Below, in pieces: positions 1 to 64,000 of a DNA stretch of 64,000 bases. Each line of letters opens with the position of its first letter. Position 1 is the stretch's first letter. The notes under the pieces are model-generated. The model had not been told where the DNA came from and did not search any database. It saw only the letters and a list, made by a program, of their open reading frames with translations. The position numbers were made by a program, and so were the translations under genes. Source of the stretch: Runella sp. (GTDB lineage: Bacteria > Bacteroidota > Bacteroidia > Cytophagales > Spirosomataceae); contig JALQYJ010000045.1 of assembly GCA_023254175.1 (NCBI GenBank), positions 1 to 64,000 of the forward strand. The letters are read 5' to 3'.

Positions 1-967
1 GTTCTTCTTTTCCGTGGTTTTTCTTCAATTCTAAGAAATCAAAAATATCGGCGTGCCAAGGTTCCAAATAAATGGCGAATGAACCTTTGCGTTTACCACC
101 GCCTTGGTCAACGTAACGGGCAGTGTCGTTGAATACGCGCAACATTGGTACGATACCGTTGGAATTACCGTTTGTACCTTTAATATAGCTACCTTTTGCG
201 CGAATATTGTGGATACTTACCCCAATTCCTCCTGCCGACTGTGAAATAAGGGCGCATTGTTTGAGAGTATCATAGATACCTGCAATGCTATCCTCTTTCA
301 TGGTCAATAAGAAGCAGCTCGACATTTGTGGCTTTGGCGTTCCTGCGTTGAAAAGTGTAGGAGTGGCGTGTGTAAACCATCGTTCAGAAAGCAAATTGTA
401 GGTTTCAATCACCGAATCTAAATCATCCAAGTGAATCCCTACCGCTACCCGCATCAGCATGTGTTGAGGGCGTTCTGCGATTTTGCCATTTACTTTCAAA
501 AGGTATGACTTTTCAAGCGTTTTATACCCAAAGTAGTCGTAGCCATAATCGCGGTCATAAATGATAGTTGAGTCGAGTAAAGCGGCGTGTTTGCGAATCA
601 CGTCATAAGCTTCTTTCGAAATCAACGAAGCATTTTCGTTGGTTTTTGGGTCGGTATAAGTATAGAGTTGCTTCATCGTTGCAGAGAACGACTTCAACGT
701 ATTTTTGTGCAAATTAGAAATAGCAATACGCGCGGCCAATATGGCGTAATCGGGGTGCTTCGTAGTCATAGAGGCGGCGGTTTCGGCAGCTAACACGTCC
801 AACTCGGCCGTAGTTACACCGTCATAGATACCAGATACCACTTTTTTAGCCACTTCAATAGGATGAACGTAAACAGTTTCCAGACCGTAGCATAACTTCT
901 CTATGCGGGAAGTAATTTTATCAAATTTGACCGATTCACGGCGGCCATCGCGTTTAACAACATACAT
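1..967 (-). CDS. nrdA: Ribonucleoside-diphosphate reductase alpha subunit, N-terminal part (cut by window edge)
   Basis: Class Ia ribonucleotide reductase large subunit, which reduces ribonucleoside diphosphates to deoxyribonucleotides together with the radical-bearing beta subunit in the cytoplasm. About 322 codons are present; the rest lies beyond position 1. The protein starts [18 protein letters not shown], which is a typical ATP-cone domain (about residues 1-90) for allosteric control. An SSC motif near residue 218 matches the redox-active N-terminal cysteine of the family, and it is followed by the [19 protein letters not shown] segment of the barrel. The ATG at 967 begins the ATP cone directly, so the start is well placed. 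No NrdR-type box was recognised upstream. nrdB is not visible. Confidence 0.96.
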
Positions 968-1423
968 AGGTGCTTCGTATTTTTTATTGGAGTGATTGTC
1001 TGTTTTGTACTGCTTTTGGTTTGAAAAGCACAATTCATTTTTGCACGTGCCCAAAAGAGCACCTGAAAGGGTAAATAGCTTGTAATTGGTTTTGCGAAAT
1101 TACAAACGTTTTATGAGTGACCCTAATCAAATAAATAGATGTCGAACGCTTTTTATGCCGTCGTATAGTGTTCTGAAATTAGTAACCAATTTGCTATTAG
1201 CAGGTTACGAGTCTCTTGGTTAGGGCATTTACTTTTGAAAAATTAAAAAAAATACAAAAATTTAAGAGAGTATTGTAGCCTACTAAATCGCTATGTTTGC
1301 GAGCTTTTCGTGCTACAATTTACGACGAGCCTTTAGGGTCATTCAACTTTTTTAAGGATTTTTTTTGAAGAATTTATCAAACGGTATTTTCTCTAGGTTG
1401 ATTAGGTATACTCAGAAGAGAAA
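968..1423. other. Intergenic region between nrdA and moeA
   Basis: This 456-base A+T-rich stretch has no convincing reading frame on either strand. It carries the nrdA leader and the 3' side of moeA. On the nrdA strand a short hairpin with arms GTGC and GCAC lies near 1045-1062. No clear TAnnTTTG promoter element was found for nrdA here, and no terminator with a T-run was seen after moeA. Confidence 0.5.
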
Positions 1424-2623
1424 CTATAGTGTATCGTACCTCCAAAGGGGAAAAATGTCTCCTTTTTTAAATTCATTTTGCTCGCTTGGTAGTTCCAAAA
1501 ACCCTTGATTTTTAACAAGATTAGCAAAGTCTCCTGAGCCATGTCCAGTCACAGGGCGAGCCATAAGAGTTGCCTTATCTTGGTACAGTTGAACTTGCAA
1601 AAAATAGGTTAAATTTGATGTATAGGTATAATTTTCATCAAGTTGGGCATACGTATTGTCGAATGTTGGAAGCCCCAATGATTGGCGTAACCATGGGATA
1701 AAATACCGCCTTGCACACAGAAACGAAGACACAGGATTTCCTGGCAAAGCGAACACAATACTACGGTTTTTGCGCCCAAACCAGAAAGGTTTTCCAGGTT
1801 GTTGACTCAGTTTATGAAAATACTTCTGTACGCCTTCGACTTGAAGGGCTTTTGGGATAAAATCTTTCTTGCCCTGCGATACCCCACCGCATAAAATGAG
1901 GACATCGTATTGTCGTAGGGCTTGTTGAATGGCCTGCTGCGTGGTAGCCAAATCGTCAGGAATGTGAATAAAATCTACCTCGATTTGGTACGGTTTGAGC
2001 AAAGTGGCGATGCAGTGAACATTTGAACTCCGAATCTGGTGAGGAAGTGGGGTTACCTCTACAGGCACCAACTCATCGCCCGAAGTAATAATCACCACCG
2101 AAGGTAGTTTTTTAACCATCACCTCCTTGGCACCAACGCTAGCAGCAATGGCGATTTCGGGTGGGCCTAACAACGTACCTACAGGAACAATAGTGGAGCC
2201 TGCTGCACGGTCTTCGCCTCGAAAGTGAACATTTTGTTTCTCGCGAACGGTAAATTTAAGCTGGGCTACTCCGTTTTCGATTGCCACGTCTTCGTATTTG
2301 ATGATCGTATCGGTATTGATGGGAAGCGATGCCCCTGTCATTACCTCGATACAAGCGGCAGCGTCTTGGAGCGTGTGCTGTACGTCGCCCGCAGTTTGGG
2401 TACTTTCAATCCGAAAGCTACGTTGACCATTTTGGAAACTTTGCCACTGAATCGCAATTCCGTCCATTGTCACGCGGTCGAAAGGAGGGAAATCGCGGTC
2501 AGCTACCAGCGGTTCGGCTAGTACGCGGCGATAGGCGTTAGTGAAAGCAACGGCCTCGGTACCGTAGTCGAGGGTATTTTCTAAAATAATGCGTGTGGCG
2601 TCGTTGACAGAGGTTAATTCCAT
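1424..2623 (-). CDS. moeA: Molybdopterin molybdotransferase MoeA
   Basis: MoeA inserts molybdate into adenylated molybdopterin in the last step of molybdenum cofactor synthesis, in the cytoplasm. The 399-residue length is normal for the family. Visible motifs are DRVTMDG near residue 50, TSGDELVPV near 180 in the MoCF-binding domain, CGGVSQGKKD near 245 and LPGNPVSSF near 295. The C-terminal domain IV follows and ends in FPLWRYDTL. Its ATG lies 10 bases after the stop of xdhC, so the two are one transcription unit driven from the promoter at 3792-3821. No molybdoenzyme or other cofactor gene (moaA, mobA) is in the window, so the client enzyme cannot be named. Confidence 0.95.
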   Translation of the reverse strand: MELTSVNDATRIILENTLDYGTEAVAFTNAYRRVLAEPLVADRDFPPFDRVTMDGIAIQWQSFQNGQRSFRIESTQTAGDVQHTLQDAAACIEVMTGASLPINTDTIIKYEDVAIENGVAQLKFTVREKQNVHFRGEDRAAGSTIVPVGTLLGPPEIAIAASVGAKEVMVKKLPSVVIITSGDELVPVEVTPLPHQIRSSNVHCIATLLKPYQIEVDFIHIPDDLATTQQAIQQALRQYDVLILCGGVSQGKKDFIPKALQVEGVQKYFHKLSQQPGKPFWFGRKNRSIVFALPGNPVSSFLCARRYFIPWLRQSLGLPTFDNTYAQLDENYTYTSNLTYFLQVQLYQDKATLMARPVTGHGSGDFANLVKNQGFLELPSEQNEFKKGDIFPLWRYDTL

Positions 2624-2633
2624 GGTAAATAAA

Positions 2634-3755
2634 TCAGTCGCGTTCGTGAATAGGGGTTGTGCGAAGGCGCAAGGCTTCTCCCGTACGTTGGGAAAAAACG
2701 GCCCGTATCTCGGCTAAAATCGACAAAGCAATTTCTTCGGGCGAAATAGCGCCTATGTCCAAACCTACGGGGGCGTGAATTCGTTCGCTTTCGGCTTTTG
2801 AAATAGCAATTCCTTCTTCAGAAAGTTCTTTAAGAATTTTTTCGGAACGGACTTTAGGCCCCAACATCCCTACGTAACTCGCTGCCGTTTGTAGCACTTT
2901 GGGAAGGTTGTGTTTGTCCGTCTTAAAATCGTGTGACATTAGAATGATTGCCGTGTGTTCGTCGATTAAAATGGTGCCAAAATCGGCAGGGGCGACAATC
3001 GCATCGGTGACAGCCAGTAATTTAGACATCAGTTTTTGAGGATTGGCAACGATGGTCGTCCGCCAGCCAATTTCTTTGGTAAGACGAGCCAATGGTAGCA
3101 CATCATATTGGTGCCCCATCAAGACAAGGTGAATTTCGGGAGGAAGAATTTCGATGAACAACTCAAGCGTTCGGCCATCGGGGAGGTCAAACGCCCTGGG
3201 ACGTGAACGCCCTTTTTCGGTATAGACCTCTATGGTATGTATAAGTTCTGCCTGAAGGTTTGAGTTGCCTAAAAATGTAATGCTTTCAGGGCCTGTATAA
3301 CGGAGCATCGTTCCTGCTTGTAAGCCTTGGTAGTCGTCTTCTAACCCAATCACCGTCAACAGAATATGCGTTTGACGGCGTTCGTTCATGCAGCTTTTGA
3401 GAATTTCAACGGGATTAGTAGTATCCGTAAACGAAAGGGGAGTCAATAAAACGTCAATGACCCCGTTACATCCCAATCCCACACCAATCTGGTGTTGGTC
3501 CTCTTCGGTGGTGTCGTAAGTGACCAAGCTCGCTTGAGATTTGGCAATGGCGAGGCGTGCTCGCTTGAGGGCATCGCCCTCTAAACATCCCCCGCTGATG
3601 CCACCTACCCACACGCCGTCGTCCATGACAAGCATACGGGCACCCGTGCGACGGTACGACGACCCTTCGACGCGTACAACGGTGGCAAGGGCGGCTTTGG
3701 TAGTGCTTCGGTCGATGCGGTCGTAGGCTTCGATGATGGCTTTGATTTCTTTCAT
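2634..3755 (-). CDS. XdhC/CoxI family molybdoenzyme maturation protein
   Basis: XdhC-type proteins bind molybdenum cofactor, help sulfurate it, and load it into enzymes of the xanthine dehydrogenase family. The 373-residue protein has the XdhC_CoxI domain (about 1-110), with RVEGSSYRRTGARMLV, GGISGGCLEGD and GVGLGCNGVIDVLL. A C-terminal Rossmann-like XdhC_C domain (about 200-350) contains LVLMGHQYDVLPLARL and ASYVGMLGPKVRSEKI. It is the first gene of a unit with moeA 10 bases downstream, which fits cofactor insertion. The family is clear; the partner dehydrogenase is not in the window. Confidence 0.93.
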   Translation of the reverse strand: MKEIKAIIEAYDRIDRSTTKAALATVVRVEGSSYRRTGARMLVMDDGVWVGGISGGCLEGDALKRARLAIAKSQASLVTYDTTEEDQHQIGVGLGCNGVIDVLLTPLSFTDTTNPVEILKSCMNERRQTHILLTVIGLEDDYQGLQAGTMLRYTGPESITFLGNSNLQAELIHTIEVYTEKGRSRPRAFDLPDGRTLELFIEILPPEIHLVLMGHQYDVLPLARLTKEIGWRTTIVANPQKLMSKLLAVTDAIVAPADFGTILIDEHTAIILMSHDFKTDKHNLPKVLQTAASYVGMLGPKVRSEKILKELSEEGIAISKAESERIHAPVGLDIGAISPEEIALSILAEIRAVFSQRTGEALRLRTTPIHERD

Positions 3756-3791
3756 GTTAATGTGCTAAATTTGTCTTGGTAAGAACCACAA

Positions 3792-3821
3792 CAAAAATAG
3801 AGGATTCCCCATTCCCACCAA
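3792..3821 (-). promoter_or_regulatory. Bacteroidota-type promoter for xdhC-moeA
   Basis: On the minus strand TTG (3819-3821) is followed after exactly 19 bases by TATTTTTG (3792-3799). This matches the Bacteroidota sigma-A pattern of a -33 TTG and a -7 TAnnTTTG. Transcription would start near 3785, about 30 bases before the xdhC ATG. Confidence 0.65.
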
Positions 3822-3891
3822 TGATAATCGTTAGTATTGGTCAAATTCGTTCCCGATATTTGTGGCCAAAGCAATTATTAACAAACCGAAA

Positions 3892-4491
3892 ATGAAGACA
3901 ATTGTTGTGTATTGTGGGGCAAATGCGGGCAAGCGACCTGGGTATTTTCAAGCAGCCGAGGAAGCTGGGCGTGCGTTGGCCAACCGAGGGATAAGTCTGG
4001 TCTATGGAGGGGGAAATTTGGGGTTGATGGGAGCCGTTGCCGATGGCGTATTGGCAGGAGGACAAAAAGTAACGGGAATTATTCCCAATTTCTTGGCCGA
4101 ATTAGAAGTGGCGCATAAAACGCTCACCGAAATTCATTTTGTGGACACAATGCACGAGCGCAAAGCAAAAATGGTTTCCATGTCAGACGGAATCATCGCG
4201 CTTCCTGGCGGCTTCGGAACCCTCGACGAGTTATTTGAAATTTTGACGTGGACACAGTTGAAAATTTTTCATGGACCCGTTGGGGTGTTGAATGTCAACG
4301 GTTTCTACAATCATTTATTAGCCCACATCGACTACATGGTGCAAGAAGGATTTTTGAAAGCCGAAAACCGCGCATTGCTCTTGGTGGCGGATACGATTGA
4401 AGAACTATTGGATAAAATGATGGCGTTTGAACGGAATGAAACAAAATTGGAGCTAAAGAACATTCAGCATGAGAATGGAGGCGCTGTTTAA
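3892..4491 (+). CDS. LOG family protein (TIGR00730-type nucleotide phosphoribohydrolase)
   Basis: LOG-family enzymes cleave nucleoside 5'-monophosphates, including cytokinin nucleotides, to base and ribose 5-phosphate. The 199-residue protein has the Rossmann-like fold with VYCGANAG at the N terminus, GGGNLGLMG near residue 40, and the hallmark PGGFGTLDELFE near 110. The frame can be opened from a GTG at 3862, but the ATG at 3892 starts the conserved fold directly and was chosen. It diverges from xdhC. The first methionine of murE lies 87 bases downstream. The true substrate in bacteria of this kind is uncertain; AMP-type nucleotides are possible. Confidence 0.9.
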   Translation: MKTIVVYCGANAGKRPGYFQAAEEAGRALANRGISLVYGGGNLGLMGAVADGVLAGGQKVTGIIPNFLAELEVAHKTLTEIHFVDTMHERKAKMVSMSDGIIALPGGFGTLDELFEILTWTQLKIFHGPVGVLNVNGFYNHLLAHIDYMVQEGFLKAENRALLLVADTIEELLDKMMAFERNETKLELKNIQHENGGAV

Positions 4492-4515
4492 GTAATAGAG
4501 TGGATAATAAGTGCA

Positions 4516-4535
4516 GTTGGTTTCTCAAAACCAAC
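4516..4535 (+). terminator. Hairpin after the LOG gene
   Basis: Perfect 8-base arms GTTGGTTT (4516-4523) and AAACCAAC (4528-4535) enclose a CTCA loop. No long T-run follows, so this may be a weak terminator or a processing hairpin before murE. Confidence 0.35.
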
Positions 4536-4578
4536 CCCGGCCTCACATCCTCGTTTTTAATCAAAGGTTTAATTGACA

Positions 4579-6036
4579 ATGACAAAGACACTTCAAAACC
4601 TACTAGCGGGTGTTCCGATTAGTTCAATAATTGGAAATACCGATATCGAAATCAGTACCATCGAATTTGATTCTCGAAAAGTGACTTCGGGAAGTTTGTT
4701 TGTGGCTCAAAAAGGGACGCAAGCGGATGGGCATGAGTTTATCTCAAAAGTCATTGAAATGGGAGCGGCGGCTATTTTATGCCAAGATGTACCCAATGAT
4801 TTGGCAGAAGGAGTTGCCTACGTTCAAGTGGCTGACTCAGCCCGAGCAATGGGACAAATGGCGTCCAATTTTTACGATAACCCGTCGTCGAAACTTAAAT
4901 TAGTAGGAGTAACAGGAACCAACGGAAAAACGTCGTCTGTGACGTTGTTGTTCAAATTATTCCGACAATTAGGGCATCGGGTAGGGTTACTTTCGACGGT
5001 GCAAAACCAAATCGATGATGATATTATTCCGTCAACCCATACGACGCCCGACTCGGTCAAAATCAATGAGTTGTTGGCTGAAATGGTTCGTCGAGGGTGT
5101 TCATATTGCTTTATGGAAGTAAGTTCGCACTCGGTAGTTCAAGAACGTATCGCGGGGCTGACGTTTGCGGGCGGAATTTTTACCAACATCACCCACGACC
5201 ACCTCGATTTTCACAAAACGTTCGATAATTACATCAAAGCCAAAAAAGGATTCTTCGACCAGTTACCGAAAACTGCTTTTGCACTGGTAAACATCGACGA
5301 CCGTCGCGGGGGTATAATGGTGCAAAATACCGCTGCTCGTAAAGAAACCTATTCGTTACAAACTGTTGCCACCTTCAAAGGTAAACTGATGTCGGATAGC
5401 CTTTTTGGGCTTCAAATGGAAGTTGATGGGCAGGAAGTTTGGTTTAAATTGATTGGGAAATTCAACGCCTACAACTTATTAGGAGTTTATGGCGCGGCTA
5501 TTTTGTTGGGTGAAGATACCGAAGAGGTATTGACGGCACTGTCGGCGGTTACGCCGCCACCGGGTCGCTTTGAGCAGGTGGTAAGCCCGAATGAAGTGGT
5601 AGGGATTGTAGATTATGCCCACACGCCCGATGCTTTACAAAATGTATTGGAAACCATCAACGAACTTCGCGAAGGCAATCAGCAAGTGATTACGGTGGTG
5701 GGTTGTGGCGGAAATCGCGATGCAACCAAGCGCCCCGAAATGGCGCGGATTGCCTGTGAATTGAGCAATAAAGTGATTTTGACGTCCGATAATCCGCGCA
5801 ATGAAGACCCTTTCGCAATCTTGGAACAAATGCAAGCAGGCGTTTCGCCCGTTGACTTTAAGAAACCCCAAACTATCGAAGATCGCCGCGAAGCCATTCG
5901 GTACGCGGTATCAGTGGCCCAGCCGCACGATATTATTTTGGTAGCAGGCAAAGGCCATGAAACCTACCAAGAAATCAAAGGTGTAAAGCATCATTTTGAC
6001 GATAGGGAGGAATTGCGGGCGGCGTTTGTCATGTAA
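4579..6036 (+). CDS. murE: UDP-N-acetylmuramoyl-L-alanyl-D-glutamate--2,6-diaminopimelate ligase
   Basis: MurE adds the third residue of the peptidoglycan stem peptide in an ATP-dependent cytoplasmic reaction. The 485-residue protein has the three Mur-ligase domains: N-terminal UDP-binding (about 1-95), central ATPase with GVTGTNGKTSSVTLL near 115, and C-terminal (about 335-485). The motif DNPRNEDP marks meso-diaminopimelate rather than lysine specificity. The frame opens at a TTG (4573), but the ATG at 4579 is preferred. In most Bacteroidota murE lies in the division/cell-wall cluster beside ftsI and mraY. Here it stands alone behind a LOG gene, so it may be a relocated or second copy. Confidence 0.95.
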   Translation: MTKTLQNLLAGVPISSIIGNTDIEISTIEFDSRKVTSGSLFVAQKGTQADGHEFISKVIEMGAAAILCQDVPNDLAEGVAYVQVADSARAMGQMASNFYDNPSSKLKLVGVTGTNGKTSSVTLLFKLFRQLGHRVGLLSTVQNQIDDDIIPSTHTTPDSVKINELLAEMVRRGCSYCFMEVSSHSVVQERIAGLTFAGGIFTNITHDHLDFHKTFDNYIKAKKGFFDQLPKTAFALVNIDDRRGGIMVQNTAARKETYSLQTVATFKGKLMSDSLFGLQMEVDGQEVWFKLIGKFNAYNLLGVYGAAILLGEDTEEVLTALSAVTPPPGRFEQVVSPNEVVGIVDYAHTPDALQNVLETINELREGNQQVITVVGCGGNRDATKRPEMARIACELSNKVILTSDNPRNEDPFAILEQMQAGVSPVDFKKPQTIEDRREAIRYAVSVAQPHDIILVAGKGHETYQEIKGVKHHFDDREELRAAFVM

Positions 6037-6067
6037 TAACTTTGAAAAATTGATGATGTGATTTCTT

Positions 6068-6106
6068 AGCTCTGTAGGTATGAAATAGGCTCATTCCTAC
6101 GGAGCT
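6068..6106. repeat. Imperfect inverted repeat between murE and the FAD/Fe-S dehydrogenase
   Basis: Arms AGCTCTGTAGG (6068-6078) and CCTACGGAGCT (6096-6106) can form an 11-base-pair stem with one G-U pair and a 17-base loop. There is no T-run after it. It may be a dispersed palindromic element or an mRNA-end hairpin for murE. Confidence 0.45.
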
Positions 6107-6175
6107 TCATGACTATTAAAAACCAACTTCATACGATAAATTAAAAGTCAATTAGCATAACCAACGCCTAGGTCG

Positions 6176-6183
6176 TAACTTTG
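6176..6183 (+). promoter_or_regulatory. Possible -7 element for the FAD/Fe-S dehydrogenase
   Basis: TAACTTTG matches the Bacteroidota -7 form TAnnTTTG. It lies 29 bases before the ATG at 6213. No good TTG was found 19-20 bases upstream, so support is partial. A start of transcription near 6190 would exclude the GTG at 6183 as translation start. Confidence 0.4.
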
Positions 6184-6212
6184 TGTTTTTGCAGAAGATT
6201 ACGAACTCACCA

Positions 6213-9200
6213 ATGACTCACCTACCACTTTCTGAATTGGCTCAACGCTTCAAAGGCGAGCTTTACGACGATTCAACCATGCGAACGCTTTACGCTACCG
6301 ACGCGTCGGCGTATCGTGAAATGCCTCTGGCTGTGGCAATTCCGCAGGATATCGAGGATTTAAAAGTGCTTATCCGTTTTGCAAATACCCATAAAACATC
6401 TCTTATTCCGCGCACGGCTGGGACATCGTTGGCAGGACAAGTGGTTGGAAATGGTATTGTGGTGGACGTGTCGCGAACGTTTACGAAGATTTTGGAAATC
6501 AACGCTGAAGAACGCTGGGTACGCGTACAGCCAGGCGTCGTTCGCGATGAGCTAAATATGGCACTCAAGCCGTATGGTTTGTACTTTGGCCCCGAAACTT
6601 CGACTGCCAACCGAGCGATGATTGGAGGAATGGTGGGAAATAACTCTTGCGGTTCCAATTCGGTGGTGTATGGCTCCACGCGAGAACATTTGTTGGAAGT
6701 AAAAGCGCTGCTTGCCGATGGGAGCGAAGTTACATTCGGGGCTCTAGCTGCCAATGGGGGAATTACTTCTTTCCCGACTGAAGGTTTAGAGGGTGCTATT
6801 TATGCCAAGACGTTTGAAATTCTTTCGAATCCTGAAAATCAGGAAGAAATTCGTAAAAACTTCCCGAAAAAGTCAATTGAACGCCGCAATACGGGTTACG
6901 CGCTGGATATGCTACTGGATTCTGCTCCCTTTGGGGGAACGGGGGCTTTTAATATGTGTAAACTAATTGCAGGCTCGGAAGGAACACTTTGTTTTTTGAC
7001 CGAAATTAAATTGAACATCATTCCGCCGCCGCCCAAAGCCCAAGGGCTGGTTTGTGTCCACTTTGATACCATCGACGATGCACTTCATGCAACCCTTACG
7101 GCTTTAAAATACAAGCCGCAGGCTGTCGAGTTGATTGATAATTATATCTTAGAATGTGCGGCCGAAAACCCTGAACAGAGCAAAAATGCGTTTTTTGTTC
7201 AGAAAAAAGCCGATGGCTCGTATCCAATTATTTTGGTGGTGGATGTGTCGCAAGAAACCAAGGAAGAGGTAGAGCGGGTAGCAGCAGCTTTGATTGAAGA
7301 TTATAAAAAAGAAGGGAAAGGATTTCATTACCCACTCCTTCATGCCGACGATACCAAAAAAATATGGACGCTTCGTAAGGCAGGTTTGGGGCTTTTGGCC
7401 AACTTGCCAGGTGACGAAAAGGCGGTGGCGGTGATTGAAGATACGGCGGTAGATGTACACGACCAACCGTATTTTATCCGTGATTTCAACGAAATTTTGC
7501 ATAAAAACGGCATGTCGGCTGTGCATTATGCACATGCTGGGTCGGGTGAAATCCACCTTCGTCCTATTATTAATCTAAAAACCAAAGAAGGCCACCGCCA
7601 ATTCCGAATGATTGCGGAGGAGATTGCTACTTTGGTAAAAAAATACGACGGTTCGTTGTCGGGAGAACACGGCGATGGACGCTTGCGTGGAGAATTTATT
7701 CCACAAATGGTGGGAGAGAAAAATTACGCGTTATTTAAAGAGCTTAAACGAACGTGGGACCCTAATGGGGTTTTTAACCCAGGTAAAATCGTAGACACAG
7801 CGCCAATGGATACGTTTTTGCGCTACGAAGCCGACCAACAAACGCCCGCTTTTAAAACGTACTTCCGTTATCCTGACCAAACCGTACTCCAACATGCCGA
7901 ACAGTGTAATGGCTCTGGCGACTGTCGCAAAACGCAGTTGTCGGGCGGGACCATGTGTCCTAGTTTTATGGCTACTCGCAACGAAAAAGATACTACCCGC
8001 GCTCGGGCTAACATATTGCGTGAGTTTTTAACACATAGCTACCAAACCTCTAATGGGAGATTTAGTGATGATAAAAATAGCCCCACTGGGATGGCGGCAG
8101 TGAAAGAAGTGTATGATTTGTGCTTGGCTTGCAAAGGTTGCAAAGGAGAATGCCCGTCGAATGTAGATGTAGCAAAGCTAAAAATGGAGTTTCTACAGCA
8201 CTACTACGATGCCAACGGCGTACCGATGCGTTCGTGGTTGGTGGGTAATTTCTCCAAAATGACAGGAATTGCGAGCTATGTGCATTGGGCGTACAATTTA
8301 GTGTTTAAAAATGCTCCCTTACGCCGCATTGCTAACCAGTTAGTAGGTTTCCACCCCGACCGAACCATGCCGTTGCTTCATAACACCACATTGAAGAGCT
8401 GGGCAAGTGGCAGAGTGCAAAGGGCAAAGGGTAGTTCAGTGAAACCCCATGCCCCATTTCCTACGGCCAATGCAAGAATATATCTTTTTTGTGATGAATT
8501 TACCAATTATAACGATGTTGAGATTGGCAAAAAAGCCATTCAGTTGTTGGAAAAATTAGGGTACGAAGTAATGATTCCTGAGCACGGTCCGAGTGGGCGC
8601 CCTCAGTTGTCGAAGGGGTTGTTGAAAGATGCCAAAAAGATTGCAGAGGCAAACGTAAACGCGCTGAAAAAGCTCATTTCTGATGAAACCCCTCTGGTAG
8701 GAATTGAGCCGTCGGCTATTTTAACCTTTCGCGATGAATATCCTGATTTGGTGAGTGAAGAATTGGTCGAGGATGCTAAACGTTTGGCCAAAAATGCTTT
8801 ACAGTTTGATGAATTTATTGCCAGGGAAATTGACGCCAAGCGCATTACTAGCAAACAATTTACTGAAAACCCCAAACGAATAAAACTGCACGGTCACTGC
8901 CAGCAGAAGGCCATCGCCTCGATGGTGCCGACGAAAAAAATGCTTTCGTTGCCTAAAAACTACGAGGTACAATTGATTCCGAGTGGTTGTTGTGGAATGG
9001 CAGGAAGCTTTGGTTACGAAAAAGAACACTACGATTTATCAATGAAAATTGGGGAAATGGTGTTGTTTCCTACCGTACGTCAGCAACCAGATGAAGTCAT
9101 TATTGCAGCTCCAGGAACGAGCTGTCGCCATCAAATCCACGATGGAACAGGGCGACATGCCTTGCATCCTGTCGAGATTTTGTGGGAGGCTTTGGTCTAA
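6213..9200 (+). CDS. Fused FAD-linked oxidase / Fe-S oxidoreductase (GlcD-GlcF type, D-lactate or D-2-hydroxyacid dehydrogenase-like)
   Basis: Large 995-residue flavoprotein that probably oxidises a D-2-hydroxy acid and passes electrons through Fe-S clusters to quinone. Residues about 1-540 hold the PCMH-type FAD-binding domain (PRTAGTSLAGQVVGNGIVVD, MVGNNSCGSNSVVYG) and the FAD-oxidase C-terminal domain (SGEHGDGRLRGEF, FNPGKIVD). Then come two cysteine groups: CNGSGDC...MCPS near 565-590 and CLACKGCKGECPSNVDV near 640. The CCG-type region has HGHCQQKA and SGCCGMAGSFGYEKEHY near 895-940. The ATG at 6213 starts at THLPLSELAQRF and is preferred over a GTG at 6183. The fusion makes it like YdiJ/DLD-2 proteins; the exact substrate cannot be read from sequence. 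Confidence 0.9.
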   Translation: MTHLPLSELAQRFKGELYDDSTMRTLYATDASAYREMPLAVAIPQDIEDLKVLIRFANTHKTSLIPRTAGTSLAGQVVGNGIVVDVSRTFTKILEINAEERWVRVQPGVVRDELNMALKPYGLYFGPETSTANRAMIGGMVGNNSCGSNSVVYGSTREHLLEVKALLADGSEVTFGALAANGGITSFPTEGLEGAIYAKTFEILSNPENQEEIRKNFPKKSIERRNTGYALDMLLDSAPFGGTGAFNMCKLIAGSEGTLCFLTEIKLNIIPPPPKAQGLVCVHFDTIDDALHATLTALKYKPQAVELIDNYILECAAENPEQSKNAFFVQKKADGSYPIILVVDVSQETKEEVERVAAALIEDYKKEGKGFHYPLLHADDTKKIWTLRKAGLGLLANLPGDEKAVAVIEDTAVDVHDQPYFIRDFNEILHKNGMSAVHYAHAGSGEIHLRPIINLKTKEGHRQFRMIAEEIATLVKKYDGSLSGEHGDGRLRGEFIPQMVGEKNYALFKELKRTWDPNGVFNPGKIVDTAPMDTFLRYEADQQTPAFKTYFRYPDQTVLQHAEQCNGSGDCRKTQLSGGTMCPSFMATRNEKDTTRARANILREFLTHSYQTSNGRFSDDKNSPTGMAAVKEVYDLCLACKGCKGECPSNVDVAKLKMEFLQHYYDANGVPMRSWLVGNFSKMTGIASYVHWAYNLVFKNAPLRRIANQLVGFHPDRTMPLLHNTTLKSWASGRVQRAKGSSVKPHAPFPTANARIYLFCDEFTNYNDVEIGKKAIQLLEKLGYEVMIPEHGPSGRPQLSKGLLKDAKKIAEANVNALKKLISDETPLVGIEPSAILTFRDEYPDLVSEELVEDAKRLAKNALQFDEFIAREIDAKRITSKQFTENPKRIKLHGHCQQKAIASMVPTKKMLSLPKNYEVQLIPSGCCGMAGSFGYEKEHYDLSMKIGEMVLFPTVRQQPDEVIIAAPGTSCRHQIHDGTGRHALHPVEILWEALV

Positions 9201-9204
9201 AAAC

Positions 9205-9244
9205 AGCATTGGCGAAGAGCCTATGAATGTTCCTCGCCAATGCT
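9205..9244 (+). terminator. Hairpin after the FAD/Fe-S dehydrogenase
   Basis: Perfect 11-base arms AGCATTGGCGA (9205-9215) and TCGCCAATGCT (9234-9244) begin four bases after the stop codon. The following bases are TATATAGG and not a T-run, so termination efficiency is uncertain. Confidence 0.5.
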
Positions 9245-9270
9245 TATATAGGATTCTAAAAACAAAAAAT

Positions 9271-9361
9271 GGCAAACCGAGAATCTCACCGCTACGACCA
9301 CCTACCCTTGCTTCGGTCAAGACCTGGGGGGTTCAGCAGGAGCTGGTAGTTCCGATTTGCC
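9271..9361 (-). ncRNA. ffs: Signal recognition particle RNA, small bacterial type
   Basis: On the minus strand this 91-base segment carries the conserved SRP domain IV core: CCAGGTCTTGACCGAAGCAA, then GGGTAGGTGGTCGTAGCGG. The ends GGCAAATCGGA and TCGGTTTGCC pair to close a long helix. The inner parts GCTCCTGCTGAACCCCCC and GGTAGGTGGTCGTAGC match known small SRP RNAs. A perfect promoter lies just upstream (9366-9396), and the 3' end runs straight into ATTTTTTGTTTTT, a T-run that can terminate after the helix. The RNA works with Ffh to target membrane proteins. Ends are inferred from pairing and are good to a few bases. Confidence 0.9.
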
Positions 9362-9365
9362 GATG

Positions 9366-9396
9366 CAAAATTAGGAAATTGTGAAGAGAGATGCAA
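9366..9396 (-). promoter_or_regulatory. Promoter of the SRP RNA gene
   Basis: On the minus strand TTG (9394-9396), 20 bases, then TAATTTTG (9366-9373). This fits the Bacteroidota promoter pattern and puts the start about five bases further on, at the first paired base of the SRP RNA. Confidence 0.75.
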
Positions 9397-9511
9397 AAAG
9401 TTAATTGTGAATCGTGAATTATTAACTGTTAATTGCCTGATAATTATTCTTTTAAATTTTGTAAAAAAACAATTTTCTATCGACTATCGACTAAAAACGA
9501 GTAATTAACTG

Positions 9512-10408
9512 ATGAAAAAATGGATAGAAGCGGCACGTTTACGGACGTTACCTTTGGCACTGTCAAGTATTTTAATGGGGTGTTTTTTGGCGGCAGCCCA
9601 CAATCAGTTTAGTTGGACAGTCGCTATTTTAGCGATTGTGACAACGATTTTCCTGCAAGTATTATCTAATTTTGCCAACGACTATGGCGATGCTATAAAC
9701 GGAAAAGACACAGAAGCTCGTCAAGGGCCGCATCGGGCGGTTCAGTCGGGGGCAATTTCGGCGAGAGCTATGCGCAATGCTGTAATTTTATTTGCGGTGC
9801 TGTCGTTGGTAAGTGGAATAGGTTTGTTGTACGAAGCCCTCAAAGACGCTACTTTTCAGTCTTTTCTGGCCTTTCTAGGACTTGGTGTTCTCGCCATTAT
9901 CGCGGCCATTACCTATACAGCAGGCAAACGACCTTATGGTTACGAAGGGTTGGGCGATTTGTCGGTATTTATTTTTTTTGGTTGGGTAGGGGTACTAGGA
10001 GCGTATTACTTACATACCAAAATTTTCGACTCAACGTTATTATTGCCTGCTACGAGTTGTGGGTTGTTTGCAGTGGGGGTATTAAATATTAATAATATAC
10101 GAGACATAGAATCAGATACCCTGACAGGTAAGCATTCGGTTCCTGTACGAATTGGACGCGATAAAGCGGTTGTTTATCATTGGATATTATTGACGGTGGG
10201 AATGTTTTCTAGTATTGTATATTTGCTTTTTACAGACTGGACGTGGAGCCAGTGGACATTTGTACTGAGTTTCCCACTCTTTATAAAAAATGGTCTTTCC
10301 GTAAATCGTTTGACAAACCCCAAGGAGTTAGATCCGTACCTAAAACAGATGGCGCTTTCCACATTACTTTTTGTAATTTTATTTGGAATAGGACTTTGGA
10401 TGAGCTAA
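9512..10408 (+). CDS. menA: 1,4-dihydroxy-2-naphthoate polyprenyltransferase
   Basis: MenA attaches the polyprenyl chain to 1,4-dihydroxy-2-naphthoate to give demethylmenaquinone, in the inner membrane. The 298-residue protein has about eight to nine hydrophobic segments. The first Asp-rich active-site motif is FANDYGDAINGKDTEARQGP near residues 54-73. A second conserved site, NNIRDIESDTLTGKHSVPVR, lies near 194. The ATG at 9512 begins KKWIEAARLRTLPLA, the usual N terminus. menE of the same pathway lies 5 kb downstream on the same strand, with unrelated genes between. The A+T-rich leader has several TTAACT/TTAATT repeats. Confidence 0.95.
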   Translation: MKKWIEAARLRTLPLALSSILMGCFLAAAHNQFSWTVAILAIVTTIFLQVLSNFANDYGDAINGKDTEARQGPHRAVQSGAISARAMRNAVILFAVLSLVSGIGLLYEALKDATFQSFLAFLGLGVLAIIAAITYTAGKRPYGYEGLGDLSVFIFFGWVGVLGAYYLHTKIFDSTLLLPATSCGLFAVGVLNINNIRDIESDTLTGKHSVPVRIGRDKAVVYHWILLTVGMFSSIVYLLFTDWTWSQWTFVLSFPLFIKNGLSVNRLTNPKELDPYLKQMALSTLLFVILFGIGLWMS

Positions 10409-10517
10409 TCTGCTTTCAGGCATAAATATTTTCAGGTTCGTGTTGGCTAGCCGTCTAAAAATCGGTAGTTTTGGCATGCTAATCTCAGTATTCATCAAAC
10501 TTTTTTTACGTATTGCT

Positions 10518-11858
10518 ATGAAGCAACGCTCAATTTTTCTGTTTGCCTTTGCCTCCATTATGGCATTTACTCATGTTTTGAAAGCTCAAAAAACTGCAGC
10601 CGAGTATTTTGAAGAAGGTGTGAATAAAAGTAAATCGGGAGATTTTGTGGCGGCTCTTCAAGCGTTTAATTTAGCCATTACGATGAGTCCAGAAAACGCC
10701 CCTAGCTATTACAATCGTGCAATGGCGAAGGCAAATTTGAAAGACCACCGTGGCGCTATCTTAGACTTTGATCGCTCCATTGAATTAAATCCGAAGTACT
10801 CTGATGCCTATCTTTATCGCGGGGTAAGTAAATCGAAACAAGACGATTTTCGCTCAGCTATTCAAGATTTTTCACGGGCTATAGAATTGAGCCCAGACGA
10901 CCCTCAAGGATATTATCAACGTGGAATAAATCGTGCTCGTGTTGAAAATTACCGCGGTGCATTGCAGGATTTGAACCGTACTATTGAATTAGAACCCAAT
11001 AATGCGGGGGCGCTCTTTGCCCGTGGAAGTGTAAAATCAAAACTAGAAGATTTTCCAAGTGCCTTAGTTGATTTTACACGGGTAATAGATTTAACCCCAA
11101 AAAGTCCTTCTGCTTTGGCAGGACGTGGGTATGTGAAAATTAAATTGAATGATTTTACGGGTGCAGTAAATGATTATAGCAAAGCGATAGAGTTGAAACC
11201 AGAAGATTCGGAATCGTTTTACAGTCGTGGTTTTGCTCGCAGTAAATTGGAAAAATACGAGGAATCAATTGCGGATTTTGACCAAGCAATTGGCCTCGAC
11301 CCACAAAATCATCGTGCGTATTACGGAAGAGGGTTTTGTAAAAGTAAGCTCGGAAGTCAACGCGATGCAATTGCTGATTTGAACAAAGCAGTTGAAATCA
11401 ATAATACACCGACAGATACTAAAGTGGTGTACACGGGAAGGATAAGCCGCTCTATTTTAGATCAACTTCGTGAGGTTGTACAAGAAAAAAATAAAATCAA
11501 TGAACTTTCGACGGAGCGATCTGAAGCGTTTTTTGCCCGTGCGGTTGGAAAAAACAAACAAGGTGATGGTAAAGGTGCTATTGTTGACCTAAACAAAGCA
11601 ATTGAATTTAACCCTACCTATGCAGAGGCATATTTTATACGTGGTATGATTAAATCGGCTATTGGTGATCAGCGAGGCGCTGTTCAAGATTGTACGAGTA
11701 CTATAAAACTAAACCCTAGGTATTCAGAAGCATATTATGTACGCGGCCTTATCAAACACAGCCTTGGTGATGAAAATGGAGGTTGCTTGGATTTGTCAAA
11801 AGCAGGTGAATTAGGATATACTCAGGCGTATAAAGTAATCAGTGAGTACTGCAATTAA
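10518..11858 (+). CDS. Secreted or periplasmic tetratricopeptide-repeat protein
   Basis: The 446-residue protein begins MKQRSIFLFAFASIMAFTHV, a signal peptide ending near LKAQ, and is otherwise built of about ten to eleven 34-residue TPR units. Typical units read YYNRAMAKANLKDHRGAILD and YYGRGFCKSKLGSQRDAIAD. One spacer near residues 295-335 (NTPTDTKVVYTGRISRSILD) breaks the regular repeats. TPR arrays bind partner proteins, so a scaffold role is likely but unspecified. An upstream in-frame start at 10440 would bury the signal peptide; the ATG at 10518 is preferred. The strong hairpin at 11897-11930 ends the unit. Confidence 0.88.
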   Translation: MKQRSIFLFAFASIMAFTHVLKAQKTAAEYFEEGVNKSKSGDFVAALQAFNLAITMSPENAPSYYNRAMAKANLKDHRGAILDFDRSIELNPKYSDAYLYRGVSKSKQDDFRSAIQDFSRAIELSPDDPQGYYQRGINRARVENYRGALQDLNRTIELEPNNAGALFARGSVKSKLEDFPSALVDFTRVIDLTPKSPSALAGRGYVKIKLNDFTGAVNDYSKAIELKPEDSESFYSRGFARSKLEKYEESIADFDQAIGLDPQNHRAYYGRGFCKSKLGSQRDAIADLNKAVEINNTPTDTKVVYTGRISRSILDQLREVVQEKNKINELSTERSEAFFARAVGKNKQGDGKGAIVDLNKAIEFNPTYAEAYFIRGMIKSAIGDQRGAVQDCTSTIKLNPRYSEAYYVRGLIKHSLGDENGGCLDLSKAGELGYTQAYKVISEYCN

Positions 11859-11896
11859 TACGAAGATTTTCGCCAAATAGATGGTGAAGTAATCAC

Positions 11897-11930
11897 AAAA
11901 AAGACCTTGTTAGCTGATAAGGTCTTTTTT
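11897..11930. terminator. Bidirectional intrinsic terminator between TPR gene and amn
   Basis: Perfect 12-base arms AAAAAAGACCTT (11897-11908) and AAGGTCTTTTTT (11919-11930) enclose a 10-base loop. There are T-runs in both directions between two convergent genes. Confidence 0.9.
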
Positions 11931-11954
11931 GTGTGAAACCGATAAAAGAATAGT

Positions 11955-12725
11955 TTATTCGAAACGTAAGTGCTTCACTGACTCTCCTGAACTGGCTAAC
12001 TCCACCAGAGAATCGATGCCTATTTGTAAGTGGCGCTCCACAAAGTGTGCAGTCACTTTTTTATCGCTTTCTTCCGTCTTCACTCCTTCAGGGACAAGAG
12101 GGTTGTCAGAAACAAGCAACAATGCACCGTGTGGGATTTGGTTCACAAAACCAACCGTAAAAATAGTCGCGGTTTCCATGTCAATAGCCATGGCTCTGAT
12201 TTCGCGCAGGTACTCTTTAAATTCCTCGTCGTGCTCCCAAATTCGACGATTAGTCGTATAAACCGTACCTGTCCAGTAGTCGAGTTCGTGTTTTTTAATC
12301 ATCGACGATACAGCGCGCTGCAGACGAAACGATGGTAAAGCAGGAATCTCGGGGCGCATGTACTCATTGCTGGTACCTTCGCCTCGAATAGCGGCAATCG
12401 GTAATACTAAATCTCCAATTTGGGTCTTTTTTAGTCCCCCACATTTTCCTAAAAATAAGGCTGCTTTGGGATTAATCGCTGATAGTAAATCCATCACTGT
12501 AGCTGCCATGGCACTCCCCATCCCGAAATTAATAATGGTAATATTATTGGCAGTAGCCGTTTGCATAGCACGTTCGCGGCCTTGTACTTCTACCCCGTAT
12601 TTATCGGCAAACATTTGTACGTAATTGATGAAGTTAGTCAACAATATATATTCTCCAAATGCCTCTAACGGAGTGCCTGTGTAACGCGGCAGCCAGTTTT
12701 CTACGATTTCTTCTTTGGTTTTCAT
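11955..12725 (-). CDS. amn: AMP nucleosidase
   Basis: Hydrolyses AMP to adenine and ribose 5-phosphate and so helps set the adenylate pool. The 256-residue protein is the short form usual in Bacteroidota, of the nucleoside phosphorylase fold. Visible marks are INFGMGSAMAATVMDLLSAI near 83, LGKCGGLKKTQIGDLVLPIA near 110, AMAIDMETATIFTVGF near 190 with the Met-Glu pair typical of the nucleoside site, and LLVSDNPLVPEGVK near 215. It converges on the TPR gene across a shared terminator and diverges from the HsdR_N-like gene. Confidence 0.92.
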   Translation of the reverse strand: MKTKEEIVENWLPRYTGTPLEAFGEYILLTNFINYVQMFADKYGVEVQGRERAMQTATANNITIINFGMGSAMAATVMDLLSAINPKAALFLGKCGGLKKTQIGDLVLPIAAIRGEGTSNEYMRPEIPALPSFRLQRAVSSMIKKHELDYWTGTVYTTNRRIWEHDEEFKEYLREIRAMAIDMETATIFTVGFVNQIPHGALLLVSDNPLVPEGVKTEESDKKVTAHFVERHLQIGIDSLVELASSGESVKHLRFE

Positions 12726-12801
12726 TGGTTTTGTGTTAATTTTTGGGTTGAAAAGGTTAAAAAAAAGATTTGTAAGATGTCCTTACAAATCTTCTTCTGA
12801 T

Positions 12802-13239
12802 ATGGTCGAGCTAAACTTACCCCCCTTTGATTACAAAGTTACAAAAATTGCGGGGAAACCTCATATCTTCGACGTAATTCGGCGTAAGTACTTGCTTATC
12901 ACCCCTGAAGAATGGGTACGACAACACGTTTTACATTGGCTGATAGGGCATCAGCAGTACCCAAAATCCTTGATTCGTACCGAAAGTGGCTTGCAATATA
13001 ATCAACTTACAAAGCGCACCGATATTCTCGTATACGACCGCAATGGCGCTCCTTTTTTGTTGGTTGAATGCAAAGCCGTTCATATTGCTTTAACGGACAG
13101 CGTGCTTGACCAAGCTATTCGCTACAACGCCGTCTTGAAGGCACCATATTTACTCATTAGCAATGGTCTCGAACATTTATTGTTTCAAATAAAAGACGGC
13201 GAAACAGTAGCACTGGAAACCCTGCCTTCTTTTGCGTAA
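12802..13239 (+). CDS. Type I restriction enzyme R N-terminal-domain (HsdR_N_2-like) protein
   Basis: A 145-residue stand-alone protein of the PD-(D/E)XK nuclease fold that resembles the N-terminal domain of HsdR. The catalytic-like pattern is RTDILVYD...PFLLVECKA, with the Asp and the E-x-K spaced as in the fold. Such short proteins are common in Bacteroidota and sit outside restriction operons; no hsdM or hsdS is nearby. The frame is open from a TTG at 12715, inside amn, but the ATG at 12802 starts VELNLPPFDYKV and is chosen. Its role is unknown; DNA repair or defence are only guesses. Confidence 0.8.
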   Translation: MVELNLPPFDYKVTKIAGKPHIFDVIRRKYLLITPEEWVRQHVLHWLIGHQQYPKSLIRTESGLQYNQLTKRTDILVYDRNGAPFLLVECKAVHIALTDSVLDQAIRYNAVLKAPYLLISNGLEHLLFQIKDGETVALETLPSFA

Positions 13240-13253
13240 ATAACCTATAAATT

Positions 13254-14873
13254 TTAATGTTTTATTAAGGGTTTTCGAATGACCGCGTTGGGGGTGTGTA
13301 CCCTCAATATATAAGCAGCCGAGGGGCCTTGGATAGGAATGATGATAACCGCATCTTGCTCAGGTAAATAGTGAAAACGAGTCGTTATCAGTTTACCATT
13401 TAGGTCAAAAACTTCAGCTAAAACTTCCATAGGTCGAGGAGTGTGGATGTGAATATGGGCTTCGTCGGTAAAAGGATTAGGGGTAATTTCTACCGAAATT
13501 TCGTGGGGTACCTCAGGTTCTACGGCGGTGATTGTGCCTGGCATATTGGCATCCAACCACGCTAATCGTTGAGTTAGCCATTGTTTTAATTCAAGGATTT
13601 CGCCCATCCAAGTGGTTGGTATAGAGGTAGGATTGGGCCAAATATATTGTCCTAAAACAGGCCACCGTTGAAAATTACGCTGTTGTGATTCTTGCAGCAC
13701 ATTGGCGAGAGAATCAATGTGAGCCATGAGCTTGTCGGTTTTCCAAGGTCCTTTGCGCATTCGTTGGTATTCGTCGTTGAGTTCCGAAACAAAACTAGGA
13801 TCTTCGAGCATACGTTTCCAATGAAAAGGTACTTGCAAACCATCCCCTGGGCAGACATTCCCAAATAAGTAAGACCAACCGTAGGTTTGATTACCGTTGC
13901 AGTAGTTGGCATTGCCAAAAGCCAAATCATAGTCCCAGGCTGGGCCTGCTTTTATCTTTCCACCCTTACTATCGCGGTCTTTGTGGAAAAACGTACTGAT
14001 ACGATACCCATCAACGTTGCGAGAGACTTCATTCATTAAAAAAATATGGGCAAATGAAAGCCCGTCATAGAAACGTCGATAACCGACTTGAGGATCGGTA
14101 AAATTAACGCTATTTAGGGCTGCTTCGGCACTGTCTACTTTGGCAATTAGATACGATTTTTGGGCCGAGGTAATTTCGTCAAAATCAGGGTATTCAAAGA
14201 GGTATTGAACGCGGGCATTGAGGGTAGGCGACCTGACTTTAGAAAACCATCCTATGGATCCACCTGAGCCAGTGGGTTTATCAATTTTAAAAATATAGCC
14301 ACCTGTTAGGGCGTCTCCGCTGTTATCTCGGTCGGTAAGTTTTGCAATATTTAACCGCCCCGCTACGCGTTTGATTTTTTCCATCAAAAGATACACTCCT
14401 TCATAACGGCCATTGACAATCACTTCTACGTGTTGGGTACGGCTGGCATACATACCCAAGTCGCGCGCCATTTTCATGGCGAGGGCATTGTGTAAAAGGC
14501 TTTTTTCGTTGTAAGAAGCAAACAAAATCCAGTCTTCTTCTTTAGGCATTCCCAAAAGGGCTACTTCTCTACCTTCGCCTTTCTCATCCCGAAGTTCAAA
14601 GCCATACGCTTTTTTGGGAAAAAGCTGAGACGATGAGCCTCTAAATTCAATGCCTGCTATACCTTGGTACACATTAGCCGCATCCGAAGGGCGGGTACGC
14701 TGATTCGCTCCATTGTAAATGATTTTCATTTGGACGTTGATTTTAGGGGAGTCCATAATCGTTTGTCCTTGGGTATCAATAAGAACAATTGGTAAATTGG
14801 AAGAAATAAGGTTTTGAGCCGTTACTACACCGCAAAAAAATAAATTCAACACTACCCCAAACCAAGTTCTCAT
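13254..14873 (-). CDS. CotH-like kinase-fold protein with C-terminal secretion (T9SS-type) domain
   Basis: The 539-residue protein has a signal peptide (MRTWFGVVLNLFFCGVVTAQ). A CotH domain (about 60-350) contains GIEFRGSSSQLFPKKAYGFE, HNALAMKMARDLGMYA, GVYLLMEKIKR and KAGPAWDYDLAFGNANY. CotH proteins are atypical protein kinases or related secreted proteins. The last about 80 residues (VEITPNPFTDEAHIHI ... AYILRVHTPNAVIRKPLI) look like a type A sorting domain of the type IX secretion system, so the protein is probably exported to the cell surface. The gene diverges from the Rieske gene. Target and activity are unknown. Confidence 0.85.
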   Translation of the reverse strand: MRTWFGVVLNLFFCGVVTAQNLISSNLPIVLIDTQGQTIMDSPKINVQMKIIYNGANQRTRPSDAANVYQGIAGIEFRGSSSQLFPKKAYGFELRDEKGEGREVALLGMPKEEDWILFASYNEKSLLHNALAMKMARDLGMYASRTQHVEVIVNGRYEGVYLLMEKIKRVAGRLNIAKLTDRDNSGDALTGGYIFKIDKPTGSGGSIGWFSKVRSPTLNARVQYLFEYPDFDEITSAQKSYLIAKVDSAEAALNSVNFTDPQVGYRRFYDGLSFAHIFLMNEVSRNVDGYRISTFFHKDRDSKGGKIKAGPAWDYDLAFGNANYCNGNQTYGWSYLFGNVCPGDGLQVPFHWKRMLEDPSFVSELNDEYQRMRKGPWKTDKLMAHIDSLANVLQESQQRNFQRWPVLGQYIWPNPTSIPTTWMGEILELKQWLTQRLAWLDANMPGTITAVEPEVPHEISVEITPNPFTDEAHIHIHTPRPMEVLAEVFDLNGKLITTRFHYLPEQDAVIIIPIQGPSAAYILRVHTPNAVIRKPLIKH

Positions 14874-14991
14874 GGTTACAATCTTTTTGTTTTGGTTACG
14901 TTTTTTAGAAAGCCGTAAAAATGAACAATTTTATTTGGCGTATGATTTTTGTAAAAAACTTCGAAAACTACAAAAAAATACCAATAACGCT

Positions 14992-15438
14992 ATGGAAATG
15001 GAAGCAAGTACGATTGATCGTAAGGATTTTTTTCGCTTAGTAGGGGTAAGTTTTGGAGCAATTGTGCTTCAGAACTGCTTGTCGGGGTGTAGCACTAGCT
15101 CCACGCCTGAGCCAAGCCCAACCATACCCACTGATTTTTCGGTAAATGTGAATAATGCTAATTTTACGGCACTGCGCAACGCAGGAGGCTTTGTACGAAC
15201 CAACGGCGTGATTATTGCACGGACGCAGCAAGGTGGTTTTATCGCCGTTTCGCAGGCGTGTACCCACCAAGGAACGGCTGTTAACTACGTTGCTTCAAAT
15301 AATACTTTTTTTTGCCCCAACCACGGTTCTGTATTTACGAGCGATGGCGAAGTACAAACAGGCCCTGCGACTAAACCATTGACTCGTTATAAGACTTCGT
15401 ACGACCCATCTACGGGCGACGTACGCGTTTACCCCTAG
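14992..15438 (+). CDS. Rieske [2Fe-2S] domain lipoprotein
   Basis: The 148-residue protein carries a Rieske iron-sulfur domain with the two ligand boxes ACTHQGTAV (Cys-x-His) and CPNHGSVF (Cys-x-x-His). The N terminus has RKDFFRLVG, a Tat-like twin basic signal with Lys for the second Arg, and a lipobox-like region near LSGCSTSS. It is therefore probably membrane-anchored in the periplasm and moves electrons. The frame is open from 14872, but the ATGs at 14992 or 14998 fit the signal. No cytochrome b partner is next to it. Its stop is three bases before menE, so the genes are probably cotranscribed. Confidence 0.87.
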   Translation: MEMEASTIDRKDFFRLVGVSFGAIVLQNCLSGCSTSSTPEPSPTIPTDFSVNVNNANFTALRNAGGFVRTNGVIIARTQQGGFIAVSQACTHQGTAVNYVASNNTFFCPNHGSVFTSDGEVQTGPATKPLTRYKTSYDPSTGDVRVYP

Positions 15439-15441
15439 TTT

Positions 15442-16488
15442 ATGTTCTATACGTTAGTACCCCAACATATTTTTGAAACTCCTGCGCCTGAGCATCCTTA
15501 TTTTCTACAAGCGTGGGAGTTTTGTCGTTTGTATGCTTCTGGGCACGAGACGTTTGTGCTGCACACGTCGGGCTCGACAGGAGCACCTAAACCTATTACA
15601 TTGACGCGCTCCCAGATGCAAGCAAGTGCCCGTGTTACGCAGCGTGCGTTGGATTTGCAGGCAGGGCAGCATGCGTTGGTATGTCTCAATGTGGGTTACA
15701 TTGCAGGGATGATGATGCTCGTACGTGGAATGGAACTAGGGATGACGATGCACGTTGTTGAACCGTCCTCGCAGCCGTTTGCTTTTTTGCCCGACAACTT
15801 AGCAATTGATTTTGCGGCGGTAGTGCCTTTACAGTTGCAAACAATGTTAGATACTCCGCAAGATGAACATCTTAATAGCTTAAAAGCCCTTATTGTGGGA
15901 GGAGCCCCTATAGGAGATAGCTTAGGAGCAGCCATTCAACGGCTTCGGGTTCCTGTATGGAGTACGTATGGTATGACTGAAACGGTGTCGCACGTGGCAC
16001 TTCGAAGACTAAATGGCAAAGAGGTTTCAGAAAGCTATTGGCTATTGGAGGGAGTAGATGCTACCACTGACGAACGTGGTTGTTTGCGATTGTACGGGGC
16101 AGTGACCAACCAACAATGGGTACAAACCAACGACGTGGTGGAGTTTTTAGCGCCTCGCGAGTTTCGCATAGTAGGCCGTGCCGATAACATCATTAATTCG
16201 GGAGGGGTAAAAATTCAGCTGGAAAAAGTAGAGCGCGCCGTTGAAAAAACAGGCTTGATTGTGTCGCGCTTTTTTGCGTGGTCGGAAGACGACGAACGGC
16301 TAGGACAAAAACTGATTTTGGTAGTAGAAAGTGAAAAAGAATCTGATAGCGAGCTAGTTCGAACAGCGTTAGTATCGGAGCTTTCGACCTATGAACTCCC
16401 TAAAAAGACGTATTTCGTTAAAAAATTTGTAGAAACACCTACGGGCAAAGTAGATAAGCGACGTACCTTTGAGGAAAATATACGCTAA
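15442..16488 (+). CDS. menE: o-Succinylbenzoate--CoA ligase-like AMP-forming enzyme
   Basis: An adenylate-forming enzyme that activates o-succinylbenzoate with CoA in menaquinone synthesis. At 348 residues it is the short form found in Bacteroidota, lacking much of the usual N terminus. Motifs include LHTSGSTGAPKPITLTRSQM near 38 (P-loop-like A3), STYGMTETVSHVALR near 175 (A5), and GRADNIINSGGVKIQ near 245 (A7-A8). The conserved lysine near the end lies in TPTGKVDKRRTF. The assignment as MenE rests on length, motifs and the nearby menA; another short acyl-CoA ligase is possible. The next gene starts at the base after its stop. Confidence 0.85.
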   Translation: MFYTLVPQHIFETPAPEHPYFLQAWEFCRLYASGHETFVLHTSGSTGAPKPITLTRSQMQASARVTQRALDLQAGQHALVCLNVGYIAGMMMLVRGMELGMTMHVVEPSSQPFAFLPDNLAIDFAAVVPLQLQTMLDTPQDEHLNSLKALIVGGAPIGDSLGAAIQRLRVPVWSTYGMTETVSHVALRRLNGKEVSESYWLLEGVDATTDERGCLRLYGAVTNQQWVQTNDVVEFLAPREFRIVGRADNIINSGGVKIQLEKVERAVEKTGLIVSRFFAWSEDDERLGQKLILVVESEKESDSELVRTALVSELSTYELPKKTYFVKKFVETPTGKVDKRRTFEENIR

Positions 16489-17253
16489 ATGGCTACTTTT
16501 CGTAAACTCACTATTCAATTTGAAACTTCGGCGCAACTTCCGCCACCTTATTCATACCGCTACTTATTGCGCATTCTTCCTAATGAGGAAACCATTGATG
16601 TAGACTTAAAACTGACATATACGCACCGCGATGAGCTTGATGCCGACGAAATTGAAGCTGAAGGATTTACGGATAATGATGATTATCAGTGGAAAGGAAT
16701 ACTCGAAAAAGTGTGGCGCGACGAGCTAGAAAAAGTCCTCAAGAAAACCCAAATAGGTGGTAGCCTTCTTCAAGATGAAGAAATGGACTTGCTCACCCTC
16801 GAATGGGAAGCCGAAACTACTGCCAAAGGTCAGCCCCGTAACGCGGAAGATTGGTTGTATTTTGCCCAAGAGTTGCTTCAAGCAATCTATGAAACGTCGG
16901 AAAAAGAACGCCCTTTTGAAATGCAGGTCATTGATGCAACTTCGCAAGGAACGAGAGAAGCACAGTTGACGGCGTCGTTTCGTACCCGAACAGCCCAAAT
17001 CAAGCGTGTAGTGGATGGCAAAACGTCGCTTCGTTTCTATCCGTGGCGCGAATTGCCTTCGTTGATGGAAACGTTGTATGCCCCTAACTGGCTCACCGAT
17101 AATGCCTCAAGCCAAAAGCCTAAGCGAAATGGGTTGTATTTTAATCTAGGTGATGGCGTGTGGTACGAATGGGGAAAACAAGTAGTAGAGCCTGGGAAAG
17201 GAGCAAAAACACTCTCGAAACTCAAAGATGTAGTAACCACGTTGTTTGCATAA
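16489..17253 (+). CDS. Conserved-looking protein of unknown function
   Basis: I do not recognise this 254-residue protein. It has no signal peptide or membrane segment and is rich in Glu, Asp and Lys. The N-terminal part (FRKLTIQFETSAQLPPPYSY) and the alternating pattern suggest beta strands. A cluster of Trp and Tyr lies in the C-terminal part (FYPWRELPSLMETLYAPNW, GDGVWYEWGKQVV). Its ATG follows the menE stop with no gap, and its stop lies five bases before the ATG of the sensor kinase. It is thus the middle gene of a tight menE-unknown-kinase unit, and cotranscription is very likely. Confidence 0.8.
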   Translation: MATFRKLTIQFETSAQLPPPYSYRYLLRILPNEETIDVDLKLTYTHRDELDADEIEAEGFTDNDDYQWKGILEKVWRDELEKVLKKTQIGGSLLQDEEMDLLTLEWEAETTAKGQPRNAEDWLYFAQELLQAIYETSEKERPFEMQVIDATSQGTREAQLTASFRTRTAQIKRVVDGKTSLRFYPWRELPSLMETLYAPNWLTDNASSQKPKRNGLYFNLGDGVWYEWGKQVVEPGKGAKTLSKLKDVVTTLFA

Positions 17254-17257
17254 ACGC

Positions 17258-18640
17258 ATGAAAATCAGGACTAAAATTGCGCTTCAATTTACGGTGATTA
17301 TTGCGGCCATTTTGGCCACATTTTCAGTGTCGTTTTATTATGTAGCAGAACAAAATCGCAAAGACGAGTTTTACAAAAACTTGTGTGATCGTGCCCTAAC
17401 CCGTGCCGATTTGCTGGTGAAAATCGCGGCTAACAACAAGAAAATCCTGAAAATTCTTGACAAAGAAACGTTGTCAAAACTGTACGGTGAGAAGGTGTTG
17501 ATGTTTAATGACGAAGATAAAATCGTGTATGCAAGCTACGACCCCGATAGTGCTGAAAATTATTACTATAATGCCGATTTGCTCAAATCGGTTCGAAAAA
17601 ACAAATACGTAGAAACCATCAACGGAAAGTTATTGGTAGCGGGATTAATGTACACCCATCCCGAAAAAGGGGAACTTGTTTTGATGACTTCGGCCGAAGA
17701 TGAACTCGGGAATACCCAACTCCAGCGCCTACGTGAGTCGTTGATTTACAGCTTTTTGTTTGGGATTCTGATTACGATTGTGCTCGGGTTTATTTTTGCG
17801 GGTCAGTCGCTCAAGCCTTTGTCGGCCATGAACCGTGAAATTAGTACCATCACGGCGTATAACTTGCGAAAGCAGCTAAACGAAGGGAATCGACAAGACG
17901 AGTTGGCTCAATTGGCTATCAACTTCAACCAAATGCTTCAACGTTTAGAACAATCGTTTGATTTCCAACGGAGTTTTGTCTCGAATGCTTCACATGAGCT
18001 ACGAACGCCTTTGGCGGGTCTAAAATCCGAAATTCAGGTTGCTCTCGAAAAAGAACGCACGCCCGAAGAGTATCAAAAAGTGTTGGAATCGCTTCTGAAC
18101 GACGCGCAACGGCTGATTCAGTTGACCAATAGTTTATTACAACTGGCGCAATCTGAAAAGAAAGAAGAACGAACGATGAGTTTTCAGCCTATTCGCTTGG
18201 ATGAATTGGTATTTCAGACCCAAGAAGAGCTTCAAAGCCTCCGTACCGATTACCAGATTCACATTGATTTTGAAGACATTCCTGAAAATGAGCAGGACAT
18301 TACTGTTCTCGGAAATGCACCTTTGCTTAAAACAGTACTTAATAATCTGATGGACAATGCCTGTAAATATTCACCAGATAAACGCGCCGACGTAAAAATC
18401 GGTTTTGATGAACAAAATTGCTACATTCGAGTCAACGACCGAGGGATTGGTATTCCTGAAAACGAAACTCAGCGAATTTTTGAACCTCTCTATCGAGCCA
18501 AAAACGCTACTACTTTTCGAGGATATGGCATTGGGTTGTCGGTATGTCGTAGGATTGTGGACATGCACCGTGGCTATATAAAAGTCACGAGCCAATTGGG
18601 CGTTGGGAGTACGTTTGCAGTAGTTCTTCCGCACATCTAG
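17258..18640 (+). CDS. Membrane sensor histidine kinase, orphan
   Basis: The 460-residue two-component kinase has a first membrane segment (about 8-30), a periplasmic sensor of about 130 residues and a second membrane segment (about 163-185). A HAMP linker, a HisKA domain with SNASHELRTPLAGLKSEI (phospho-accepting His), and an ATPase domain follow. The ATPase boxes are NNLMDNACKYSP (N), NDRGIGIPENE (G1), RIFEPLYRA (F) and GYGIGLSVC (G2). The frame opens at a TTG (17246), but the ATG at 17258 fits better. No response regulator gene is adjacent, although many kinases of this type follow one. The signal is unknown. Confidence 0.93.
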   Translation: MKIRTKIALQFTVIIAAILATFSVSFYYVAEQNRKDEFYKNLCDRALTRADLLVKIAANNKKILKILDKETLSKLYGEKVLMFNDEDKIVYASYDPDSAENYYYNADLLKSVRKNKYVETINGKLLVAGLMYTHPEKGELVLMTSAEDELGNTQLQRLRESLIYSFLFGILITIVLGFIFAGQSLKPLSAMNREISTITAYNLRKQLNEGNRQDELAQLAINFNQMLQRLEQSFDFQRSFVSNASHELRTPLAGLKSEIQVALEKERTPEEYQKVLESLLNDAQRLIQLTNSLLQLAQSEKKEERTMSFQPIRLDELVFQTQEELQSLRTDYQIHIDFEDIPENEQDITVLGNAPLLKTVLNNLMDNACKYSPDKRADVKIGFDEQNCYIRVNDRGIGIPENETQRIFEPLYRAKNATTFRGYGIGLSVCRRIVDMHRGYIKVTSQLGVGSTFAVVLPHI

Positions 18641-18707
18641 TGTTTTTAAAGATTAGAAAAAAACCTTGTCATGCTTTTGAAAGCAGCACCTTTAATCTAT
18701 AACTACT

Positions 18708-19634
18708 ATGTTTCGTCGCGATTTTGTAAAAACGGCTCTCGCAGCTTCCGCAGCCACCTTGGTGAGCGGTGTAGCCACAGCTAATACTACGACTCCCAAC
18801 ACAAAAAATAATTTTAAATTGGCTTATGCCCCTCACTTTGGCATGTTCCAAAACAGTGCAGGGAAAGACCTTATCGACCAACTTAAGTTTATGGCCGACA
18901 ATGGCTTTACGGCCTTAGAAGATAACGGTATGATGGGGCGCCCAGTGGAGATTCAAACCAAAATTGGGGAAACATTGGCGAAGTTGGGAATGACTATGGG
19001 CGTGTTTGTGGTAGATAAGGGAGGAAATTCTCAAAATACCCTCGCTGCTGGTAAACAAGCACACATTGATATTTTCTTGGATGGCTGTAAGCGTGCCGTA
19101 GAAACCGCCAAACGCTGCAATGCTAAGTGGATGACAGTCGTGCCAGGGGATTTTGAACGTAATCTTCCGATTGGAATTCAAACAGGACATGTGATAGACG
19201 CGCTTCGTCGGGGGGCAGATATTTTGGCTCCTCACGGGTTGACGATGGTATTGGAGCCCTTGAGTGATAGCCCCAATTTGTTTTTGCAGACCTCTGACCA
19301 AACCTACGAAATTTGCCGTGCCGTAAATAGCCCTGCTTGCAAGATTTTGTTCGATATTTACCACATGCAGAAAACCGAAGGGCACATCATACCGCACATC
19401 GACTGGTGCTGGTCTGAAATTGGTTATTTTCAAATTGGTGATAACCCAGGACGTAAAGAGCCTACGACGGGCGAAATCAACTACAAAAACGTGTTCAAAC
19501 ATATTTACACCAAAATGAAGGCCAACAACCAAAACTTTATTTTTGGAATGGAACACGGAAACTCAAAACCTGGCAAAGAAGGCGAAGAGGCACTCATTAA
19601 AGCCTACCTAGAGTCGGATAGCTTTACGGTGTAA
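18708..19634 (+). CDS. Tat-exported TIM-barrel sugar isomerase/epimerase-like protein (hydroxypyruvate isomerase-like)
   Basis: The 308-residue protein begins MFRRDFVKTALAASAATL, a twin-arginine signal (RRDFVK) followed by a hydrophobic stretch and an AxA-type site, so it is probably folded in the cytoplasm and exported. The mature part is a xylose-isomerase-like TIM barrel with metal-site type motifs: GLTMVLEPLSD (Glu), CKILFDIYHMQKTEGHI (Asp, His), and a final GMEHGNSKPG (Glu). It resembles hydroxypyruvate isomerase. The substrate is unknown. A hairpin (19643-19666) follows its stop. Confidence 0.88.
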   Translation: MFRRDFVKTALAASAATLVSGVATANTTTPNTKNNFKLAYAPHFGMFQNSAGKDLIDQLKFMADNGFTALEDNGMMGRPVEIQTKIGETLAKLGMTMGVFVVDKGGNSQNTLAAGKQAHIDIFLDGCKRAVETAKRCNAKWMTVVPGDFERNLPIGIQTGHVIDALRRGADILAPHGLTMVLEPLSDSPNLFLQTSDQTYEICRAVNSPACKILFDIYHMQKTEGHIIPHIDWCWSEIGYFQIGDNPGRKEPTTGEINYKNVFKHIYTKMKANNQNFIFGMEHGNSKPGKEGEEALIKAYLESDSFTV

Positions 19635-19642
19635 AAAAAGTG

Positions 19643-19666
19643 CGTCGGGGTATGAGTACCCCGACG
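19643..19666 (+). terminator. Strong hairpin after the isomerase gene
   Basis: Perfect 10-base arms CGTCGGGGTA (19643-19652) and TACCCCGACG (19657-19666) enclose the tetraloop TGAG. An A-run lies before it and no clear T-run after it. It reads as a terminator for the isomerase gene, or for transcription from the right. Confidence 0.6.
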
Positions 19667-19692
19667 TAGCTACTTAAAAACAAAATCCACTA

Positions 19693-20457
19693 TTGGTATT
19701 GAAAGAATTGCTAAAATCGGTGATTGGCCCCGCAGGCCGCAAACAGGTAAGAGCATTACAAGCCTCGGCGCGAGCTAGGGTGTATGGATTAGGAAACGAC
19801 GTCGAATGTCCCATTTGTGGAAGTACGTACAGCCAGTTTTTGCCTTTCAACCGTCTCAATGCCCTTTGTTATACCTGTAAGTCGCTCGAACGCCACCGTT
19901 TGGTGTATCTGTATTTGAAAAATAAGACCGATTTTTTTACGGGGGAAAAACGAATTTTGCACTTTGCTCCCGAAAAATGCCTGCACGACCAAATTCGCAA
20001 GTACCCTCAGCTTCAGTACGAAACGGTCGATTTGATGACTACTTACATCGACGCCATCGGGGTGCTACCCGACCACGTTATGTCGGTGACGGATATTCAA
20101 TTTCCCGATAACACCTTCGACGTCGTGATTGGTAACCACGTCTTTGAACTTGTGCCTGACGATGTTCAAGGAATGCGCGAGATTTATCGGGTGCTCAAAC
20201 CCAACGGCTACGCTATTATTCAAGGTGCAGTGAATAATTCGATGGAAAAAACGGTAGAAACCCAGCACCTGACTCCCGAAGAGCGGAAACGCATTGCGGG
20301 GGCTCACCAGCACGTTCGCCGTTATGGCCGCGACTATGCCGACCGCCTTGTCGCCGTAGGTTTTAGGGTAGAAGTGAGTGCTTACGTGCAAGAAATCGAC
20401 TGGAAACGCTACGGACTTATGGCAGATGAGAACGTGTATGTGTGTTGGAAAAAATAA
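19693..20457 (+). CDS. SAM-dependent methyltransferase with N-terminal zinc ribbon
   Basis: The 254-residue class I methyltransferase is preceded by a short zinc-ribbon-like region, CPICGSTY...LCYTC (about residues 40-65). The methyltransferase core shows LHFAPEKC, TVDLMTTYIDAIGVLPDHV, MSVTDIQFPDNTFDVVIGNH and REIYRVLKPNGYAIIQGAV. The family is common in glycan and natural-product gene clusters, but the substrate is unknown. No ATG is available near the N terminus; the start is a TTG at 19693 or 19699, so the first residues are uncertain. Confidence 0.82.
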   Translation: MVLKELLKSVIGPAGRKQVRALQASARARVYGLGNDVECPICGSTYSQFLPFNRLNALCYTCKSLERHRLVYLYLKNKTDFFTGEKRILHFAPEKCLHDQIRKYPQLQYETVDLMTTYIDAIGVLPDHVMSVTDIQFPDNTFDVVIGNHVFELVPDDVQGMREIYRVLKPNGYAIIQGAVNNSMEKTVETQHLTPEERKRIAGAHQHVRRYGRDYADRLVAVGFRVEVSAYVQEIDWKRYGLMADENVYVCWKK

Positions 20458-20473
20458 GTAGTAGGTCTTTAAG

Positions 20474-20493
20474 CGAGGTTTTACGAAACCTCG
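20474..20493 (+). terminator. Hairpin after the methyltransferase
   Basis: Perfect 8-base arms CGAGGTTT and AAACCTCG enclose the loop TACG, 16 bases after the methyltransferase stop. No T-run follows directly. Confidence 0.45.
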
Positions 20494-20552
20494 GTGGTAG
20501 TTTTGAAAAACCGACGCCATACAGCAGGTAGCAGGAGGGGAGGACAAAAGCT

Positions 20553-20825
20553 ATGAGGTATTTTTGGACTCAACCTTTGTTATTTCTTAATCCTGCCTTC
20601 CTACCTTCGCCCAATCAGCTAAACTTTCTAATTACAACGTTATTTGGACGACTCCAAGTAAAAACTCGCTTGAATCCATGCCTTTTAGTGGGGGAGATGT
20701 TGGTGTTTAAATTATACGCACCGTCCCAAACGATGATAGAAGGGCGCATTAAAAATGGGGTGATTGAAGACCTGAAAGCCCCACCCATTTCGCTTCTATC
20801 GGATGTGATTGTCTATGGAAAATAA
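20553..20825 (+). pseudogene. Possible remnant of a secreted enzyme C terminus
   Basis: A 90-codon open frame. The last about 40 residues (VFKLYAPSQTMIEGRIKNG, then VIEDLKAPP) look like the closing strand of a large carbohydrate-active enzyme, while the first half reads like non-coding sequence. I cannot name the parent family with certainty. It lies between two intact genes, has no clear ribosome-binding site, and may be the end of a lost glycosidase gene. It could also be a chance frame. Confidence 0.35.
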
Positions 20826-20942
20826 GATGTGCCAAGTTTGGTACAGTATCTAAAACATAGAATGTCGTTTGTAATTGTGTGGAAATAAGTAGTAAAAAAA
20901 ACAGGTTTTGTGCCTTCTGTTACCTATAATCTCTTGCATTGA

Positions 20943-21857
20943 ATGAAACCACAACAACACACGACGAGTAGCCGTCGAGATTTCTTAAAATTAGGCGCTG
21001 GAGCCGTTGGAAGCGTCCTTGCATCAAGTCCTTTGGCTGAGGCGGCACTTTGGGTGGAAGAAAGCCGTAAACTTTCGCTGCCGTTGGGTATTTGTACGTC
21101 TTACGACAAAGCAGCGCTGCTTAAAAGTATTGGTTATTCGTACGTTGAAGAAAACGTCGGTCGTTTCTTGATTCCTGACAAAGGGGGAGACGAACAATAT
21201 GCCAAAAACGTAGAAGCACTCAAAACGACGGGCGTACCGTTGCGTTCGTACGTATCATTTATCCCAGGGAGTATCAAATCGGTGGGACTTAATGCCAACC
21301 ACGAAGCTTTGTTGGAAAGAGCCGATTTGGCTTTCAAACGTGCTAAAGAATGTGGTACGCCTTACGTCGTGTTTGGAAGTAGTGCATCGCGTACCATCCC
21401 CGAAGGGTTTGACCGCGCCAAAGCCAAAGAACAACATACAGAAGTGAGCAAAAAAATGGCACTTTTGGCCGAAAAACACGGGATTACGGTGGCTTTAGAG
21501 CCACTCAACCGTAGCGAAACTAATTTTATTAACAGCTTGGCTGAAGGAGTCGAAATCATCGAAGCCGTCAATCATCCTCGTTTTCGGTTGTTGTGCGATA
21601 TTTACCACATGCTCAAAGATAACGAAGGCCCCGAGCAAATTGTAAAATATGGTAAATACATCGTACACTGCCATATTGCCGAAAAACAAAACCGTACGGC
21701 TCCTGGGGTCGTAGGCGATGATTTTAGAGAATATTTCAAGGCATTGAAAAAAATTAAATACCGTGGCGGATTGTCGATTGAAGGCCGTTGGACCAATTTT
21801 GATAGCGAAGCAAAAAAAGCCTTTGAAGTGCTGACACAGCAAATGTCAGAAGTATAA
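20943..21857 (+). CDS. Tat-exported TIM-barrel sugar isomerase/epimerase-like protein
   Basis: The 304-residue protein starts with a textbook Tat signal, SSRRDFLKLGAGAVGSVLAS, so it is probably exported to the periplasm after folding. The xylose-isomerase-like barrel has VALEPLNRSETNFINS (metal Glu), RLLCDIYHMLKDNEG (Asp, His), YIVHCHIAEKQNR (His), and GLSIEGRW near the end (Glu). It is a distant relative of the isomerase at 18708 and more like D-tagatose/D-psicose 3-epimerase relatives. An esterase follows with ATGs at +1 and +46 from the stop, so the two are probably cotranscribed. Substrate not assignable. Confidence 0.88.
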   Translation: MKPQQHTTSSRRDFLKLGAGAVGSVLASSPLAEAALWVEESRKLSLPLGICTSYDKAALLKSIGYSYVEENVGRFLIPDKGGDEQYAKNVEALKTTGVPLRSYVSFIPGSIKSVGLNANHEALLERADLAFKRAKECGTPYVVFGSSASRTIPEGFDRAKAKEQHTEVSKKMALLAEKHGITVALEPLNRSETNFINSLAEGVEIIEAVNHPRFRLLCDIYHMLKDNEGPEQIVKYGKYIVHCHIAEKQNRTAPGVVGDDFREYFKALKKIKYRGGLSIEGRWTNFDSEAKKAFEVLTQQMSEV

Positions 21858-21903
21858 AATGATAACTTTGCCACTAAACACTTCAACTAGTTGTATAAAC
21901 CCG

Positions 21904-22734
21904 ATGATACCTCTCAAAAAAATCGCACTTTTTCTCGTTATTGGTTTGTGGAGTACGTCTGTATGGGCCGAAAAAATTGACACGGTAGAAACGTACAGCC
22001 CTTCGATGAAAAAAAATATCAAAGCGGTGGTGCTTACGCCTGACTCGTACGATGGTGCCAAAGAATTTCCTGTCGTTTATCTATTGCACGGTTATAGCGG
22101 TAACTATGCCGATTGGGTTAAAAAAGCCTCTGCCATGCAGCGTATGGCGGATGTGTATCAAACAATTATTGTGTGCCCCGACGGAGGGTTTTCGAGTTGG
22201 TACTGGGATAGCCCCGTTGATCCAACAATGCGTTATGAAACGTATGTTGCTAACGAGTTGGTTTCGTGGATTGACGGCCGTTACAAAACCATTAAAAGCC
22301 GTGATGGGCGCGGAATTACGGGCTTGAGCATGGGCGGACACGGTGCGCTTTATTTGGCGTTTAAACACCAAGATGTGTTCGGAACAGCAGGAAGTATGAG
22401 CGGAGGCGTGGATATTCGTCCTTTCCCAAATAACTGGGACATGGCTAAGCGCTTAGGAAAATACGCCGAAGCTCCCGAGCTTTGGGAGAAAAACACCGTC
22501 ATTAATTTGGTACATTTACTTACCCCCAACTCGCTGGCCCTGATTATTGATTGCGGTAGCGAAGACTTCTTTTACCGCGTTAACAACAACCTGCACAACA
22601 AATTGCTGGAACGCAATATCCCGCACGATTATATCTCTCGTCCAGGGGGACACAATTGGCCTTATTGGAATAACGCCATTGGTTACCAATTGCTTTTTAT
22701 GAGAAATTTTTTTGACAAACTAAAAAGCAAATAA
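21904..22734 (+). CDS. Secreted alpha/beta-hydrolase esterase (esterase D / putative acyl esterase family)
   Basis: The 276-residue protein has a signal peptide, MIPLKKIALFLVIGLWSTSV, cut near VWAE. The alpha/beta-hydrolase core has the oxyanion loop YLLHGYSGNYADW, the nucleophile elbow GLSMGGHGAL (Ser), an Asp in LIIDCGSEDFF, and a late His in SRPGGHNWPYW. It belongs to the esterase D family that also includes feruloyl and acetylxylan esterases, so deacylation of plant polysaccharide is plausible. The frame opens at an ATG at 21859, one base after the isomerase stop, but the ATG at 21904 gives a better signal peptide. Confidence 0.86.
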   Translation: MIPLKKIALFLVIGLWSTSVWAEKIDTVETYSPSMKKNIKAVVLTPDSYDGAKEFPVVYLLHGYSGNYADWVKKASAMQRMADVYQTIIVCPDGGFSSWYWDSPVDPTMRYETYVANELVSWIDGRYKTIKSRDGRGITGLSMGGHGALYLAFKHQDVFGTAGSMSGGVDIRPFPNNWDMAKRLGKYAEAPELWEKNTVINLVHLLTPNSLALIIDCGSEDFFYRVNNNLHNKLLERNIPHDYISRPGGHNWPYWNNAIGYQLLFMRNFFDKLKSK

Positions 22735-22746
22735 AGTGTTGAACAG

Positions 22747-23760
22747 GTGGCGAAGAATATCAAACATTTTGTAAGAGATAGCTGGCTGACAGCCTCGTAC
22801 TACACGGGGCTGAGCCATCTCTATCAAGCCTTAGCAGGGCGAAAACATGGTGTTGTTTCGTACCACAATGTGCTTCCTGTGAGTACCTTGCCTGCGTTCG
22901 ATACGTATAATGTGGACGTGACCGCAGCCATCTTTGACAAACAACTTCAATTTTTAAAGAAACACTTTCGCGTTCAACCAATTCAAGAGTTAGAAAACCC
23001 GCTGGCTGAAGGTATTTTTTTGACCTTTGATGATGGGATGCGCAACAATTATGAGATATTGGTGCCTATTTTAGCAAAGCACGATATTTCGGCGTTGTTT
23101 GCGATTTGCCCCGCCATGGTTGACGGAGAGTTGCCATACATTTGGCGCGATTATTTGTTTTTACTGTTGCATCAAGCCATTTCGCAAGATGTTTGGCTTC
23201 CCCTTAATGGCTACCAAAGCCTAATAAGAGTTTCGGAGGCGAGTTTAAATAGTCTTACCCGTCAACTAAAGCAATACGTTTATTCCCACCAAATAGCCGA
23301 TATTTATGGGATAATTTGGGAAATTTGTAAAAAAAATCAATGGAGTGTTGGGCCTATTTCCTGTGATGAATTACGGTATGAGTTTATGACTTGGCCGCAG
23401 ATTCAGGAACTGACTCAAAAAGGACATCAGGTGGCTTCGCATACCCAAACCCACCGAGTACTGCGTTTTTTGAGCCAAGACGAAAAGAAGAAGGAGTTAG
23501 AAAGTTCTAAAAAACGCTTAGAAGAAAAGCTTAACCACGAAATAAGCCTGTTTGTGTACCCTTACGGTAGTTCTGCCGAGATAGACCAAGCCACGGTCAA
23601 CGCTGTTGATGAAGCAGGTTATCGTGGTGCTTTTATGAATATTCAGCGTCCTTTATTGACTCCCTCTGCCTTGGCTCAGCCTCGTTTTGCTTTTCCCCCC
23701 ATTGCCAGTTCGGCTCATTTGTACGCGATTGCGTCGGGTTATAAGTTTTCGTTTCGGTAG
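22747..23760 (+). CDS. Polysaccharide deacetylase family protein (NodB domain)
   Basis: The 337-residue protein has the three NodB motifs of carbohydrate esterase family 4: FLTFDDGMRNNY near residue 94 (catalytic base and metal Asp), VASHTQTHRVL near 228 (metal His pair) and FVYPYGSSAEI near 276. No signal peptide is seen, so it is probably cytoplasmic or membrane-associated, as in lipopolysaccharide or capsule enzymes of this family. The first codon is GTG at 22747, 12 bases after the esterase stop; no ATG fits. It probably removes N-acyl or O-acyl groups from a glycan precursor. Confidence 0.88.
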   Translation: MAKNIKHFVRDSWLTASYYTGLSHLYQALAGRKHGVVSYHNVLPVSTLPAFDTYNVDVTAAIFDKQLQFLKKHFRVQPIQELENPLAEGIFLTFDDGMRNNYEILVPILAKHDISALFAICPAMVDGELPYIWRDYLFLLLHQAISQDVWLPLNGYQSLIRVSEASLNSLTRQLKQYVYSHQIADIYGIIWEICKKNQWSVGPISCDELRYEFMTWPQIQELTQKGHQVASHTQTHRVLRFLSQDEKKKELESSKKRLEEKLNHEISLFVYPYGSSAEIDQATVNAVDEAGYRGAFMNIQRPLLTPSALAQPRFAFPPIASSAHLYAIASGYKFSFR

Positions 23761-23814
23761 ATTGTTTGAAAAGTTGTACTTTACTGCCAAAAACTAGGTT
23801 ATTTTTCGATACAA

Positions 23815-24290
23815 GGAGATTAGTTCTCACTGACGGTTCAAGATTTACAAATGGCGCTAGACCAGGCATTGGAAGGATTGCCCGAAAAAACACGCCAAGT
23901 TTTTAAAATGAGTCGGTACGAATACTTATCGCACCGAGAAATTGCCCAACAACTTCAACTGACCGAAAAAGCCGTAAAATACCACATTACACATTTACGT
24001 ACTTACCTTCGCGACTTCCTTGTGGTGCTGCTTTTAGGATGTTGGAAAAAGACCTTTTGGGTAAATATACTCCTGCCGATAGGGTAAGAAAAACCGCTTG
24101 ACCAAATGGATTCCGAGTGGGAGTTGATAAAAGCTCGAATGTGGCAAAAGGTAAATCAGTAAACAGTGGAGTGGTACGAGCTTGGAGTATTGGCTTATTA
24201 GAAGTGACGTAGCCGCTTGCTTGGTGTTGATTATGGGGTGGACTATTCTACAAACTCTTTCTAGCTCCACTCTTGATTTTTGTGGTTTTC
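23815..24290 (+). pseudogene. Remnant of an ECF sigma factor and an anti-sigma (FecR-like) gene
   Basis: At about 23830-24010 the frame reads LDQALEGLPEKTRQVFKMSR, then YEYLSHREIAQQLQLTEKAV and KYHITHLRTYLRD. This is the C-terminal region 4 helix-turn-helix of a FecI-type ECF sigma factor. Region 2 is missing, and after residue 55 the frame runs into unrelated hydrophobic sequence. Just after it, in another frame at about 24103-24165, MDSEWELIKARMWQKVNQ looks like the start of a FecR-type anti-sigma protein, followed by stops. Such pairs regulate SusC-like transporters; here both genes and the transporter are lost. Confidence 0.75.
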
Positions 24291-24314
24291 GTGGTAGTTT
24301 TGGGTAAATAGGAC

Positions 24315-24394
24315 TAATGACAGGTTATTGACAAGCTATTCCAAGGAGTAAAAGCTCAAAAATACCTCCCTTTTTGAGTATATAATGACAGGTT
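24315..24394 (+). repeat. 12-base direct repeat and hairpin upstream of the dicarboxylate transporter
   Basis: TAATGACAGGTT occurs at 24315-24326 and again at 24383-24394. Between them lies a perfect hairpin, CTCAAAAA (24355-24362) and TTTTTGAG (24371-24378). The block sits 45-125 bases before the dctA-like start, so the repeats could be regulator sites. They could equally be leftover duplication from the decay next door. Confidence 0.45.
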
Positions 24395-24438
24395 TTATTT
24401 TATAAGTTGTAAAACAGTATAAGCCCTAAACATCTACA

Positions 24439-25773
24439 ATGCAAACGACTTCATCTCGTTCAGGACTCGTTAAACTCTTCACCAATCTGACTTTTTGGGT
24501 TTTGACGGCCATTACAATTGGTGTCTTATTAGGCCATTTTCGACCCGATTTGGCGTTGATGAAAGTATTGGAAGAACCCATCAAAGGGAAGTTTTTGGGT
24601 CAAGAACTCGAAATCGGCGCCACTTTTAGCGAAATGCTGGGCAAAACGTTCATCAGCGTTGTCAAACTTTTTATTAACCCCATCATTTTTCTCACTATTA
24701 CGTTGGGGATTATTTCGATGGGTGACTTAAAAAAGGTCGGGAAAGTGGGTGCCAAAGCGTTGCTATACTTTGAGGTGGTAACGACCGTTGCACTCATTAT
24801 TGGAATAATCGTGGCCAATATCATTCGCCCAGGCGACGGTGTTACAACGGAGGGAATCAAAGGCGGGGATATTTCTAAGTACACCAAAAGTGCCGAAGCC
24901 TTTAGCTGGTGGAAGTTTTTTATGGACAATTCTACCCTTCAAGTCCTTGCCGTGGCGATTGTACTTGGGGCAGTGTTAAGTAACTATTCTGGCCGCCAAA
25001 AAGTAATTAATTTCCTTGCACCCATTTCTAAAGTAATTTTCAAAGCCCTGCACCGCGTTATGATGCTTGCGCCGATTGGGGCGTTTGGAGGAATGGCTTT
25101 CACCATTGGAAAATACGGAATTCAAACGCTTTTTCCCCTTGCAAAGTTGATGGTGACGGTCTATACCACCATGGGAATCTTTGTGTGTGTGGTGCTGTGG
25201 TATATCCTTCGGACGGCCAAGGTTGATTTGTTTAAGTTTTTGCGCTACATCCGCGAGGAGCTTTTGATTGTACTCGGGACATCGTCGTCGGAGGCGGCGT
25301 TGCCGTCGTTGATGGAAAAATTAGAAAAAATGGGCTGCTCGAAGTCGGTGGTGGGGCTGGTAGTTCCTGCTGGTTATTCGTTTAACCTCGATGGAACGAC
25401 CATCTACCTTTCGATGGCCGTTATTTTCTTGGCACAAGTGTTTAACGTGCACTTAGATTTAACCCAAATGCTGACCATTATCGGTGTTTTGATGGTGACG
25501 TCTAAGGGAGCAGCGGGTGTAACGGGGAGTGGTTTTATCGTATTGGCATCGACGCTAACGGCTCTCAAGGCGATTCCCGTAGAAGGGTTAGCATTATTAC
25601 TGGGCGTCGACCGTTTTATGTCGGAAGCGCGCGCCATTACCAACTTCATCGGAAATGCCGTAGCTACGGTGTGGCTGGCCAACCACGAAAAAGAATTTGA
25701 CCGCCAGAAAATGCACTACGCGTTTGAGCACGTCGAACAGTTTGAAGACATTGAAACTGATAACCTCGATTAA
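24439..25773 (+). CDS. Dicarboxylate/amino acid:cation symporter (DAACS family)
   Basis: A 444-residue inner-membrane transporter of the glutamate/C4-dicarboxylate family with about eight membrane segments and two re-entrant loops. The serine-rich loop is GTSSSEAALPSLME near residue 280. The substrate-binding segment is PAGYSFNLDGTTIYLSMAVI near 312, and GVDRFMSEARAITNFIGNA lies near 392, with the conserved Arg and Asn. The length and motifs fit DctA or GltP; the substrate (succinate, fumarate, aspartate or glutamate) cannot be fixed. Its stop overlaps the stop of the convergent elaA gene. Confidence 0.93.
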   Translation: MQTTSSRSGLVKLFTNLTFWVLTAITIGVLLGHFRPDLALMKVLEEPIKGKFLGQELEIGATFSEMLGKTFISVVKLFINPIIFLTITLGIISMGDLKKVGKVGAKALLYFEVVTTVALIIGIIVANIIRPGDGVTTEGIKGGDISKYTKSAEAFSWWKFFMDNSTLQVLAVAIVLGAVLSNYSGRQKVINFLAPISKVIFKALHRVMMLAPIGAFGGMAFTIGKYGIQTLFPLAKLMVTVYTTMGIFVCVVLWYILRTAKVDLFKFLRYIREELLIVLGTSSSEAALPSLMEKLEKMGCSKSVVGLVVPAGYSFNLDGTTIYLSMAVIFLAQVFNVHLDLTQMLTIIGVLMVTSKGAAGVTGSGFIVLASTLTALKAIPVEGLALLLGVDRFMSEARAITNFIGNAVATVWLANHEKEFDRQKMHYAFEHVEQFEDIETDNLD

Positions 25774-26228
25774 GCTTTCCGAATCATAATTGTGTGCGGA
25801 ATCCCGTCTTCGAGGTAATCTTCTCCCGTTGATTGGAAACCCAACGACTCATAGAACTTTAACAAATATTGCTGGGCTCCAATCTTGATGGGTTGAGAAC
25901 CAAAAAGTTTTTTACACTGCTGGATGGAATATGTCATCAATTGCCTTCCTGCCCCTTGCCCGCGTACTTTGTCGGAAGTAGCTACCCGTCCAATCGACGT
26001 AAAACCTTCGTACGATAGATTTAAGTCAAACAAACGAGTATAAGCTACTAAGGTTCCATTGTCATCGTAGCCAAGGCAGTGCCATGCGTAAAAATCCTTT
26101 CCGTCGGCATCGTGAAAAGGGCAATTTTGTTCAACAATAAACACATCGATACGTAGTGCCATTAGGTCGTACAATTGACGTAAAGTAAGTTGTTCGAAAG
26201 GAAGGCATTGAAACGTGATGGCAGCCAT
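25770..26228 (-). CDS. elaA: ElaA-like GNAT N-acetyltransferase
   Basis: The 152-residue protein belongs to the GNAT superfamily, ElaA group, which transfers acetyl groups from acetyl-CoA to an unknown acceptor. It has the family start FEQLTLRQLYDLMALRIDVF, then FIVEQNCPFHDADGKD, and the acetyl-CoA loop RVATSDKVRGQGAGRQLM. The C-terminal strand is FYESLGFQSTGEDYLEDGIP. The ATG at 26228 was chosen over an upstream in-frame codon at 26306 because it starts the conserved fold. The stop shares bases 25771-25772 with the stop of the convergent transporter gene. Confidence 0.9.
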   Translation of the reverse strand: MAAITFQCLPFEQLTLRQLYDLMALRIDVFIVEQNCPFHDADGKDFYAWHCLGYDDNGTLVAYTRLFDLNLSYEGFTSIGRVATSDKVRGQGAGRQLMTYSIQQCKKLFGSQPIKIGAQQYLLKFYESLGFQSTGEDYLEDGIPHTIMIRKA

Positions 26229-26246
26229 AGTTTTCGGTAGGTTTGC

Positions 26247-26254
26247 TATCTTTG
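26247..26254 (+). promoter_or_regulatory. Possible -7 element for tatD
   Basis: TATCTTTG matches TAnnTTTG. A transcription start near 26261 would leave only the TTG codons at 26270 or 26279 as usable starts of the hydrolase. No clear -33 TTG is seen at the right distance. Confidence 0.45.
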
Positions 26255-26278
26255 ACAAAGGACAATTATTTGGCAAAA

Positions 26279-26947
26279 TTGGAACAATTTCTGAATTTTC
26301 ACACACATAATGTGTTAGAACTTCCTACAGAACGAAGTATTCTAAACGTTCTCGGGCAAGACCTAACCACGTATGACTTCGATGCGGGTCGTTGGGTTTC
26401 TGTTGGTATTCATCCGTGGTATGTTGATGTTAAAACGTGGGAAAGTCAGCTAAAGGAATTAGAGCGAAGGGCTGCTCAACCAGAAGTAAAGATGGTGGGA
26501 GAATGCGGCCTTGACCGTTTGATTCCGCTTTCGCTAGAAATACAATTGCAGGTATTTGAAGCCCAAGTCCAAGTTGCCGAACGGGTACAAAAACCTGTGG
26601 TGATTCATTCTGTACGAGCTTTCAACGAACTGCTACAATGGAGTAAAAACCGCCGAACGCAGGTGCCTTTGGTAATACATGGATTTGTGAATAAGCCACA
26701 AATAGCGCATCAACTTTTGCAAAAAGGCTTTTACTTATCGTTTGGGGCAGCACTGCTACGTCATGATTCCCATGCCTCTATCGTGATTCGAGAGATGCCT
26801 TTAGAACGGGTATTTCTTGAAAATGACGACCGAACTATTCCAATAGAGGCCGTGTACCAAGCAGCGGCAACGCATTTACAGTGTTCTACAGGATACTTAC
26901 AAAGCCAAATTTGGACTAACTTTGCAACACTATTTTCGCAAAAGTAA
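26279..26947 (+). CDS. TatD family metal-dependent hydrolase (short form)
   Basis: The roughly 222-residue protein is a short member of the TatD DNase family with a TIM-barrel metal site. It shows FLNFHTHN (metal His pair), SVGIHPWYV, VGECGLDRL (Glu), KPVVIHSVRAFNEL (His), VIHGF and the late FLENDDRTIPIEAVY (Asp). It is shorter than the usual 260 residues, which is common in Bacteroidota. No ATG is present. The likely start is TTG at 26279 or 26270, because the promoter-like element at 26247-26254 would exclude the codons further upstream. The role is probably DNA repair or quality control. Confidence 0.84.
   Translation: MEQFLNFHTHNVLELPTERSILNVLGQDLTTYDFDAGRWVSVGIHPWYVDVKTWESQLKELERRAAQPEVKMVGECGLDRLIPLSLEIQLQVFEAQVQVAERVQKPVVIHSVRAFNELLQWSKNRRTQVPLVIHGFVNKPQIAHQLLQKGFYLSFGAALLRHDSHASIVIREMPLERVFLENDDRTIPIEAVYQAAATHLQCSTGYLQSQIWTNFATLFSQK
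26917..26924 (+). promoter_or_regulatory. Possible -7 element for tcdA, inside tatD
   Basis: TAACTTTG matches TAnnTTTG near the 3' end of tatD. It would start transcription about 57 bases before the ATG of tcdA. No -33 TTG at the right distance, so support is weak. Confidence 0.3.
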
Positions 26948-26986
26948 GTTTTCTTACTCTTTTATCTATTTAAGAAATTGATTGAA

Positions 26987-27793
26987 ATGGCAGAATTAGC
27001 ATGGCTTTCTCGCACGCGCCTGATGATTGGCGACGAAGGATTGGATAAACTTCAACAAGCCCACGTACTGGTAGTTGGGCTAGGTGGCGTTGGTTCGTTT
27101 GCTGCCGAATTTATTGCGCGTTCAGGGGTAGGAACGATGACTATTGTTGATGGTGACGTCGTAGACCCATCCAATCGTAACCGACAACTTCCTGCGCTGG
27201 CAACCACCCACGGGCAGTCGAAGGCGGAATTGATGGCGGAACGTTTGTTGGCAATCAATCCAGAATTAAAGCTAACTATAATCAAAGAGTTTTTGACCCC
27301 TCAAAAAGTACGTGATATTCTCGGGGCAGCCTCGTACGATTATGTGATGGATTGTATTGATAGCATTACGCCAAAGTTGACCCTTTTAGTAACATCGCGC
27401 GAGTACAAGTACCCGTTGGTGAGTTCGATGGGAGCGGGGGGTAAATACGACCCTACTCAATTGAAGGTAGCCGATTTGTTTGATACGTATGAGTGCTTTC
27501 TGGCGCATTATGTCCGCAAACGCCTCAAAAAATACGGGATTACGTCGGGGATTAAGGCTGTATTTTCGACCGAAAAAGTGCAGAAAGACTCGTTGATGTT
27601 GACCGATGGCAATAACTTTAAGCGGTCGGCTTATGGTACAATTTCTTACCTTCCTGCTACTTTTGGAAGTGTTTGCGCATCGGTGGTTATTCGGGAATTA
27701 TTGGGTCAAAAAGTGCCGTTACACAAGAATCCTTTGAAAGAAAAAAAGAAAAAACAAGAGCAAAAAAAGGCGAAAAAAGCGCAAAACAAGTAA
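26987..27793 (+). CDS. tcdA: tRNA threonylcarbamoyladenosine dehydratase
   Basis: TcdA closes the side chain of t6A at tRNA position 37 to the cyclic ct6A form, using ATP. The 268-residue protein is of the ThiF/E1 superfamily. It has HVLVVGLGGVGSFAAEFIAR near residue 27 (nucleotide loop), IVDGDVVDPSNRNRQLPA near 54, and YVMDCIDSITPKLTLL near 118. The segment SSMGAGGKYDPTQLKVADLF follows. The C terminus is a run of Lys, Glu and Gln (KEKKKKQEQKKAKKAQ) from an A-rich DNA stretch. The ATG at 26987 was chosen over a TTG at 26978. Confidence 0.92.
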   Translation: MAELAWLSRTRLMIGDEGLDKLQQAHVLVVGLGGVGSFAAEFIARSGVGTMTIVDGDVVDPSNRNRQLPALATTHGQSKAELMAERLLAINPELKLTIIKEFLTPQKVRDILGAASYDYVMDCIDSITPKLTLLVTSREYKYPLVSSMGAGGKYDPTQLKVADLFDTYECFLAHYVRKRLKKYGITSGIKAVFSTEKVQKDSLMLTDGNNFKRSAYGTISYLPATFGSVCASVVIRELLGQKVPLHKNPLKEKKKKQEQKKAKKAQNK

Positions 27794-27798
27794 CTTTG
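27791..27798 (+). promoter_or_regulatory. Possible -7 element for the GntR-type regulator
   Basis: TAACTTTG overlaps the tcdA stop and lies 25 bases before the ATG at 27824. The -33 region is A-rich without a clear TTG. Confidence 0.3.
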
Positions 27799-27823
27799 AT
27801 TAATAAGTTGCGCAACCCAAGGC

Positions 27824-28843
27824 ATGAGCTTTATCCTACATCTTGACCACGACGCTAAAACTCCCAAATACAAGCAAATTGTAAAGTCGGTGATTAGTTC
27901 GATTGAGCGTGGTGTTTTAAAACAGAATGACCAGCTTCCTTCTATCAACGAACTTAGCGAGGAGTACTACTTGGCGCGCGATACTGTTGAGAAGGCGTAC
28001 AAAGAACTCAAAGCGCTTGGAGTGATTGATTCAGTGCGTGGAAAGGGCTTTTATATTTTAAATGAAAAGCCGAAACAAATGCGCGTGCTGTTGGTGATGA
28101 ATAAACTTAGCGCGTACAAAAAAGCGGTTTATGAGGGGTTTGTAAGTACTCTTGGTGAACGCGCAGCAGTCACTCTGCATATTCACCACGGAAACGTACG
28201 CGTCTTCGACGACATTATGAAGGAAAGTCTCGGCCATTACCACTACTACGTGATTATGCCGCACTTCTACGACGAAGCCGACCGCGCTACGGTGCAAGCC
28301 ATGCTCAAAAAAATTGCACCTAAAGAACTGATTCTGCTCGATCGTCAGTTCTCTGATTTTTTGGGAGAATACGCCAGCGTTTACCAAGATTTTACGGACG
28401 ATATTTACGGCGCTTTGCAGTCGGGAATAGACCTACTGAGTAAATACCAGGAAATTGTACTCGTGTTTCCGCAGGATGTAAAATATCCCCCAGAAATTGT
28501 ACGCGGTTTCCGCAATTTTTGTGCGCACTACCACAAACAAGGACGAATTATAGGCAAGGCGTCCGACGATGAAGTTCTCAAAGGCCATGCCTACATTGTT
28601 TTGGAAGATTCTGATTTGGCCGAATTAGTAAAAAAGACCAGACTACAAAGCCTGGTCTTAGGTGAAGAGGTAGGAATAGTATCTTTTAATGATACGCCTT
28701 TGAAAGAGGTCTTGGCCAATGGTATCACCGTTATCTCGACCAACCACAGCCAAATGGGACGTACGGCAGCGGAACTAATTTTAAAGGGGAAGATTATGAA
28801 TATCAAAAACCCGTTTGGCCTGATTCGGCGCGGCTCCCTTTAA
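27824..28843 (+). CDS. GntR-type transcription regulator with sugar-binding (LacI-like) domain
   Basis: The 339-residue protein joins an N-terminal winged helix of the GntR family (about 10-80; PKYKQIVKSVISSIERGVLK, DQLPSINELSEEYYLARDTV) to a periplasmic-binding-protein-like domain as in LacI/AraR. In that domain RVLLVMNKLSAYKKAVYEGF, QEIVLVFPQDVKYPPEIVRG, and GIVSFNDTPLKEVLANGITV followed by a GRTAAELILKGK segment are seen. Such regulators respond to sugars. No sugar genes are adjacent; the convergent neighbour is nuoN. The target is therefore elsewhere or unknown. Confidence 0.9.
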   Translation: MSFILHLDHDAKTPKYKQIVKSVISSIERGVLKQNDQLPSINELSEEYYLARDTVEKAYKELKALGVIDSVRGKGFYILNEKPKQMRVLLVMNKLSAYKKAVYEGFVSTLGERAAVTLHIHHGNVRVFDDIMKESLGHYHYYVIMPHFYDEADRATVQAMLKKIAPKELILLDRQFSDFLGEYASVYQDFTDDIYGALQSGIDLLSKYQEIVLVFPQDVKYPPEIVRGFRNFCAHYHKQGRIIGKASDDEVLKGHAYIVLEDSDLAELVKKTRLQSLVLGEEVGIVSFNDTPLKEVLANGITVISTNHSQMGRTAAELILKGKIMNIKNPFGLIRRGSL

Positions 28844-28860
28844 GACGCTGCTTTTTATTT

Positions 28861-30255
28861 TTACACTAACCCCTTCAACAAATCGGGAAGTAACCCGAAG
28901 AAAAGGGTGATAATCGTCGTTATGATAAGTACTAAACGGTAAAACTGTGGTACTTTGATAGAGCCAGCTTCGCCTTCGCGCATGTAAGCAGCAATGACGG
29001 CTTTAAAGTAATAATAGATACCAACGGCCGACATAAGGACTGCTACAACCAGAATCCACGTGATTCCGCGCTCTACTACACTTGAAAATACAAAGAACTT
29101 ACCCCAGAAGCCAGCCGTAAGTGGGATTCCTGCAAGTGAAAGCATCGAAACTGTGAGAACAAAAGCCAATAGAGGGTTTTTCTTACCTAAGCCGTTGAAA
29201 ACATTGAAATTTTCCTTCACTTCGTGCGAACGTACGCCTGTTTCTTTCCCAACAATCATCAATACGCCAAAAGCGCTGATAGTTGCCAATGAATACGCCA
29301 ACGAATAAAACACAATGGCGTCTTGCGATTGGGCACTCATGGCCGTGAGGCTCAAAAGCAAATAACCCGCGTGCGAAATACTTGAATAAGCCATCATGCG
29401 CTTGAAGCTATTTTGATAAACGGCGGTGATGTTTCCAGCCAAGAGCGTCAAGACAGTAATACCTGCGAGGGTTGACCACCAGAAAGTATAAGCTCCTGAA
29501 AACGAACCAGAAAGCAAGCGATAAAGTGCCGCAAAACCCGCAGTTTTTACGATGGTTGACATGAAAGCCGTAAACACCGTTGGTGCTCCATCGTACACGT
29601 CGGGAGTCCAGAAATGGAAAGGCGCCGCCGAGACTTTAAAGAGCATTCCAATCAACAACATCAATAACCCAACGTACAACATCGGAGAAGGAGAGGGGTT
29701 GGTCAAAACGTAAGCTTTCAACGCGGTGAGGTTGAAAGAACCCGTTGCACCGTACAACAATGCCATCCCGAAAAGCATAATACCTGTTGCGAAGGAACCC
29801 ATCAAAAGGTACTTAAGCGCAGCTTCGTTGGAACGTAAGTTGCGTTTGTCGCTTCCCGTGAGTACATACATAGAAACCGAAAGGATTTCAACTCCTACAA
29901 ACAACATGAGCAGGTTTTCGTACCCAATCATCATAATAGCCCCCACCAATGAGAACAACATAATGGCGTAGTATTCGGCAGGTTGAGCTGACTCATCGTC
30001 AATAAAACCACGCGTAAGCGCAGCAATCAACAACGCCGAAAGCAATACAATACCTGAAAAAGCCATCGTAAGCTTGTTTTCGAAAAGCATCCCTTTGAAA
30101 TACAACGATGGTGCATCGTTCCAGTTAGCGAAGTTGGCGATTAAAGTAAGAACCAATACCAAGAGAGTGGCAGGCAATAGTAAGTTTTTCGATTTCTGAA
30201 AACCCAAAAACAGAACCAAAAGGCCAAGTATGGAAAGAAGTATGATTGGAAGCAT
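28861..30255 (-). CDS. nuoN: NADH-quinone oxidoreductase subunit N
   Basis: Antiporter-like membrane subunit of respiratory complex I that helps move protons. The 464-residue protein has about 14 membrane helices. It has YAIMLFSLVGAIMMIGYENL near 92 with the key Glu, VSAAPFHFWTPDVYDGAPT near 208 with the conserved Lys in front, AFMSTIVKTAGFAALYRL near 230 (Lys in the discontinuous helix) and KRMMAYSSISHAGYLLL near 285. It is the last gene of nuoKLMN; 99 bases separate it from nuoM. Confidence 0.96.
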   Translation of the reverse strand: MLPIILLSILGLLVLFLGFQKSKNLLLPATLLVLVLTLIANFANWNDAPSLYFKGMLFENKLTMAFSGIVLLSALLIAALTRGFIDDESAQPAEYYAIMLFSLVGAIMMIGYENLLMLFVGVEILSVSMYVLTGSDKRNLRSNEAALKYLLMGSFATGIMLFGMALLYGATGSFNLTALKAYVLTNPSPSPMLYVGLLMLLIGMLFKVSAAPFHFWTPDVYDGAPTVFTAFMSTIVKTAGFAALYRLLSGSFSGAYTFWWSTLAGITVLTLLAGNITAVYQNSFKRMMAYSSISHAGYLLLSLTAMSAQSQDAIVFYSLAYSLATISAFGVLMIVGKETGVRSHEVKENFNVFNGLGKKNPLLAFVLTVSMLSLAGIPLTAGFWGKFFVFSSVVERGITWILVVAVLMSAVGIYYYFKAVIAAYMREGEAGSIKVPQFYRLVLIITTIITLFFGLLPDLLKGLV

Positions 30256-30354
30256 TTTGTTTAATTTTTCAATTTGAAACAGTGGCGGTTTACTGCTGCG
30301 CTACCTGTACGATGAAATAATCACTGCGGCGGACCGCTTAAAATAATTCTCAAA

Positions 30355-31809
30355 TTAATAATGAATCATTTGTAATAGGTTACTTACCGCAGGTTCGGTC
30401 AATTTTAGGAATGAGTTAGGATAAAGCCCCATCCAAAAAACCATAATAACCAACGGTACCAATACCGCACGCTCACTGAATGACAAGTCGGCGAAGTGCT
30501 CGGTGAATGTGGACTTTGCACCAAACATAGATTTTTGGAATAAACGAAGCATGTACACCGCTCCCAAAATGATGGTAGTACCTGCTATTGCCCCTAGCCA
30601 AATATTTGACTCATATACCCCACGAAGCAATAAAAACTCACCTACGAAACCGTTGGTCAACGGAAGAGCTACACTTCCCAACATCAGAATCATAAAGTAA
30701 ACTGTCAAGTGAGGGGTGCGTTGTGTAATGCCGCCCAATTGCTCGATGTTACGCGTTTTGGTACGAGAGAAAATGATTTCGATGATAAAAAACAAACCTA
30801 CGACGTTGATTCCGTGTGCCAACATCTGAATCAACGCACCTTGGACTCCGCTGAGGGTTTGTGAAAATACCCCCGCCGACATCAAACCGACGTGAGCAAA
30901 CGACGAATACGCAATGAGGCGCTTCATGTCGCGCTGTTGAATGGCGATGATAGAGCCGTAAACAATTCCAATGACCGACAAAACGATGGCCGTTGTTCCC
31001 CACGTTTGTAAACCCAACGGAACGATTGGCAACACAAAGCGAATCACCCCATAAACGCCCATTTTAAGCATGATACCCGCCAAAAGCATGGTCGCAGGTG
31101 TTGGGGACTCGGTGTAAGTATCGGGCTGCCAAGTGTGGAAAGGAAACACAGGCATCTTAATCGCAAAAGCAATAAAAAACGCCCAGAAAATCCAACCTTG
31201 TTTTTGGGCATCAAGGGCGAGTTTGTAGAAGGCCGAAATTTCAGAAGTATGCCCTTGCGCAGAAGTCGTTTGGTAGTACAAATACACCAACGCCACGAGC
31301 ATAAACAAACTTCCGAAAATGGTATAAACAAAAAACTTGAAAGTGACTTTAATACGGTCTTCGCCGCCCCAAACTGCTGCCAAGAAATAAACAGGAATGA
31401 GAGCCGCTTCGAAGAATAAATAGAACAAGAATGCGTCGGTTGCGGTAAATACCCCCATCAAAGCAGCTTGCATGAAGAGGATAAGCGCATAAAACGTCGA
31501 AGCATTTTTGTAAGGCTGACGGAACGTCGAAAGAATAATAAGCGGCGTTAGGAAAGCCGTGAGCATCACAAGTAAAATGCTGATGCCGTCAATACCTCCT
31601 GCGAATGAAATCCCTGCCGATTGAATCCAAGGGTAACTGAAGCCAAATTGCTGGTCAGCGGTAGGTTGGAATTGGGCATAAATCACTACTGCCAAAACCA
31701 GTTCAATCGCTGCCCCAATCAGAGCTAACTGCTTTGCGCTGTTGTTTTTGGTAATCAATGTAATCACCCCTGCAATCAACGGAATGAGTATAAGTGAAAG
31801 AGTAAGCAT
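30355..31809 (-). CDS. nuoM: NADH-quinone oxidoreductase subunit M
   Basis: Antiporter-like proton-pumping subunit of complex I, 484 residues with about 14 helices. It shows FYLFFEAALIPVYFLAAVWG near 130 with the conserved Glu, KMPVFPFHTWQPDTYTESP near 218 and MLLAGIMLKMGVYGVIRF near 240. KRLIAYSSFAHVGLMSAG lies near 295 and MLAHGINVVGLFFI near 330. It lies between nuoL (58 bases upstream) and nuoN in the same direction. Confidence 0.97.
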   Translation of the reverse strand: MLTLSLILIPLIAGVITLITKNNSAKQLALIGAAIELVLAVVIYAQFQPTADQQFGFSYPWIQSAGISFAGGIDGISILLVMLTAFLTPLIILSTFRQPYKNASTFYALILFMQAALMGVFTATDAFLFYLFFEAALIPVYFLAAVWGGEDRIKVTFKFFVYTIFGSLFMLVALVYLYYQTTSAQGHTSEISAFYKLALDAQKQGWIFWAFFIAFAIKMPVFPFHTWQPDTYTESPTPATMLLAGIMLKMGVYGVIRFVLPIVPLGLQTWGTTAIVLSVIGIVYGSIIAIQQRDMKRLIAYSSFAHVGLMSAGVFSQTLSGVQGALIQMLAHGINVVGLFFIIEIIFSRTKTRNIEQLGGITQRTPHLTVYFMILMLGSVALPLTNGFVGEFLLLRGVYESNIWLGAIAGTTIILGAVYMLRLFQKSMFGAKSTFTEHFADLSFSERAVLVPLVIMVFWMGLYPNSFLKLTEPAVSNLLQMIHY

Positions 31810-31867
31810 ATTAAAATGTCGATTTCAGAATGTTAAAAGAGTTCAGTTTCTATTTAAAACCTTCACT

Positions 31868-33778
31868 TTACTTTATTAAGAAATTCCACGCCAAAACAAG
31901 GACGATACCAATCACCATCGCAAATACGTAGAAGCCTGTTTCGCCCGTTTGCAACAAACGAAGACGCCCGCCTAGAAACTGTACTAAGCGACCTGCGCCG
32001 TTGACGATGACATCAATCAAGAACTCACCGAAGCTGTAAAGAATATCTGAAAGCTTGCTGATAGGCTTCACAAACACCGAATCGTATAACTCGTCGATGT
32101 AGTATTTGTTTTGAAGCACTTTGGGAAAACCTGTCACGTCTTTATCGGCCGCAGGAACTACGGCTTTACTAATAAACAAGCTATAGGCAAACCCAATGGC
32201 CAATACGGCCGCACCTACCGACACACCCATCAAAATGTATTCGGTGGAGTGGTCGAGGTGACCTTCAAAAAGCGTTGGGTTTACTTGTTTTGAGCCTTCA
32301 AACAACGGTGCCATAAAATGCCCCAATGCTTCGCCGCCGCCCAATACATGCGGAATGTTCATCAAACCACCCACGGCTGACAATACCGCCAACACCATCA
32401 ATGGAAGGGTCATGGTAGCTGGAGACTCGTGCAAGTGGTGTTCTTGCTCGTGCGTTCCACGGAAGTGGCCAAAGAACGTTACAAACAACAAACGGAACAT
32501 GTAAAAAGCTGTCATCATCGCGCCCAAGATTCCCAGCGCCCACATGATTTTGTTGTGCTCAAACACGTGTGCCAAAATTTCATCTTTTGAGAAGAAACCT
32601 GAAAGTGGGAAAATACCCGCAATGGCAAAAGTCGCAATCGTAAAGGTCCAGAAAGTAACGGGCAAATGCTTGCGCAAGCCACCCATGTTGCGAATGTCTT
32701 GCTCGTCAGACATGGCGTGAATCACACTACCTGCTCCCAAGAACAACAACGCCTTGAAGAAAGCGTGGGTCATAACGTGGAACATAGCCGAGGTGTAAGC
32801 CCCAACGCCCAACGCCAAAAACATATAACCTAATTGACTTACGGTAGAGTAAGCCAATACTTTTTTGATGTCGTTTTGATACAAACCAATCGACGCTGCT
32901 ACCAAGGCGGTCAACAAACCAATGCCTCCCACAAAACCGAGGGTAGCAGGTGCCAATGAATAGAGCACGTTGGAGCGAATCACCATGTAGATACCCGCCG
33001 TCACCATCGTTGCGGCGTGGATAAGGGCCGATACAGGCGTTGGCCCCGCCATCGCGTCAGGAAGCCATGTATAGAGTGGAATCTGAGCTGATTTTCCCAT
33101 AGCCCCCACAAACAACAAGGCTGTGATGGTTACAATCACCGTATCGTTGATGCCAAAACCGCCGTTGGCTGCTTTCCCGAATACTTCGAGGTACTCAACC
33201 GAGCCGAAGTGTTGGATAATCATAAAAATACCCAACAAAAAGCCCAAGTCTCCGATGCGGTTCATAATAAAGGCTTTGCGGGCAGCATTATTGTAGTTGG
33301 TTACTTTGTTCCAAAAACCGATGAGCAAGTAAGAACAAAGTCCTACACCTTCCCATCCGATAAACATAATGACGTAGTTGGAACCCATCACCAATAGCAA
33401 CATGAAGAATAAGAAAAGGTTAAGGAAGGCAAAAAACTTCCCAAAGCCTTCGTCGTGGTGCATGTAGCCAATCGAATAAATATGAATCAACGAACCTACG
33501 CCCGTCACGACCATCAACATCAATAGCGATAATTGGTCAACTTGGAACGAAAAAGGAATCGTAAGTTGTCCAATTGAAATCCAATCAAAAAGTTTTACCA
33601 CTTGAGGCTGACCGTCGAAGCTGTTCCATGCCAAGATGGAAATAATGAAAGCTCCCAACGTAGCGACCGAACCAATGACCCCCACTAGGCTCTTAGGAAC
33701 GTGCCGAAAACCTATGCCATTAATGGTAAAACCAATAAGTGGCAACAAGGGTATAAGAATGAGTAAGGATGGAGACAT
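31868..33778 (-). CDS. nuoL: NADH-quinone oxidoreductase subunit L
   Basis: Largest antiporter-like subunit of complex I, 636 residues, ending in the long lateral helix. It has FLFFMLLLVMGSNYVIMFIG then WEGVGLCSYLLIGFW near 145, AMGKSAQIPLYTWLPDAMAG near 225, and ALIHAATMVTAGIYMVIR near 251. KKVLAYSTVSQLGYMFLALG lies near 306 and MTHAFFKALLFLGAGSVIHA near 335. The C-terminal domain (about 490-636) is typical in length. It lies downstream of nuoK with a 95-base A+T-rich spacer that holds several TTAACT repeats. Confidence 0.97.
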   Translation of the reverse strand: MSPSLLILIPLLPLIGFTINGIGFRHVPKSLVGVIGSVATLGAFIISILAWNSFDGQPQVVKLFDWISIGQLTIPFSFQVDQLSLLMLMVVTGVGSLIHIYSIGYMHHDEGFGKFFAFLNLFLFFMLLLVMGSNYVIMFIGWEGVGLCSYLLIGFWNKVTNYNNAARKAFIMNRIGDLGFLLGIFMIIQHFGSVEYLEVFGKAANGGFGINDTVIVTITALLFVGAMGKSAQIPLYTWLPDAMAGPTPVSALIHAATMVTAGIYMVIRSNVLYSLAPATLGFVGGIGLLTALVAASIGLYQNDIKKVLAYSTVSQLGYMFLALGVGAYTSAMFHVMTHAFFKALLFLGAGSVIHAMSDEQDIRNMGGLRKHLPVTFWTFTIATFAIAGIFPLSGFFSKDEILAHVFEHNKIMWALGILGAMMTAFYMFRLLFVTFFGHFRGTHEQEHHLHESPATMTLPLMVLAVLSAVGGLMNIPHVLGGGEALGHFMAPLFEGSKQVNPTLFEGHLDHSTEYILMGVSVGAAVLAIGFAYSLFISKAVVPAADKDVTGFPKVLQNKYYIDELYDSVFVKPISKLSDILYSFGEFLIDVIVNGAGRLVQFLGGRLRLLQTGETGFYVFAMVIGIVLVLAWNFLIK

Positions 33779-33873
33779 ATATTTTTGAAACGTTAGTGGT
33801 CAATTGTTAACTGTTTAGAAGCGGTGGCTGTTCAACGATTAACTATTAACGGATAACAAATAACAGCTTTTAA

Positions 33874-34218
33874 TTACCATTTCAATTTATTCAAGAAACC
33901 AATGTCGATGGTTCGGGTATTGCGATAAATCATCACAATAATCGCCAATCCTACTGCCACTTCAGCGGCAGCAACCGCCATGATAAAAAATACAAAAACC
34001 TGGCCAACGGGGTCAGATTTATAGGTTGAAAAGGCGATAAGTAAGAGGTTAACGGCGTTGAGCATCAGTTCGACGCTCATAAAAATGATTAGCGCGTTGC
34101 GACGGGTCAACACCCCTAGAATGCCTATCACGAACAGTGTTGTAGCCAACAACACGTAGTTTTGGAGAGGGATAGACTGTATTACGCCAGGAATCGACGG
34201 TGTAGCTTGTGGAAACAT
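33874..34218 (-). CDS. nuoK: NADH-quinone oxidoreductase subunit K
   Basis: Small complex I membrane subunit, 114 residues, three helices. It has [20 protein letters not shown] and [17 protein letters not shown] with the conserved Glu, then [17 protein letters not shown] with a second Glu. It is the first gene of a nuoKLMN unit that has its own promoter at 34274-34303. nuoA-J are not upstream, so the complex I genes are split in this genome or partly lost from this site. Confidence 0.95.
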
Positions 34219-34476
34219 ATAGTAGTTAGGTCGAAAAGATGTCTGTTGGTGAAATAAGTCCCAAAAACGGGGGCAAATTTACTGAATAATCGTAGTTGCC
34301 CAAATTAGAAGTCTAAAAACTGCGCGTATTGGGAAAAGTCCTTTGTCTTTTTCGAGTTGTCCTCTTGCTATGCAGGGCATTGGTGGGGACAGGGGAGAAG
34401 AGACTAGGTAGGGTTAAAATTACTGCCGATAAGGTGAGCGGTACACTCGCGATATCAAAGAATCATTTATGAATAT
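34219..34476. other. Intergenic region between the broken gene and nuoK
   Basis: Apart from the nuoK promoter (34274-34303) this 258-base stretch shows no reading frame or repeat that I can support. Confidence 0.5.
34274..34303 (-). promoter_or_regulatory. Promoter of nuoKLMN
   Basis: On the minus strand TTG (34301-34303), 19 bases, then TAAATTTG (34274-34281), a full match to the Bacteroidota pattern. The start would be near 34267, leaving a leader of about 50 bases before the nuoK ATG. Confidence 0.7.
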
Positions 34477-34890
34477 TTACGGGTAGGACCAATTACCCAT
34501 CGCTTCAGTTTTTTTCCAAGTACTGCCGAGCCAAGCATCAAATAATTTGTCGCGAAGGCCAAGTGAGGGGAGTTGAGGGGCGTGTTGGGGCGCTGCCGAC
34601 AATACCAAGTGAAAGCTGCCGCTGGCTGCGCCGCTTACAATATCGTCCACCGTGGCGACGCTCATAATCCACAAGCCGTGGGGAGTGAGGGGCTTTTTGA
34701 TGTTGGAGGCCACCACCTCAATTTTTTCTTCGGCAATGTGCTCCATCAACTCCCACGAAGTCACTAATTCAAACTGAACGGGCGTTTTTTGGGGCTTGGG
34801 TTTGGATTAAAATGGCAAAATTTTCGGAGACATCGCAGGTAAACAAATTGTCGGGGATGGTGGAGTACTCTGCGCATTTAAATTTTTTTG
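34477..34890 (-). pseudogene. Frameshifted, N-terminally truncated gene of unknown family
   Basis: Two overlapping frames on the minus strand read as one protein. The upstream frame (about 34772-34890) gives KFKCAEYSTIPDNLFTCDVS, then ENFAILIQTQAPKNARSV, and stops at a TGA (34769-34771). The downstream frame continues FELVTSWELMEHIAEEKIEV, then VASNIKKPLTPHGLWIM and onwards to a stop at 34477. Adding one base in the GTTTGAA stretch joins them. There is no start codon in the upstream frame, and the beginning seems cut off by a repeat-like stretch at 34895-34980. I do not recognise the family. It could also be a single sequencing error in a gene with an unusual start. Confidence 0.65.
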
Positions 34891-34894
34891 AATA

Positions 34895-34980
34895 ATCCCT
34901 TCCTTCCAGTCCGACGGCAAAACAACCGTCGTTTAGAGAGTCGCGGACGAACCCACCGCTCGCTCATCGCAATGACAAAA
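34895..34980 (-). repeat. Possible dispersed palindromic element
   Basis: On the minus strand the stretch begins GTCATTGCGATGAGCGAGCG, the usual opening of many dispersed bacterial repeats. It contains a small hairpin with arms GACGG (34913-34917) and CCGTC (34926-34930). It sits between the flippase gene and the broken gene at 34477. A copy elsewhere in the genome would prove it; none was recognised in this window. Confidence 0.4.
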
Positions 34981-34986
34981 AAGGTA

Positions 34987-36531
34987 TTAATTCGAAATAC
35001 GCTTGCCTATTTTTTTTATAATAATCTGTAAATCAGTTACTTTTAGTAAAAGACAAATGCCAACGAAGACGAGGATGGCTAGGCTCGCAAGGCTGGTGCC
35101 AATAAAAAAACTGACCAGCTTGTTGTAGTGGCTGATGGCTTGCCAATAGCCTTTGGCCAACCAACCTACCCCAATGCTGACCAGAAAAGCAAACGTAATT
35201 TTGAGCACTTCAACTCGTTCATAAAAACCAAAATAAGCTTTTTTCTTCACCAATACAGTAAGAAGAGGAACAAGCGCCATAAACGTACTGTGGGTAAACA
35301 AATGTATCAGAACGCCCGTAAAACCGAAGGTTTGGATGATGACGTAGCTAAACAAAGCCGAAAGTACGTGAACCACGCTCCAAAAATAATACTGCAACTC
35401 AGGATTGGTAACTGAAACAGCCAATTTGCGGTAAATCATGTACGGCCCCGTGCAAATCATGGCGGCAAAAAACACGCACAAAAGTTGATAAACGCTTTCG
35501 ACGTCTTGGGCGTTGAATTTTATGCCCCCCCAAAGCGTCCAAATCAAATATTGGCCTCCTGCTCCAAAAGGAATAAGTATCAAAAAGCCAATAAAATACG
35601 AAAAATTGAGGTTTTTGGCAACAAAGGCTTTCACTAATTGTCCGTTGTTTTGGTGAATCAGTCGGTTGATTTCGTTGAAAAAAACAGTGCTAACAGGAAT
35701 CAAAAAGATGTTTGCCACTTTCCCGTAGATAAGTTCGGCATACCGAAATAGCGCGTACGTACCCGCAGGTAAAAGCGAAAGGGCAGCGTTAAAAATGAAC
35801 GTATATACTTGTACACCACCCATGTAGGTCGATGTCGCTAGAAGGGTGCTAGACAGTTCGTGGAGGGGAAAGTGAGGGTTGCGAAAAAGCCACGTGTGGC
35901 AGTAACGAATGTGTTTTAAATAATAGACGACGGTGCCAAATTGGGCCAAAACACTGATAAAAAGAGCAGCGATTAGGCTGCGTATGTCGCCATTTCGTCC
36001 CCAAATGCAAAGAATAAGCACATGAACCAACTGTGAAATGGTACTAGTAAATTCGGTTTTCCCATAAATATTTTCGGCATTCAACATGCCTTGGAAAACG
36101 TTGGTGGCGATTTGTATGGGAAGCAAAAAACCTGTAAAACAGAAGATTTGCCATACCTGCTCTTTGGTCGTTAGTTTAAAGCCAGGAACAAGCAAGTTGA
36201 TGACGTCGGTGCCGCTAGCAATAAAAACCACCACCAACACCAGCGCAATACCGACAATGTAGTTGGCCAAAGTGGCTACAATCGACATCGCAGCTTCGGC
36301 ACTTACTTCGACTTTGGTACGATGATAGCGCGCCACTACGACCTCGACAAGCTGCCCAGTATTGACAAAGCGAGAAACGGACGTACCTAGTACCGAGGCG
36401 GCAAAAAAAGCCTCAATCTCCGAGGAAGTACCAAAAAAGTACACCATGAGGGTTGAGTTAATAATATTGAGAATCACATTTAGACTGTTGATACTCAGGA
36501 GGGTAGCAATATTTCGGTAGTCTAAACTCAT
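34987..36531 (-). CDS. MOP-superfamily lipid-linked glycan flippase (MurJ/MviN-like)
   Basis: A 514-residue membrane protein with about 14 helices and the layout of the MurJ/polysaccharide flippase superfamily. Visible parts are NSTLMVYFFGTSSEIEAFFA near 25, the segment IATNVFQGMLNAENIYGKTE near 140, and LPAGTYALFRYAELIYGKV near 255, which matches the family's amphipathic loop. It would move lipid-linked glycan across the inner membrane. Its ATG overlaps the stop of the GT17-like gene by four bases, so they are one unit and probably share a glycan product. It is distant from housekeeping MurJ. Confidence 0.83.
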   Translation of the reverse strand: MSLDYRNIATLLSINSLNVILNIINSTLMVYFFGTSSEIEAFFAASVLGTSVSRFVNTGQLVEVVVARYHRTKVEVSAEAAMSIVATLANYIVGIALVLVVVFIASGTDVINLLVPGFKLTTKEQVWQIFCFTGFLLPIQIATNVFQGMLNAENIYGKTEFTSTISQLVHVLILCIWGRNGDIRSLIAALFISVLAQFGTVVYYLKHIRYCHTWLFRNPHFPLHELSSTLLATSTYMGGVQVYTFIFNAALSLLPAGTYALFRYAELIYGKVANIFLIPVSTVFFNEINRLIHQNNGQLVKAFVAKNLNFSYFIGFLILIPFGAGGQYLIWTLWGGIKFNAQDVESVYQLLCVFFAAMICTGPYMIYRKLAVSVTNPELQYYFWSVVHVLSALFSYVIIQTFGFTGVLIHLFTHSTFMALVPLLTVLVKKKAYFGFYERVEVLKITFAFLVSIGVGWLAKGYWQAISHYNKLVSFFIGTSLASLAILVFVGICLLLKVTDLQIIIKKIGKRISN

Positions 36532-37514
36532 TTCAATGTTTGCACTATTTTTTTACCCAACTGCTTCAACCAAAAACCAACGCGGTGCGAGAGGCTGTAC
36601 AAATGTGGGTAGTCGATTTTTCGGTTGGCTACATACATCTCGTCTATGATATTAGTGCGCAAAGTAGTAAAATTTTCTTGGACATAACGGGGCGAATTAT
36701 GAGGAGTTAATGCTACTTTCTCCATCCACAGTTCTTTATGTAAATCCAATTTTTTGTTCCTGAATTTAGAGATAGGAATGTGGTTGCAGCGCATACTTTG
36801 GGCAATCTCTTCGTCGGTCATTCCTCCGTGCGGAAATGTCCTGAATTTGCGTAAAATATGCTCTCGGCGGTAGCAATACGAATACTCAAAGACTAGCGTA
36901 CGTTCCCATTCGGTCACGGCTCCGATGTAATCAGAACGAAGAAGCCCCATACCTATGTTGCCCGTGGCTTGGGCGAGGCGTTGTACTGTCACGATGGGCG
37001 TAGCTCGAACGGCATTCCACAGGTTGTCGTAGTCGTACCAAAATCGACGACGTGGGACTTGAACCAAGCCGTCGTTGGCAGCGGTGAGTTGGGTAGTTAA
37101 AAAAGTAAAATTATCGGAAAAAGAATCGAAATCAATTACTTCGTCGGCATCCGAAAGAAGCACCCAAACGTCGGATTCGTGGCCGTATTTTTCTACAATG
37201 TATTTTTGAGCCAACGAACGCTGACGGCGTTCCGAAGCCATGCCTTGGGTATCAATGTCTTTGCGTGTGTAATCAATGGCAGGGTACTGTAACGAAGCCG
37301 AAATGAGATGAATACGGTCGCGAAACGGAGCAAAACGCTCGTCGGAGTCAAGTACTTGTTGGGCAAAAACGCCTTTGTATTCTCCTTGAAATGTGTACTC
37401 ATTTTCAACAATGACCCACTCCGTAATGTAGTCGCTTCCAACGATAAATTTAATGAGAAGCACTTCTTTTTCGTGGGGCTCGCTAAATAAAAAAGTATCA
37501 ATAATCTTTGTCAT
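36528..37514 (-). CDS. Glycosyltransferase family 17-like protein
   Basis: A 328-residue protein that looks like the GT17 group (relatives of beta-1,4-N-acetylglucosaminyltransferase). It starts MTKIIDTFLFSEPHEKEVLL, continues with EWVIVENEYTFQGEYKGVFA, and has VWVLLSDADEVIDF with the DxD-like metal site near residue 125. The C-terminal region includes GGMTDEEIAQSMRCNHIPIS. The frame is open back to 37649, but the ATG at 37514 starts the conserved fold. It is four-base coupled to the flippase gene downstream. It probably adds a sugar to a surface glycan. Confidence 0.8.
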   Translation of the reverse strand: MTKIIDTFLFSEPHEKEVLLIKFIVGSDYITEWVIVENEYTFQGEYKGVFAQQVLDSDERFAPFRDRIHLISASLQYPAIDYTRKDIDTQGMASERRQRSLAQKYIVEKYGHESDVWVLLSDADEVIDFDSFSDNFTFLTTQLTAANDGLVQVPRRRFWYDYDNLWNAVRATPIVTVQRLAQATGNIGMGLLRSDYIGAVTEWERTLVFEYSYCYRREHILRKFRTFPHGGMTDEEIAQSMRCNHIPISKFRNKKLDLHKELWMEKVALTPHNSPRYVQENFTTLRTNIIDEMYVANRKIDYPHLYSLSHRVGFWLKQLGKKIVQTLK

Positions 37515-37578
37515 AAGCCAGTTAAAACGGCAAAAAACTGCGTGTAAAAGCGTAAAAGAGGGTGCCAAAACAACGTGT

Positions 37579-38500
37579 TTATTCCCCGAAACGTATGCGT
37601 GTTTGAGAAATCGTGGTGTAAGTGGGGTACAAAATGGGCTTTTCCGCAATTTTTAACCAATTGATTTCATACTCGTCAAACGATTGTACACAGTCGTAGA
37701 CCTCAGCTTCTAGTCCCTGTCGGAAATAGCTGTGTTGCTTTATCATCAAGAGAATGAGGTCGGTATGTTGGCGGGTTTTGAGGTAATGTTTGGCAGTCAC
37801 CAATGTCATTGCCGAAACGCCAGTTCCCACAACTACCGCAATGATTTGTCCTGCTTTTCCCCCTAATAATGCTCCGTAAGAACCCAAAAATGCCAAAATA
37901 TTGAAAGGTAAAAGCGGTAAATTACTCAACAAAAATAAACCTTCGGAATGTTGTTGGCGCATTATATAAAAGTAACTTCCACAGGTGATGATACCGCAAC
38001 TACCCTACCCATTGTTCAAAAGGGCGACGTTCAAAGAAGAGGATTAAAAGTCCAAATGGGCCAAATCATAAGTCCGTTGCCGTTAGTAAAGGTAGCGGCA
38101 ATGGCAAAGAGGAGCGACCAGTACCATTGTGTCGGACGAGTAACTAACAAAATACTGAATGTAACAGGGACGAATACCCAGATATTGGACCATAACGCCA
38201 TCGCCCATAAGGCTGTAACGGAATATTGAGGATTAAGAAAGACAAAAACCACCAACAAAAAATAAGGAACAGGATAGCACTCAGTCGGGACAAAGATGGA
38301 TTAAAGTACTGCTAACAAAACCAACAAGAGGGTATTTCCCCAAAGAATCAAGGCCGCAATGTTGAGGTGTACTGTCAAACCATAACTCACCCAACTTACT
38401 ATTGAGTCATGGAAATAATATGCTCGTTATGAGGAAGCAAGTCGGTTAAAAAGAGTTTTATCGCCATTGGGTCGTTCAATTTAAAATGTTTTCAAATCGC
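37579..38500 (-). pseudogene. Decayed paralogue of the membrane protein at 38536-40194, with internal deletion
   Basis: Reading the minus strand across frames gives NDPMAIKLFLTDLLPHNEHI, then SWVSYGLTVHLNIAALILWG. Next come NPQYSVTALWAMALWSN and AATFTNGNGLMIWPIW. These line up with REHVILP, CQVALTGQVDLKMMILLGN, VQFSETALWPMALWSN and TATFSNGNGLLVLLI of the intact neighbour. Stops and frameshifts separate the pieces. The last open frame (37579-37962) continues with FLGSYGALLGGKAG, like FVGNYGDFISGSLKK. It then jumps to QHSYFRQGLEAEVYDCVQ, like LRTYFQSGFEGELALCQ near the C terminus of the intact protein. About 200 residues in between are missing. It is a tandem duplicate that has decayed. Confidence 0.82.
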
Positions 38501-38535
38501 CTTCGTAACTTTTGTCATATCGACGCAGGAGATAT

Positions 38536-40194
38536 CTAAAGCCATATCGTTTGTTGGGTTGCGTAAAACTGCGCTTCTTTATTTTCGGTCCAATGCACTA
38601 AAAACAGCTGATATTTTACCTTAGGAAGTTGACAAAGAGCCAATTCTCCCTCAAAACCAGACTGAAAGTAGGTTCGTAGCTGAAAAAACTGCATGGGCTT
38701 GTTTTTGAGCGAAGTGGTAGGAAATAAGTATGTGTGTTGGTCGCTTTTTAATGCCCAGAACCACTTGGCGTTTGGCGTAAGCTCAAACTGAGGTGTGGTT
38801 GATTTGACGGTATAGACTTCCGCACATCGACTTGTATCAGCCGACATATCAATGTTCAACGTAACGGGTGCCAAGGGTAATTTTTTTGATGAGCTAGGCC
38901 ATTGAGCTGAAGCAAAGCTTGTAAGGTCTCCTTTCAGGAGTTTTTTTGTCAAAGTTTCCTGAAAAATACGGGCAAATTCCTGAGGAGCAGGCATCTCCAC
39001 ATAGAGTGTATTGTTGTACTGCATGTTGTAGGCGTCGGTAAAAAAACGCTGCTTGTCCATGTAGCGATACCCCCAGTCGCGGTAGTACGAAAAAATACCC
39101 ACCACAAGGCTCGTTGCCATTGTCCCTGCAAAAAGCCAGTTTGCTTGGCGTTTGGGATGTAAATAAACCATACCACTCAAATACACGAGCGTAACTGCCA
39201 AGGCGGAGTAATGCCGATAGCGCCCTAAATACATGGCATCTAGTCCAACGGGTTCGGTGCGTAAAATGGAAACGCCTCCCCCTGTCGCAAGAATGAACAA
39301 AAAGAAAACAAGCATCCGAAAATGGAAAGAAGTGCCGTACGAAGGCTTTTTCCATTGGCCCCAATTAATTACCATGAGCGCGGCCACGAGTGTAAATCCA
39401 AGTCCTAGTGCTACTTTTTTGAGGCTTCCTGAAATAAAATCGCCGTAGTTTCCCACGAAAATCATGCTTCCTAGCAGCCATTTCAACGGATTTTTTTGAA
39501 CTCCGTAAAAATCATCAGGAATCCCGAGCGATTTGGCCCATTGGTAAAACAAAACGGCAGCAATGCTGGCGATGCCCCACGACACCAGGCGTTTTGAGGC
39601 GGCTCTTTGAAACACTAATACCACAAATCCAATCAATAAGACTAAAAGGCCGTTGCCATTGGAAAAGGTGGCAGTCAGCCCAAGGAAAAAGGCCAAACCA
39701 AAGCGCCAAAATTCTTTTTTCTCCGAAATCAATAAATTCAGCGATTCAACTGCCAGCCAAACCACAATGAGGTTAGACCAAAGTGCCATTGGCCAGAGGG
39801 CTGTTTCAGAAAATTGAACCTGAAAAAGAACGAAAGGGACAGGCAAAAAAAATAAGGGAGGAAGCTGGGCTTGTTGAGCCAAATGGTACAAAAGCCATAA
39901 AAGCCGTACCCAAAAGAGGTTGCCGAGCAAAATCATCATTTTCAAGTCTACCTGCCCCGTTAGGGCTACTTGGCAGTATGCAATGAGTTTAGTAGGAAGA
40001 ATCACGTGTTCACGAAATGGAACGAAGAGCAGTCGGCCTGCTTCGGGAGCAAACGGAAAGGCACGATTGACAAAAGCCAAAATTGCAGGGATGTCGTCTT
40101 CGTTGGGAAAAGGAGAGCTAAAATGATACGTGTACCAAAGAAAAAGGAGAACAGGAAGGCTACCTACGGCTAAAATGGCTACTTTTTTGAGCAT
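38536..40194 (-). CDS. Large polytopic membrane protein, possible lipid-linked-sugar glycosyltransferase
   Basis: A 552-residue protein with about ten to twelve membrane helices in the first 370 residues and a soluble C-terminal domain of about 180 residues. The overall plan (short cytoplasmic N terminus, acidic FPNEDDIPAILAF loop near residue 30, many helices, external C-terminal domain) is like GT-C membrane glycosyltransferases. No family motif is decisive. The FPNEDD loop is where GT-C enzymes carry catalytic acids. The ATG at 40194 is chosen over a TTG at 40203. A broken copy lies directly downstream. It sits between neuA and the flippase/GT unit, so a surface-glycan role is likely. Confidence 0.75.
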   Translation of the reverse strand: MLKKVAILAVGSLPVLLFLWYTYHFSSPFPNEDDIPAILAFVNRAFPFAPEAGRLLFVPFREHVILPTKLIAYCQVALTGQVDLKMMILLGNLFWVRLLWLLYHLAQQAQLPPLFFLPVPFVLFQVQFSETALWPMALWSNLIVVWLAVESLNLLISEKKEFWRFGLAFFLGLTATFSNGNGLLVLLIGFVVLVFQRAASKRLVSWGIASIAAVLFYQWAKSLGIPDDFYGVQKNPLKWLLGSMIFVGNYGDFISGSLKKVALGLGFTLVAALMVINWGQWKKPSYGTSFHFRMLVFFLFILATGGGVSILRTEPVGLDAMYLGRYRHYSALAVTLVYLSGMVYLHPKRQANWLFAGTMATSLVVGIFSYYRDWGYRYMDKQRFFTDAYNMQYNNTLYVEMPAPQEFARIFQETLTKKLLKGDLTSFASAQWPSSSKKLPLAPVTLNIDMSADTSRCAEVYTVKSTTPQFELTPNAKWFWALKSDQHTYLFPTTSLKNKPMQFFQLRTYFQSGFEGELALCQLPKVKYQLFLVHWTENKEAQFYATQQTIWL

Positions 40195-40222
40195 GGTGAA
40201 CAACGTTTTTCAAAAGAAGGTG

Positions 40223-40957
40223 TTACTCAAATCGGACACATTCGACCTGATTCATGGTATCTTCGGCTTTGCGAAAACCAGCAAGGTCGTCGATGTCGAT
40301 AGCATACTCAAAAGGTAATACATAGGGAAGAATAGGATCCCCTGACATGGATTTTTTCTCTAAAATAACGTGCGGACGAATGACGTCGAGGTTCCCGATG
40401 TGCCAGTATACAGGCGGGAGTTTTTGACGAGGCTCGTTGTAAAATTCAGGAAGGGTAGGATGGCTCAAAAGAGGCTTCATCGTGGCCGTTTCGGGGTCAT
40501 ACACCCACATTTTGTAAGGAGTAATGGGCGACGGAGTAATGGTACGGATGCTATCGGCTTCGGGAGTATTCCAAAGAGTTTGAATGGCTTCGTCGATGTG
40601 GCGAACCGATCGAACTGGCGACGTAGGGCGCAATTGCACCACGAGGTCGGGGCGGTAGCCTTCGTTTTCCCACAACCAATTGAGGGCGTGCGTAAATACG
40701 TCAAAATCGGTACTCAACTCTTGGGCAAACTCGGCGGGGCGGATAAAAGGCACTTCTGCTCCGTACTTTTGGGCGGCGTTGGCAATGGCTTGTGAGTCGG
40801 TCGAAATAATAGTTCGGGTAATGGATGGGGTTTCGAGGGCAGCTTTGACACTATAAGCGACCAAGGGATGCCCCGCTAGCGGCAATAAGTTTTTATTGGG
40901 CAGCCCTTTGCTACCGCCTCGGGCTTGAATAATAGCTAAAACGTTTGGTTGCGCCAT
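40223..40957 (-). CDS. neuA: Acylneuraminate cytidylyltransferase family protein
   Basis: A 244-residue nucleotidyltransferase that activates sialic-acid-like nonulosonic acids or similar sugars with CTP. It has the N-terminal loop AIIQARGGSKGLPNKNLLPL, then STDSQAIANAAQKYGAEVPF near residue 48. It also has VVQLRPTSPVRSVRHIDEAI near 105 and FEYAIDIDDLAGFRKAE near the end, with metal-binding acids. The ATG at 40957 is chosen. The open frame continues upstream into a neuB remnant. The symbol is by family; the true sugar (neuraminate, legionaminate, pseudaminate) is unknown. With neuB broken next door, the pathway may be inactive or fed from elsewhere. Confidence 0.85.
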   Translation of the reverse strand: MAQPNVLAIIQARGGSKGLPNKNLLPLAGHPLVAYSVKAALETPSITRTIISTDSQAIANAAQKYGAEVPFIRPAEFAQELSTDFDVFTHALNWLWENEGYRPDLVVQLRPTSPVRSVRHIDEAIQTLWNTPEADSIRTITPSPITPYKMWVYDPETATMKPLLSHPTLPEFYNEPRQKLPPVYWHIGNLDVIRPHVILEKKSMSGDPILPYVLPFEYAIDIDDLAGFRKAEDTMNQVECVRFE

Positions 40958-41230
40958 AAAAATTAGGAGGCAATAGGAGTTGTACTGAAGCATTTCGTAG
41001 TGGTTTTTACAAGCCGACGGAACTTTGATAAAATCGGGTTGAAGGGCGGCGATTTCTCTGGCCCAAGTGATGTCCCATACCGAGGTAGCATAGCCGATAC
41101 CGATTGACTCGGCGTACTCTTTGAGGTCAGCGTGTTGTTCCCACGTAAATTCTAAAAATTCTCGGTGCGCGCCCTAGGTATTTCCGTAAGCGTTGTAGGG
41201 TATGATTACATCGTATATTTGCATAAAAAT
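40958..41230 (-). pseudogene. neuB (nonulosonic acid synthase) remnant
   Basis: On the minus strand one frame reads IYDVIIPYNAYGNT, a TAG stop, then GAHREFLEFTWEQHADLKEY. It goes on through AESIGIGYATSVWDITWARE, IAALQPDFIKVPSACKNHYE and MLQYNSYCLLIF into the start of neuA. The central part matches the N-terminal barrel of NeuB-type synthases. The start of the protein and all of the C-terminal two thirds, including the antifreeze-like domain, are absent. The fragment is in frame with neuA, which suggests a deletion joined the two genes. Confidence 0.82.
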
Positions 41231-41263
41231 TCGCAGGAACTTTTTTCCTAGAATTCAGTTACA

Positions 41264-42346
41264 ATGATAGGTATTTTAATGAATATGAATCAATCTGTGT
41301 CGCAACCTAATTTGAGTACTTCCAAAAATATTGGTAAAACGGGGGTTTTTATTGTAAATCTCGGTACGCCTGATAGCCCCAACACGCCCGATGTCCGTAA
41401 ATATTTACGTGAATTTTTGATGGATGGCCGAGTGATAGATATTCCGTTTATTCCTCGTTTTTTGTTGGTCAATGGCATTATTGCGCCTTTTCGTTCCCCA
41501 AAATCAGCCAAAACGTACAAAGAAGTATGGCTACCAGAAGGGTCGCCGCTGAAAGTGTATGGGTTGGCGGTAGAAAAAATGCTGCAAGAAGCATTGGGCA
41601 ACGATTATGTAGTCAAACTAGGGATGCGCTATCAAAACCCAAGTATTGAATCACGATTGATGGAGTTTCAAAAAATGGGCTTGACCGAAATCATCGTCAT
41701 TCCATTTTTTCCCCAATACGCTTCTGCCACGACGGGTTCGGTGTACGAAGAAGTGATGCGGGTACTTTCTAAATGGCAGGTAATGCCTGCTGTTAAGTTT
41801 GTCAATCAGTTCTTATCGCATCCTAAGTTTTTGGCAGGGTTTGTTCAAAACGCTCAAAAATACCTCCAAGCACACCAGTACGACCATTTTATTTTTAGTT
41901 ATCACGGTTTGCCTGAACGCCAGATTCGGAAGGGAGATTGTACCAAGGAAGTTTGCAAACTTGGTAGCTGCTGCGATACCCTGCACGCTATGAATCAGCA
42001 CTGCTACCGCGCACAGTGTTTTGAAACGACTCGTTTGTTGGTAAAAGCCCTTAATATTCCCGAAGGAAAATATACGACCTGTTTCCAATCACGGTTGGGT
42101 AATGACCCGTGGATTAAGCCCTACACTGAAGACGTTATCAGAGAGCTTCCCAAGAAAGGACTCAAAAGCGTTTTAGCTTTTTCTCCTGCTTTTGTAGCCG
42201 ATTGCCTCGAAACGACCCTCGAAGTGGGCGAAGAATATAAAGAAGTATTTGAAAAAGAAGGAGGTGAACATTGGGATTTGGTCGAAAGCCTCAACGATAG
42301 TCCAATTTGGGTAGAAACGTTGGTGGATTTGGTCAAAACCAGCTAG
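41264..42346 (+). CDS. hemH: Ferrochelatase
   Basis: Inserts Fe2+ into protoporphyrin IX to make heme, at the inner membrane face. The 360-residue protein has VFIVNLGTPDSPNTPDVRKY near residue 29, IVIPFFPQYASATTGSVYEE near 144 and the catalytic FSYHGLPERQIRKGDC near 211. CFQSRLGNDPWIKPYTED lies near 274 and LAFSPAFVADCLETTLEV near 305. ATGs at 41264 and 41279 are both possible; the conserved fold begins about residue 26. It is monocistronic here. Confidence 0.96.
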   Translation: MIGILMNMNQSVSQPNLSTSKNIGKTGVFIVNLGTPDSPNTPDVRKYLREFLMDGRVIDIPFIPRFLLVNGIIAPFRSPKSAKTYKEVWLPEGSPLKVYGLAVEKMLQEALGNDYVVKLGMRYQNPSIESRLMEFQKMGLTEIIVIPFFPQYASATTGSVYEEVMRVLSKWQVMPAVKFVNQFLSHPKFLAGFVQNAQKYLQAHQYDHFIFSYHGLPERQIRKGDCTKEVCKLGSCCDTLHAMNQHCYRAQCFETTRLLVKALNIPEGKYTTCFQSRLGNDPWIKPYTEDVIRELPKKGLKSVLAFSPAFVADCLETTLEVGEEYKEVFEKEGGEHWDLVESLNDSPIWVETLVDLVKTS

Positions 42347-42357
42347 TATCCGTGTTA

Positions 42358-42375
42358 GTGGTTACTTACAACCAC
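42358..42375 (+). terminator. Weak hairpin after hemH
   Basis: Arms GTGGTT (42358-42363) and AACCAC (42370-42375) with a loop containing CTTA. The sequence resembles the terminator at 52924-52943 (GAGGGTTG, CTTA, CAACCCTC), but no T-run follows. Confidence 0.35.
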
Positions 42376-42473
42376 GCTCTCGCTTAAAAGTAGTTGCTCC
42401 AAACATGATGAGTTTGACAGATGAGTTGGCTTTTGTTCTAGTAATTTGGAATAATTGTTAATCTTCTGATTTC

Positions 42474-44627
42474 ATGCAACACCAACGACGTTTGTTCCTC
42501 ACATTTTTATTCTTTATTGTATTTCATTATTCCCAAGCCCAAGCTCCACCCCAGTGGCAGGAAGTTCATCCGGGCATTTGGAAAGCCACGGCGGGTAAGC
42601 CTGAGAAAATCAGTTTGTTGGGCGCGGTAGGTGCCAAACCCAACCTGACAGCACTGGCGGCTTTACCCAAAGCGCCGTTTCCACTGGCAAAAAACGACAT
42701 CAGCGTGCGGGTCATCGACGGCAAAACGTACCTGCGCTTTCCGCTCGAGGAAGGCGAGCAGCTGTTTGGGCTGGGTCTGAATTTCCAGACCGTCAACCAG
42801 CGCGGACGAATCATGGAGCTGCACGTCGACCACTATGGCGGTAAGGACAATGGCCGCACCCACGCCCCCGTGCCGTTTTATGTCTCGTCCAAAGGCTACG
42901 GTGTGCTGGTGGATGCGGCTCGTTACATCACGGTTTATGCAGGTACTGCCGTGCGGACTGATGCCAAACACCCGCCTGTTCTGCGCGACCGCAACACCGA
43001 CAAAAAATGGGAGGCTCAGCCGTATTCTGATGCAGTTGAAATGCTCGTTCCCGCCGAAGGCGCGACCTTATACGTTTTTGCGGGGCCAACACCGATGAAT
43101 GTAGTGCAGCGCTACAACCTCATGAATGGCGGCGGGTACTTGCCCCCGAAATGGGGTTTGGGTTTTACCCAGCGCGTTCCGACGCTGTATTCGCAGGACG
43201 ATATTCTGAAAGAAGTACAAAGCTTTGAAGAACACAACTTCCCGCTGGACTTTATCGGCGTTGAGCCGGGTTGGCACAGCATGGCCTATCCGTGTACGTT
43301 TGAATGGGAAAAAACGCGTTTCCCCGACCCCAAAGGTTTCTTAAAAAAACTGGCCGACAAAGGAATCAGCGCTAATCTCTGGATGAACCCGTACGTGTCG
43401 CCCGTTGGGACGTTGTACCCCAAAATCAAACCGTTTACGGGTTCGCATACGGTTTGGAACGGTATTGTCCCTGATTTTACTTTACTTCAGGCTCGTCAAC
43501 TGTTCAAGCAACATTTTATGAGTCAGCACCTGAACATCGGGGTAGGCGGCTATAAAATCGACGAGGTGGACGGGTACGACAACTGGATTTGGCCCGATGT
43601 TGCCACCTTTCCGTCGGGAACGAGTGCAGAGCAAATGCGACAAACCTACGGGTTAATGGTGCAGCAGATGACGGGTAGTTGGTTTAGGGAAATCAACAAG
43701 CGGACGTACGGGCTGGTGCGGGCATCAAACGCGGGAGCGAGTAGTTTTCCGTATGTGATTTACAATGATTATTATAGCCACAAGGATTTTATAACGGCAT
43801 TGGTCAACAGTAGTTTTATCGGTGTGCTCTGGACGCCCGAGGTTCGTGCGTCCAAAACGGCTGAAGAATGGGTGCGGCGGATGCAGTCGGTTTGTTTTTC
43901 GCCCATGGCCATGCTCAATGCGTGGGCTGATGGTACCAAGCCGTGGTCGTTTCCTGAGGTGGAGCAGGCCGTGAGCGATGTTGCCAACCTGCGTATGCAA
44001 CTGCTACCGTACCTGTATTCAACCTTTGCGCAGTATCGGTTTGAGGGAAAACCGCCGTTCAGGGCGATGAATCTGGTCGAGGGTTTTGGGTTTAAATCGG
44101 TGACGTTGGCAGGAACGTTTGACGCGACAGCCAACCCGTACGCTATGAGTATCAAAAAAGACATCAAAGACCAGTACATGATGGGCGATTATCTGTTGGT
44201 GGCGCCGATGTTTGCGGGCGAAAAAAGCCGCGAAGTCTATCTGCCGCAGGGTAAATGGTACGATTTCTACACGGGGAAAGAGGTTGGCGAAAATCAGGTA
44301 ATTACCGTCACGCCTGCCCTAGATAAAATTCCGTTGTTTGTGAAAGACGGTGGCCTGATTCCGATGGTGCCACCGCACCGACAGGCACCAAAAACGGGCG
44401 AAATACTTCCGCTGACCGTTCGGCACTACGGGACGGCAGCAGGTAGTTTTCAGCTGTATGATGATGACGGAACGACCTTTGACTTCGAAAAAGAGGCTTA
44501 CTCCTTTACCCGACTTACAGTTTCCAGAATGGTCGATGGTAAACTCAAAGGCGACATGGCCGCTCCTGCTACTGGCAAACCCTTTGGCTATTCTAAAGAA
44601 ATTAAATGGGAGTTTATGACTCCGTAA
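42474..44627 (+). CDS. Secreted glycoside hydrolase family 31 enzyme
   Basis: The 717-residue protein has a signal peptide (MQHQRRLFLTFLFFIVFHYS, then QAQ) and the GH31 plan. The N-terminal beta-sandwich is at about 30-220. The barrel has PLDFIGVEPGWHSM, then GGYKIDEVDGYDNWIWPDV near 360 (nucleophile Asp region) and FITALVNSSFIGVLWTPEVR near 440. C-terminal beta domains contain VAPMFAGEKSREVYLPQGKW. Family members cut alpha-glucosides or alpha-xylosides. The DNA of this gene and the next is visibly richer in G+C and in CTG leucine codons than the genes around it, which suggests later arrival. A TonB partner is not adjacent. Confidence 0.9.
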   Translation: MQHQRRLFLTFLFFIVFHYSQAQAPPQWQEVHPGIWKATAGKPEKISLLGAVGAKPNLTALAALPKAPFPLAKNDISVRVIDGKTYLRFPLEEGEQLFGLGLNFQTVNQRGRIMELHVDHYGGKDNGRTHAPVPFYVSSKGYGVLVDAARYITVYAGTAVRTDAKHPPVLRDRNTDKKWEAQPYSDAVEMLVPAEGATLYVFAGPTPMNVVQRYNLMNGGGYLPPKWGLGFTQRVPTLYSQDDILKEVQSFEEHNFPLDFIGVEPGWHSMAYPCTFEWEKTRFPDPKGFLKKLADKGISANLWMNPYVSPVGTLYPKIKPFTGSHTVWNGIVPDFTLLQARQLFKQHFMSQHLNIGVGGYKIDEVDGYDNWIWPDVATFPSGTSAEQMRQTYGLMVQQMTGSWFREINKRTYGLVRASNAGASSFPYVIYNDYYSHKDFITALVNSSFIGVLWTPEVRASKTAEEWVRRMQSVCFSPMAMLNAWADGTKPWSFPEVEQAVSDVANLRMQLLPYLYSTFAQYRFEGKPPFRAMNLVEGFGFKSVTLAGTFDATANPYAMSIKKDIKDQYMMGDYLLVAPMFAGEKSREVYLPQGKWYDFYTGKEVGENQVITVTPALDKIPLFVKDGGLIPMVPPHRQAPKTGEILPLTVRHYGTAAGSFQLYDDDGTTFDFEKEAYSFTRLTVSRMVDGKLKGDMAAPATGKPFGYSKEIKWEFMTP

Positions 44628-44643
44628 AATCTGACGTTCTCTA

Positions 44644-46830
44644 ATGAAACACATTTCTGTACTAAGCCGCAAAATCTTGCGGCTCTACGTGATTTTGGCT
44701 GCTTTGACAGCACATGCCCAACCCCAACCCCGTTACAACCAACCTGCCACCGTTGACTGGTTGGTAACGCCCGTTACCCAAAAGGCCGAAGTCATTACCG
44801 AGGGGAAAAACATCATTTTGTACAACGGTCTGGTCAAACGCGTTTTTCGTATCGAACCTAACGTGGTTTGTATTGATTACAAAAATCTGTCGAATGGTCA
44901 ACAGCTTTTACGGGCCGTTAAGCCCGAAGCCAGAATTGTGGTCAACGGCAAAACGTACAATATCGGCGGATTGAACGGGCAAAAAGAAAATGCCTATTTG
45001 TTGCCCGAATGGGTCGATAAATTTATGGTAGGGAAAGAAGATTTTGTGGCAACGGGTCATTCAGTATCGGAAATAAAACCGTTTGTGAACTGGAAAGCCA
45101 ATTCGTGGGCGGCGAAGACGAAAGCCCCATCGGGCAAGGTGCTGTCCTTCCGTTACAAAGCGCAGGCCGAATCTGTAAAAGGGTTGGAAGTGACAGTAAA
45201 TTACGAGCTTTATGACGGTATTCCGTTGATTGTCAAGTGGGTATCTGTTGAAAATAAACAAAATGCCGAACTAAAACTGAACCGCGTGGTCAATGAGGTG
45301 CTGGCGTTGGTGGAAGAAGAAAGCGCCGTAGTGGGTAAGCCTGAAGAAATGAAAAAACAGCATGGCATGTACGTAGAAACTAACTACGCCTTCAACAACG
45401 CCATGCGCTACGATATCAGCGACCAGACCACACACTGGAAGATTGATTCGACTTATACCTCGCAGGTAAACTACAATTTTGAAACGCCCTGTTTGCTCGA
45501 AGTGTATCCCGAAAAAGCCCCAGGTATTGATCTCCAGCCCAATGAGGTGTTTAAATCAGTGCGGACGCATGAGTTGCTGATGGATAGTTATGACCGTCAG
45601 CGGCGAGGGCTGATGATTCGTAAAATGTACCGAACCGTGGCCCCTTGGACGACCCAAAATCCGATTTTTATGCACTTAGTGAGCAAAAATGATCAGGAAG
45701 TCAGAAGCTGTATTGACCAATGCGCAGCAACAGGTTACGAAGCGGTCATTCTGAGTTTTGGCAGCCACCTGAATATGGAAGACAGCACGGCCAAAAACAT
45801 CGCTCGCTGGAAGGAACTGGCCGATTATGCGCATAGTAAAAAAATTCTACTGGGGGGGTATTCACTGTTCAGTAGCCGCCGCATTAGCGACGAAGACGAC
45901 GTGGTGAACCCGAAAACGGGTAAACCAGGTGGTGCGTTTTTTGGCCATGCTCCTTGTTTTGGCAGTAAATGGGGATTGGCCTACCGCAATAAAATCAAGT
46001 ACTTTTTTGCAAAAACAGGGTTTGACATCTGGGAAAACGACGGCCCCTATCCGGGCGATGTGTGCGGGTCAACCGTACATCCAGGCCACAAAGGGCTGGA
46101 CGATTCGCAGTGGCGGCAAATGGAAATTCAGAAGGAACTCTACCGCTGGCTGAACGAAAGAGGTGTGTATATCAATGCCCCCGATTGGTATTTTCTGGAC
46201 GGTACGCACAAAATCGCTATCGGGTATAGGGAAGTGAATTTTTCGTTATCGCGTGAGCAGCAGCGTATTCTGAACCGTCAGAATATCCATGATGGAACGA
46301 TGGAGAAAACCGGGGCCATGAGTTGGGGCTTTGTGCCGTTGACACGTTATCAGGGCGGTGGCCCCGAGGCGGTGCTGGAGCCATTGAGTGAGCATTTGAC
46401 GGATTATGAGCAACTGATGGTGCAGTATTACGGGGCGGGCGTGCAGGCTTGTTACCGTGGTCCGCGCCTGTACGATACCGAAACCACCCGCCAACTAGTG
46501 TCGAAAACGGTGGCGTGGTACAAGCAGTACCGCGACATTCTGAACGCCGACATGATTCACCTACGCCGCGCCGACGGCCGCGACTGGGATGGTTTTATTC
46601 ACGTGGATCCGCAACAGAAAAATAAAGGCTTTTTAATGCTGTATAACCCGACCAAAGAGCGTATCACTCGGACAATCAACGTTCCGCTGTATTACACAGG
46701 CTTGACGTCGGCTGCTACGTTTAAAGAAAAAGGGGCAACGGCTCAAAAATACCCCCTCAACCGCAACTACGAAGTATCGTTGACCGTCACAATTGACCCT
46801 GAAAGTTATAAGTGGTTTACAGTGGAGTAA
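44644..46830 (+). CDS. Secreted glycosidase-like protein, probable clan GH-D (alpha-galactosidase-like)
   Basis: A 728-residue protein with an N-terminal signal (LYVILAALTAHAQ). A beta-sandwich region follows (about 30-300), then a barrel with ATGYEAVILSFGSHLNMED near 362 and KIKYFFAKTGFDIWENDGPY near 455. NERGVYINAPDWYFLDG is near 500. The Asp in FDIWENDGPYPGD is a candidate nucleophile as in GH27/36-type enzymes, but I cannot name the family surely. A C-terminal beta domain holds KGFLMLYNPTKERITRTI. It starts 17 bases after the GH31 stop and shares its high G+C and codon use, so the two came together and probably act on one plant glycan. Confidence 0.75.
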   Translation: MKHISVLSRKILRLYVILAALTAHAQPQPRYNQPATVDWLVTPVTQKAEVITEGKNIILYNGLVKRVFRIEPNVVCIDYKNLSNGQQLLRAVKPEARIVVNGKTYNIGGLNGQKENAYLLPEWVDKFMVGKEDFVATGHSVSEIKPFVNWKANSWAAKTKAPSGKVLSFRYKAQAESVKGLEVTVNYELYDGIPLIVKWVSVENKQNAELKLNRVVNEVLALVEEESAVVGKPEEMKKQHGMYVETNYAFNNAMRYDISDQTTHWKIDSTYTSQVNYNFETPCLLEVYPEKAPGIDLQPNEVFKSVRTHELLMDSYDRQRRGLMIRKMYRTVAPWTTQNPIFMHLVSKNDQEVRSCIDQCAATGYEAVILSFGSHLNMEDSTAKNIARWKELADYAHSKKILLGGYSLFSSRRISDEDDVVNPKTGKPGGAFFGHAPCFGSKWGLAYRNKIKYFFAKTGFDIWENDGPYPGDVCGSTVHPGHKGLDDSQWRQMEIQKELYRWLNERGVYINAPDWYFLDGTHKIAIGYREVNFSLSREQQRILNRQNIHDGTMEKTGAMSWGFVPLTRYQGGGPEAVLEPLSEHLTDYEQLMVQYYGAGVQACYRGPRLYDTETTRQLVSKTVAWYKQYRDILNADMIHLRRADGRDWDGFIHVDPQQKNKGFLMLYNPTKERITRTINVPLYYTGLTSAATFKEKGATAQKYPLNRNYEVSLTVTIDPESYKWFTVE

Positions 46831-46836
46831 GCCAGT

Positions 46837-46881
46837 TAGGGTATTATCAAAGGCTTCTTCGAAATCTTTGATGATACCCTA
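46837..46881. terminator. Long hairpin between the glycosidase gene and gatB
   Basis: A 16-base stem with one G-U pair: TAGGGTATTATCAAAG (46837-46852) and CTTTGATGATACCCTA (46866-46881), with a 13-base loop. It separates convergent genes and probably ends both. Confidence 0.75.
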
Positions 46882-46897
46882 AAACCTTTGTAATCGC

Positions 46898-48385
46898 TTA
46901 TGATAGTTTTTGCCCCAACAACTGATTGACAACTTTCGGGTCGGCACTGCCTTTTGATTTTTTCATCACTTCGCCCACAAACAAGCCCATCAAGCCTTTT
47001 TTGCCTTTTTTGAATTCTTTTACCTTGTCGGGCATCGACGATAGTACCTCATCCACAATGGTTTCCAGCGTACTAGCGTCGCTGTTTTGTAGCCAATTGT
47101 TTTGTTGGGCTACATCAAGTGGCGATAGGGATGGGTTTTCGAGCAATACAGGAAGTAGTTTTTGTGAAGCGGTGGTATGACTTACTTGATTGTTTTCTAC
47201 CAATTTAATGACTTCAGCCAATTGAGCGGGCGAAAGCGGGAACTGTTCGGCCGTAGCGTCGTTGTTTTCGTTAAGAAAAGTCTTTACGGGACCCAATACC
47301 CAGTTGGCAGCTGCTTGGTAATTACCACAAGCGACTCCGAGTGCTTCAAAGTAAAACGCTACGTCTTTCGTGTCAACGAGGGTAGTGGCATGGCCTGCCG
47401 AAAGCCCGTAGTGAGTCGTAAATTTTTCGAATAAAACGCGTGGCAACGGAGGCATTTCGGCTTGGATTTGGTTCATCCATTCGTCCGAAATAAATACGGG
47501 AGCCAAATCTGGTTCGGGAAAATAACGATAATCGTTCATCGTTTCCTTTAGTCTCATTCCCGATGTTTCGCCCGTTTCGGGGTCAAACATCCGTGTTTCT
47601 TGCAAAATCGTCTCACCGTTTTCCACCATTTGTACTTGACGAGGGAACTCGGTTTCTACGGCTTTCATGACGTTTCGGATGGAGTTCATGTTTTTGACTT
47701 CCACCTTTGTGCCAAATTCAGTTGCCCCTTTCAAACGCACCGAAATATTCAAATCGCAGCGGAGGGAGCCTTCTTCCATGTTGCCGTCGCAAATGTCAAT
47801 AAAACGAACTAATTGGCGAACGGCTGTTAAAAATGCACCCGCTTCTTCGGCCGAACCGATGCAAGGGTCGGTAACCATTTCAATCAATGGTGTTCCTGCG
47901 CGGTTGTAGTCAAGCAAGGTATCCGTAGCGGCGCCATCGTGTACCGATTTTCCCGCATCTTCTTCTAAGTGAATGTGGTGAATTTTTACCGTCCGTTCCA
48001 CGGTTTTTCCTGCTTTATCTTTGAACGAAACAGGAATCCCGCCGCCTACGCAGATAGGTGCTTTGTCTTGCGACAACTGATAGCCCTTTGGTAGGTCGGG
48101 ATAGAAGTAGTTTTTACGGTCAAAAATCGTGTGGCGAGTGATTTCGCACCCACACGCAATCCCCATCCGAACAGCGTATTCAACGGCTTTTTTGTTCAAT
48201 TTGGGAAGTGTCCCTGGGTGAGCCAATGTAATGACACTGATATTGGTGTTGGGCTCGCTACCAAATTGGTTGGCGTCGGCCGCAAAAATTTTGGTTTGGG
48301 TCTGTAACTGACAGTGTACTTCTAAGCCGATTACGATTTCGTATTTGGCGAGTACTTCGGGCGATAGTGTAAGCGTTTCGGTCAT
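46898..48385 (-). CDS. gatB: Aspartyl/glutamyl-tRNA(Asn/Gln) amidotransferase subunit B
   Basis: GatB is the kinase/tRNA-binding subunit of GatCAB, which turns misacylated Glu-tRNA(Gln) or Asp-tRNA(Asn) into the right aminoacyl-tRNA. The 495-residue protein has YEIVIGLEVHCQLQTQTKIF near 15, HPGTLPKLNKKAVEYAVRMG near 56, and FDRKNYFYPDLPKGYQLSQD near 85. EVKNMNSIRNVMKAVETE is near 235, and the C-terminal GatB/YqeY domain ends in ADPKVVNQLLGQKL. The ATG lies at 48385 and overlaps the end of a decayed gene by four bases. gatA and gatC are not in the window. Confidence 0.97.
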   Translation of the reverse strand: MTETLTLSPEVLAKYEIVIGLEVHCQLQTQTKIFAADANQFGSEPNTNISVITLAHPGTLPKLNKKAVEYAVRMGIACGCEITRHTIFDRKNYFYPDLPKGYQLSQDKAPICVGGGIPVSFKDKAGKTVERTVKIHHIHLEEDAGKSVHDGAATDTLLDYNRAGTPLIEMVTDPCIGSAEEAGAFLTAVRQLVRFIDICDGNMEEGSLRCDLNISVRLKGATEFGTKVEVKNMNSIRNVMKAVETEFPRQVQMVENGETILQETRMFDPETGETSGMRLKETMNDYRYFPEPDLAPVFISDEWMNQIQAEMPPLPRVLFEKFTTHYGLSAGHATTLVDTKDVAFYFEALGVACGNYQAAANWVLGPVKTFLNENNDATAEQFPLSPAQLAEVIKLVENNQVSHTTASQKLLPVLLENPSLSPLDVAQQNNWLQNSDASTLETIVDEVLSSMPDKVKEFKKGKKGLMGLFVGEVMKKSKGSADPKVVNQLLGQKLS

Positions 48386-48843
48386 TTATCTTCAGAATAG
48401 CCCCCCGTTACTTTTCGGAAGGCGTCGATGATTTCTACAAAGTGAAGGTTATCTGTATGCAAAATTAAAGAGTTCAGATAAACTATATCAGAATAGTCAT
48501 TAATAGTGGTATCTACTTTAACAAATTGGCTATGCTCTTGCCCGATGACGAGTATCAGCAGTGTCACAGATGTACACTATGATTCGTTGTTTATCCGAAA
48601 AAAATGATAGAATATTTCTGCAATTGTACGTTTTACTTTTTTGTCAAAAGGAACTAATGTTTCAGAACTTTTTTAATTACTTTAATAACAGATTCAAAAA
48701 CGTTTTCGGCAAAAGGATAAGATGTCTCAAATAGATAAGGGGTCGGTCTAAAGCTTACTGCATATAATGATACGATTACTCGTTTTAAAAAAGTAATAGG
48801 TATATTATACTACTTCGGCATAAAATGCATAATACTGATACAT
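48382..48843 (-). pseudogene. Multiply frameshifted gene, DUF6169-like by memory
   Basis: The minus strand from an ATG at 48843 gives MYQYYAFYAEVV, a stop, and YYFFKTSNRIII. Then in successive frames come YAVSFRPTPYLFETSYPFAE, SETLVPFDKKVKRTIAEIFY, IVYICDTADTRHRARA, and HSQFVKVDTTINDYSDIVYL. The last frame continues NSLILHTDNLHFVEIIDAF to the stop at 48382. Joined, these make one plausible protein of about 150 residues. It resembles small Bacteroidota proteins of the DUF6169 kind (judged from memory). About four frameshifts and one stop make it non-functional. Its last open frame of 61 codons overlaps the gatB start by four bases. Confidence 0.7.
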
Positions 48844-48877
48844 AGGAATATTACATTTTACGAATTTGGTTCACCAA

Positions 48878-48964
48878 TTACCGTTTGCTTGCCAACATTC
48901 TCTTCGCCCAAGCTACTGCCCGCTCTTGGCGCAACCGCCCCTCTGTTTTTGCGATAGTTTCCAT
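48878..48964 (-). CDS. 28-residue basic small protein, unknown
   Basis: The frame METIAKTEGRLRQERAVAWA, KRMLASKR is 28 residues, strongly basic and helical, and ends in TAA. It lies 20 bases downstream of a TATCTTTG element on the same strand (48984-48991) and just upstream of the decayed gene. It diverges from the acyl-CoA dehydrogenase. It may be an intact small gene or the first codons of a longer protein cut short. No family recognised. Confidence 0.5.
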   Translation of the reverse strand: METIAKTEGRLRQERAVAWAKRMLASKR

Positions 48965-48983
48965 GGTTTATTGGATTTTTTTA

Positions 48984-48991
48984 CAAAGATA
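48984..48991 (-). promoter_or_regulatory. Probable -7 element for the 28-residue gene
   Basis: On the minus strand TATCTTTG matches TAnnTTTG. A T-rich stretch, not a perfect TTG, lies about 19 bases upstream. The start would fall near 48977, 13 bases before the ATG. Confidence 0.45.
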
Positions 48992-49017
48992 GTGATTCGA
49001 GATGTAAAAATTTCTAA

Positions 49018-49068
49018 TAGTATGCTTGCATACTATTTTTGTTTGTTCTAATTTTGTATGCAAGCATA
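49018..49068 (+). promoter_or_regulatory. Promoter of the acyl-CoA dehydrogenase flanked by two identical operators
   Basis: The promoter reads TTG (49026-49028), 20 bases, TAATTTTG (49049-49056). The palindrome TATGCTTGCATA (49021-49032, extended to TAGTATGC/GCATACTA at 49018-49035) covers the -33 TTG. TATGCAAGCATA (49057-49068), its exact reverse complement, follows the -7 box without a gap and covers the transcription start. Centres are 36 bases apart. This is the layout of a strong repressor switch, probably of TetR type answering acyl-CoA. The regulator is not in the window. Confidence 0.8.
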
Positions 49069-49096
49069 ACAACAGTTTAAAAATTCCTGAAAAACC

Positions 49097-50908
49097 ATGA
49101 CAACCGTAGAAAACCGTGCCAGTATCAAAGGTGGAGAATTCTTGATTAAAGATACGGAAGCCTCTCAAGTGTTTATTCCCGAAGAGTTTACCGAAGAACA
49201 GTTGATGATTGCGCAATCGTGCCGTGACTTTTTAGCGACCGAAATTTGGCCACGCGTCGAAGAAATCGACAAGGCGAAGTCTCCTGAGCTGATGTCGTCG
49301 CTGCTCGATAAAGCGGGAGAGCTCGGCTTGTTAGGAACGGCAGTTCCTGAAGAGTACGGCGGATTTGGAATGAATTTTAATACCTCAATGCTCGTAGCGG
49401 AAGCGACGGGAGCGGGGAATTCGTTTTCGGTGGCCTTATCGGCACACACGGGAATTGGGACATTGCCCATCGTGTATTACGGAAACGAAGCCCAAAAATC
49501 GAACTACTTACCAAAGTTAGCTTCTGGCGAATGGAAAGCGGCATATTGCTTGACCGAACCCGATTCAGGCTCGGATGCCAATTCGGGTAAAACCAAGGCA
49601 GTGTTGAGCGAAGACGGAAAAAGCTACGTGCTCAACGGCCAGAAAATGTGGATTACCAACGGTGGCTTTGCTGACGTATTTATTGTATTTGCCAAAATAG
49701 ACGAAGGCGGAAAGACGGATAAAAACCTGACGGCTTTTATTGTAGAGAAGACATTTGGCGGCATTACGATGAACGAGCCTGAGCACAAAATGGGTATCAA
49801 AGGCTCGGACACGCGCCAAGTTTTCTTTAATGACTGCCATGTACCCGTTGAAAATATGCTTTCTGACCGTGGAAACGGATTTAAGATTGCCGTAAATATT
49901 CTCAACATTGGTCGTATCAAATTGGCGGCGGCTACCATGGGTGGAGCAAAACAAGTAGCGGCTCACGCGGTACAATATGCCAACGAACGTAAGCAATTTG
50001 GAACAGCGATTAGTAATTTTGGTGCTATTAAACACAAATTAGGTGAAATGGCCGTGAAATTGTACGCTACTGAGTCGGCTTCATACCGGGCAGGGCAAAA
50101 CATTGACGATGCCATTGAAGACCTCAAAGCAAAGGGCGTAAACGACGCCGAAGCGAAATTGAAAGCTTTGGAGCAATTTGCGATTGAGTGCGCGATGATG
50201 AAAGTACACGGCTCCGAAGTGCTTGATTTTGTGGTAGATGAAGGTGTTCAAGTATATGGTGGTATGGGCTTTTCGGCCGATGCGCCTATGGATCGTGCGT
50301 ACCGCGATAGCCGTATCAATCGCATTTTTGAAGGGACTAATGAAATCAACCGCATGTTGACGGTCGATATGCTTCTCAAGCGTGCCATGAAAGGTGAACT
50401 CGATTTGATGGGGCCTGCGATGACGGTGGCCAAAGAAATCATGTCGATTCCTGATTTTAGCAGCACCGACGATGAAGTGCCGTTTGCCGCCGAGAAAAAA
50501 GTGATTAAAAACTTGAAAAAAGCGGCGTTGATGGTAGCGGGGGCGGCCGTTCAGAAGTTTATGATGAAGCTTTCGGAAGAGCAAGAAATCTTGATGAACG
50601 TAGCCGATATGGCCATCGAAATTTATGCGGCAGAATCAGCCGTTTTGCGTACCGAAAAACTGATAGGTATTAAAGGTGAAGCGGCTTGTGCGTTGCAGAA
50701 AGACTTGGCGATGTGCTACTTGCATGAGGCCGTTGAAAAAGTAAACAGCGCAGGAAAAGCGGCAATTATGTCGTTTGCAGAAGGTGATGAACTTCGCGTG
50801 ATGCTTATGGGCTTGAAACGTTTCACGAAAATTGAGCCGTTCAATACCAAAAATGCGCGTCGTCGTATTGCTGATGCGATGATTGCGGAGAACAAATACG
50901 TTTTTTAA
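49097..50908 (+). CDS. Acyl-CoA dehydrogenase
   Basis: A 603-residue flavoenzyme that makes the first double bond in fatty acyl-CoA breakdown. It has the usual core (about 25-420) with YCLTEPDSGSDANSGKTKAV and LNGQKMWITNGGFADVFIVF. MGIKGSDTRQVFFNDCHVP and VQVYGGMGFSADAPMDRAYR follow, then RIFEGTNEINRMLTVDMLL. The C-terminal extension of about 170 residues is helical, as in very-long-chain types. It has a strong promoter with two operators (49018-49068) and a terminator at 50954-50986, so it is a single-gene, tightly controlled unit. Chain length cannot be read from sequence. Confidence 0.94.
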   Translation: MTTVENRASIKGGEFLIKDTEASQVFIPEEFTEEQLMIAQSCRDFLATEIWPRVEEIDKAKSPELMSSLLDKAGELGLLGTAVPEEYGGFGMNFNTSMLVAEATGAGNSFSVALSAHTGIGTLPIVYYGNEAQKSNYLPKLASGEWKAAYCLTEPDSGSDANSGKTKAVLSEDGKSYVLNGQKMWITNGGFADVFIVFAKIDEGGKTDKNLTAFIVEKTFGGITMNEPEHKMGIKGSDTRQVFFNDCHVPVENMLSDRGNGFKIAVNILNIGRIKLAAATMGGAKQVAAHAVQYANERKQFGTAISNFGAIKHKLGEMAVKLYATESASYRAGQNIDDAIEDLKAKGVNDAEAKLKALEQFAIECAMMKVHGSEVLDFVVDEGVQVYGGMGFSADAPMDRAYRDSRINRIFEGTNEINRMLTVDMLLKRAMKGELDLMGPAMTVAKEIMSIPDFSSTDDEVPFAAEKKVIKNLKKAALMVAGAAVQKFMMKLSEEQEILMNVADMAIEIYAAESAVLRTEKLIGIKGEAACALQKDLAMCYLHEAVEKVNSAGKAAIMSFAEGDELRVMLMGLKRFTKIEPFNTKNARRRIADAMIAENKYVF

Positions 50909-50953
50909 GTTATAACATAGTTACACTTTAAGCTAAGAACCAACTAGTTGACT

Positions 50954-50986
50954 AAGCCGTGCCTCGATTGAAGCACGGCTTTTTTT
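50954..50986. terminator. Intrinsic terminator between acyl-CoA dehydrogenase and purN
   Basis: Perfect 9-base arms AAGCCGTGC (50954-50962) and GCACGGCTT (50973-50981) are followed by a T-run to 50986. The purN stop at 50985 lies at its edge. Confidence 0.85.
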
Positions 50987-51557
50987 ATGAGTTTAACAAC
51001 TTTTCCACTACTTCGGGAAAATGTTTGTGTTCCAATACTTGCACTTTTTTAGCAACGTCCTCGGGTGTATCGGTGGCAGCTATGGGGCAAGAAGCTTGGA
51101 AAATAATGGCTCCTTCGTCGTAGCGCTCGTTGACGTAATGAATTGTAATGCCCGACTCCGTCTCTTGGGCCGCTACCACGGCTTCGTGTACAAAATGACC
51201 GTACATGCCTTTTCCGCCGTATTTGGGAAGAAGCGCAGGGTGAATATTGACAATTTTATTAGGAAACGCCTGTACCATACTTTCGGGAATCAGCATCATA
51301 AAACCCGCCAAAACTACAAGGTCAATGGCCTGTCCTTGGAGAAGTTCAACGATGCGAGCCGACTCGTAAAAAGTGGTACGGTCGAATACCAACACAGGAA
51401 TATGCAAACGCCGTGCGCGAGTAATGACGCCCGCTTGGGGGTTATTGGTAAGAATCAACGAGATTTCGACCTGGCTATCGGAAGCAAAGTGTTCAGCGAC
51501 TTTTTCGGCATTAGAACCCGAGCCCGAAGCAAAAATGACAATACGTTTTTTGGTCAT
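50985..51557 (-). CDS. purN: Phosphoribosylglycinamide formyltransferase
   Basis: PurN transfers a formyl group from 10-formyl-tetrahydrofolate to glycinamide ribonucleotide, the third step of purine synthesis. The 190-residue protein has RIVIFASGSGSNAEKVAEHF at the N terminus and LAGFMMLIPESMVQAFPNKI near residue 88. The catalytic region NIHPALLPKYGGKGMYG (Asn, His) follows, and then ITIHYVNERYDEGAIIFQAS with the Asp. The ATG at 51557 is chosen. A TAACTTTG element on the minus strand (51588-51595) would put the transcript start near 51580, excluding an upstream codon at 51590. Confidence 0.96.
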   Translation of the reverse strand: MTKKRIVIFASGSGSNAEKVAEHFASDSQVEISLILTNNPQAGVITRARRLHIPVLVFDRTTFYESARIVELLQGQAIDLVVLAGFMMLIPESMVQAFPNKIVNIHPALLPKYGGKGMYGHFVHEAVVAAQETESGITIHYVNERYDEGAIIFQASCPIAATDTPEDVAKKVQVLEHKHFPEVVEKLLNS

Positions 51558-51587
51558 GAGAGGTGAGTTTTGAGTTACTTGCGGGGG

Positions 51588-51595
51588 CAAAGTTA
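51588..51595 (-). promoter_or_regulatory. Probable -7 element for purN
   Basis: On the minus strand TAACTTTG matches TAnnTTTG and lies 30 bases before the purN ATG. No TTG is seen at -33. Confidence 0.4.
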
Positions 51596-51617
51596 GCTTT
51601 TTGTAGGGGTTGATGCG

Positions 51618-51640
51618 CTATTATCCCCTATTATCCCCTA
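51618..51640. repeat. Short tandem repeat CTATTATCCC
   Basis: Two perfect copies of CTATTATCCC followed by CTA lie between purN and the gene at 51683. The repeats are within the divergent promoter region. Confidence 0.6.
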
Positions 51641-51657
51641 ATTTCGCTGTCAGTTGT

Positions 51658-51665
51658 TAGTTTTG
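51658..51665 (+). promoter_or_regulatory. Possible -7 element for the gene at 51683
   Basis: TAGTTTTG matches TAnnTTTG. It lies 17 bases before the ATG, so the leader would be very short. No clear -33 TTG. Confidence 0.35.
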
Positions 51666-51682
51666 ATTGATTTTTAGACACT

Positions 51683-52867
51683 ATGCAAATTCTTGAAGTA
51701 GGTACCGATGCTGCCCGTCAGCGCGAGTTTTTGATGTTACCCGTGCGGCTTTATAAAAATAATCCCTACTGGATTCGCCCGCTCGATAAAGATGTGGAGG
51801 ATACGTTTAACCCCGATAAAAATAAATATTTTAAGGGGGGTGCTTGTGTTCGGTGGATTGCCGTGGACGACCAAGGACAAACCATCGGAAGGGTGGCGGC
51901 GTTTGTCAATGAAGGAACGGTTTTGAAAGGAAACGACCAACCGACGGGCGGAATGGGCTTTTTTGAGTGCATCGAAGACCAAGCAGCGGCGTTTGCACTT
52001 TTTGATACCTGTAAAAATTGGTTACAAGCACAAGGCATGGAGGCCATGGATGGGCCGATTAACTTTGGTGAACGCGACCGTTTTTGGGGACTCTTGACCG
52101 AAGGTTTTGACAAAGAACCTCTTTACGGAATGGGGTATCATTTGCCGTATTATCAAACATTCTTTGAAGCGTACGGATTTCAGACCTACTTTAATCAGCT
52201 TACGTTCTTTTTGCACATGTTCAAAGAGAAATTTATGGAGCGGGTAAATGGGGTGTTTTTTGAACGGGCAGAGCGGATTTTAAACAACCCAGAGTTTTCG
52301 TTTAAACACATTGACAAAAAGCAGTTGGGGCAGTTTGCGGAAGATTTTCGGACAGTATACAACAAGGCTTGGGCAAAACACCTCGGTACCGACGATATGA
52401 CTTCCGAAAAGGCAAAAGCTATTATGCAGCGGATGAAGCCCATCATGGACGAGGAAATGATGTGGTTTGGTTACCGAGAAGGCGAACCCGTGGCGTTTTT
52501 TATTATGCTTCCTGAACTGAATCAAATCTTCAAACACGTCAATGGTAAATTAGATTTGATAGGGAAAATCAAGTTTTTGTACCACAAACTACGGAAGAAA
52601 AACTACAAAGCCTTCGGGGTGATTTTTGGCGTTATTCCTGAATATCAAGGTCGAGGAGTGGAGTCGGCTATGGCCCTTGCTTCAACGCGCGTGGCTTGGC
52701 GTCCTAATTACCAATATACCGAACTTGAATTTAACTGGATTGGCGATTTTAATCCTAAAATGGTGCGCTTTGCGGAGCTTTTGGGAGGCGTACCTCATAA
52801 AATTCATACGACTTACCGTTACCTTTTTGACCGTACTAAAGCGTTTAAACGTCATCCGATGATTTAG
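51683..52867 (+). CDS. GNAT-like conserved protein (YghO-like), function unknown
   Basis: A 394-residue cytoplasmic protein with a split acetyltransferase-like fold. The N-terminal half has VRLYKNNPYWIRPLDKDVED and GPINFGERDRFWGLLTEGFD. The C-terminal half has the acetyl-CoA loop type VIPEYQGRGVESAMALAST and the strand YTELEFNWIGDFNPKMVRFA. It resembles E. coli YghO and many Bacteroidota proteins of the same length. No substrate is known to me. It ends in a strong terminator at 52908-52950. Confidence 0.8.
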   Translation: MQILEVGTDAARQREFLMLPVRLYKNNPYWIRPLDKDVEDTFNPDKNKYFKGGACVRWIAVDDQGQTIGRVAAFVNEGTVLKGNDQPTGGMGFFECIEDQAAAFALFDTCKNWLQAQGMEAMDGPINFGERDRFWGLLTEGFDKEPLYGMGYHLPYYQTFFEAYGFQTYFNQLTFFLHMFKEKFMERVNGVFFERAERILNNPEFSFKHIDKKQLGQFAEDFRTVYNKAWAKHLGTDDMTSEKAKAIMQRMKPIMDEEMMWFGYREGEPVAFFIMLPELNQIFKHVNGKLDLIGKIKFLYHKLRKKNYKAFGVIFGVIPEYQGRGVESAMALASTRVAWRPNYQYTELEFNWIGDFNPKMVRFAELLGGVPHKIHTTYRYLFDRTKAFKRHPMI

Positions 52868-52907
52868 CGTTTGCCGATAATAACGATAGGCGTGGGGTTA
52901 TGAGCAA

Positions 52908-52950
52908 CCACACGCACAGTGTGGAGGGTTGCTTACAACCCTCTTTTTTT
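52908..52950 (+). terminator. Double hairpin terminator after the gene at 51683
   Basis: CCACAC/GTGTGG (52908-52913, 52919-52924) is followed at once by GAGGGTTG/CAACCCTC (52924-52931, 52936-52943) with loop CTTA, then a T-run. The TAA stop of the convergent amidase gene (52933-52935) lies in the loop of the second hairpin, so the last codons KRGL of the amidase are encoded by its arm. Confidence 0.85.
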
Positions 52951-54150
52951 ATCGCTACGTTTAATAGTTTTGAGCCAATCTTCTACTCCTTTGCGAATTT
53001 GCTTCGCCATTTTTTTGCGAAAATTATCGTCGGTCAACAGCGCTTCGTCGTCGGGGTGACTCATAAACGCACCTTCAACGAGTACATTTGGATATTCGAT
53101 GGGGCTATTTAGGGCAAAATTGAACCGCCCGATGTTGCCATATTCTACCAGCCCCATTTCGAGCAAACGCTCCAATACCGCTTGACTTAGCGGTCGGTAG
53201 CCAATGTGTTTGTAGTACGTACTTGTTCCGCGCGTTTTGGTGGTATCTCCTGCGGCGTTATTATGAACACTAATCAACAAATCGGGTTGAAGTGCACGGA
53301 AGTGTACAATTCGGTCGGTGTTATTGAAGAGAGTATCGTTCGTTCGAGTCATAAGCACTCGCGCTCCTTTATTTTCCAGTTCTTTTTTGAGGTGTAAAAC
53401 GATGCTCAAATTTAGGTCTTTTTCCCATTGCTTCGAGCGCAAACCACGGGCGCCCAAATTACTACCGCCGTGGCCTGCGTCAATGGCTACGGTAAGCTCC
53501 CCGAGTTTGAGTTTTTCGGGTTGATGTTTGACACGAATTACTAGGTGGCGCCCTTCGTATCTAATCCGATATCCCCAGTGTTGGCTATGTGCTAGTTGGA
53601 TGGTTACGCGCAAATGTTCATCGGCAAGTTGTTCATAATCAACGTTCTTGATTTCGGTGGTGGACTTAAACTGCGTAATCCAGTTGGTGTTGGTGGTTGC
53701 GCCAAAAATATCAACGACAATTCGTGAAGGATTAATCTCTTGCCAACTCCGATACGGAAGGCGCTCCGTAAGCGGAATAGAAATGTAGTCAAAACGATTA
53801 TCGCCCCACGTTCTCCACGAAGTTGTTAGATACTGAATCGGTGGTTGGACGACAGTATCGCGACGGGTAAGGTTTTGCGGAATCCAAGCCGACAGCGTAG
53901 GAGTCAGCCGTACGCGGTATTGGTCTTTGTAACGTCCTGTTACTTTTAGCAAAACCAACGAATCTAAGTATCCCATTTTGGCACCTCCTAGACGGTCTTC
54001 GCCTAGGCCATAATTAAGGTAAGCCAAAGGCCCTTTGGTACGTACAAAAACGGCCGAGTCGGCACGAAATTGGTAAAGCGTATCGCGGAGCTGAGTAAAA
54101 CCCGCATAGTAAAAAAAGACAAGAAAGAGGCTAAAAAACAGACGGGGCAT
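52933..54150 (-). CDS. N-acetylmuramoyl-L-alanine amidase (AmiC/Amidase_3 family)
   Basis: A secreted zinc amidase that cuts the peptide stem from peptidoglycan glycan strands. The 405-residue protein has a signal peptide (MPRLFFSLFLVFFYYAGFTQ). A N-terminal beta domain (about 25-215) is AMIN-like, with YRIRYEGRHLVIRVKH. The Amidase_3 domain (about 220-400) has LTVAIDAGHGGSNLGARG (zinc His), LNLSIVLHLKKELENKGARV, DLLISVHNNAAGD (zinc His) and NVLVEGAFMSHPDDEALL (catalytic Glu). It runs against the gene at 51683 with its stop inside that gene's terminator. Confidence 0.93.
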   Translation of the reverse strand: MPRLFFSLFLVFFYYAGFTQLRDTLYQFRADSAVFVRTKGPLAYLNYGLGEDRLGGAKMGYLDSLVLLKVTGRYKDQYRVRLTPTLSAWIPQNLTRRDTVVQPPIQYLTTSWRTWGDNRFDYISIPLTERLPYRSWQEINPSRIVVDIFGATTNTNWITQFKSTTEIKNVDYEQLADEHLRVTIQLAHSQHWGYRIRYEGRHLVIRVKHQPEKLKLGELTVAIDAGHGGSNLGARGLRSKQWEKDLNLSIVLHLKKELENKGARVLMTRTNDTLFNNTDRIVHFRALQPDLLISVHNNAAGDTTKTRGTSTYYKHIGYRPLSQAVLERLLEMGLVEYGNIGRFNFALNSPIEYPNVLVEGAFMSHPDDEALLTDDNFRKKMAKQIRKGVEDWLKTIKRSDKKRGL

Positions 54151-54210
54151 GGGAGTAAGATTTGGCTAAAAGTACACAAAATCTTACTCCAAATAAACAG
54201 AAAGATACCA

Positions 54211-55239
54211 TTAGGCGGGTTTTAGCGATGACTGACGAATGACCAATTTGGTTTCCAAACGTTTGGTTTCAAAACGGATGGTGCTTTTAGGTCGCTCAAT
54301 TAAGTCAATCAAAAACTCCGTTGCTAGTTGTCCCATTTCGTAGGCAGGTTGCGTGACGGCACTGAGTGCAGGATTAAGTAAATGCGCCGAAATGAGGTTG
54401 GTAAACCCGACGATAGCGATGTCTTCGGGAATGCGCAAGCCTTCACGCTTAATCAATGACATCGAGGAAGTGGTGAGGCGGTCGCCAGCAGAAAAAATTG
54501 CGTCGGGGCGTTCGGGATGATGAATGAGCTCGAGGACGGCTTTTTCCACTTCTTCGGGAATCATCCCACCGTGGCTACAGTACTTGATATACGATTCTTC
54601 AATTGGTATTCCGTGATTTTGAAGTGCCTTTTTATAGCCTTCAAGCCGCTCGTAAGTGATTGATAACCAAGAGGGACTTGTCAGGTGGGCGATTCTTCTA
54701 AAACCTTGTTGAATCAAGTGAGCTGTGGCTTCGTAGGCGCCCACAAAGTTGTCGGCACTTACTTTATGGGTGATGTAATCTTGCGGAACGCGGTCAAAAA
54801 AAACAATCGGCATTCCTTTGGTTTGTAACTCTTTAAAGTGCTCTAAATCATTGCTTTCTCCCGAAAGAGATACGATAAGCCCATCGACGCGGCGTTGAGC
54901 AAGGTACTGCGTATTGACGAGTTCGCGTTCGTATGATTCGTGGTTTTGAGAAATAACAACGTGGTAGCCGCGGTTGTACGCAATCGACTCCACCCCATTA
55001 ATGGCCTGCGAAAAGAAGTTGTTGGCGATTTCGGGAATAATTACTCCAATCGAACGGCTTCGGTTTTCTTTTAGACTAAGCGCGATGGGGTTGGGGCGAT
55101 AGTTCATGCGTTCGGCATATTCCATGACGAGCCGCTTGGTTTCGGGGTTAATTTCATAACTCCCCCGCAAGGCTCTTGAGACAGTTGAGGTCGAAAGGTT
55201 GAGTGCTTTCGCAATGTCTTTTATAGTAATCACTTCCAC
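54211..55239 (-). CDS. LacI family transcription regulator of the pectin locus
   Basis: A 342-residue repressor-type protein with N-terminal helix-turn-helix (TIKDIAKALNLSTSTVSRAL) and hinge (YRPNPIALSLKENRSRSIGV). A ribose-binding-protein-like ligand domain follows: FSQAINGVESIAYNRGYHVV, AQRRVDGLIVSLSG, RPDAIFSAGDRLTTSSMSL. It diverges from the pectin genes and has a perfect 12-base palindrome with a central CG, GGCAACGTTGCC (55367-55378), in front of it, so it probably controls the locus and itself. The ligand is likely a pectin breakdown product such as 2-keto-3-deoxygluconate. The start is GTG at 55239 or 55233. Confidence 0.92.
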   Translation of the reverse strand: MEVITIKDIAKALNLSTSTVSRALRGSYEINPETKRLVMEYAERMNYRPNPIALSLKENRSRSIGVIIPEIANNFFSQAINGVESIAYNRGYHVVISQNHESYERELVNTQYLAQRRVDGLIVSLSGESNDLEHFKELQTKGMPIVFFDRVPQDYITHKVSADNFVGAYEATAHLIQQGFRRIAHLTSPSWLSITYERLEGYKKALQNHGIPIEESYIKYCSHGGMIPEEVEKAVLELIHHPERPDAIFSAGDRLTTSSMSLIKREGLRIPEDIAIVGFTNLISAHLLNPALSAVTQPAYEMGQLATEFLIDLIERPKSTIRFETKRLETKLVIRQSSLKPA

Positions 55240-55524
55240 AGTCCTAAATGTTGGTTTTGTACAATTTATTCCTCATACAATAACGGGAATAATTTGGAGA
55301 GGTGAAGATACAATTTTTTGTAAAGTAACTGCAAAAAAATCCTTAAAAGTAAAAATTTCTCTTTTTGGCAACGTTGCCGATAACGATTGCATAAAAAAAG
55401 TCAACATTTTATTTGTAATGTACTATAAAGTAGTTATAAACTTGATTACAGCTTCCCAAAAGAGAGTTGGAGTAACCATAGTTCAATTTCTAAAAAAAAT
55501 TAAAATTTAATACGAATTAACAAC
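55240..55524. promoter_or_regulatory. Regulatory region between LacI gene and pectin genes, with LacI-type operator at 55367-55378
   Basis: The A+T-rich stretch holds the perfect palindrome GGCAACGTTGCC (55367-55378), with the central CG step typical of LacI-family sites. A related sequence, CGATAACGATTGC, follows at 55379-55391. No full TTG-N19-TAnnTTTG promoter was found on either strand, so positions of the promoters are unknown. Confidence 0.6.
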
Positions 55525-55698
55525 TTTAGCTTTACGGGAAAAGTGGCGTTAGTTTCGGGTTACTATAGTGGTATCGGGATGGTCATGGTGACGTTTTTAG
55601 TCTCGTTGGCTTCGGACTATATCCACGGAACCATTCTGAGCGCTGACATTGGTTGGAGGGGTCGCCAATTTTTTTTATTAAACGAACAAATCAATTGA
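55525..55698 (+). pseudogene. kduD-like short-chain dehydrogenase reduced to its two ends
   Basis: One open frame of 57 codons reads FSFTGKVALVSGYYSGIGMV and then SLASDYIHGTILSADIGWRG. The first part is the NAD-binding start of a short-chain dehydrogenase (TGxxxGIG, here SGYYSGIG). The second is the closing part of the same family (ASDYIHGTxLxxDxGW), as in KduD. About 200 residues, including the catalytic Tyr-x-x-x-Lys, are missing, and the join keeps the frame. KduD would follow KduI in the pathway, so this is very likely a kduD copy lost by internal deletion. Confidence 0.82.
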
Positions 55699-55712
55699 AA
55701 ATAAAGAATCAA

Positions 55713-56540
55713 ATGCAAATCAGAAACGAAAGTAGCCGTAAGGAAGTAGCTCAAATGAACACCAGGGAGTTGCGGGAAAGCTTTTTGATTGAAACCTTGT
55801 TTGTCCCCGACCAAATCTCGTGGGTTTATTCGCACTATGACCGCGTATTGGCGGGAGGAGTAAGGCCTGTTGCCTCAGTAACTCTCGAAACCCACGATGC
55901 GCTCAAAGCGAACTTCTTTCTGGAACGTCGCGAGTTGGGTATTATCAACGTGGCAGGGAAAGGTTCGGTAGTGGCTGATGGACAAGCGTTTGAGTTGGAT
56001 AAGTTAGGGTGTTTGTACCTTGGAAAAGGTACGCGGCAAGTAAGTTTTCAAAGCGAAGATAGTGCAAATCCTGCGTGCTTTTTCTTGCTTTCGTCGCCAG
56101 CACACCATACGCACCCTAATCGTGCTTTTACCAAAGAGGAAGCATCGCCCGTGACGTTGGGGACGCTAGAAACTTCTAATCATCGTACCATTTACAAATA
56201 CATCCACGAAGGTGGGATTCAAAGTTGTCAGTTGGTGATGGGACTCACGGTGCTTCAGCCAGGCAGTGTTTGGAATACCATGCCGTCGCACACCCACGAC
56301 CGTCGTATGGAGGTGTATTGCTACTTTGATATTCCTGAAAACCATGCAGTGTTGCATTTGATGGGCGAGCCTACTCAAACGCGTCACCTGTGGGTAGCCA
56401 ACCACCAAGCCATTATTTCGCCACCGTGGTCGGTACATTCTGGCTGTGGTACGTCGAGTTACTCATTCATTTGGGGCATGGCGGGTGAAAACAAAGACTT
56501 TACTGATATGGACGGAGTACCTATTCTTTCATTACGATAA
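55713..56540 (+). CDS. kduI: 5-dehydro-4-deoxy-D-glucuronate isomerase
   Basis: KduI converts 5-keto-4-deoxyuronate, made by pectate lyases and unsaturated glucuronyl hydrolases, to 2,5-diketo-3-deoxygluconate in the cytoplasm. The 275-residue cupin has ETLFVPDQISWVYSHYDRVL near residue 26, then GIINVAGKGSV, and TMPSHTHDRRMEVYCYFDIP near 190. In the last the His, His and Glu bind zinc. PPWSVHSGCGTSSYSFIWGM follows, with a further His. The ATG at 55713 is chosen over one at 55653 that overlaps the kduD remnant. It leads the susC gene by 36 bases. Confidence 0.95.
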   Translation: MQIRNESSRKEVAQMNTRELRESFLIETLFVPDQISWVYSHYDRVLAGGVRPVASVTLETHDALKANFFLERRELGIINVAGKGSVVADGQAFELDKLGCLYLGKGTRQVSFQSEDSANPACFFLLSSPAHHTHPNRAFTKEEASPVTLGTLETSNHRTIYKYIHEGGIQSCQLVMGLTVLQPGSVWNTMPSHTHDRRMEVYCYFDIPENHAVLHLMGEPTQTRHLWVANHQAIISPPWSVHSGCGTSSYSFIWGMAGENKDFTDMDGVPILSLR

Positions 56541-56576
56541 CGATTGCTCACTTACTTAATTTAATTAATATTTGAT

Positions 56577-59500
56577 ATGAAAAAACAATTATTCACACTG
56601 CTGTTACTGCTGGGTTGTATGTCGGTGGGATGGGCGCAAAACCGTCGTGTGACGGGGGTTGTGACCGACGGCAATACAGGAGAAACCCTGCCAGGGGTAA
56701 GCATCTTGGTCAAAGGTTTGTCGGTAGGAACGACGACCAATACTGACGGGAGATTTACGATTAACGTTCCTGATAAAAAAGAAACGGCACTTATCTTCAG
56801 TTTTGTAGGCTATTTGCCCGAAACAGTGGTTCTAGGCGCTCGTTCGGAGGTATCAATTTCGTTAAAAACCGACCAAAAGATGCTCGAAGAGGTAGTCGTT
56901 ATCGGTTACGGAGATGCCATCAATCGCCGTGATTTAACGGGTTCGGTATCGTCAGTTGGGGCAAAACAATTGAAAGATATTCCGTTGACCAATGCCGCCG
57001 AAGCCCTTACAGGACGTTTGGCAGGGGTACGCGTAACGACTTCAGAAGGAGCACCAGGCGCCGATATTCAGATTCGTATTCGTGGGGGTGGTTCGATTAC
57101 CCAAGACAATTCACCGATTTATGTCGTGGATGGGATTCAAGTAGAAAACGCGCTTAGTTTTTTATCTCCTCAAGATATCGAAACGATTGACGTATTGAAA
57201 GATGCTTCCACCACTGCTATTTATGGGGCGCGTGGTGCCAACGGGGTAGTTATTATCACTACAAAATCGGGTAAAAACGGGAAGACGACCGTTAGCTACA
57301 ATGGTTCGGTAGGTTTCCGAGAAATCTATAAAAAGTTAGATGTCATGAGCCCGTACGATTTTGTACGCTGGCAATACGAACGTAGCCGCAACGATGCCAC
57401 TGCCGAAAAGAGTTTTTTGGACATGTATGGAACGTGGGAGAATCTCAACCAATACAAAACTGCGAGGCCTATCGACTGGCAAGAGGAGGTATTTGGCCGC
57501 AGGGCTCAGTACCAAAACCATAACTTAAACGTAAACGGCGGAAATGCGAGTACTAATTACAATTTAAGTTTGACTGCCAACCGCGAAGATGGAGTGTTGT
57601 TAGAGTCGGGCTTTGACCGTTATTTGGCTACGTTCAAAATGGATCACAAAGCCTCAGATAAGTTACGTTTAGGCTTCAACGTTCGTTATTTAAACCAAAC
57701 CGTGAGCGGTGCAGGTACAACGGCAAGTGGTACCAAATCAACCAACCGCCTACGTCACTCGGTGCAGTACCGCCCATTGTTGGTAGCGGCTCAGCCAGAG
57801 GTCGATGACTTCGACGAAAACCTCTATATCTCGTCAGGAAATTTGGTGAATCCTATCTTGATGACCCAAGCTGAATACCGCAAAGCCTACACCAAAGCCA
57901 TCAATTTGAGCGGGTATGCAAGCTATTCCATCTTAAAAAATTTGACTTTCAAAACAACCGTTGGGATTGATAACAACGATGCCCAAACCAATTCTTTTTG
58001 GAGTAAAATCACAGGAACGGCTCGTAACTTTGCATCGCAACCCGTAGCGTCGATTTTACAACAAAGCGCTGTTACTATCAATAACTCAAACACCTTGCAG
58101 TACGCCAAAAAGTTTGCCAATAAACACGATTTGAACGTGATTGTGGGACAAGAAATTTTCCACAATGCCTCGAAAAGTACGTTGATGGAGACGCGCTACT
58201 TCCCAGCAGATATTTCGGCGGAGCAAGCGTTGGCCAACATGGGCTTAGGCTCGGCACCCACGGGGGCGGCACAGCCACGTCCAAGTTCGAACGAAACGCC
58301 ACCTAACCGTTTGTTTTCGTTGTTTGGACGCGTGAGCTACGGGTACAACGATAAATACTTAGCGACAGTCTCGTTGCGTTCTGATCGTTCGACGAAATTT
58401 AAATACGAAAATGGAGCGTTAGTATTCCCTTCTGGCACGTTGGCGTGGCGCTTTACGAAAGAAGATTTCTTGAAGGACAACAAAATCTTAACTGATGGTA
58501 AACTTCGTTTGGGCTACGGGGTAGCGGGGAACAACCGCATTGGCGATTTATTATACCAACAATTGTACGGTGTAACGGGCGAATATGCGCTTAATCACAC
58601 TGTGGTGCCAGGCTACGCTCCCGTGGCATTGGCCAACGAAGATTTGAAGTGGGAGTCAAACGTGTCGCAGAACGTAGGTCTTGACCTTTCGTTTTTAAAC
58701 AACCGCTTCCAAGTATCAATAGATGCCTACAAAAACTCAGGGAATAACCTTCTTTTGGCCGTAGCCATCCCGCCAACGTCGGGTTATTCGTCGCAAATCA
58801 AGAACTTAGGTTCGACCACCAACAAAGGGGTAGAGTTGCAGTTGAATGCGTACCTTATTCAGAAAAAAGATATTACGTGGAACTCAAGTTTTAACATTTC
58901 TACCAATAAAAACACTGTAACAAGCCTTGGAACAGTAACGCAACTGACACGTAACTCAGGATGGCAAGGCTCCGACGGTACCGACGATTACTTGGTGAAA
59001 GTGGGCGAGCCTTTGGGGTTAATGTACGGCTTTGTTACGGATGGTTACTACAAAATCGACGATTTTACGTACAACGAAACCACCAAAGCGTACACTATCA
59101 AACCAGGCGTTCCTGTCAATTCGGTGTATGGAACGCCGCAGCCTGGCATGTTGAAATGGAAAGATATTGACGGCGATGGATTGATTACGGCCGACAAAGA
59201 CCGTACGGTGATTGGCAATGCGAACCCGAAATTTATCGGCGGATGGAACAACCAAGTCGTCTACAAAAACTTTGACTTGAGCTTGTTCTTAAACTGGGTC
59301 GTGGGCAATGACATTTATAACGCCAATAAAATCGAAATGACCGACGGGGCGTTTCCGAGCTTGAACATGTTGTCATTTATGAAAGACCGTTGGACCAACA
59401 TCAACGATCAAGGAGTTGTAGTGACAGACCCTAACGATTTGGCCAAAATCAATGCCAATGCGACGATTTGGTCGCCTGTGCGGGTGCAGCGTTATTGGTT

Positions 59501-59768
59501 GCACTCATGGGCGGTCGAAGATGGCTCTTTCTTGCGGGTCAACAACCTAACGGTAGGCTATTCATTGCCGAATGAGTGGTTGAAAAAAATCAAGATTTCG
59601 CGTTTTAGAGCATACGCAACGGTCAATAATCTTGCCACCTTTACGAAGTACACGGGCTATGATCCAGAAGTAAATACGCGCCGTGCTGACCCATTGACCC
59701 AAGGGGTTGATTTTGCGGGGTATCCACGCGCAAAAACGTGGGTAATTGGGGTAAATGTAACCTTCTAG
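56577..59768 (+). CDS. SusC/RagA-type TonB-dependent outer membrane transporter
   Basis: A 1063-residue outer-membrane channel that takes up oligosaccharides held by its SusD lid. It has a signal peptide (MKKQLFTLLLLLGCMSVGWA) and a carboxypeptidase-like domain (about 22-100: VTGVVTDGNTGETLPGVSIL). The TonB box region LEEVVVIGYGDAINRRDLTG and the plug domain (about 115-225: DSPIYVVDGIQV-like NSPIYVVDGIQVENALSF, DASTTAIYGARGANGVVIIT) follow. The 22-strand barrel ends WVIGVNVTF. It precedes susD by 44 bases. Context with kduI and pectate lyase points to pectin oligomers. Confidence 0.97.
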   Translation: MKKQLFTLLLLLGCMSVGWAQNRRVTGVVTDGNTGETLPGVSILVKGLSVGTTTNTDGRFTINVPDKKETALIFSFVGYLPETVVLGARSEVSISLKTDQKMLEEVVVIGYGDAINRRDLTGSVSSVGAKQLKDIPLTNAAEALTGRLAGVRVTTSEGAPGADIQIRIRGGGSITQDNSPIYVVDGIQVENALSFLSPQDIETIDVLKDASTTAIYGARGANGVVIITTKSGKNGKTTVSYNGSVGFREIYKKLDVMSPYDFVRWQYERSRNDATAEKSFLDMYGTWENLNQYKTARPIDWQEEVFGRRAQYQNHNLNVNGGNASTNYNLSLTANREDGVLLESGFDRYLATFKMDHKASDKLRLGFNVRYLNQTVSGAGTTASGTKSTNRLRHSVQYRPLLVAAQPEVDDFDENLYISSGNLVNPILMTQAEYRKAYTKAINLSGYASYSILKNLTFKTTVGIDNNDAQTNSFWSKITGTARNFASQPVASILQQSAVTINNSNTLQYAKKFANKHDLNVIVGQEIFHNASKSTLMETRYFPADISAEQALANMGLGSAPTGAAQPRPSSNETPPNRLFSLFGRVSYGYNDKYLATVSLRSDRSTKFKYENGALVFPSGTLAWRFTKEDFLKDNKILTDGKLRLGYGVAGNNRIGDLLYQQLYGVTGEYALNHTVVPGYAPVALANEDLKWESNVSQNVGLDLSFLNNRFQVSIDAYKNSGNNLLLAVAIPPTSGYSSQIKNLGSTTNKGVELQLNAYLIQKKDITWNSSFNISTNKNTVTSLGTVTQLTRNSGWQGSDGTDDYLVKVGEPLGLMYGFVTDGYYKIDDFTYNETTKAYTIKPGVPVNSVYGTPQPGMLKWKDIDGDGLITADKDRTVIGNANPKFIGGWNNQVVYKNFDLSLFLNWVVGNDIYNANKIEMTDGAFPSLNMLSFMKDRWTNINDQGVVVTDPNDLAKINANATIWSPVRVQRYWLHSWAVEDGSFLRVNNLTVGYSLPNEWLKKIKISRFRAYATVNNLATFTKYTGYDPEVNTRRADPLTQGVDFAGYPRAKTWVIGVNVTF

Positions 59769-59812
59769 CAGGCACTAAAAACTGATTTTAAGACATTCTA
59801 ATTTTGATAGAA

Positions 59813-61603
59813 ATGAATAAATTACTTAAAAAAATAGCCACTTTGGGAATTCCGTTTGCCGTACTGATGATGACGGTGACGGGTTGTAAGGAGTACTTGG
59901 AGGTACAACCAAAGTCCCAAATTAGTATTTCGGATGCGTTTTCTAACCTTGCCAATGTCACCAATGCCGTGATTGGTGTCTATGACGAATTGATGGGCGA
60001 TAATGGCTACGGAATCCGTATCAACATGTATTATCCGTACGATTCGGACGAAATGATTGTGTCAGGAAACATCGACAACGGTCGCCGTGGCATTGGCCGC
60101 TATCAGTTGTTGTTGACCAATACCGAAATTCGTAACCCATTTTTGCAATTGTACCGTGGTATTGAAAAAGCCAATTTGTGCATCGAACAGATTCCACAAA
60201 TGGCACTCTATAACAACGGGAGTGAGGCCGAAAAAAAAGAACTACGCCGTTTGCACGGAGAAGTGCTGACGCTTCGTGCCCAGTTCATGTTTGAATTGCT
60301 TCGTAACTGGGGCGATGTGCCTGCGCCGTTTACACCTGCCTATAAACAAACTGATTTGTTTATTCCGCAGTCAGACCGTGATGAGACGTACAAAAAGCTC
60401 ATTGACGATCTCAAAGTAGCCACCGACCTTGTTCCGTGGCGTACCGAAATCCCTGTTCGCAACGAACGCGTAACAAAAGGGGCAGTAAAAGCACTTCGAG
60501 CGAAGTTAGCCATGTTTCGCGGAGGCTATTCGTTGCGTAGCAATGGTAAAATTGAGCGTAATGCTGATTACCAAACCTACATTAAAATTGCGCGTGATGA
60601 ATGCGCCGATTTGTTGGCAAAACGTACAGAACATACGCTCAACCCTAGTTTTGAAGATATTTGGCGTAAATTGACTTCGTTTACCTACGACCCTTTCGGC
60701 GAAATTATCTTTGAAGTGGGTGCGGGAGGTTCAAACTCTAACTCCGACAGCCGCATGGGTAACTACAACGGCCCGTCGGTCAACGCTGCCTCGCGCTATG
60801 GTTCAGGAGGGGGGGGCTTGTTGGTCTTGCCTAATTATTTCTATGCCTTTGACTCCACCGATACGCGCCGCGATGTAACAACAACGTTGTATGCCGTGGC
60901 TGCTACGAATATTAAGTCACCGCGCCGTTTGGGAGAAATCACCGATGGTAAATTCCGTAAGGATTGGCGGGTGCCTTTGTTGCCAGGTACGGCTTTAAAT
61001 CCTGGCTATAACTGGCCGTTGATTCGTTTTGCAGATGTACTATTGATGTTTGCTGAAGCAGAAAATGAATTGAATGGTGGACCAACAGCGGCTGCGATTT
61101 CAGCCTTTGAGGAAGTTCGTAAGAGAGCGTATAAAGGAAACGAAAGCAAAATTGGTAAAACTCCTACGGACAAAGATGGCTTTTTTAGCGCCATCGTTAA
61201 TGAGCGTTATCTTGAGTTTGGAAGCGAAGGCATTCGTAAATTTGACTTGATTCGGTGGAATTTATTGGCGCAAAAAATTGCCGAAACCCGCCAAAAAATC
61301 CAAGATATTCGTGATGCCAAGGGAGCATATGCCAATGTTCCTCGGTATATTTTTTGGAAAAACAACGGTGAAGAAATTCAGTGGATGAATTCTTTCTATC
61401 AACCAACTACGCTAACAACTGCCCCTACGGGCTGGACGCGCTTGGATTGGCGTCAGCACCTAACAACCAACCTCATTGACGGGGTGCAATTGCACGCTGG
61501 CATTGCTCGTTTTTTTGTGACGGGTAAAAGTGAATTGTTCCCGTACGACCAAGCAACAGTGGATGCGTATCAAGGAAAGTTGAAGCAAAATCCTGGGTAT
61601 TAA
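59813..61603 (+). CDS. SusD/RagB-type surface glycan-binding lipoprotein
   Basis: A 596-residue outer-membrane lipoprotein that caps the SusC channel and binds the glycan. The signal MNKLLKKIATLGIPFAVLMM ends with TVTGC, the Cys near residue 24 being lipidated. SusD features follow: QISISDAFSNLANVTNAVIG, LYRGIEKANLCIEQIP, LRAQFMFELLRNWGDVP with TPR-like helices, and the C-terminal YNWPLIRFADVLLMFAEAEN and NERYLEFGSEGIRKFDLIRW. The ATG at 59813 is chosen. The pectate lyase gene starts two bases after its stop. Confidence 0.97.
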   Translation: MNKLLKKIATLGIPFAVLMMTVTGCKEYLEVQPKSQISISDAFSNLANVTNAVIGVYDELMGDNGYGIRINMYYPYDSDEMIVSGNIDNGRRGIGRYQLLLTNTEIRNPFLQLYRGIEKANLCIEQIPQMALYNNGSEAEKKELRRLHGEVLTLRAQFMFELLRNWGDVPAPFTPAYKQTDLFIPQSDRDETYKKLIDDLKVATDLVPWRTEIPVRNERVTKGAVKALRAKLAMFRGGYSLRSNGKIERNADYQTYIKIARDECADLLAKRTEHTLNPSFEDIWRKLTSFTYDPFGEIIFEVGAGGSNSNSDSRMGNYNGPSVNAASRYGSGGGGLLVLPNYFYAFDSTDTRRDVTTTLYAVAATNIKSPRRLGEITDGKFRKDWRVPLLPGTALNPGYNWPLIRFADVLLMFAEAENELNGGPTAAAISAFEEVRKRAYKGNESKIGKTPTDKDGFFSAIVNERYLEFGSEGIRKFDLIRWNLLAQKIAETRQKIQDIRDAKGAYANVPRYIFWKNNGEEIQWMNSFYQPTTLTTAPTGWTRLDWRQHLTTNLIDGVQLHAGIARFFVTGKSELFPYDQATVDAYQGKLKQNPGY

Positions 61604-61605
61604 TA

Positions 61606-62673
61606 ATGAGAGTAATATCTTTTGTTTTTCTACTACTTTGTGGCTTCATTTTGGGGTGTAAAGCAGGAACTAACTACCCGAAAGCTCAAAGCTTTCGGGT
61701 AGTTGAAGTTCTTAAAGATTCAGTTGCTGAGCGGATGTTGTTGTACCAACGAAACAACGGAGGATGGCCGCAGCCAGGAGGAGATCCCATTAATTATAAT
61801 AATATACTCTCGGAGTCGTTGAAAATCAGTTTATTGGCTGATAAAAATAAGTTAGATGCGACCATCGACGATAAGGCAACGACCCGAGAAATCAATACGT
61901 TGGTATCGGCTTACAAAAAGACCCAAAATGCAGCGTATTTGAAAGCTGCTGAAAACGGAATCAAGTACTTGTTGGCAGCGCAAAATGCGGCAGGCGGCTG
62001 GGGACAATTTTTTCCCGATACGAGTAGTTACCACAAACACATTACGTACAACGACCAAGCGATGATGGATGTGATGTGGATTTTTAAAAACATCTTGGAA
62101 GGGAAAAACGATTTTGATGTCGTGAAAACCTTGATTCCCGAGGCTAAAGCTGCCATGGTGAAAGGAATCGATTGCATTTTGAAAACCCAGTACGTGCAAC
62201 ACGGGAAACTTACCGCTTGGTGTGCCCAACACGACCGTAAAATGTTACTTCCTGCCAAGGCTAGGGCGTTTGAGCTACCGTCGTTGAGTGGTAACGAAAG
62301 CGTTGGAATTGTTCAGTTTCTAATGACTATTGACAACCCTTCGTTCGAAATCAAAAGAGCTATTACGTCAGCGGTGGCGTGGTTGGAATCCGTCAAAATC
62401 GTTGGAATTCGGGTGGATAACATCGTGGATGCGTCGCAGCCAACAGGGAAAGACCGTATCGTGGTGGCCGACCCTAACTCGACTTTGTGGGCGCGTTTTT
62501 ACAACCTTGATACCAATAAACCCTTTTTTACGGGGCGGGATAGTGTCCCAAGGGCGACTTTGGCCGAAATCGAGAACGAACGCCGTGTTGGCTATGCTTA
62601 TTATGGAAATTGGCCTGCCAAACTTTTATCAACGGAGTACCCAAATTGGGTACAAAAATGGGGGAATAAGTAA
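61606..62673 (+). CDS. Pectate lyase, family PL10
   Basis: A 355-residue secreted lipoprotein (signal MRVISFVFLLLCGFILGC, lipobox ILGC) of the PelA/PL10 family, which cuts polygalacturonate by beta-elimination. It has QRNNGGWPQPGGDPINYNN near residue 48, YLLAAQNAAGGWGQFFPD near 125, and ITYNDQAMMDVMWIFKNI near 145. AWCAQHDRKMLLPAKARAFE LPSLSG lies near 204, including the catalytic Arg region. NSTLWARFYNLDTNKPFF closes the fold. It is four bases before the esterase gene and two bases after susD, within one unit. Confidence 0.94.
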   Translation: MRVISFVFLLLCGFILGCKAGTNYPKAQSFRVVEVLKDSVAERMLLYQRNNGGWPQPGGDPINYNNILSESLKISLLADKNKLDATIDDKATTREINTLVSAYKKTQNAAYLKAAENGIKYLLAAQNAAGGWGQFFPDTSSYHKHITYNDQAMMDVMWIFKNILEGKNDFDVVKTLIPEAKAAMVKGIDCILKTQYVQHGKLTAWCAQHDRKMLLPAKARAFELPSLSGNESVGIVQFLMTIDNPSFEIKRAITSAVAWLESVKIVGIRVDNIVDASQPTGKDRIVVADPNSTLWARFYNLDTNKPFFTGRDSVPRATLAEIENERRVGYAYYGNWPAKLLSTEYPNWVQKWGNK

Positions 62674-62676
62674 AAT

Positions 62677-64000
62677 ATGAAAAACGCCTTTTTGCTGTGT
62701 CTTTTGTTGATGGGGTCACTATGTGCCCAAACAACCTCCAAAAACTTGTTGATTGTTGCCCAAGACGGTTCTGGGGACTTTACGACGGTGCAGGAAGCAT
62801 TTAATGCTATTCCGCTCAATAATACGAAAGACGTGCTCATTCGTATCAAAAAAGGGGTTTACAAAGAAAAGCTGACCCTTGATTCAACTAAACACCATGT
62901 CACTATCATGGGAGAAGACCCCGAAACCACGGTTTTGACGTATGATGATTTTTCGGGAAAAATCAATCTACAAGGTGTTAAATTAGGCACGACTACTTCG
63001 ACCTCTACCCGCATTGTAGCCAACGATTTTACGGCTATCAATATCACCTTTGCCAACTCCGCTGGCCCCGTTGGTCAGGCCGTGGCTATGCTGGTCGATG
63101 GTGACCGTGCTCGTTTTATCAATTGTCGCTTTTTAGGATGTCAAGATACGCTCTATCCCAAACGAGAAGGAACGCGGCAGTATTACCAAAACTGCTATAT
63201 TGAAGGAACAGTTGATTTTATTTTTGGGTGGGCAACGGCCTATTTTCAACAATGCAACATACATTCAAAGTTGCAAGGTGGCTACTACACGGCAGCCTCT
63301 ACGCCGCAAGGGCAGGCCTACGGGTTTGTATTTAACGAATGTACACTCGATGGCGAATCGCCCGAGGGGAGTGTATATTTGGGAAGGCCGTGGCGAGATT
63401 ATGCCCAAACGGTGTTTTTGAACTGTACGATGTCGAACGTGGTGAAGCCCGAAGGTTGGCATAATTGGGATAAAACCTATGCCGAAAAAACCGCTTTTTA
63501 TGCCGAATATGGTTCAAAAGGTGCGGGTGCTATTGCCGCAAAACGAGTGTCGTGGTCAAAACAGTTGGCCGAAAGGGAAGTTCAAAGATATACTATTGGA
63601 AAGGTGCTTTCGGGTAAGGATAATTGGAGCCCGCAAGGTCCATTGTTAACTTTTGGCTTGACCAATGTCCCTGATACTTCGTTTAACGTACCCAAAGCTT
63701 TTTCTCAACTTCAAAAACAGTATCCAAAAGCCTCCGAAGTAGCGTTTTCGCTTCCGAATACGGTGGTCGAAGAGCGCAATCTAACTTATTGTTCTTTAGA
63801 GACTCGCAATTTGCAGTTGGATGTGTTTTATCCCAAAAGCAAGTCCAAGAAACCTCGTCCAGCGGTGTTGGTGATTCATGGTGGTGGCTGGCGTTCGGGT
63901 GACCGCACGCACCATGTACCTTTAGCGCAAAAATTAGCAGAACAAGGTTTGGTAGCTGTTACGGTAGAGTACCGCCTTTCGACCGAAGCATTGTACCCCG
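62677..64000 (+). CDS. Pectin methylesterase fused to an alpha/beta hydrolase (cut by window edge)
   Basis: At least 441 codons from the ATG at 62677. After a signal (MKNAFLLCLLLMGSLCAQ) comes a family CE8 pectinesterase right-handed helix (about 25-330) with all motifs: GVYKEKL, VGQAVAMLVDGD, CQDTLYPKREGT, TVDFIFGWA and VYLGRPWRDYAQTV. From about residue 370 an alpha/beta hydrolase begins, with LDVFYPKSKSKKPRPAVLV and the oxyanion loop IHGGGWRSGD; its nucleophile elbow is beyond the window. The pair would strip methyl and probably acetyl groups from pectin before PL10 acts. No stop is reached. Confidence 0.94.
   Translation, partial: MKNAFLLCLLLMGSLCAQTTSKNLLIVAQDGSGDFTTVQEAFNAIPLNNTKDVLIRIKKGVYKEKLTLDSTKHHVTIMGEDPETTVLTYDDFSGKINLQGVKLGTTTSTSTRIVANDFTAINITFANSAGPVGQAVAMLVDGDRARFINCRFLGCQDTLYPKREGTRQYYQNCYIEGTVDFIFGWATAYFQQCNIHSKLQGGYYTAASTPQGQAYGFVFNECTLDGESPEGSVYLGRPWRDYAQTVFLNCTMSNVVKPEGWHNWDKTYAEKTAFYAEYGSKGAGAIAAKRVSWSKQLAEREVQRYTIGKVLSGKDNWSPQGPLLTFGLTNVPDTSFNVPKAFSQLQKQYPKASEVAFSLPNTVVEERNLTYCSLETRNLQLDVFYPKSKSKKPRPAVLVIHGGGWRSGDRTHHVPLAQKLAEQGLVAVTVEYRLSTEALYP

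Follow-up and report, generated by a model that had tools for sequence, protein, structure and literature searches.

In Proteobacteria and Firmicutes the control of beta-oxidation is known in detail, and the fatty-acid-breakdown regulons known elsewhere are governed by FadR (GntR family), PsrA, FadR or FadP (TetR family) and LiuR (MerR family). These systems share with the one predicted here a single acyl-CoA-type regulator over a dispersed beta-oxidation regulon, but their regulators belong to other protein families than the MarR-type candidate described below (P0001), and they are not known to share its operator. The SlyA operator, TTAGCAAGCTAA, is a 12-bp palindrome with an AA centre that belongs to a MarR/SlyA-type regulator; its arms, however, are not TATGC, and P0001 stays at 32 bits where the cut-off for SlyA is 120. 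Within the MarR family, the CouR/FerC-type repressors (p-coumaroyl-CoA, feruloyl-CoA) have in common with P0001 the fold and the role of catabolic repressor, the latter predicted here, but they act in aromatic catabolism, whereas the targets here are beta-oxidation and ETF genes and the ligand is presumed to be an acyl-CoA. CouR is a MarR protein released by a CoA thioester (PMC4737184 and PMC5487221, each in part), and its structure is a PDB fold match to P0001 (TMq 0.67, 18–19% identity) with only distant sequence similarity. FabT of streptococci is likewise a MarR-family regulator of lipid metabolism and a fold match (6jbx), and it responds to an acyl thioester (PMC5487221, in part), but it controls the synthesis of fatty acids and not their breakdown, and P0001, with 21 bits, is below the cut-off of 200 for FabT.

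Our search of the open-access literature returned no description of the site or of the regulon in Bacteroidota, and a prior description in subscription papers or regulon databases, which lie outside that scope, is possible. Four open-access papers contain either of the 12-mers reported here, and all four are unrelated as far as title and start of abstract tell. What we describe is a candidate for a new regulator–operator pair of an already known kind, well supported by comparative evidence.

A putative operator pair at the fadE promoter

The window, a stretch of 64,000 nucleotides from Runella sp., carries TATGCTTGCATA at 49021–49032 and TATGCAAGCATA at 49057–49068, on either side of the promoter of a 603-aa FadE-type acyl-CoA dehydrogenase (49097–50908, plus strand; NCBIfam NF058590 FadE, 817 bits, cut-off 600). 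The two are the same site in opposite orientations, with arms TATGC and GCATA and a centre of TT or AA, and lie 36 bp apart from start to start. The initial annotation had placed these 12-mers around a promoter, and its reading of the letters is exact: a TTG at 49026–49028 (plus strand) lies inside the first copy, and the −7 element TAATTTTG (49049–49056, plus strand; consensus TAnnTTTG) begins 16 bp past the distal core and abuts the second copy. The putative distal operator extends beyond its core to a 22-bp near-palindrome, AATAGTATGC-TT-GCATACTATT (49016–49037), that overlaps the −33 region, and the TTG at its centre is the presumed −33 element, an assignment based on the TT-centre orientation in relatives and on the −33/−7 consensus. 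The putative proximal operator lies over the presumed start site; neither operator is assigned a strand. The consensus is TTTG/TANNTTTG, and the −33 motif is reported to be much less evident than the −7 box in F. johnsoniae (PMC6847099, in part). Elsewhere the −7 box is placed at −12 to −5 (PMC9723704, in part), a position from which transcription would start at about 49061, with the distal core at about −40 to −29 and the proximal core at −4 to +8. A second TAnnTTTG, 1 bp past the distal site, was considered as the −7 box and rejected, as it is missing in five relatives (L033, L034, L036, L038, L040) where the 16-bp box persists; one locus (L039) has the 1-bp copy only, without the 16-bp copy.

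On the other side of the intergenic region, the divergent small ORF (48878–48964, minus strand) encodes METIAKTEGRLRQERAVAWAKRMLASKR in 28 codons. In several relatives, where found, it runs to about 47–84 codons, with a shared N-terminus and a C-terminal part that varies, and by this comparison the window copy looks truncated. Between this ORF and a GatB-like ORF (46898–48385, minus strand) there are about 480 bp (48400–48880) without an ORF of at least 80 codons, possibly the site of a past rearrangement.

Conservation in front of the orthologous gene had been named as a check on the operator, and the site is indeed kept there. The relatives set counts 39 genomes, that of the window among them, and 38 of these have a FadE protein. 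Among 30 fetched FadE loci an exact TATGCNNGCATA lies within 300 bp upstream in 25, a one-mismatch copy in 1 and none in 4. Two of the four siteless loci come from genomes without the MarR gene discussed below (G029, G032); in G024 that gene stands directly 5′ of fadE, in G028 it and fadB precede fadE by about 5 kb, and in both genomes the site is in front of MarR. Eight same-genus promoters, once aligned, show no variation in the −7 box or in the 22 bp of the distal site, and four of them have lost the proximal site. The proposal that two operators wrap the promoter therefore stands for the window, where both sites are real, but not as a general rule, since in 7 of 13 FadE loci of the same genus the proximal copy has degenerated beside an intact upstream copy. 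We take the distal site to be the conserved core and the symmetrical wrap to be one version of the arrangement. Two sites with up to one mismatch occur in 16 of the 30 FadE ortholog loci, at spacings of 36, 39, 48, 51 or 52 bp; these have no clear common phase, and we propose no looping or helical phasing between paired sites.

Abundance of the site and the genes behind it

Within the window alone the excess is weak, with two matches at up to one mismatch against a shuffle mean of 0.46, a number reached by 7 of 100 shuffles. Across the whole assembly (4,850,967 bases, 199 contigs), TATGCWWGCATA occurs exactly 11 times and its reversed control once. All 11 sites are centred on AA or TT and none on AT or TA, though the pattern permitted them, and a first-order (dinucleotide) model built on 275 kb of this assembly predicts 0.56 AA/TT-centre sites. 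A random density in the genome, which the initial annotation regarded as fatal to an operator, is thus not what we find (11 sites against about 0.6). Leaving the centre free still gives 11 exact sites genome-wide, against 2 in the control and a model expectation of 3.2. At one mismatch, the any-centre search returned 66 matches against 165 in the reversed control and the excess is gone, so we treat one-mismatch sites as noise unless they lie in the promoter of a relevant gene; only AA/TT-centre ones among the matches listed were fetched, those of thiolase and MarR were kept, and others may exist.

The 11 exact sites form 10 loci, and at six of them a beta-oxidation or ETF gene adjoins the site in promoter position, as the proposed search near fatty-acid genes had anticipated. 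These genes encode the FadE of the window, two more acyl-CoA dehydrogenases (597 and 385 aa), an 800-aa FadB-like 3-hydroxyacyl-CoA dehydrogenase/enoyl-CoA hydratase, EtfB (etfB-etfA) and an enoyl-CoA hydratase, whose gene faces a divergent PLP-enzyme-like gene across the site. Two further loci are lipid-plausible, with a gene of the fatty-acid-hydroxylase superfamily at 22 bp and one for an alpha/beta hydrolase at about 210 bp. The remaining two have no evident lipid link, the site lying before an LptC-like gene in one and downstream of a sugar isomerase gene in the other; the exact sites without an evident lipid gene are L012:4001-4012 and L018:4001-4012. Upstream of a thiolase gene, at 80 bp, stands TCTGCAAGCATA, which departs from the site by one mismatch; in G017 the thiolase ortholog (81% identity) is preceded by an exact copy (L253).

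The same classes of genes stand behind the site in relatives. We drew 40 further site loci from seven genomes, excluding FadE and MarR sites and leaving out those of other genomes (e.g., G020, mostly AT centres), and a beta-oxidation, ETF or AMP-binding gene starts within 450 bp in 29; the products match beta-oxidation or ETF proteins of the Runella genome in 27 cases and are of the AMP-binding acyl-CoA-synthetase type in 2. The others comprise three short-chain dehydrogenases (two scanned with Pfam), three 4Fe-4S proteins (two scanned, the third assigned by length and N-terminus) and five loci with nothing relevant. The site therefore stands in front of several genes of the beta-oxidation pathway, in 6 of 10 loci of this genome and 29 of 40 in its relatives. 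At four loci from several genera (L020, L226, L238, L257), etfB is divergent from a gene for a short protein (about 102–109 aa, TPR-like by eye) with the operator in the shared gap, and the same sort of short protein adjoins a site at L241.

A MarR-family gene paired with the site

The genome encodes seven TetR_N genes and has nine MarR_2 matches at E ≤ 0.001, four of them above the cut-off. Scanning 16 TetR/MarR loci over about 1.5 kb on each side at up to one mismatch yielded one site, TATGCAAGCCTA, upstream of a MarR-family gene. This gene encodes 156 aa (P0001) and lies at 104342–104809 of contig C158, another contig than that of the window. The product has a MarR domain (PF01047, 39.3 bits, cut-off 24.6), and among the named MarR equivalogs of NCBIfam it matched 14 families, all under their cut-offs, the best being the Saro_0803 type with 42 bits against 200. 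An AlphaFold model from a 21-row alignment has a mean pLDDT of 88.8 and a pTM of 0.74, and among the 50 PDB fold matches listed, all of which we take, in part by title, to be MarR-type, are MarR, MexR, SarZ, CouR with p-coumaroyl-CoA and FabT with DNA. In the recognition region, GMEPRSLTRxLKxLE, residues E61, S64 and R67 are invariant in 21 aligned orthologs, as expected if the orthologs read one operator.

The pairing of gene and site recurs in many other genera. The scan of named genomes kept 80 of 591 confirmed loci, and the 250 bp in front of MarR contain an exact copy in 71, a one-mismatch copy in 6 and neither in 3; among 15105 random 250-bp stretches drawn from these loci, 22 hold an exact copy and 51 one with up to one mismatch. 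A ranking of the 1024 possible five-base arms (gap of 2 bases) over the 80 upstream regions put TATGC first with 71, and the runner-up had 9. In a sample of the phylum the MarR was present in 36 of 198 genomes, all 36 in the class of the window, and 13 sampled genomes of that class were without it; the more distant carriers look flavobacterial. Thirty of these phylum loci were fetched, three from genomes shared with the relatives set, and the upstream site is exact in 25 and has one mismatch in 5. FadB is among the first two ORFs behind MarR in 65 of the 80 named loci and 28 of the 30 phylum loci, the exceptions among the 80 being Runella, Emticicia and a few unplaced genomes. Across the phylum, GC-rich centres make the number of TATGCNNGCATA copies per genome noisy, and within the class several genomes without the MarR hold as many sites as MarR-bearing ones (e.g., 11 in G163), so at this range we limit inference to MarR-proximal sites.

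The relatives set allows a comparison by presence and absence. The MarR is carried by 32 of its 39 genomes, own included, and all 32 have a site with up to one mismatch before fadE or the MarR operon (29 exact). Among the six FadE-bearing genomes without this MarR, one has the site before fadE and five do not (G025, G026, G029, G032, G036); in the seventh MarR-less genome (G031) no FadE passed the threshold. G032 has distant MarR-type matches, with no site near the best one. The one clear exception is G005, of the same genus, which has both fadE sites and for which a looser search gave no more than weak MarR-type matches, with no site near the best; it is a 570-contig draft of 97% completeness, and the MarR may be missing from the assembly or have been lost. 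At least two WW sites are found in 26 of 32 MarR-bearing and 1 of 7 MarR-less relatives (Fisher p = 0.0017, which ignores kinship and is descriptive only). As a rule, counts over related genomes are non-independent, and kinship lowers their weight.

A palindrome with up to one mismatch precedes MarR in 77 of the 80 named loci, 30 of 30 in the phylum sample and 23 of 30 among the relatives. For the last of these the site lies within 220 bp (12 exact), and the seven MarR genes without it include that of L107, which has no site upstream. The 12 MarR loci of the genus Runella (L083–L094) have no exact copy, nine with one mismatch and three with none, and here the gene adjoins neither fadB nor fadE. 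In this genus (L067:4343-5870, L083–L094, L113–L119) marR stands apart from fadB and is followed by a TetR gene before an apparent efflux operon, its own operator being imperfect or lost. Judged from these sequences, the MarR gene's own site seems to be decaying where the gene stands apart from fadB. In more distant families (L200–L202, L212, L213, L217) there are two sites with up to one mismatch upstream of marR, 29–30 bp apart, unlike the spacing at fadE.

Operator, promoter and the proposed control of fatty-acid breakdown

At fadE and marR, operator and promoter appear to be built as one element. Read in the sense direction, the most distal site has a TT centre at 24 of the 26 FadE loci that have a site with up to one mismatch, and in 17 of the 26 the −7 box lies 16 bp past the distal core, as in the window. 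Among the 71 MarR loci the first exact site has a TT centre (sense) in 51, and a TAnnTTTG box lies at 16 or 17 bp in 39, with no exact box in 24. From the TT centre and the spacing to the −7 box at these promoters, we conclude that TATGC-TTG-CATA supplies the TTG of the presumed −33 element. The centre is also TT in 36 of 47 oriented regulon sites, where the distance to the box varies and an exact TAnnTTTG is absent within 60 bp downstream in 29; given these and the 24 MarR promoters without an exact box, only some of the promoters allow a firm placement of the −33 element. At some promoters the site lies 19–25 bp upstream of the −7 box, and at four loci (L013, L014, L237, L239) it lies just downstream of a TAnnTTTG box; sites over the −33 and sites just behind the box both fit repression.

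We propose that TATGC-NN-GCATA is the operator of this MarR acting as a repressor, and put the probability of this pairing at roughly 0.83. Protein–DNA binding, and repression rather than activation, are both inferred here, from computed results on the sites themselves, their genome-wide excess, the genes downstream, their conservation and the pairing with the MarR gene. A MarR dimer would place one winged helix on each arm, and dimers seated at the −33 region (distal site) and at the start of fadE (proximal site) would exclude RNA polymerase. The same MarR would repress fadB, fadA, etfBA, other acyl-CoA dehydrogenase genes and the enoyl-CoA hydratase gene, and in most lineages it would repress its own gene as well. 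As fatty acids enter the cell and are activated, acyl-CoA would bind the MarR, free the DNA and turn the pathway on; that the ligand is an acyl-CoA seems to us rather probable. What computation supports is an operator pair around the FadE promoter that belongs to a fatty-acid regulon, in a layout from which repression is predicted.

Other readings of the sites can be weighed against this one. Chance, or another role such as a hairpin or a methylation site, would agree with the modest excess in the window alone, where shuffles reach two one-mismatch sites 7 times in 100, but it is contradicted by the genome-wide excess, the gene content, the fixed distance to the −7 box and the MarR pairing. 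A scan of 46000–52000 against Rfam gave no match at the gathering threshold, so an RNA element was rejected, and this likewise speaks against a hairpin; we regard this reading as negligible. The initial annotation had guessed at a TetR-type acyl-CoA sensor, and TetR control of fatty-acid genes is known from other organisms, Sulfolobus among them (PMC6449355, in part), with seven TetR_N genes to choose from in this genome. None of those seven has a site of its own at up to one mismatch, however; the sole such site precedes the neighbouring MarR gene, and the TetR gene near it lies about 0.4 kb behind MarR, in front of what by eye is an apparent efflux cluster. Genera with fadB after MarR also keep the site at MarR. 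A TetR sensor is on these grounds very improbable, and the guess is to be replaced by the MarR; the underlying observation is sound and more general than had been proposed.

A further alternative overlaps with our explanation in keeping the same MarR, and makes it either an activator or a repressor released by something other than acyl-CoA, such as free fatty acid or a redox signal. Activators are known among the MarR proteins. Acyl-ACP tightens the hold of FabT on DNA (PMC5487221, in part), and at the promoters with a spacing of 19–25 bp the site lies further upstream of the −7 box. Against activation, the window sites and many of the fadE and MarR sites lie on the −33 or the +1, where a bound dimer would exclude the polymerase, and the four sites just downstream of a TAnnTTTG box point the same way. 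We consider this alternative unlikely, though a good deal less so than a TetR sensor.

It is rather probable, on our reading of the comparative data, that these Bacteroidota have a master switch for fatty-acid breakdown in one MarR-type repressor whose TATGC-NN-GCATA operator is kept over much of the class, that the TTG at the operator's centre doubles as the −33 element in fadE and marR promoters, and that operator and promoter have been one since the common ancestor of the carriers. By similarity the lineage of the regulon is the genus Runella, and control by this MarR is proposed to hold widely in the class as well. A putative operator and a candidate regulator can now both be named for a large group of bacteria, and the definition of the site predicts targets genome by genome. 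In Flavobacterium psychrophilum, beta-oxidation genes are reported to be induced by mucus and plasma, in a paper whose main text does not mention MarR (PMC9723704). If the proposal is true, the MarR regulon would be a candidate explanation for that induction, provided the species carries this MarR, and it would also offer a fatty-acid-inducible promoter for genetics in Bacteroidota.
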